The position numbers were made by a program, and so were the translations under genes. A DNA stretch of 20,536 nucleotides from a virus. This document shows, in pieces, positions 1 to 20,536 of this stretch. The stretch spans positions 1 to 20,536 of the IMG/VR virus record IMGVR_UViG_3300027805_000104; one strand, given 5' to 3'. How positions within the stretch are numbered: position 1 is the first letter of the stretch; every line of letters starts with the position of its first letter. The notes under the pieces are model-generated. The model was not told the DNA's origin, made no database searches, and was given only the letters and a program-made list of their open reading frames with translations.

Positions 1-111
1 TCTTCGCTCGGCGATGTCCACCAACGCGCCAGCCATCGCCGCCACGGTGCGGGACAGTTCGTCGCGCTCGCGCTTCACACTTTCAATCGTTTCGCCTTCG
101 GTGTCGTGCAT
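1..111 (-). CDS. Small coiled-coil protein, 3' part beyond window edge
   Basis: The reading frame starts at ATG 111 and is still open at base 1, giving 37 residues that begin MHDTEGETIESV and then run charged and helical with the look of a coiled coil. A strong Shine-Dalgarno (GAGAGGAG, around 118-125) precedes the ATG, so the start is well supported. The first five residues and the DNA around the start codon match those of the gene at 365-601, which suggests two related genes in one operon. It follows the methyltransferase remnant by about a dozen bases. I do not recognise a family and the function is unknown. Confidence 0.6.
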   Translation of the reverse strand, partial: MHDTEGETIESVKRERDELSRTVAAMAGALVDIAERR

Positions 112-123
112 GTCGTGCTCCTC

Positions 124-300
124 TCAAATCAAACCGGGTTGGTAGCCTCTGTCGAGGCGCTTGCGTGCTATCTCGTAGTGCTCGGGCTTCTGCTCACTGC
201 CGATGAATCGGCGACCCTCGCTGAGCGCGGCAACGGCGGTCGTGCCTAGAACGACGCCAGCCACATCGCGTGACGTCGAGCGCGTCGACGGGCTGAGATC
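124..300 (-). pseudogene. C-terminal remnant of a second DNA methyltransferase
   Basis: This open stretch of 58 codons ends at TGA 126-124. It reads LGTTAVAALSEGRRFIGSEQ and then a typical methyltransferase ending with EHYEIARKRL. The GTTAVAAL...GRRFIGSE part matches the motif I region (FxGxGTT, then GRRFxGxE) found at the C-terminus of permuted beta-class DNA methyltransferases. The catalytic (D/N/S)PP(Y/F) region and target-recognition part are absent, and an in-frame stop lies at 303-301. No convincing start exists; GTG at 264 is the only candidate. It is related to, but clearly diverged from, the C-terminus of the intact enzyme at 609-1493. Its upstream part is overlapped in another frame by the small membrane protein gene. 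I infer decay by deletion or recombination. Confidence 0.6.
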
Positions 301-368
301 TCATCGGATAGCAATGCGACACCGTAGACGACGACGGAGAGCGCGACTGTGAGGAGGATCGCGGTCAT
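246..368 (-). CDS. Small single-pass membrane protein (40 aa)
   Basis: The 40-residue frame begins MTAILLTVALSVVVYGVALL, one hydrophobic segment at about residues 3-20. It continues into an acidic turn and a strongly basic tail (RRRARRH, residues 26-33), as expected for a single-span membrane protein with the basic end in the cytoplasm. The start is chosen because its ATG (368-366) overlaps the TGA of the preceding gene in an ATGA junction, the usual coupling in this operon. Its last third overlaps the methyltransferase remnant in another frame. Function is unknown. It is too short for family recognition, so chance remains possible. Confidence 0.5.
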   Translation of the reverse strand: MTAILLTVALSVVVYGVALLSDEISARRRARRHAMWLASF

Positions 369-601
369 GGCTTCACCGCATCACCCGGCACCGCATCGAA
401 AGCGGCGAGGGCATCCTGTAGATCGTGTAGATCGCGGAAGGTCAACGCACTATCGATTCGCCCCCACGGGCTACCGATTCGTCGCGCCATCTCGACGACG
501 CGCAACGCCAGCGCAAGGCGCTCGCGAGCGGCGGCGAGTTGGATGCCGAGAGCAAAGATCTCGCGCTCCAGGTTTTCTGTTTTGGATTCGGTGTCGTGCA
601 T
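365..601 (-). CDS. Small coiled-coil protein (78 aa)
   Basis: The frame is open further upstream, but the best start is ATG 601. It is preceded by GAGG a few bases away, lies just after the methyltransferase stop at 609, and gives an N-terminus (MHDTESKTENLERE) shared with the gene at 1-111. The protein is charged and probably helical up to about residue 35, then carries RIGSPWGRIDSALTFRDLHD and a short acidic C-terminus. No enzymatic motif is visible. The stop overlaps the start of the small membrane protein. It probably belongs to the same transcript as the methyltransferase and helicase. Function is unknown. Confidence 0.6.
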   Translation of the reverse strand: MHDTESKTENLEREIFALGIQLAAARERLALALRVVEMARRIGSPWGRIDSALTFRDLHDLQDALAAFDAVPGDAVKP

Positions 602-608
602 GGTGGCC

Positions 609-1493
609 TCAGAATAATGATGGCTGCGCTTCGCTTCCCATCGATACCGACGCAAGGTTGCGGACTGCTTGGTCAAAATATGACCGCTTGAGCTCAGCGC
701 CGACGAATCGTCGTCCCATCTGCAGTGAGACGTAGCCTTCACTGCCGATACCCATGAAGGGAGACAGGACCGTGTCGCCGGGATTCGTCCACAGCTTCAC
801 CGCACGGCGGATGACGCCAAGCTGCAACGGACAGATGTGCTTCTCGTCGTCGTTTTCACGTGCGCTGCGGTGCTGAAGTGTATCGCTCTGGTCAATATCC
901 ATCCAGACCGGCGAGGCGTACTGCTGCCACATGCTAACCGGCATGTCATCTTCCTTGCCGGTATGGGTGACTGGCTCGGGATTGTCGCCCGGCTTGCGCA
1001 TAGTGACCAGATAGTCAGGGATACCCTGCCGACTCATCGCGCTGTCTTTTTTGACTTGCTTGTGGAGCAGGCCAAGCGCTTTTGTGCGCTGCATCGCGGT
1101 AACAGGATCCTTCCAGATGACGACCTCGGAATGGAAAATCCAGCCGACTTCTTGGAATGCGCGGATGAGCTGCCCTCGAAAGTCTGTCAGGCCGATGACG
1201 CCATCGCGTGCCTTTGACGTCGGCAGCAGCATGCAATGGAATGACATGAGACGGCCCGGCCTGATGACGCGGTAGAGTTCGGGCGCGAGGTAGCGAAATT
1301 GCGCAAAGAACTCGTCGTGGCTCGCACAATTGCCCATGTCACGCGGGCTCGCGCTGTATGTGTACAGGCTCGCAAAGGGCGGCGAGTAGATACTATAATG
1401 CGCGCTGCTGTCTGGCATCCCTCGGATCACGTCGATGCAGTCGGCGTGGTAGGCTGCAAAATTTTCCGTAATTGTCTGGTCAATAATTTTCAT
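609..1493 (-). CDS. Beta-class DNA methyltransferase
   Basis: Predicted S-adenosylmethionine-dependent DNA methyltransferase of 294 residues acting on N6 of adenine or N4 of cytosine. The catalytic motif IV is SPPF at residues 37-40, followed by SLYTYSASPRDMGN, a stretch typical of phage enzymes of this group. The cofactor-binding motif I is near the C-terminus (SPFMGIGS, residues 244-251, then GRRFVGAELK), so the order is permuted as in the beta class. EKHICPLQLGVIRR just before motif I is also characteristic. An earlier in-frame ATG exists at 1517, but ATG 1493 has GAGGGAG at the right distance and is preferred. It lies 24 bases after the helicase gene and is probably co-transcribed. The target sequence cannot be read from the protein; SPPF leans towards N4-cytosine but does not decide it. 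Confidence 0.9.
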   Translation of the reverse strand: MKIIDQTITENFAAYHADCIDVIRGMPDSSAHYSIYSPPFASLYTYSASPRDMGNCASHDEFFAQFRYLAPELYRVIRPGRLMSFHCMLLPTSKARDGVIGLTDFRGQLIRAFQEVGWIFHSEVVIWKDPVTAMQRTKALGLLHKQVKKDSAMSRQGIPDYLVTMRKPGDNPEPVTHTGKEDDMPVSMWQQYASPVWMDIDQSDTLQHRSARENDDEKHICPLQLGVIRRAVKLWTNPGDTVLSPFMGIGSEGYVSLQMGRRFVGAELKRSYFDQAVRNLASVSMGSEAQPSLF

Positions 1494-1517
1494 GGTTCTC
1501 CCTCTCTCCTCAATCAA

Positions 1518-2897
1518 TCAGTCGTTGGACGTGGTCATCCATGACGGAATCGTCATGGGCGTGTGTGCTTCGTATGGATTCCATTCCCGAGCGCTTGCGC
1601 CCTGGACCTCGGCGCGGACCGAGTCGAGCACTTGCGCGGCCATCTCGGCTCCGAGCCTCGCTGCGTCTGCCTCCTTCCGTCGATAATTATCGATGACCAA
1701 TTGCTCAGTATCGGCTCTGATAATGTGGACATCGACGGGCATCGTTTGACCAAATCGCCAGCATCGACGGATAGCCTGATATGTCTGCTCGTAACTATGG
1801 CTTGCGCCGACAAAAATCATGCGGGCGCAGTGCTGCCAATTCAACCCGAATCCGGCGATGCTCGGCTTTGTGACGATGACGCGTTTTGCGCAAGACGAAA
1901 ACATAGCCAGCTTGGCCTGCTTTTCGTCGACGTCGTCGGACCCTGTCACCTCGACAGCATCGGCAATTGCATCGGCAACTCCAGCGCTCTCGTCGTTCAT
2001 TTCGCACCAGACGATGCATGGGCCATCGCCACGGGCAAGCTCGGCGGCTTTGGCGATTCTGGCGCCAGCGGTCGACCGCCTCACAGCGCGCTGGTCCGAG
2101 AGTGTGGTGGCATTGACTGCGAAAAGGAGCCCCGCTCGATTGGCGTCGCTGTTGTCGACGCGGATAATGTGCTCGTGGAATCGCAGTGGCGGCAGATTGT
2201 AGGCGCCGTCTTCGTGGCCGAGGTCAGACGGCCGTCGGACTACTGCGCCCCACGTCGCCAGCCAGCGCCAGAAGCTCTTGATCGCATGTCCCTTTAGTCT
2301 CCATTCCTGCGTCGTGTCCATGTCATGCACGAAATACTCGGCCAGCATCTCGACGCGGGTCTTGATGCCGAGGAACTCTGAATGGTTGCCGAGCTCCGTG
2401 AAATCGTTCGGCGCTGGCGTCGCTGTTGCTGCAAGCCGATAGGGCGTCGAGTGGAATCCACCGATGATCGCATTCCGAGTCGCACCATTAAACGACTTTA
2501 GGATGCTTGATTCATCAAGCACGACGCCAACAAATGCTGACAGGTCAAACCGATCCATCATCTCGTAATTGGTGACTGTGATGAGGTCGCCCGCATCCTC
2601 GCGACGGTAGGCCATTGGCACGCCAAACCGAGCGCCCTCGGCGACCGTCTGCTGTGCGACCGCAAGCGGCGCTAAAACGAGTACGCGGCCACGACGAGAC
2701 ACATGGCGAGCCCACTCAATTTGGATGGCTGTCTTTCCGAGTCCGGTGTCGGCGAAGATTGCGGAGCGCCCTTTGCGGAGCGCCCATTTTGCGAGGTCGC
2801 GCTGGTGAGAAAAAAGATGATCGGCGAAGTCGTCATCGTCAATGCCGGGGAATGCATCGGCGTAGCTCTTGCGATCAATAAAATCTTGATAGTCCAT
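1518..2897 (-). CDS. SNF2-like DEAD/DEAH-type helicase (459 aa)
   Basis: Superfamily 2 ATPase. Visible motifs are Walker A ADTGLGKT (residues 49-56), Walker B/motif II LDESS (127-131, DESS in place of DEAH), motif III ATATP (157-161), and in the C-terminal lobe TKPSIAGFGLNWQ followed by QAIRRCWRFGQ (motifs V and VI). The glutamine-containing RRCWRFGQ is of the SNF2 kind. There is no nuclease or target-recognition domain. The start ATG 2897 has a GAGGGAGAG Shine-Dalgarno. It lies directly upstream of the methyltransferase, and this helicase-methyltransferase pairing recurs in phages. The role may be DNA translocation in modification, replication or anti-restriction; the sequence does not show which. 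Confidence 0.88.
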   Translation of the reverse strand: MDYQDFIDRKSYADAFPGIDDDDFADHLFSHQRDLAKWALRKGRSAIFADTGLGKTAIQIEWARHVSRRGRVLVLAPLAVAQQTVAEGARFGVPMAYRREDAGDLITVTNYEMMDRFDLSAFVGVVLDESSILKSFNGATRNAIIGGFHSTPYRLAATATPAPNDFTELGNHSEFLGIKTRVEMLAEYFVHDMDTTQEWRLKGHAIKSFWRWLATWGAVVRRPSDLGHEDGAYNLPPLRFHEHIIRVDNSDANRAGLLFAVNATTLSDQRAVRRSTAGARIAKAAELARGDGPCIVWCEMNDESAGVADAIADAVEVTGSDDVDEKQAKLAMFSSCAKRVIVTKPSIAGFGLNWQHCARMIFVGASHSYEQTYQAIRRCWRFGQTMPVDVHIIRADTEQLVIDNYRRKEADAARLGAEMAAQVLDSVRAEVQGASAREWNPYEAHTPMTIPSWMTTSND

Positions 2898-2915
2898 ACT
2901 CTCTCCCTCTATCGG

Positions 2916-3032
2916 TCATCCACGAACAACGGAGCGAGAAGCCCTGATGGCGAGGCGCTTCTTGCGTCCGAGGGCACGAGCCTCGGCGTTGATTCGGGCG
3001 ATCTCTGCGGCGGTGTCAGTGGTGGTGTTCAT
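2916..3032 (-). CDS. Small basic protein (38 aa)
   Basis: First gene of the leftmost leftward unit. It begins MNTTTDTAAEIARINAEARA and ends in a basic stretch (GRKKRLAIRASRS). The start at ATG 3032 is chosen because a strong promoter (-10 at 3040-3045) places the transcription start within a base or two of this ATG, which would make the mRNA leaderless. No Shine-Dalgarno is present. The same frame is open upstream to ATG 3140, which overlaps the stop of the 54-residue gene in an ATGA junction, so a 74-residue form read through the promoter is a real alternative. Function is unknown; the basic tail would suit nucleic-acid binding. Confidence 0.5.
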   Translation of the reverse strand: MNTTTDTAAEIARINAEARALGRKKRLAIRASRSVVRG

Positions 3033-3039
3033 GGGACTC

Positions 3040-3067
3040 AGTCTACACGCAATAAAAACAGTGTCAA
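3040..3067 (-). promoter_or_regulatory. Promoter TTGACA-16-TAGACT for the helicase/methyltransferase unit
   Basis: On the minus strand a perfect -35 TTGACA (3067-3062) and -10 TAGACT (3045-3040) are 16 bases apart. Seven bases separate the -10 from ATG 3032, so the transcript is probably leaderless. The promoter near 11025 has the same -35, the same spacing and a near-identical -10. TAGRNT-type -10 boxes are typical of actinobacteria. Confidence 0.75.
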
Positions 3068-3081
3068 GCAGAAGTGTGATT

Positions 3082-3119
3082 TCCGCTTTGCAAAGCCGGA
3101 TCTGTTGTGAACTGTGATC
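3082..3119 (-). promoter_or_regulatory. 38-bp upstream regulatory element, copy 1
   Basis: This 38-bp stretch is repeated at 11064-11101 with 34 of 38 bases identical. It contains a perfect 12-bp palindrome GCTTTGCAAAGC (3085-3096) and a CTGTGATC end. Its near edge is 14 bp from the -35 TTGACA of the 3050 promoter. In the other copy the distance is 24 bp, which is one helical turn more. I infer a binding site for a phage regulator. Confidence 0.65.
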
Positions 3120-3136
3120 CCATGGTCCGTCAGCGG

Positions 3137-3301
3137 TCATCGCTCTTGCTCCATCGCAGCCATCTGGCGCTCGAGCAGCTTGACCTTGGCAAGCGCCGCA
3201 TCGCGCTCGTCTTGCATTCGGCGCCACACAGACACCGGCACCACGACGACGGCGATCGTGTCGTCGATGATGCCGAGGATACGGAGAATGGTGGAGATCA
3301 T
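3137..3301 (-). CDS. Small hydrophobic/coiled-coil protein (54 aa)
   Basis: The frame starts at ATG 3301, overlapping the exonuclease stop in an ATGA junction, and ends at TGA 3139-3137. The N-terminal half (ILRILGIIDDTIAVVVVPVS, residues 5-24) is hydrophobic and could insert in or lie on the membrane. The C-terminal half (residues 27-54) is a charged heptad-like helix, EQ- and R-rich, as in a coiled coil. It is the last gene of the recombination operon before the next promoter. No family is recognised. A role at the membrane in the infected cell is a guess. Confidence 0.55.
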   Translation of the reverse strand: MISTILRILGIIDDTIAVVVVPVSVWRRMQDERDAALAKVKLLERQMAAMEQER

Positions 3302-3930
3302 CGCGTGATCCCCATGATCTTCCGGTAGACCGCTCGCACACGGCGCACGTCGTCGGCACAGTAGGCGGCGACGTCGTCGATACGACCGGCCACGATGGCG
3401 TCCCAGACCTTGCCGCCGTCGATGTCACCCTTGAGCAAGGGCACACCGAAAGCGACACACGCGGCGTCGAGGCTCTCGTGTGATTTCCAGTCGATGCGAA
3501 GCAGATCCATGGTGCAGACCCACACGCCGTCCCAAGGCTTGATGTGGATTCCGTGCACTTTGTAGGGGAGCTTCACACCGTGAACCGCGCATCGCGTGCG
3601 GATCATGGTGCGATCGAACGTGGCATTGTGGGCCACGATCTGCGTCAGCATACCGTCGTCGTACATGGCGTGAAACTCCGCACCGACGGCGGCGCAAAGT
3701 TTGGCCTCGCCGTTTTGGTCGGTGAAGTCGCGCACAAATGTAATCGGTTCGTTGTCGTCGATGGCGAGCGCGACGACGGCCAGCTCACCGAGCAACGGCG
3801 ACAGCGACGATGCCCGATATTCTTTGTCAGCCGCGTCCGGCTCGGTGCCTTTGGCGAGGGCGCGCGCGGCCATCCAGGCGACGACATCGGGGCGCTGGGC
3901 GGGAATGGTTTCGACGTCGAGGAAAATCAC
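3298..3930 (-). CDS. 3'-5' exonuclease, PolB-like DEDDy family (210 aa)
   Basis: Predicted 3'-5' DNA exonuclease. Exo I is LDVETI with D5 and E7, Exo II is AHNATFDRTM with D106, and Exo III is YCADDVRRVR with Y190 and D194, giving the D-E-D-D-y set. The length suits a stand-alone phage proofreading-like exonuclease related to the exonuclease domain of family B polymerases; no polymerase domain is attached. The start is GTG 3930, which overlaps the resolvase stop in a GTGA junction. It belongs to the Sak4-DUF669-XRE-RusA operon and would process ends during recombination or replication. Confidence 0.88.
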   Translation of the reverse strand: MIFLDVETIPAQRPDVVAWMAARALAKGTEPDAADKEYRASSLSPLLGELAVVALAIDDNEPITFVRDFTDQNGEAKLCAAVGAEFHAMYDDGMLTQIVAHNATFDRTMIRTRCAVHGVKLPYKVHGIHIKPWDGVWVCTMDLLRIDWKSHESLDAACVAFGVPLLKGDIDGGKVWDAIVAGRIDDVAAYCADDVRRVRAVYRKIMGITR

Positions 3931-4274
3931 AAGTCACTCTCCACCTTGATGCGACATGCGTACTGTCGAGGCTCACCGCGCTCTTGCTCGTAGCGCCACG
4001 TCACAGGGTCGCGTGTGCTGTCACCGCACCCAAGCCAAACGGCAATCTCGTCTCGCACGCTCTTGAATCCGCCCGCGAGATTGTCGCTGTCGAGGTCGCG
4101 CACACCGATACGCACAAGCGTCACGACGACGGGAAGCGGGGGCTTGCGCAGCGGCAACAGCGACCATTTGACGATCGTTCTCTGGTCCTTGCGCCGCTTC
4201 GCATCGGCCGCCCAGTGACCGTGGCTACCGTTGGCCGGTGAGCTGATTTTGATGGGTAGGATGATGTCGATCAT
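3927..4274 (-). CDS. rusA: RusA-like Holliday junction resolvase (115 aa)
   Basis: Predicted endonuclease that resolves Holliday junctions, working as a dimer. The RusA signature is present: VRDLDSDNLAGGFKSVRDEIAVWLG, with acidic residues D60, D62, D64 before N65, D75 and the following GDS (D85). The length is close to the usual 115-130 residues. The frame is open further upstream, but ATG 4274 overlaps the TGA of the XRE gene (ATGA) and starts the conserved N-terminus MIDIILPIKISS, so this start is preferred. It is flanked by recombination genes, in keeping with a branched-DNA role before packaging. Confidence 0.9.
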   Translation of the reverse strand: MIDIILPIKISSPANGSHGHWAADAKRRKDQRTIVKWSLLPLRKPPLPVVVTLVRIGVRDLDSDNLAGGFKSVRDEIAVWLGCGDSTRDPVTWRYEQERGEPRQYACRIKVESDL

Positions 4275-4522
4275 TTCTTTTCCACGACGACACGCAGCGC
4301 ACCGATGCGCATGAGGTCTTTGCCGAAGAGCGCTTTCAGCGCGTCGCAAGTGTCCAGAGAAGGCAGCCACCGCTCGTGCTCGAGCGAACAAATAGCGGCG
4401 GCTGTCCTTCCGCATGCGGCGCCTACCTCGTCGAGGGTCAGGCCCCGAGACTGACGGATCGCGCGTAGGCGCTCGCCGTCGAGCTCGATGCGGTGACCCT
4501 CGCGTGTGTAGGCTATCCGCAT
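4271..4522 (-). CDS. XRE-family helix-turn-helix DNA-binding protein (83 aa)
   Basis: A Cro/C1-type HTH occupies about residues 17-62: GERLRAIRQSRGLTLDEVGAA followed by TAAAICSLEHERWLPSLDTC, with the usual helix 2-turn-helix 3 spacing. It begins 3 bases after the stop of the DUF669 gene. A regulator inside a recombination operon is a little unusual. It could feed back on the operon's own promoter, where a perfect 7-bp inverted repeat lies at 5803-5820, or bind the 38-bp elements. Neither is shown by sequence. There is no oligomerisation or cleavage domain, so a classical CI repressor is unlikely. Confidence 0.85.
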   Translation of the reverse strand: MRIAYTREGHRIELDGERLRAIRQSRGLTLDEVGAACGRTAAAICSLEHERWLPSLDTCDALKALFGKDLMRIGALRVVVEKK

Positions 4523-4525
4523 CGC

Positions 4526-5032
4526 TCAACCCTTCCTGGCCATGAACGACGGCTTGGCCGTGGTTGGCTTGGGTTGCGCCGCTTGCGTCGATTGTGGGGC
4601 GCTTGGCGCGACGTAGGCGGTTACCTCGTTGCTCGCATCGAAATTGCCCGAGGCGGGGCGGACCTTGATCTTGGCCTCGACCTCAGCGCCGACGCACCCG
4701 GCAAGTGAAAGGCCCGACGTGCCCGTCCCGCGCATGAGCTCGGCAAGGCGATCGCGACCGATGGCGACGGATTTCTGCATCCCGTCGTCGGTTCTCGTCG
4801 TCCGGTCCGAATGACGGCCCCAGACCTTGCGGCCCTTGTGCTCGCCGTCGACAACAGTCAGTTCAACCGTGATCTGGCGCGTCGTGTTCTCGGAGATCAT
4901 CTTGGGCTTGATCGACGTCACAGCGAATCGGTAGGTACCGGCTGGCAGCGGGTCATACGAGCGGCTCGACGCGACGTGCTGCTGCGGATCGAAATCAAGA
5001 GAAAGGTCGTCGAAAGAATCAAAGTCAGACAT
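4526..5032 (-). CDS. DUF669 protein, presumed ssDNA-binding (168 aa)
   Basis: The protein starts MSDFDSFDDLSLDFDP and continues LPAGTYRFAVTSIKPK, VELTVVDGEHKGRKVWGRHS, a central LAELMRG helix and EAKIKVRP...NEVTAYV. This is the layout of the DUF669 family found beside Sak-type recombinases in phages and thought to act as a single-strand DNA-binding protein. The C-terminal 25 residues are a Ser/Gln/Pro/Thr/Lys-rich tail ending FMARKG. They lack the acidic tip of cellular SSB. It starts 3 bases after the Sak4-like ATPase gene, supporting a shared role in strand annealing or exchange. The biochemical function is family-level inference. Confidence 0.82.
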   Translation of the reverse strand: MSDFDSFDDLSLDFDPQQHVASSRSYDPLPAGTYRFAVTSIKPKMISENTTRQITVELTVVDGEHKGRKVWGRHSDRTTRTDDGMQKSVAIGRDRLAELMRGTGTSGLSLAGCVGAEVEAKIKVRPASGNFDASNEVTAYVAPSAPQSTQAAQPKPTTAKPSFMARKG

Positions 5033-5035
5033 GGC

Positions 5036-5782
5036 TCACTCCTCGGTCGTGTTGGTCGTCGTCGTCGTCGCGGGGGCTGCCGCGCCAGTGTGTGCAGACA
5101 TTTTCGCCAAGATGGCCCCGAGGTCTGCGGGCTCGAGCGGGTCGAGGGCACCCGATCGGTCTTTGGCGACACTGCGAGCGTCGCCAGAAGTCTGAAGATA
5201 GCGAATCGGTGTCTTGACCCCGTTGGCGTCGACCTCGTCGACGGAGACGAGGCGAAAGACCTCGTCGAATAAGTACGGGACCGCGTCGCCCAGCTTAGCA
5301 CCGGGCATCGAAATCCCGTAGCTAATGCGGCCGGTGGCGTCGTCCTTGTTCTTGGCGAGCTTCGCGGAAAAGTACACACCGACAGTGTGAAGGTCGCGAA
5401 AGGCCCGGAAGGCAGCGGTCATGCGCTCGATGACGGCACCGTAGGCTTGACGTGGATCGGGCGCTTTCTTTTTTTCGGCGGCAAGAATGACCTCGGCGAT
5501 CTCGCTCGCGCTGTCGACGGCGACCCAGTCGTACCCGTGCGACGACGACGAAAGGTGCTTGTGCACACCGATCAGATCCTCAACGGTGTTGATCTCGACG
5601 ACGTCAAAGCGCGGGTCTCTTGCCGCAAACGACAGCGACAACAGACCGGCTTCCGCCGACACGATCAGCACACGGCCGGGCAGCGACGCGATCAGCGTCG
5701 TCTTCCCCATGCCGCTCTCTCCGTAGACGACAATTTTGGGCGACTCTGGCCGGATAGCTTGCGAAAGCTTCTTGATTTGCAT
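5036..5782 (-). CDS. Sak4-like RecA-fold ATPase (248 aa)
   Basis: ATPase of the RecA/AAA type common in phage recombination modules. Walker A is GESGMGKT (residues 21-28) and Walker B is DWVAVDSAS with D90. The layout (IVVYGESGMGKTTLIASLPG, then a SAEAGLLSL segment, then FRDL and a conserved lysine-rich AKLAKNKDD) fits the Sak4 single-strand annealing/recombinase group. The C-terminus is a low-complexity Ala/Thr tail ending TTEE. The frame is open 30 codons further upstream, but ATG 5782 has AAGGAGAG and sits just after the predicted minus-strand promoter. It heads the operon with DUF669, XRE, RusA and exonuclease. Confidence 0.87.
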   Translation of the reverse strand: MQIKKLSQAIRPESPKIVVYGESGMGKTTLIASLPGRVLIVSAEAGLLSLSFAARDPRFDVVEINTVEDLIGVHKHLSSSSHGYDWVAVDSASEIAEVILAAEKKKAPDPRQAYGAVIERMTAAFRAFRDLHTVGVYFSAKLAKNKDDATGRISYGISMPGAKLGDAVPYLFDEVFRLVSVDEVDANGVKTPIRYLQTSGDARSVAKDRSGALDPLEPADLGAILAKMSAHTGAAAPATTTTTNTTEE

Positions 5783-5792
5783 TTTTCTCTCC

Positions 5793-5830
5793 TTGCATGG
5801 TCTTGTAGCAAGCGCTACAAAGCGCGTCAA
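5793..5830. promoter_or_regulatory. Symmetrical overlapping divergent promoters with palindromic operator
   Basis: Minus strand: -35 TTGACG (5830-5825), 17-base spacer, -10 TACAAG (5807-5802), serving the Sak4 operon. Plus strand: -35 TTGCAT (5793-5798), 17-base spacer, -10 TACAAA (5816-5821), serving the DEAH helicase. The two -10 boxes lie in the arms of a perfect inverted repeat TTGTAGC-AAGC-GCTACAA (5803-5820), and every element is mirrored about 5811.5. The plus -35 is a weak match, so the plus promoter is less certain than the minus. Confidence 0.65.
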
Positions 5831-5848
5831 GTAGGAAAGGAAAAAAAA

Positions 5849-7579
5849 ATGAAGCTCAGGGACTACCAGCAAGAGGCGGTAGACGCGGTGTTTTCCTATT
5901 GGGATCGGGCACCGTCGACGCCAGAGAGGCCCGCCAGCCCGCTTATTGTGATGCCGACGGGAAGCGGCAAGAGCCCGACGCTAGGTGAGCTGACGCGGCG
6001 GCTGGTGCAGGACTACAGCGCGCGCGTGGTGATCGCTACGCACCGGGCCGAGCTCATCGTGCAGGACGCGCGCGCGGTGCGATCGGTGTGGCCACAGGCC
6101 CCGATCGGGGTCTACTCGGCGGGCCTTGGAGCGCGTGACGTCAGAGAGATCACGATCTGCGGTGTGCAGTCGATCGTGAGACGGCCTGAGATCCTCGGTG
6201 CTCGCGACGTGATGATCATTGACGAGGCGCACCTCATCTCGCCCGATGATGGTACGTCCTACCAGCGTGTGATCGGTCATCTGCGAGAGGTCAATCCCGA
6301 TATGCGGTGCGTCGGATTCACCGCGACGCCCTACCGTCTCGGGCAGGGATACCTCACCGAGGGCGACGATGCTCTTTTCACGTCGATCGCCTACGACGTC
6401 GACGTCAAGCGCTTGATCAAAGATGGGTGGCTCTCACCTGTCGTCACCGGCTACGCGACTGCGCAGATCGACTTGTCCGAGGTCGGCGTGCGCATGGGTG
6501 AGTTTGCCGCGAAAGACCTTGAAATGGCCAGCGACGTCGACAGCATCAACGGAAAGGTCGCCGACGACGTCGAGAAGGCGCTTGCCGTTGGGCGAACGTC
6601 TGCGATGATTTTCGGAACGTCGGTGGCACACGCGAAGCGTCTGCGGAATGAGATCCATATGCGCGGGCTCTCTTGCGCCGTGATCACGGGCGAGACTCCG
6701 CGAGACGAGCGAGACGAGATCATCGGGCGCTTCAAGTCGCGATCGCTCCAGGTGCTGTCGTCGTGCGACGTGCTGACGACAGGATTTGACGCTCCCGTCG
6801 TCGATGTGCTCGCGATTGTGCGCCCGACGATGTCGCCGTCGCTGTATGTTCAGATGGTCGGGCGCGGGATGAGGATCACCGACGGAAAGAGCGACTGTTT
6901 GCTGCTTGATTACGGCGGCAACATTGCGAGGCATGGACCCATCGACGACATCAAAGTCAAACCCAAGGGAAAAGGCGACGGCAAGGCACCGACGAAAGTC
7001 TGTCCGCAATGTGCCGCGACGTGCGCGGCGTCGTCGAGCGTCTGTGATCACTGCGGCTATCAGTGGCCCGCACCTGAGCGCAAGGCGAACGACAAGGCGA
7101 GCAACCTTCCTGTTTTGTCTATCCCCAAGGTCGAGGAACCACCGACGCGGTATGACGTCGGCGCCGTCGAGTGGCACCTCCACCGCAAGATGGGCGACGA
7201 CACCGCACCTCCGACGCTGAGGATCGACTACTACCCTGTCGACGACGGTTTCGGGATGATGCGCAAGATCGCGTCAGAGTGGCTCTGCTTCGACCATGAC
7301 CCGGGCGGGTTTGCATGGCGCAAAGCGCAGCAATGGTGGGCCGACCATACGACGGCACGCGAGCCCGCAAGCGTCGACGATGCGATCGCGCTTCTCGATT
7401 CTGGCTATCTGCGACCCGTCGTCGCCATCGAGGCAAAGAAAGATGGCAAGTGGCTCCGCGTCGTCGGATGGACGCACGGCGAGGCGAGGCAGCCCGGCGA
7501 CGATGACCCCGATGCTGCTGCGCCTCAGACGACGATGGACTTGACGCAAGACACAGAAATGGACGATCTGCCGTGGTGA
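5849..7579 (+). CDS. DEAH-box helicase with zinc ribbon (576 aa)
   Basis: Superfamily 2 helicase of the ResIII/UvrB type, probably the phage replicative or recombination helicase. Motifs: MKLRDYQQEAV at the start (Q-like motif), Walker A PTGSGKS (36-42), DEAH (125-128), TAT (158-160), GFDAP (312-316, motif V) and QMVGRGMR (335-342, motif VI). A zinc ribbon follows with C385-x2-C388 and C399-x2-C402. The last third (about 430-560) is uncharacterised, and the protein ends acidic with EMDDLPW. The frame is open far upstream, but ATG 5849 follows AGGAAAGGA and the divergent promoter, and all homologous motifs lie after it. Its stop region lies just before the primase gene. Confidence 0.9.
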   Translation: MKLRDYQQEAVDAVFSYWDRAPSTPERPASPLIVMPTGSGKSPTLGELTRRLVQDYSARVVIATHRAELIVQDARAVRSVWPQAPIGVYSAGLGARDVREITICGVQSIVRRPEILGARDVMIIDEAHLISPDDGTSYQRVIGHLREVNPDMRCVGFTATPYRLGQGYLTEGDDALFTSIAYDVDVKRLIKDGWLSPVVTGYATAQIDLSEVGVRMGEFAAKDLEMASDVDSINGKVADDVEKALAVGRTSAMIFGTSVAHAKRLRNEIHMRGLSCAVITGETPRDERDEIIGRFKSRSLQVLSSCDVLTTGFDAPVVDVLAIVRPTMSPSLYVQMVGRGMRITDGKSDCLLLDYGGNIARHGPIDDIKVKPKGKGDGKAPTKVCPQCAATCAASSSVCDHCGYQWPAPERKANDKASNLPVLSIPKVEEPPTRYDVGAVEWHLHRKMGDDTAPPTLRIDYYPVDDGFGMMRKIASEWLCFDHDPGGFAWRKAQQWWADHTTAREPASVDDAIALLDSGYLRPVVAIEAKKDGKWLRVVGWTHGEARQPGDDDPDAAAPQTTMDLTQDTEMDDLPW

Positions 7580-7590
7580 GAGGGAGAGAC

Positions 7591-9837
7591 ATGAAGACGA
7601 TGACGATGCTAGATGCCGCGCTTTGGTATGCCGAGCGCGGATACCCTGTATTCGCTTGCTCGCCGGGCACCAAAATCCCCTTCGCGGGGTCGTCTGGCTC
7701 GAAGGATGCGACGACGGACGCAGACACGATCCGGCGATGGTGGGAGAAGTCGCCAGCCGCCAACGTTGCGATCGCGACGGGCTCGAAGTCGGGGCTGTAT
7801 GTGATCGACATCGACGCTCCATCGTCGGAGATGATGCCGAGACTTCCAGAGACACTCATTGCGAGAACACGCTCGGGCGGGTGGCACTATTTTTTCCGTA
7901 TCCCCGAGGGTGTGCGCCTACCAAACACCGGCAAGGCGAACCCAAACGCGCTTGGAAAGTACATCGACACGAGAGGTGACGGTGGATATGTGTTGGTCTG
8001 GCCAAGCATCGTCGACGGCAAGGGCTACGAGTGGATTAACGACGTCGACCCCGCACCGCTGCCAGGGTGGATCGTCGACGCGCTCACACCTCGGCAGATG
8101 TCGATCATGGTGCCTCGGTCCGCGTATCAGCTCACGTCGTCGACGTGGGGCGAGCGTGCTTTGCGGCAAGAGTGCGATGCATTGTCGTCGACGGAGAAGG
8201 GCGGGCGGAACAACGCGCTCGCACGGTCGGCTTTCAAGATCGGGCAGATCTGTGCAGGCGGGCATCTGTCTTTTGGCGTCGCCCACGACGAGCTTGCGAG
8301 CGTGGCGCACGGGTGGGGCGAGGGCGTCGGCAAAAGTCTTCGCACGATCAAGCGGTGCATGGAGTCGGGCTCGAAGTCGCCGAGGTCACCCGCTGAGACG
8401 AGGCCCGAGATGTGGGTCGACCCTTTCGGCGGTGCAGATCTCATCGTCGACGATGACGCGCTCGAGGGCGAGATCGTTGAGGCTGAGATCCCGAGACCGG
8501 CGCAACGAACGGACAAGCAAAGCGACGACGACAGATGGCAACTCCTGAACGAGATCCGAGCGCTTGGGGGGCTTTGTGACTCGTTCTGCGGGTGGGTCAT
8601 TCGAGGGGCGGACCATCCGCAACCGGGGCTCACGATCGGGGCTCTCCTGGCGCTTGGCGCTGCTGTAGCGGGCAGGCGGCTCGTCTATCGGCGGTCGACG
8701 TCGAGTCTGTACCTAGTCGCGCTCGGCGGGTCCGGCGAGGGCAAGGGCAGGCCGCAGTCCTGTCTCGGGCGCGTGATCGACCAGTGCTGGCCGCAGCTGC
8801 GAGGCCCCAACTCGTTCAGTTCTGGCCCTGCTTTCGTCGACGGCGTGAGAAAAGCCGTCAACGCTGGCGTCGCGACGTGTCTTGTGCTCGACGAATATGG
8901 GATGCAGCTACAGTCGATCATCGGGCCGCGCGCGGCAAGTCATCGACAGGACATCAAGCACAGTCTCACCGAGATCGCGACGAAAGGCACCGACAAGTGG
9001 AGCCCGGCGCTCTCGCTCGTCAAGGGCGGCGGCAAGATTGATCTCATTGCGCCAGTCGTCTCGGTCTTTGGGTCGACGACGCCGGAGAGCCTGCATAGCG
9101 TGCTGACGTCGACGGACGTGGCCGACGGCTTCGTCGGCAGGCATCTGTGGATGCGGACACAGCACACGCTCCCCGAGTGGCAGCCCATCGAGGGACGCGG
9201 CGACGATTCGATACCGCTCGACGTCCAGACTGCGATCGGGGCCATGCGTCAAAGGCATGACGCATGGCACCTCGGTCTCGTCGTCGTCAACGAGGGCGCC
9301 GTCGACGTGCTGAGAGAGTATGCACCCGAGACGATGGGCGAGGATGACGACGCAAGGGATACGCTGAATCGGTGCAAGGCAGACACAGATCGCGATCGGC
9401 GTGAGGGCAAGGGCACGGTGCCCCCGGCGGTGCTGGCCCGTGTGCCAGAGTTTGCCGCTCGCGTCGCTCTCGTGCTCGCGGCGCTCTCTCAGCCCGAGGC
9501 CAATGTGCCGACTGTGACGGGCGACGCTGCGCGTTTAGCGGTCCGGGTGGCCCATGAGTCGGCTCGCGTCTTTGCGGCGTCGCTGGCGGCGAATAGGCGC
9601 GCGGCGTGGGATGATCACGCTGGCCAGATCGACACCGTGATCGGCGTGATCACGGCGGCGGGCGGGCAGATCGCTCGCGGCGAGCTCCTACGGGCCTGTC
9701 GCTCGATGTCGGCGAGGCAGGTCGCAGACGTCGTGGATCGGCTGGTGGACGAGGGGACGGCGATCGTGCTAAAGGAGGGGACAGGTGGACGGCCTCGCCA
9801 GATCGTGAGGCTCGGGAAGACACCTGCGGCAAACTGA
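7591..9837 (+). CDS. Bifunctional primase-polymerase/ATPase fusion (748 aa)
   Basis: The N-terminal part is a primase-polymerase (PrimPol/AEP) domain: LWYAERGYPVFACSPGTKIP, YVIDIDAPS with the catalytic acidic pair D73/D75, SGGWHYFFRIP (95-105) and DTRGDGGYVLVWPS (126-139). The C-terminal half resembles the DUF3987-type helicase/ATPase: a P-loop-like GGSGEGKG (379-386), a Walker B LVLDEYG (431-437), and SVFGSTTPESL. The last 100 residues look like a winged-helix (GQIARGELLRACRSMSARQV). Start ATG 7591 has GAGGGAGAG; the upstream ATG 7573 lacks it. It would lay primers and support replication together with the DEAH helicase upstream. The P-loop has G where S or T is normal. Confidence 0.88.
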   Translation: MKTMTMLDAALWYAERGYPVFACSPGTKIPFAGSSGSKDATTDADTIRRWWEKSPAANVAIATGSKSGLYVIDIDAPSSEMMPRLPETLIARTRSGGWHYFFRIPEGVRLPNTGKANPNALGKYIDTRGDGGYVLVWPSIVDGKGYEWINDVDPAPLPGWIVDALTPRQMSIMVPRSAYQLTSSTWGERALRQECDALSSTEKGGRNNALARSAFKIGQICAGGHLSFGVAHDELASVAHGWGEGVGKSLRTIKRCMESGSKSPRSPAETRPEMWVDPFGGADLIVDDDALEGEIVEAEIPRPAQRTDKQSDDDRWQLLNEIRALGGLCDSFCGWVIRGADHPQPGLTIGALLALGAAVAGRRLVYRRSTSSLYLVALGGSGEGKGRPQSCLGRVIDQCWPQLRGPNSFSSGPAFVDGVRKAVNAGVATCLVLDEYGMQLQSIIGPRAASHRQDIKHSLTEIATKGTDKWSPALSLVKGGGKIDLIAPVVSVFGSTTPESLHSVLTSTDVADGFVGRHLWMRTQHTLPEWQPIEGRGDDSIPLDVQTAIGAMRQRHDAWHLGLVVVNEGAVDVLREYAPETMGEDDDARDTLNRCKADTDRDRREGKGTVPPAVLARVPEFAARVALVLAALSQPEANVPTVTGDAARLAVRVAHESARVFAASLAANRRAAWDDHAGQIDTVIGVITAAGGQIARGELLRACRSMSARQVADVVDRLVDEGTAIVLKEGTGGRPRQIVRLGKTPAAN

Positions 9838-9867
9838 CGCGCTTTCTTCCTTCCTTCCGATGACAAA

Positions 9868-9894
9868 AAAAGCCCCGGCCATGCCGGGGCTTTT
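9868..9894. terminator. Perfect hairpin terminator after the primase gene
   Basis: AAAAGCCCCGGC (9868-9879), loop CAT, and GCCGGGGCTTTT (9883-9894) form a perfect 12-bp inverted repeat starting 30 bases after the primase stop. With A and T tracts on the two sides it can end transcription in either direction. Confidence 0.92.
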
Positions 9895-9941
9895 GCGTGC
9901 TCGGGAAGAAAGGATCTAAGTTCATCCGTCCCCCTGTAATG

Positions 9942-10017
9942 TAAGAGAAAACCATAAGAAAACCATTTTTTGGTTTTCTATAAGAAGTAAGAAGTCTGAC
10001 ACATTGCGTCATCAATG
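9942..10017. repeat. AT-rich patch with iterated 9-mers; origin or operator candidate
   Basis: In an otherwise GC-rich sequence this stretch is strongly AT-rich. AGAAAACCA occurs at 9946-9954 and again at 9957-9965 (11 bp apart), and its inverse TGGTTTTCT at 9971-9979 gives a 9-bp hairpin around TTTTT. TAAGA occurs four times between 9942 and 9992. A further small dyad CATTG-N6-CAATG lies at 10002-10017. Position between the replication and structural genes and the low melting stability suit an origin of replication or a regulatory site. There is no coding frame of note, and no clear promoter was found. Confidence 0.45.
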
Positions 10018-10084
10018 CGGCCATGCTTGCCCTGGCGACCGGCCCCCGCTACGCTGGCCGAGACCGACTCTCTCCCTCCAGGTC

Positions 10085-10117
10085 ACGGCCGCCGAGCGAT
10101 CGGCGGTCGTTTTTTTT
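10085..10117 (+). terminator. Rho-independent terminator, plus strand
   Basis: Arms 10085-10095 and 10100-10110 pair over 11 bp with one G-U, around the tetraloop GCGA, and are followed by eight Ts (10110-10117). No open reading frame with a ribosome site lies upstream of it after the previous terminator. It may back up that terminator or end a small RNA. Confidence 0.88.
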
Positions 10118-10127
10118 GCGGCGCAGC

Positions 10128-10162
10128 AAAAAGGCCCACATTGGCGTCTGCCAGAGTGGGCC
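10128..10162 (-). terminator. Rho-independent terminator, minus strand
   Basis: On the minus strand GGCCCAC (10162-10156) pairs with GTGGGCC (10139-10133), with an inner TGGC/GCCA pairing, and is followed by TTTTT (10132-10128). It closes the leftward small-gene cluster 10207-10967 and faces the plus-strand terminator only 10 bases away. Confidence 0.82.
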
Positions 10163-10206
10163 GGGGGGTTAGGTGGGGTCGGGTGGAGATCGTGGCCTAG
10201 CGGGCG

Positions 10207-10359
10207 CTAGGGCTCGCGCTCGGCTTCTCGGTAGGCGTCGCATGCGCGGCAGATGTCTTCCCAAGCGGCGAGGGTCTCGCACCGACAGTCGGGGCAGACC
10301 CTGGGGGCCTCGTCACCGGGGTCGGGCAGATCACGATCGGGGTCGGCGGGGCGTGTCAT
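10207..10359 (-). CDS. Small Cys-pair (zinc ribbon-like) protein (50 aa)
   Basis: The frame runs from ATG 10359, which overlaps the previous stop in an ATGA junction, to TAG at 10209-10207, shortly before the minus-strand terminator. The protein has an acidic N-terminus (MTRPADPDRDLPDPGDE), then CPDC (C22, C25) and CRAC (C37, C40) pairs that could bind one zinc. The function is unknown. Small zinc-binding proteins of this type are common among phage accessory genes and may contact host proteins or nucleic acid. Confidence 0.65.
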   Translation of the reverse strand: MTRPADPDRDLPDPGDEAPRVCPDCRCETLAAWEDICRACDAYREAEREP

Positions 10360-10541
10360 CGGTCGTCCTTGGCCTGGTCGTACTCGTCATCGACGCGGGC
10401 GCGCTCGGCACAGTAGCGGCATCGGCCGCGGTGGTGGATCTCGACGTGGCAGTCCTCGCACCAATTTTCCTCGGCTTCTTCGTCGACGAGGTAGCCAAGC
10501 TCGGCGTCGGTGAGGGGCGGATCGAAGTCGCGGTCGGTCAT
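10356..10541 (-). CDS. Small Cys-pair (zinc ribbon-like) protein (61 aa)
   Basis: The frame is open upstream, but ATG 10541 overlaps the previous gene's TGA (ATGA) and is preferred. It reads MTDRDFDPPLTDAELGYLVD, then CEDC (C37, C40), two histidines (EIHHRG) and CRYC (C49, C52), then an acidic tail. The paired cysteines with histidines between them suggest a zinc-binding ribbon. It shares the two-CxxC plan with the next gene downstream, though the sequences are otherwise unlike. No family is recognised. Confidence 0.65.
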   Translation of the reverse strand: MTDRDFDPPLTDAELGYLVDEEAEENWCEDCHVEIHHRGRCRYCAERARVDDEYDQAKDDR

Positions 10542-10651
10542 GGTGCACCGATCCCGAGCTCGGGGTGGGCCAGCATCCACGCCCACACGGGCAGACCCTC
10601 GCGGCGGGCCTGGAGGACGATGGCGCGTTGTGTCGTTTTGCACAGTCTCAT
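10538..10651 (-). CDS. Small hypothetical protein (37 aa)
   Basis: Starts at ATG 10651 behind a good Shine-Dalgarno (AGAGGAGA) and ends in an ATGA overlap with the next gene. The protein, MRLCKTTQRAIVLQARREGL followed by PVWAWMLAHPELGIGAP, is basic at the front and has a short tryptophan-containing hydrophobic part. No family is recognised. The strong ribosome site and the coupling are the evidence that it is real. Confidence 0.6.
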   Translation of the reverse strand: MRLCKTTQRAIVLQARREGLPVWAWMLAHPELGIGAP

Positions 10652-10668
10652 TTGTGTCTCCTCTGACG

Positions 10669-10699
10669 CCACGAGCCGGGCTAGCCCCGGCTGGCGTGG
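10669..10699 (-). other. GC-rich hairpin between two small genes
   Basis: AGCCGGG (10674-10680) and CCCGGCT (10686-10692) pair around a 5-base loop, extended by CCACG/CGTGG (10669-10673, 10695-10699) with a two-base bulge. It lies between the 83-residue gene and the Shine-Dalgarno of the next. There is no T tract, so it may be an RNA-processing or mRNA-stability stem, or an attenuator, rather than a terminator. Confidence 0.5.
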
Positions 10700-10715
10700 T
10701 GGTGGTGTGGTGGGC

Positions 10716-10967
10716 TCAGGCGGCGTAGATGACGTCGAGCGTAGACCCGTCACGGTCGATGATGGCGACGTCGTGGCCCTTGGCGGTCGCGATATCGGCG
10801 GCAAGAGCGCGGACGGCGGTCATCACCGCATGGATGGCGCGGCCATCATCGTCGACCCAGGAGTGGCGCAGCGTGACGCGGCGACCGTCGCGGCTGGTGC
10901 GGGCGACGTCGGAGCCGTCGAGGCGGAGACCGGTGATGGCGCAGTTGCGGATGATGGTCTTGGTCAT
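10716..10967 (-). CDS. Hypothetical protein, first gene of small-gene cluster (83 aa)
   Basis: Begins MTKTIIRNCAITGLRLDGSD after a GGGAGAG Shine-Dalgarno and lies about 40 bases downstream of the predicted transcription start of the promoter near 11025. It has a probable short beta-rich N-terminus and a helical middle (MTAVRALAADIATAKGHDVA), with no catalytic motif that I recognise. It leads a four-gene leftward transcript that ends at the 10128-10162 terminator. The shared upstream element suggests that the same regulator controls this cluster and the helicase/methyltransferase unit. Confidence 0.7.
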   Translation of the reverse strand: MTKTIIRNCAITGLRLDGSDVARTSRDGRRVTLRHSWVDDDGRAIHAVMTAVRALAADIATAKGHDVAIIDRDGSTLDVIYAA

Positions 10968-11011
10968 TGTCTCTCCCGTTCCGGTCCGCTTGATTGCGGC
11001 GCCGTGAGTTC

Positions 11012-11039
11012 ATTCTACACAGCTTTGAAAACTTGTCAA
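11012..11039 (-). promoter_or_regulatory. Promoter TTGACA-16-TAGAAT for the small-gene cluster
   Basis: Minus strand -35 TTGACA (11039-11034) and -10 TAGAAT (11017-11012), 16 bases apart. The transcription start would fall near 11005, leaving a leader of about 38 bases that includes the GGGAGAG ribosome site of the 83-residue gene. Confidence 0.78.
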
Positions 11040-11063
11040 GCACTGTGCTTGTGGGGGCAGATC

Positions 11064-11101
11064 TCCGCGTTGCAAAGCCGGATCTGGGGTGATCTGTGAT
11101 C
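11064..11101 (-). promoter_or_regulatory. 38-bp upstream regulatory element, copy 2
   Basis: 34 of 38 bases match copy 1 at 3082-3119; the 12-bp palindrome here has one changed base (GCGTTGCAAAGC, 11067-11078). The near edge is 24 bp from the -35. It lies within a wider run of GATCTG repeats reaching to about 11140. Confidence 0.65.
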
Positions 11102-11136
11102 TGTCCGGGTGATCTGTCGGGTGCGATCGGGTGGTC
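11081..11136. repeat. Iterated GATCTG / GGGTGATCTGT repeats
   Basis: GATCTG occurs at 11081, 11091, 11098 and 11111. GGGTGATCTGT occurs exactly twice, at 11087-11097 and 11107-11117, 20 bp apart (two helical turns). Variants GATCGG (11125) and GGTCTG (11132) follow. The array lies about 230 bp before the small terminase gene, so it may be a protein-binding array for a regulator or a packaging site. Confidence 0.55.
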
Positions 11137-11300
11137 TGGCGTGGTACTGTGCACCGGCAAGCCCGCCGGGCCTCTGTCGCGAGACACGCTCACTCTGGCG
11201 GGTGTACTGCCGCGCCTACAACGCTGACTTGAGGATTGCTAAGTGGGATGGCGAGTGCTTCCGCTACCGCGACGGGACGCCGGTCAAGTTCCTCAACTGA
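11109..11300 (+). CDS. Possible small Cys-rich protein (up to 63 aa)
   Basis: An open frame from GTG 11109 to TGA 11300 ends 4 bases before a terminator. The C-terminal part, CRAYNADLRIAKWDGECFRY then RDGTPVKFLN, looks protein-like and there are five or more cysteines, but no Shine-Dalgarno supports the GTG or later starts, and the beginning overlaps the GATCTG repeats. The stretch could instead make a structured RNA: CCCGCC and GGCGGG flank a TGTC-GCGA-GACA hairpin near 11170-11190. I keep it as a tentative gene. Confidence 0.35.
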   Translation: MICRVRSGGLAWYCAPASPPGLCRETRSLWRVYCRAYNADLRIAKWDGECFRYRDGTPVKFLN

Positions 11301-11304
11301 CGAC

Positions 11305-11334
11305 AAGCCCCCTCGCGGGGGGGCTTTTGCTTTT
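11305..11334 (+). terminator. Rho-independent terminator upstream of terminase
   Basis: AAGCCCCC (11305-11312) pairs with the following G run and CTT around TCGCG, then TTTTGCTTTT (11325-11334). It isolates the packaging operon from transcription coming from the left. Confidence 0.88.
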
Positions 11335-11361
11335 GGCACGGTCGTGGCATAGTCGTCGCGT

Positions 11362-11826
11362 ATGACCAATTACCCCCGCAAGCCCAACAGCGGCAAGCAG
11401 GCGGGGCGCAAGAACCTGCCCGGCTGGTTGCGCCACGCCGTCGACGACATCCTTCGTGCCGAATATGCGATCGGCATGGGTGATCCGTCGCTGGCCGTGC
11501 CTCGCGGTGCTGACGTGCCAGACAGCGTGATCAACCTCGTCGCCGATGCGGCGCCAGAGCTGCGCCACGCGTGCCGAAAGAACCTTCTCGGTCATGCCCT
11601 GGCGCCTCACGCTAAATGGGAGGCGGAAGATCTGGACGATACCGTCGTCACCGTCGCCGACCTCGAGCGCCAGCTGCGCGAGCTCGCCGAGAGCGGCGAC
11701 CGCGGCGCGATCTTGGCGCTCCTCGCCGCCCTCGATCCCGCACGCTACGGCCCACCCGGTAAGACGGTGCCGCCGCCCGACAGCTCCGTCGATACCGTCG
11801 ACTTTGCGCCAGCGATCCTGAAGTGA
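11362..11826 (+). CDS. terS: Probable terminase small subunit (154 aa)
   Basis: The call rests mainly on position directly before the large terminase, with which it overlaps in a GTGA junction, and on size (typical small terminases are 130-180 residues). The N-terminus is basic and Gly/Asn/Lys-rich (NYPRKPNSGKQAGRKNLPGW), suitable for DNA contact. A middle helical part and a long helix (VADLERQLRELAESGDRGAI) follow that could drive oligomerisation, and the C-terminus is Pro-rich. There is no Shine-Dalgarno; CATAGT lies 8 bases before the ATG, so the mRNA may be leaderless. The terminase would recognise phage DNA for packaging. Confidence 0.6.
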   Translation: MTNYPRKPNSGKQAGRKNLPGWLRHAVDDILRAEYAIGMGDPSLAVPRGADVPDSVINLVADAAPELRHACRKNLLGHALAPHAKWEAEDLDDTVVTVADLERQLRELAESGDRGAILALLAALDPARYGPPGKTVPPPDSSVDTVDFAPAILK

Positions 11827-13121
11827 AGCGGGGCCTCGCGACGTTTGGTCGGAAGCACCTCGAGGTGCTTGCCGATCGTGCCCCTGGGATCCGTGTCGTC
11901 TCGGGCGGGTACGGCTCGGGGAAAACGAGCGTCGGCGTCGCGTGGGCGATCGACCTCGGTCTGCGCGCTGGACACCTCGGGCCCATCCTCGCGACGGAGC
12001 CGAGCTACCGTAGCGTCGTCGACGTCATGGAAGCGGCGGTTGTTCGCTACTGCGATCTGTGGGGGCTCCCCTATCGACGTTGGGTATCCGATCATATTTT
12101 CGAGGTCGGCAAGACGAAGAAATTCGAGCTTTGGTGCCGCAGCCTCGACAAGCCCCGCGCCGTCGAGGGCATCAACGCCATCGGTCTGTGGGCAGACGAG
12201 TGGGAGCTGTGCGATCCCGAGTCACTGATCCCTGCCATGCAGCGCGTCCGCGTCGGTGACGCTCTCGAGATCCTCCTCACCGGAACACCCGAGGGCTACG
12301 GGCCAGCATGGGAGGCGGTGCTTGCGAACCCCTCGCCGACGACGAGACAGTACATAATCAGGACACAGGACAACCCGTTTCTGCCCGCGTCCTACGTCGA
12401 CGAATCGGCAAGCCGGCTCGGTACCGACGAGGCCATCAAGGAGAAACTCGAAGGAATCCGCACAGCACGCGGCGGCCGCGTCTACTCCCGATTCGATCGC
12501 CGCATCAACGCCGCTCCTGTCGTCAAGAGCGGGCGCCTCGTCGTCGGTTGCGATTTCAACGTGAGGAATATGCAGTGGGTCATCGCCGAAGTCGACGACG
12601 TCAACCGCCGCATCCACGTCGTCGGCGAGGTAATCAAACAGGGAGGCACGACGACAGACGAGCATGCCGAGCGCACGGCGCAAATGATCATGCGTCGACT
12701 CGGTCGCTCGCGAGAGGATGTGCACGCGATGCGAATCCGTGCATACCCTGACGCGAGCGGACAAAGTCTCCACACGACGTCGACGCTGTCAGACGTGCAC
12801 CTGCTTTTGCAGGCCGGGTTTCGCCCGGACCCACCGACGAGAAACCCGCCGATCATGGAGCGCGTCAACACCCTCAACGTGCTCTTCAGGGATCGTCGTC
12901 TCTCCGTCGACGTCGACGCATGCCCGACGCTCGCGAGGGCACTCGAAACGCAAGCCCTCGATGCCAACGGCGAGCCTGAAAAGAAGACCGGCGCTCTCGA
13001 CGTCTCGCACATTCTCGATGCGCTTGGGTACGTGTGCCATCGGCTATTCCCTGTGCATCGACGGGCACAGACTGCGTCGACGTATGCGCCGGTCGTAGAC
13101 GAGTGGGGGCCGGTGGCGTAG
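11823..13121 (+). CDS. terL: Terminase large subunit (432 aa)
   Basis: Packaging motor ATPase and nuclease. ATPase motifs: Walker A GGYGSGKT (residues 28-35), Walker B IGLWADE with D125-E126, and coupling motif LLTGTPEG (151-158). The RNase H-like nuclease follows, with acidic residues in VVGCDFN (D244), RAYPDASG (D310) and LDVSHILDALGY (D393, D399). The length is normal. The start is GTG 11823, overlapping the TerS stop. All expected catalytic residues appear to be present, so the enzyme should be active. Confidence 0.93.
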   Translation: MKRGLATFGRKHLEVLADRAPGIRVVSGGYGSGKTSVGVAWAIDLGLRAGHLGPILATEPSYRSVVDVMEAAVVRYCDLWGLPYRRWVSDHIFEVGKTKKFELWCRSLDKPRAVEGINAIGLWADEWELCDPESLIPAMQRVRVGDALEILLTGTPEGYGPAWEAVLANPSPTTRQYIIRTQDNPFLPASYVDESASRLGTDEAIKEKLEGIRTARGGRVYSRFDRRINAAPVVKSGRLVVGCDFNVRNMQWVIAEVDDVNRRIHVVGEVIKQGGTTTDEHAERTAQMIMRRLGRSREDVHAMRIRAYPDASGQSLHTTSTLSDVHLLLQAGFRPDPPTRNPPIMERVNTLNVLFRDRRLSVDVDACPTLARALETQALDANGEPEKKTGALDVSHILDALGYVCHRLFPVHRRAQTASTYAPVVDEWGPVA

Positions 13122-13130
13122 GCTATCTCC

Positions 13131-14642
13131 ATGCTCAATGTCAACTCCGCATCTGACGCAATCGTCTCCCAGATCCGAGACCAGGCGGGGGCCTGGACGC
13201 CGGACCAGCTCACGGCGTTGCTCGATGCTGGACGTCGACAGCGAGCGGCGGACTACGATCGGATCGTCAAAGGAATCGCGGTACGCTACAGCGGTGACCA
13301 GATCGGCGTCGTCAGAGACGCTTTGAAGGCGGCCTACCCGAAGACGCATCAATCTCTGCGCCCTGACCCGGTCAACTGGCTACGGTTTTTCGCGAGACAG
13401 GACTCGGGCGTCTACAGCGACCCCGCGCAACGATACCTGGAGGACGAATCGGGCGAGCCGCTCGACGTCGACGACGTGCGAGCCGTCGAGTTTGCCGAGG
13501 CAATTCGAACGATGGGCCTCGACGTGCTCATGCCTGAGGCTGAGCGCCGATGCGCGGCCGGGGCTCGAGCCGTCGCCGTCGTCTGCGGGTGGCAGCGCGT
13601 CGGCTCTGACGACGAGGGCCATGCGGTGGCACATCTCTACTGGGGCCACGACGTCGTCACGATCGTGCACCCGTCGGCGCCTGACAGTCCTGACGCGGTG
13701 TTGTTCGTCGCCTTGCGGCAAGCCTCGCCGTCGGGCAGCACGTCGCCGCTTTGGTGGTGTTGGTCGAGGCCCGTCGTCGAGGATGAGCTCGGCGCGATCG
13801 TGTCGTTTGGGCCATGGTCACATCGACGTGTGAGTGAGGACGGCAAAGTCGCGACGGCGTCGGAGGCCTACGAAGGGCGCTTGCCGGTAGCGTTCTTGCG
13901 AACTGATACGGCTTCCAGCGGACTTTGGCCTGACCCGGATAGGGATGTGTCAGTCAACGTTGACGCGCTCAACGTGGCGCGCTCCAATCGCCAGCACGTG
14001 ATCGATATGCAGGCCCACGCGACGTGGGTCTACAGCGGCACGATTCGCGAGACGTCGGAACTCGTCGGAGGTCCTGGCGTCGTGCTCCAGATCGGCTCCG
14101 GCGAGACACTCCAGGCGCAGACTGCGGGCGCGGACCATGCCGCAATCGAGGCCAGCGCAACGCGAGACCTGCAAGAGCTGGGCGTCAGCCGTGGCAACAG
14201 CCCCGACGCCTATGCCGTCGAGCCCGGTCAAGCACAATCGGGTGTGTCTCGCATGATCGCCAATGCGCCGCACGATCAACGCATCGCTGAGATGCGGCCG
14301 GTGTTCGTCGACTTCGAGGAACGCCAACTGTTGCCGATCGTCGTCGACGTGCTGCAGCTCTTCGACCCTGACGCCCCCGCCGACTTCGGCGACGTCGACC
14401 CAAGGTGCAAGCTGTCCAAAGGCAAGGCATACGAGGCGGACACCGAGAAGACCGATCGTGTCTTGGCGCTCAAGGCGGCAGGGATCATCGACGACGCCGA
14501 CGCACGCGTGATGCTCGGTCTCTCGGCCGACCGTGCAGAAGCCGAGGCCTACCTAGGTCAGACGCGCACCACGATTGCGAGCTTGCCCGGCGCGCTGGCA
14601 GGGTCGCCGTTCACGTCGCCACGGGAGACGACTGAGCAATGA
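13131..14642 (+). CDS. Portal protein (503 aa)
   Basis: The dodecameric ring through which DNA enters and leaves the head. The assignment rests on position between large terminase and MuF, on length (450-550 is usual), and on portal-like segments: LNVARSNRQHVIDMQAHATW in the middle, GVSRMIANAPHDQRIAEMRP, and a C-terminal DRVLALKAAGIIDDADARVM ending with an Asp/Glu/Ala-rich helix, as often seen in portals. It starts 9 bases after the terminase stop. No Shine-Dalgarno is visible; TAGGCT 6 bases upstream suggests a leaderless start as well as read-through. It overlaps the next gene by an ATGA junction. Confidence 0.8.
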   Translation: MLNVNSASDAIVSQIRDQAGAWTPDQLTALLDAGRRQRAADYDRIVKGIAVRYSGDQIGVVRDALKAAYPKTHQSLRPDPVNWLRFFARQDSGVYSDPAQRYLEDESGEPLDVDDVRAVEFAEAIRTMGLDVLMPEAERRCAAGARAVAVVCGWQRVGSDDEGHAVAHLYWGHDVVTIVHPSAPDSPDAVLFVALRQASPSGSTSPLWWCWSRPVVEDELGAIVSFGPWSHRRVSEDGKVATASEAYEGRLPVAFLRTDTASSGLWPDPDRDVSVNVDALNVARSNRQHVIDMQAHATWVYSGTIRETSELVGGPGVVLQIGSGETLQAQTAGADHAAIEASATRDLQELGVSRGNSPDAYAVEPGQAQSGVSRMIANAPHDQRIAEMRPVFVDFEERQLLPIVVDVLQLFDPDAPADFGDVDPRCKLSKGKAYEADTEKTDRVLALKAAGIIDDADARVMLGLSADRAEAEAYLGQTRTTIASLPGALAGSPFTSPRETTEQ

Positions 14643-15451
14643 GCGGTGCCGCCGCCGCCGGGGTCGTTGCCGATGCTGCAGTGGAAGACCTGCGGCGATT
14701 GGAGGCTGCTCTTGAACGCGATCTTCTGCGTATCCTCTTGTCGCTCGACACGCTCCCCGGCGAGGATTCGCTCGTCCGTCGGCAAGCACAGACTTCAGCC
14801 GCTGTATTGGCGCAAGTACGGAGCCGTCTCGAGCAAGAGGGCGAGCGGCTCACTGGCGTCGTCGGGCAACGCGCGATCGAGGCTGTCTCTGCTGTGCTCG
14901 GCGCGCCGCCTGAGACGCTACCGCTCGACGCGCGCAAAGAGCTTGACCAGATCGTAAACGGTCAGACCGGCGACGTCGTCAAGACGTTCAAGGCGGCAAT
15001 CCCAGAGATGAGAGAAGCGGTGGCGCGCGGCATCGCAAGCGGCGGGAGCCTCGCCGACGTCGTCGAGGCAGTACGCCAGCGGCTTGCGACGACGTACCTT
15101 CGGGCAAGCGCGGCGGTCGATTCTGCCATCATGGCCGTCGGTCGACGCGCCGTTGTCAGCGCCGCTCGTGAGGTCGAGGCGGAGCTTGACCTCATCTACG
15201 TCTACGTCGGCCCCCGCGACGACAAGAACCGCGATTTCTGCAAGGCCTGGGTCGGCAAGGCCGTCACCGATCCCGCGCGCCTTGACAACGGACAAGGCCT
15301 TCCCGTCGAGGATTACTGCGGCGGCTACAACTGCCGACATAGCTGGGCACCGACGACGGTGGAGACGGCGGTTCGAGAGGGGATAGATATTTATCGCCCC
15401 GACGGGTCGAAGCTGATCATCGACGTCGAGACGATGGCCATCATGAGGTGA
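14639..15451 (+). CDS. MuF/SPP1 gp7-like minor head protein (270 aa)
   Basis: Head morphogenesis protein that sits on or inside the portal and is thought to help DNA exit. The N-terminal two-thirds is helical. The C-terminal domain has the MuF signature: YVGPRDDKNRDFCKAWVGKA, LDNGQGLPVEDYCGGYNCRH followed by SWAP. The cysteine/histidine cluster C200, C227, C232, H234 probably structures the domain. No toxin or extra effector domain is fused at the C-terminus, unlike some MuF proteins. Coupled to the portal gene by ATGA. Confidence 0.85.
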   Translation: MSGAAAAGVVADAAVEDLRRLEAALERDLLRILLSLDTLPGEDSLVRRQAQTSAAVLAQVRSRLEQEGERLTGVVGQRAIEAVSAVLGAPPETLPLDARKELDQIVNGQTGDVVKTFKAAIPEMREAVARGIASGGSLADVVEAVRQRLATTYLRASAAVDSAIMAVGRRAVVSAAREVEAELDLIYVYVGPRDDKNRDFCKAWVGKAVTDPARLDNGQGLPVEDYCGGYNCRHSWAPTTVETAVREGIDIYRPDGSKLIIDVETMAIMR

Positions 15452-15454
15452 CGC

Positions 15455-16063
15455 ATGGGCATCACGACCAAGCGCAGCGGGACACCCGTGAAGTTTGACG
15501 CCGCGAAAGCGGCAAAGGTGATCAGCGCGTTCGTTCCTGGCGCGATTCTGCTGCGCACAGCTCAAGGCAAGTCGACGACGGGGGCTGCCTTCGCTGCCTA
15601 CAGTAACAGCTACCGTAAGACGCTGCGGGCGATGGGCGAGGATCAGAAAGTCGACCTTCGCTTGACGGGTGGCATGATGGACAGCATCGACGTTACCAAA
15701 ACCGTCATTGCCGCCGATTTCGTCGAGGTCACGATCGCACCCGACAACGGCACATCGCCGGAAGTGAGGGCACCGTCTCAGACGCGAGCGATGCGAAAAG
15801 CGGGGCTCGTCGAGGGACGTTTCGGCGAAACCAAGATCTACAAGACCCTTCGTCGTGGCGAGGCCAAAAAACTCGCTAAAGACCTCGAATACGAGACTGG
15901 CGCACGCATGATCAAGACCGGCGAGCGCGGCCCGCCGCATAACGTCTTGGGCTATTGGATTCATCACGGCATCGGGATGCCGGCAAGGCCCTTCATGGGC
16001 CTCACCAAAGAGCAAGAGGCTGAGCTTTACCGGCTGTTGGCCAAGGCCAAAATCTTCGGGTGA
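15455..16063 (+). CDS. Virion morphogenesis / HK97 gp10-like protein (202 aa)
   Basis: Resembles phage virion-morphogenesis and tail-completion proteins: SNSYRKTLRAMGEDQKVDLR, LTGGMMDSIDV (the LTGxMxxSI motif), and near the end HHGIGMPARPFMGLTKEQEA, which matches the PARPFLGL signature. Start ATG 15455 follows GAGGTGA. It would act at the head-tail junction. The assignment is by motif, and the family name is uncertain. Confidence 0.7.
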   Translation: MGITTKRSGTPVKFDAAKAAKVISAFVPGAILLRTAQGKSTTGAAFAAYSNSYRKTLRAMGEDQKVDLRLTGGMMDSIDVTKTVIAADFVEVTIAPDNGTSPEVRAPSQTRAMRKAGLVEGRFGETKIYKTLRRGEAKKLAKDLEYETGARMIKTGERGPPHNVLGYWIHHGIGMPARPFMGLTKEQEAELYRLLAKAKIFG

Positions 16064-16114
16064 CGGGTCTGCACCCACTGGCGTTCCGCTGTCAACTGCA
16101 TTAGAGTGCAGCCC

Positions 16115-17020
16115 ATGCAGCGCGTCCTAGTCGGGTCAACCGAGTCGATCTTGAGCTATCCTCGGCTCTCCGACGACGTCGGCATCTCGACTGGCGTGCC
16201 CTCCGTCGCCACGGCGCGGCGCATCTCGTCGCAGTACCCTGACGCCGACGGTGTCTACGTCGCGGCGACGATTGATTCTCTGTCGACGACGACGCAGGGA
16301 GCCTGCAGCGAGGGCGACGACAGGATCCCGCTCGCAGCGTCGGTCGCCATCGTGGCTGGGCGACGGTATCTCGTCACCGACTCGGCCAGCGCTCGGCCGG
16401 TGGTGGTTGTCGCGAGCCGTGGCGGCACCCTGGCTACGCTGTGGCTTGCCGAGCCCCTGCCCTGCGACCTCGGCAACGCATCGACTGTGCGCGGTTTTGC
16501 GGTGTCTGTGGCGCTCGACGCCATACAGACCTCGGAGCCCGGCGCTGGCTATGTGCTTTTCAGGGCCACCGTCGACGGCGTAGTGCGCGAATGGGACGAG
16601 CCCTTTCGGGTCGTTCGTCGCATCACGTCGGTAGCGTTGACGCCGACGGAACTGACGCAGAGCTACCCGGTCGTGCGGCAGGTGGCGTCGTCGTCTGACT
16701 TGACGCTCGAGGAAGCCATCCAAGCATCGTGGCGGATGGTGGTCGTGCCGGCGCTCGCAGCGCGAGGCATCCTCGACGAGGACGTCCTCACCGACGACGT
16801 GCTTGTGCCGCTCCATGCGTGCGCCACGGTGCTCCACCTGGTCCGTCAATGGCCAGCGGCGCCGAGTGAGTTTGTCTCCCGCATGGAATCCGCTTACGAA
16901 CAAATCAAGCAGACGACGTGGGACCGAATCGACCTCATCACCCGGTCGCAGGATGAGGAGACTCCCGACGTGCCGACGCCTGGTAGCCAGGCCAATCGCT
17001 ACATGAGGTTGACGCGGTGA
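16115..17020 (+). CDS. Head-tail connector-like protein (301 aa)
   Basis: The N-terminal 170 residues are rich in beta strand (DGVYVAATIDSLSTTTQGAC, LVTDSASARPVVVVASRGGT), and the C-terminal third is helical (LTLEEAIQASWRMVVVPALA, LVPLHACATVLHLVRQWPAA). Position between the morphogenesis protein and the tail terminator-like gene suggests a connector or adaptor role. ATG 16115 is chosen over GTG 16106 because TAGAGT lies 7 bases upstream, the same arrangement as at 3032, suggesting a leaderless start; there is no Shine-Dalgarno. No known family is recognised from sequence alone. Confidence 0.65.
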   Translation: MQRVLVGSTESILSYPRLSDDVGISTGVPSVATARRISSQYPDADGVYVAATIDSLSTTTQGACSEGDDRIPLAASVAIVAGRRYLVTDSASARPVVVVASRGGTLATLWLAEPLPCDLGNASTVRGFAVSVALDAIQTSEPGAGYVLFRATVDGVVREWDEPFRVVRRITSVALTPTELTQSYPVVRQVASSSDLTLEEAIQASWRMVVVPALAARGILDEDVLTDDVLVPLHACATVLHLVRQWPAAPSEFVSRMESAYEQIKQTTWDRIDLITRSQDEETPDVPTPGSQANRYMRLTR

Positions 17021-17469
17021 CCTGGCGCGATGCTCGCCGCGCCCTTGTGGCGATTCCGGCGAGTGTCACTCCGTCGGTGGTTGGTCGTGGGTTGCCGGCA
17101 AAATTCTCTCACGACGTCGCTGGCCACGACGAGACAGTCGGCTCACAATCTCGACGGTGGTGGGCTCGCGTGCTGTCAGGTGCAGGCGAGGGGCCTTACC
17201 AGGTGCAGCAAACGCGGCACCGACTGACCTGGGAGGTCGTCGTCGAATACGTCGACAACATCGGCGACACGGCGTCCATCGACGAGGCCATCCCCACCGA
17301 TGCGGCACAGCTCTCGGCGGCATTTGCCAGCGGCTCGAACTGGGATAGACCGAATAGCGGCATCGTCGCGGTGACGCCGTCAGGCGACAACGTGGCGCCG
17401 TACACGGTGGAGCAAGTGAGCGGCGCTCGTCGCCTGCGGATGAATCTTGAAGTGAGGTACACGACATGA
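17017..17469 (+). CDS. Tail terminator-like protein (150 aa)
   Basis: Size and place, directly before the tail tube gene, match the tail terminator proteins that cap the tube and join it to the head. Visible parts are SRRWWARVLSGAGEGPYQVQ, a beta-hairpin LTWEVVVEYVDN, and a C-terminal strand RLRMNLEVRYTT that is typical for the group. The GTG start 17017 overlaps the previous stop (GTGA), and the end overlaps the next ATG (ATGA). Confidence 0.6.
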   Translation: MTWRDARRALVAIPASVTPSVVGRGLPAKFSHDVAGHDETVGSQSRRWWARVLSGAGEGPYQVQQTRHRLTWEVVVEYVDNIGDTASIDEAIPTDAAQLSAAFASGSNWDRPNSGIVAVTPSGDNVAPYTVEQVSGARRLRMNLEVRYTT

Positions 17470-18701
17470 CTGACGTCTCAAGACTCTCGACGCTGCGATA
17501 TGCGCTGCACACGAACAACACGACGTTCACGGGCACGCCTGGCACGTTGTTCCCGCTTCGTATCACCGACGACGGCGCATCGTTCTTGCCGCGCAATCGC
17601 ACGCCGATTCCGCGCCCGCTGCGCTCGCTCTCGGGGCGCCGCTACTCGCATATCCGCGGCGTCCAAGACCTCGCCGACATCACCGTGGCGACGGAGATGC
17701 GCGGCGTGAACAGCAACACCGGCGCGGCTGTCACCGACTGGGAAGCGAAGATGGAGCAGGGCTACTTGCTCGCCTCGCTCTTCGGCGCGGTGGCTCCAGC
17801 GACGACGGGCGTTGCGCCGACGATTGCGGCATCGGGTCACACGCCAGCATCGGGCATCCTCGCCGTCGTCGGCACCACGACGGCCAATGGACAGGTCATC
17901 GCGTTTTCGTCGTCGGCCGGCCTGCAGGTCGGCCGCATCGCGAGCGGTGGCGGCACGACGACGCTGACGCTCGACCATCCCTACAGCGGCACGCCGACGA
18001 CGTCGGCAACCGTGTTTCGAATGGGCGTCTACAGCGTCAACGACAGCGCAACGCAACATGTGCACGCATTCTTTGCCGCTGAGGGCGAGGATTGGCGACG
18101 CGACTATTTCGGCTGCATGCCTATGAGCATGAGCCTCGCGGTGCCAAACGCTGGTCTCATGACGATGTCGTCTGTCTTCTCGCCGACGTCGTTCTCCGAC
18201 GTCACTGAGGCCAATCCGGCGCACGCTGAGCCGACGTCGGGAAACCCCATCGTCGTCGACGCGTGCCGCGTGTGGTTCGCTGGCAATGACGTCATCGCTC
18301 GCGACATCACGATCAATTATTCCGCGGCGACAACGCCTCGTGTTGCGTCGACGCGGACGAATGGTCGCGTCGGTGGCGTGTCGTCGACCGGCGACGGTAA
18401 GACATTCACGGTGGAGTTCAGCGTCTATCTCGGTGACGCGACGTTGCCCGGCGAGCTGCAGGACAGCGCGGGCACGCCGACGCTCAATGACCTTCTCGGC
18501 GATGGCGCAATCCTCAGCGGCCAACCGTCGGCGACGCGCAAAGTGTCGCTCCAGGTCGGCAGCGAAGTCGGCGCGGTCGTCTATGCCTACCTGCCAGAGG
18601 CCGATTGCGTGGTCACCACGCAGCACGCCGACGGGCTCACCGTTGCTCGCGTCGTCGCCACCGGCACCGGCGCTCTTCCTGCTATCCTCGCTGTGGGGTA
18701 A
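17466..18701 (+). CDS. Major tail tube protein (411 aa)
   Basis: Tube-forming protein of a siphovirus or similar tail. SHIRGVQDLADITVATEMRG and DWEAKMEQGYLLASLFGAVA fit tail tube proteins. An inserted Gly/Thr-rich beta domain (about residues 118-190, TTANGQVIAFSSSAGLQVG and TTLTLDHPYSG) and a beta-rich C-terminus follow. The frame is well supported (GTGAGGTA before the ATG). Its length exceeds the usual 200-300 residues, which fits the inserted domain. No contractile sheath gene is seen, so the tail is more likely non-contractile. Confidence 0.75.
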   Translation: MTDVSRLSTLRYALHTNNTTFTGTPGTLFPLRITDDGASFLPRNRTPIPRPLRSLSGRRYSHIRGVQDLADITVATEMRGVNSNTGAAVTDWEAKMEQGYLLASLFGAVAPATTGVAPTIAASGHTPASGILAVVGTTTANGQVIAFSSSAGLQVGRIASGGGTTTLTLDHPYSGTPTTSATVFRMGVYSVNDSATQHVHAFFAAEGEDWRRDYFGCMPMSMSLAVPNAGLMTMSSVFSPTSFSDVTEANPAHAEPTSGNPIVVDACRVWFAGNDVIARDITINYSAATTPRVASTRTNGRVGGVSSTGDGKTFTVEFSVYLGDATLPGELQDSAGTPTLNDLLGDGAILSGQPSATRKVSLQVGSEVGAVVYAYLPEADCVVTTQHADGLTVARVVATGTGALPAILAVG

Positions 18702-18707
18702 TCAATC

Positions 18708-19109
18708 ATGGCTGTCCGCATCGCAAACACCGTCAGAAATTCTCGCATTGACGATATTCGCGCCGCCGTCGACGCTGGCGCGGGCGCTGGTCTTCTCCGT
18801 ATCTACAGCGGCACCAAGCCCGCCAAGGGAGCGACGCCAGCGGGTACCTTGCTCGCTGAGCTCACATGCGCCGATCCTTGCGGCTCGTCGACGGGTGGCG
18901 TGCTGACGTTCACCGTGCCGTTCTCCGACACGAGCGCAAACGCCACGGGCACCGCCGCGTTTTTCTATCTCGTCGACTCGACGGGCGCGTTCGTCTGCGA
19001 CGGCGACTGCGGCACGAGCGGGTCTGACCTCAACTTGACGACGCTGTCGATCGTCGCTGGTCAACCCGTGCAGGTGACGAGCTTGACCATCACCGATGGC
19101 AACAACTGA
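18708..19109 (+). CDS. Conserved phage structural protein, function unknown (133 aa)
   Basis: A beta-rich protein beginning MAVRIANTVRNSRIDDIRAA and carrying LRIYSGTKPAKGATPAGTLL, GTAAFFYLVDSTGAFVCDG and a C-terminal beta repeat. This pattern is familiar from structural regions of tailed phages but I do not know a defined role. Decoration or tail-associated roles are both possible. It begins 6 bases after the tail tube stop with only a weak ribosome site (GGGG). Confidence 0.65.
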   Translation: MAVRIANTVRNSRIDDIRAAVDAGAGAGLLRIYSGTKPAKGATPAGTLLAELTCADPCGSSTGGVLTFTVPFSDTSANATGTAAFFYLVDSTGAFVCDGDCGTSGSDLNLTTLSIVAGQPVQVTSLTITDGNN

Positions 19110-19117
19110 GGTGAGCG

Positions 19118-19525
19118 ATGCCTGACAACGTCGGATACACACCGGGATCGGGCGCTACCATTGCTGCCGACGACGTCGGCGGCGCGCTCTTGCAACGAGT
19201 CAAGATCGTGCAGGGCATCGACGGCGTCAACGATGGCGACGTTGCGTCCAGCAATCCGCTGCCGGTGCAAGAGGCATCGGGCGCGATGTCGCTCCTTCGA
19301 CGCATCCTCGAGCGGCTCATGTCTCCCGTCGGATTCGACATGTCGCTCGACCGCTCGCGCGTTACGGCGGTGCTCGAGAGCGGCACGGTGACGACGGTGT
19401 CGACGGTGACGACAGTGACGACAGTGACCGGCTTGACCAACATCGACGGACGAAACGGCGCAATGCTGATCGACCAGACCAACCTGTCGGCGTGGGCAAA
19501 CATCCACCGCGCTCGAATCACCTGA
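19118..19525 (+). CDS. Phage structural protein with VTT repeat (135 aa)
   Basis: Starts after GAGGTGAG and reads MPDNVGYTPGSGATIAADDV, GGALLQRVKIVQGIDGVNDG and PLPVQEAS. Residues 91-104 consist of a Val-Thr-Thr tract coded by a 9-bp tandem repeat at 19388-19429. Proteins beginning with GSGATIAADDV-like segments are frequent in phage structural clusters, but their place in the virion is not known to me. The repeat may form a stiff beta segment. It is likely co-translated with the genes on both sides. Confidence 0.65.
   Translation: MPDNVGYTPGSGATIAADDVGGALLQRVKIVQGIDGVNDGDVASSNPLPVQEASGAMSLLRRILERLMSPVGFDMSLDRSRVTAVLESGTVTTVSTVTTVTTVTGLTNIDGRNGAMLIDQTNLSAWANIHRARIT
19388..19429 (+). repeat. 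9-bp tandem repeat (GTG ACG ACR) within coding region
   Basis: Units start at 19388, 19397, 19406, 19415 and 19424 (partial), with one TCG variant. The unit is a multiple of three, so slippage would change the protein's length without breaking the frame. Confidence 0.8.
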
Positions 19526-19534
19526 GAGGACGCC

Positions 19535-20536
19535 ATGGCCAACACGTTCAAAAAAGTCATCGATCGCATGATGTGGGCGCAGGTCCATCCGTCGACAAAC
19601 GCGCACGCTGCTGGATCGTCGATGGCGTCGGACATGCGAAACGACGCGAGCCGAAATCCGTTCGTCTACAATCTCATTTCGACGTCTGCCGCAAATCGAT
19701 TCAATATCGTCACTAAAGGATGGCAGTTTGCGTTCACTCCAGGCGTGGCAGCTGTCGCCGCTTCGTCGACGTCATGCTTTGTCCCGTCGTTCGGCGCAGT
19801 CGGCACGATCGCAGCAGGCGCCACGACGACGAGTGTTGTCCTCTCGACGGCACTGGCGACGGCACCTGGTCTCAACATGCTGGCCAATCGAGGCGGGTCA
19901 GGAGAACTCGGATTCAGGATCCGAATCATCGACACGACAGCGGGCAAAACCGAGGAACGTTGGATCGTGGCCAATACGGCTTCGACGACGCCGACGATTC
20001 ACGTTGACGCGGCCTTTACGTTCACGCCTGCAACTGGTGCGCGCTACGAAATCCTCGGCGGGCGGTTCATCATGCTGTCGTCTGGCGCCATCGCAGCGGC
20101 CTCGTGGCGTTCGTTTGAGGTTTCCACAAATTCATTTGCCAACCTTGGCACGACCAACCTTCCGACAATTGCCACCGAATCGTCTCTGCTTGTGATGGAC
20201 GAAGCATACGTCCCCTACGACCACAAACCCGGCGAAGGCATGGTCAAGGGCGCCACGGTCTACGACGCCTCGCCAGCGGGCCAAGGGCTCGTCGCGTTGC
20301 TCGCGACGGCATCGGCAGCGGCGACGATCACAGGCCAAGCAACTGGCGGTGACGCCGTCGTCGTGGCCAACGAGTATCGCAATTTTCAGGTCCGAATCGT
20401 GGCCGACCCGACGACGCCGGCCAGTGTTGGCCAACGCCGCGTCATCGCCAGCCACACGGCTGGGCCATCGGCAGTCTACACGCTCGGCACCGCATGGACG
20501 ACGCAGCCATCGTCGTCGGCGCGTTTCGTCATCGAG
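19535..20536 (+). CDS. Conserved phage structural protein, C-terminus beyond window
   Basis: ATG 19535 follows GAGAGGA and the frame stays open for 334 codons to the right edge. It begins MANTFKKVIDRMMWAQVHPS, with RNPFVYNLISTSAANRFNIV next, then a beta-rich Ala/Thr/Gly sequence with MLANRGGSGELGFRIRIIDT, GKTEERWIVANTASTTPTIH, DEAYVPYDHKPGEGMVKGAT and ITGQATGGDAVVVANEYRNF. I recognise this as a recurrent phage structural type but not its function; a distal tail, host-attachment or even head role is open. The frame and codon usage continue without interruption. Confidence 0.75.
   Translation, partial: MANTFKKVIDRMMWAQVHPSTNAHAAGSSMASDMRNDASRNPFVYNLISTSAANRFNIVTKGWQFAFTPGVAAVAASSTSCFVPSFGAVGTIAAGATTTSVVLSTALATAPGLNMLANRGGSGELGFRIRIIDTTAGKTEERWIVANTASTTPTIHVDAAFTFTPATGARYEILGGRFIMLSSGAIAAASWRSFEVSTNSFANLGTTNLPTIATESSLLVMDEAYVPYDHKPGEGMVKGATVYDASPAGQGLVALLATASAAATITGQATGGDAVVVANEYRNFQVRIVADPTTPASVGQRRVIASHTAGPSAVYTLGTAWTTQPSSSARFVIE

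Follow-up and report, generated by a model that had tools for sequence, protein, structure and literature searches.

Two copies of one element in the window

Two minus-strand promoters of the window, the whole 20,536-base viral record analyzed here, are preceded by nearly the same sequence at two different distances, which raises the question of what this sequence does and why it is found at more than one place with respect to the −35 box. As read directly from the sequence, promoter 1 (3040..3067, minus strand) is composed of TTGACA (3062–3067), a 16-bp spacer, and TAGACT (3040–3045), and promoter 2 (11012..11039, minus strand) is composed of TTGACA (11034–11039), a 16-bp spacer, and TAGAAT (11012–11017). 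The sequence-only reading that drew attention to this pair described both promoters correctly, and they are the only TTGACA-16-TAGAMT arrangements in the window, even when up to one mismatch is allowed (chance expectation 0.03). Its further figures are also borne out: positions 3082–3119 and 11064–11101 are identical at 34 of 38 bases, and the 38-mer ends 14 bp from the −35 box in copy 1 and 24 bp from it in copy 2. The match extends to 37 of 42 bases over 3078–3119 and 11060–11101 (BLAST E 7e-11), and it is far above what resampled sequence yields: when the window was resampled 40 times under a first-order Markov model, no ungapped 38-mer match exceeded 28/38.

Copy 1 (3078..3119, minus strand, GATCACAGTTCACAACAGATCCGGCTTTGCAAAGCGGAAATC), a member of the short-spacing class described below and assigned to the family by pattern, contains GCTTTGCAAAGC, the 12-bp palindrome of the earlier description, which is perfect. 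Copy 2 (11060..11101, minus strand, GATCACAGATCACCCCAGATCCGGCTTTGCAACGCGGAGATC) is a member of the long-spacing class and is accompanied upstream by additional CAGATCA words at 11090, 11097, and 11110 (11090..11116, minus strand), visible in the sequence and in the family logo; these words belong to a group-wide upstream motif, ACAGATCAC, and are absent from copy 1. The window has exactly two matches to the core pattern GATCYGGCTT-N4-ANGC (expected 0). The DNA between element and −35 box, previously described as not conserved, does differ between the two copies, with the exception of a TGC directly 5′ of TTGACA, which is kept. A coding explanation of the match was discarded because the copies lie in different intergenic contexts and the element elsewhere precedes promoters, and a structured RNA, such as a riboswitch or leader, was set aside because Rfam gives no match in the window and the element lies upstream of the promoter.

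An element family with two spacing classes

The element recurs in a group of uncultured phages, whose members were gathered from viral contigs by exact and degenerate pattern scans and by protein-guided scans; all of the collected sequences are metagenomic fragments. The group consensus is ACAGATCAC-N10-TGATCYGGCTTTGCAANGCSG, and many relatives have an architecture comprising upstream CAGATCA words, the core TGATCYGGCTTTGCAANGC, a variable gap, TGCTTGACA, a spacer of 16 or 17 bp, and a TAGAAT-like −10 box. Information content is 1.3–2.4 bits over most of the core, 0–0.4 bits in the flanks, and near zero in the gap. Of the dyads in the consensus, the palindrome GGCTTTGCAANGC and CAGATCA-N11-TGATCYG score highest. 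A −35 box lies within 8–38 bp of almost all core copies in the collected set.

The distance between core and −35 box was examined with a scan of viral contigs for GATCYGGCTT-N4-ANGC-N{8,38}-TTGACA, in which every gap from 8 to 38 was allowed. Of 40 matches in 36 contigs, 36 are 40–41 or 51–52 nt long and lie at promoters, a count that includes L301, although its contig ends before the −10 box; the remaining four (44 and 58 nt) have no promoter. In a looser, curated set of 46 promoter regions, with the distance taken from the T of TGATC to the −35 box and 30–56 bp allowed, the observed values are 35 (three regions), 36 (eight), 45 (three), 46 (24), and 47 bp (eight), with none elsewhere in the allowed range. 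The regions thus fall into 11 of a short class (35–36 bp) and 35 of a long class (45–47 bp), with means of 35.7 and 46.1 bp, 10.4 bp apart, and the one-turn difference read from two copies in the window holds well beyond them. These promoters share ancestry and so amount to fewer than 46 effective observations; clustering yields 17 sequence families, four short and 13 long, whose phase coherence for a period of 10.45 bp is 0.95, a value not reached in 20,000 uniform simulations, with the caveat that the families are themselves not fully independent.

Pairwise comparisons place the difference between the classes within otherwise similar promoters. The terminator upstream, the core, and much the greater part of the promoter are shared by L007 (35 bp) and L316 (46 bp), but the DNA between these parts differs in length by 11 bp. 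A one-turn indel distinguishes the near-orthologous promoters of L007/L262 from that of L316 and, in the same manner, those of L118/L282 from that of L301, and L267/L311 (36 bp) and L317 (46 bp) are alike in both flanks and differ by a one-turn indel. Orientation was controlled with the divergent arrangement, in which TTGACA faces away on the other strand. This control gave 16 matches, about 10 of them distinct, scattered over 32–55 nt and located mostly in coding-like DNA of phages outside the set; nine of the 16 are 51–52 nt long but represent three distinct sequences, one of them seen five times, and none has the architecture of an element promoter. In this phage group, then, the element is associated with promoters in one orientation, as judged against the divergent arrangement, and at two phased distances.

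The two classes also differ in the composition of the intervening DNA. In the long class, the stretch 12–23 bp before the −35 box is mostly 60–87% A+T (one position about half) in a genome of 63% G+C, and it occupies the place expected of an UP element; in the short class, a length of DNA about equal to this stretch is missing. If transcription starts 7 nt after the −10 box, the center of the palindrome is near −68 in the long class and near −57 in the short class.

Some variations on the architecture were observed. L004 (position 3517) and L088 (position 9408) each have an additional core copy that lacks a promoter at the customary spacing and is located near a divergently oriented promoter; these copies may serve the divergent promoter or be relics. 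In the element-free relatives L106 (G017), L108 (G018), L117 (G022), and L012 (G038), divergent promoters carry CAGATC(A) within the −35/−10 spacer at a near-fixed place close to the −10 box, which suggests that the same word is used there in another way.

Genes behind the element

The first gene behind promoter 1 is a 38-amino acid open reading frame (2916..3032, minus strand); only 7 nt separate its ATG from the −10 hexamer, and it is probably expressed from a leaderless transcript. It is followed by a helicase (1518..2897, minus strand; PHROG 62, E 2e-60) and an N6/N4 DNA methyltransferase (609..1517, minus strand; PHROG 67; PF01555, E 3e-17), the latter with MboIIA, CcrM, and DpnA as relatives in the PDB. 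Promoter 2 is followed by an 83-amino acid gene (10716..10967, minus strand) with the Shine–Dalgarno sequence GGGAGAG, for which no Pfam match and no relatives in viral contigs were found, and then by open reading frames of no assigned function (10538–10804 and 10356–10643, minus strand). Start codons 6–7 nt after the −10 box are seen behind several such promoters (the window at 2916–3032, L005, L006, L094, and L097), implying leaderless mRNAs. In L005 and L006, a similar short leaderless open reading frame precedes the helicase, there without the element.

The two loci have different histories among relatives. Helicase relatives with 78–87% identity lack the element upstream of the helicase, although in L005 and L006 it stands in front of a different gene; among the phages seen, its placement before the helicase/methyltransferase unit is therefore peculiar to this one. 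Copy 2 adjoins the terminase genes, and the element is found at the same place in L004, L085, L086, L087, L088, L126, and L127. At this terminase-adjacent locus the element is conserved and the first gene that it serves is swapped between relatives, the place of the 83-amino acid gene being taken by other small genes. Absence of the element from relatives that keep the genes, named in the sequence-only reading as evidence against itself, is thus seen at the helicase locus and not at the terminase-adjacent one, and the proposed regulon joining the helicase/methyltransferase unit to the small-gene cluster is a link present in this genome but not conserved in the relatives seen. As read from sequence, the element and its promoter are a portable unit that phages place before unrelated small genes. 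In G015 (L100), four element promoters lie within 1.2 kb (18129–19274), with a different small open reading frame after each.

A putative regulator and its alternatives

We consider it fairly probable that the element is the upstream site of a face-dependent regulator, probably an activator, that contacts RNA polymerase at the adjacent sigma-70-type promoter. The putative regulator would bind the element and reach the polymerase from one face of the helix only, so that the element would tolerate two positions one turn apart. Contact would most simply be made with the α C-terminal domains of the polymerase, given that in the long class element and −35 box are separated by an A/T-rich stretch resembling an UP element, and the effect of the bound protein would be activation. 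Counting against this reading, the −35 and −10 boxes are near consensus, such that activation is not obviously needed. The same face-dependent contact could instead belong to a repressor that holds the polymerase at the promoter, or one that turns strong early promoters off as infection proceeds. Near-consensus boxes would suit this arrangement, since the promoters may be strong unaided, as would the CAGATC words in the −35/−10 spacer of some element-free relatives, a position typical of repressor sites; sites centered around −57 and −68 are, however, unusual for simple repression, and the A/T-rich stretch of the long class fits activation better, making an upstream repressor site rather unlikely. 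That the element is part of a mobile promoter cassette of recent spread with no bound regulator, element and promoter being copied together by recombination, appears quite improbable. Near-identical modules do precede unrelated small genes, as in the four modules of L100, but the core and the two phased distances have been kept while the flanks and the DNA between element and −35 box have diverged, and copying alone would not explain why distances that differ by exactly one turn recur across several families.

The XRE-type protein encoded in the window (4271–4522), previously suggested as the binder, is very unlikely to be so. XRE-type proteins bind short palindromes, and homologues are present in many relatives, but none was detected in G004 (32 kb) or G019 (38 kb), two contigs that carry the element and may be incomplete, and some element-free contigs carry one. 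The XRE-operon promoters, moreover, hold palindromes of their own, lineage-specific and other than the element. The promoter of the Sak4/SSB/XRE operon (TTGACG-17-TACAAG; 5802–5830, minus strand) is overlapped at its spacer and −10 box by TTGTAGC-N4-GCTACAA (5803–5820), and a different palindrome, TTCTATCGG-N3-CCGATAGAA (TTCTATCGGACCCCGATAGAA), occupies the same place in L088. These palindromes look like XRE autoregulation with changing specificity. The element was accordingly rejected as the XRE operator of this phage, since XRE was not detected in every contig that has the element. Of the original proposal, the central idea of a regulator site kept on one helix face with respect to the polymerase is strongly supported (46 regions, 17 families), whereas the XRE protein as binder and the conserved regulon are not.

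A host protein, or a phage protein so far unrecognized, is a likelier binder than the XRE protein. No DNA-binding family common to all element-bearing long contigs was found among the genes scanned, in contigs that may be incomplete and with a protein clustering dominated by antisense open reading frames; Pfam scans of selected genes gave a Cro/C1-type HTH and ParB_N in G004, and only RHH-type matches in G019. A broader picture, which we hold tentatively, is that of a plug-in promoter module of one uncultured phage lineage, with an upstream site read by a putative, perhaps host-encoded and perhaps GATC-methylation-sensitive regulator, new small genes dropped behind it, and one helical turn repeatedly gained or lost with the module still working. 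GATC depletion as a sign of methylation was not seen (161 sites, 169 expected). The family would show, as a natural experiment, that promoters depend on the face of the helix, one helical turn being the only length that evolution has repeatedly added or removed in this sample. The element's sequence can also serve in the search for the first genes and the regulator of a phage lineage for which no cultured member was found, and as a signature that marks many small phage genes of no assigned function as co-regulated.

Several known systems are reminiscent of the element. Class I activator sites, such as those of CRP and of Fis at rrn P1, lie upstream and act through α C-terminal domain contacts that depend on phase in helical-turn steps. 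Similar to these, the element is upstream, moves in a one-turn step (35–36 and 45–47 bp only in the 46 regions, the whole-turn spacing of a class I type site), and is separated from the −35 box by A/T-rich DNA; unlike the class I CRP site, it has a core promoter near consensus, and its consensus contains CAGATCA-N11-TGATCYG and GGCTTTGCAANGC rather than the TGTGA-N6-TCACA dyad, for which reason a CRP/FNR-type site was rejected. The late promoters of P2 and P4, which Ogr/delta activates, offer a further parallel, in that several promoters of a single phage regulon have dyad sites upstream, all at about −55, but they lack a good −35 box, whereas element promoters are near consensus. Stoperators of cluster A mycobacteriophages are asymmetric repressor sites and, like the element, are repeated short phage sites in a regulatory network; they are scattered in the genomes, whereas nearly every element copy is tied to a promoter. 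The ESAS of cluster K mycobacteriophages resembles the element as a repeated, phage-specific sequence of inverted-repeat character upstream of many nonstructural genes and is a proposed protein binding site, with no binder known according to the available excerpt of its description (PMC3203893). It consists of two 17-bp inverted repeats with a variable 4–13-bp spacer, directly upstream of the 13-bp start-codon sequence SAS, GGGATAGGAGCCC, and the same excerpt does not report that the ESAS keeps a set distance, in phase with the helix, from a −35 box (PMC3203893). Membership in ESAS/SAS was rejected, since the element precedes a −35 box (46 regions) and a GGGATAGGAGCCC-type 13-mer was not seen at the starts examined at the terminase-adjacent locus.

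A literature search found no description of the element. The element with its −35 box has no matches in 386 cyanobacterial and 396 actinobacterial genomes, picked as guesses at the host, and so no host regulon or prophage was detected there; an 18-position pattern scan of whole genomes was uninformative, its matches being spread across unrelated bacteria at chance number. Neither a DNA search with promoter 2 nor the portal protein gave a match in cultured phages. The sole DNA match among cultured phages, in a phage without the element, is that of window positions 19534–20536 to a hypothetical-protein gene of Synechococcus phage MinM1, with 72% identity over 1 kb.
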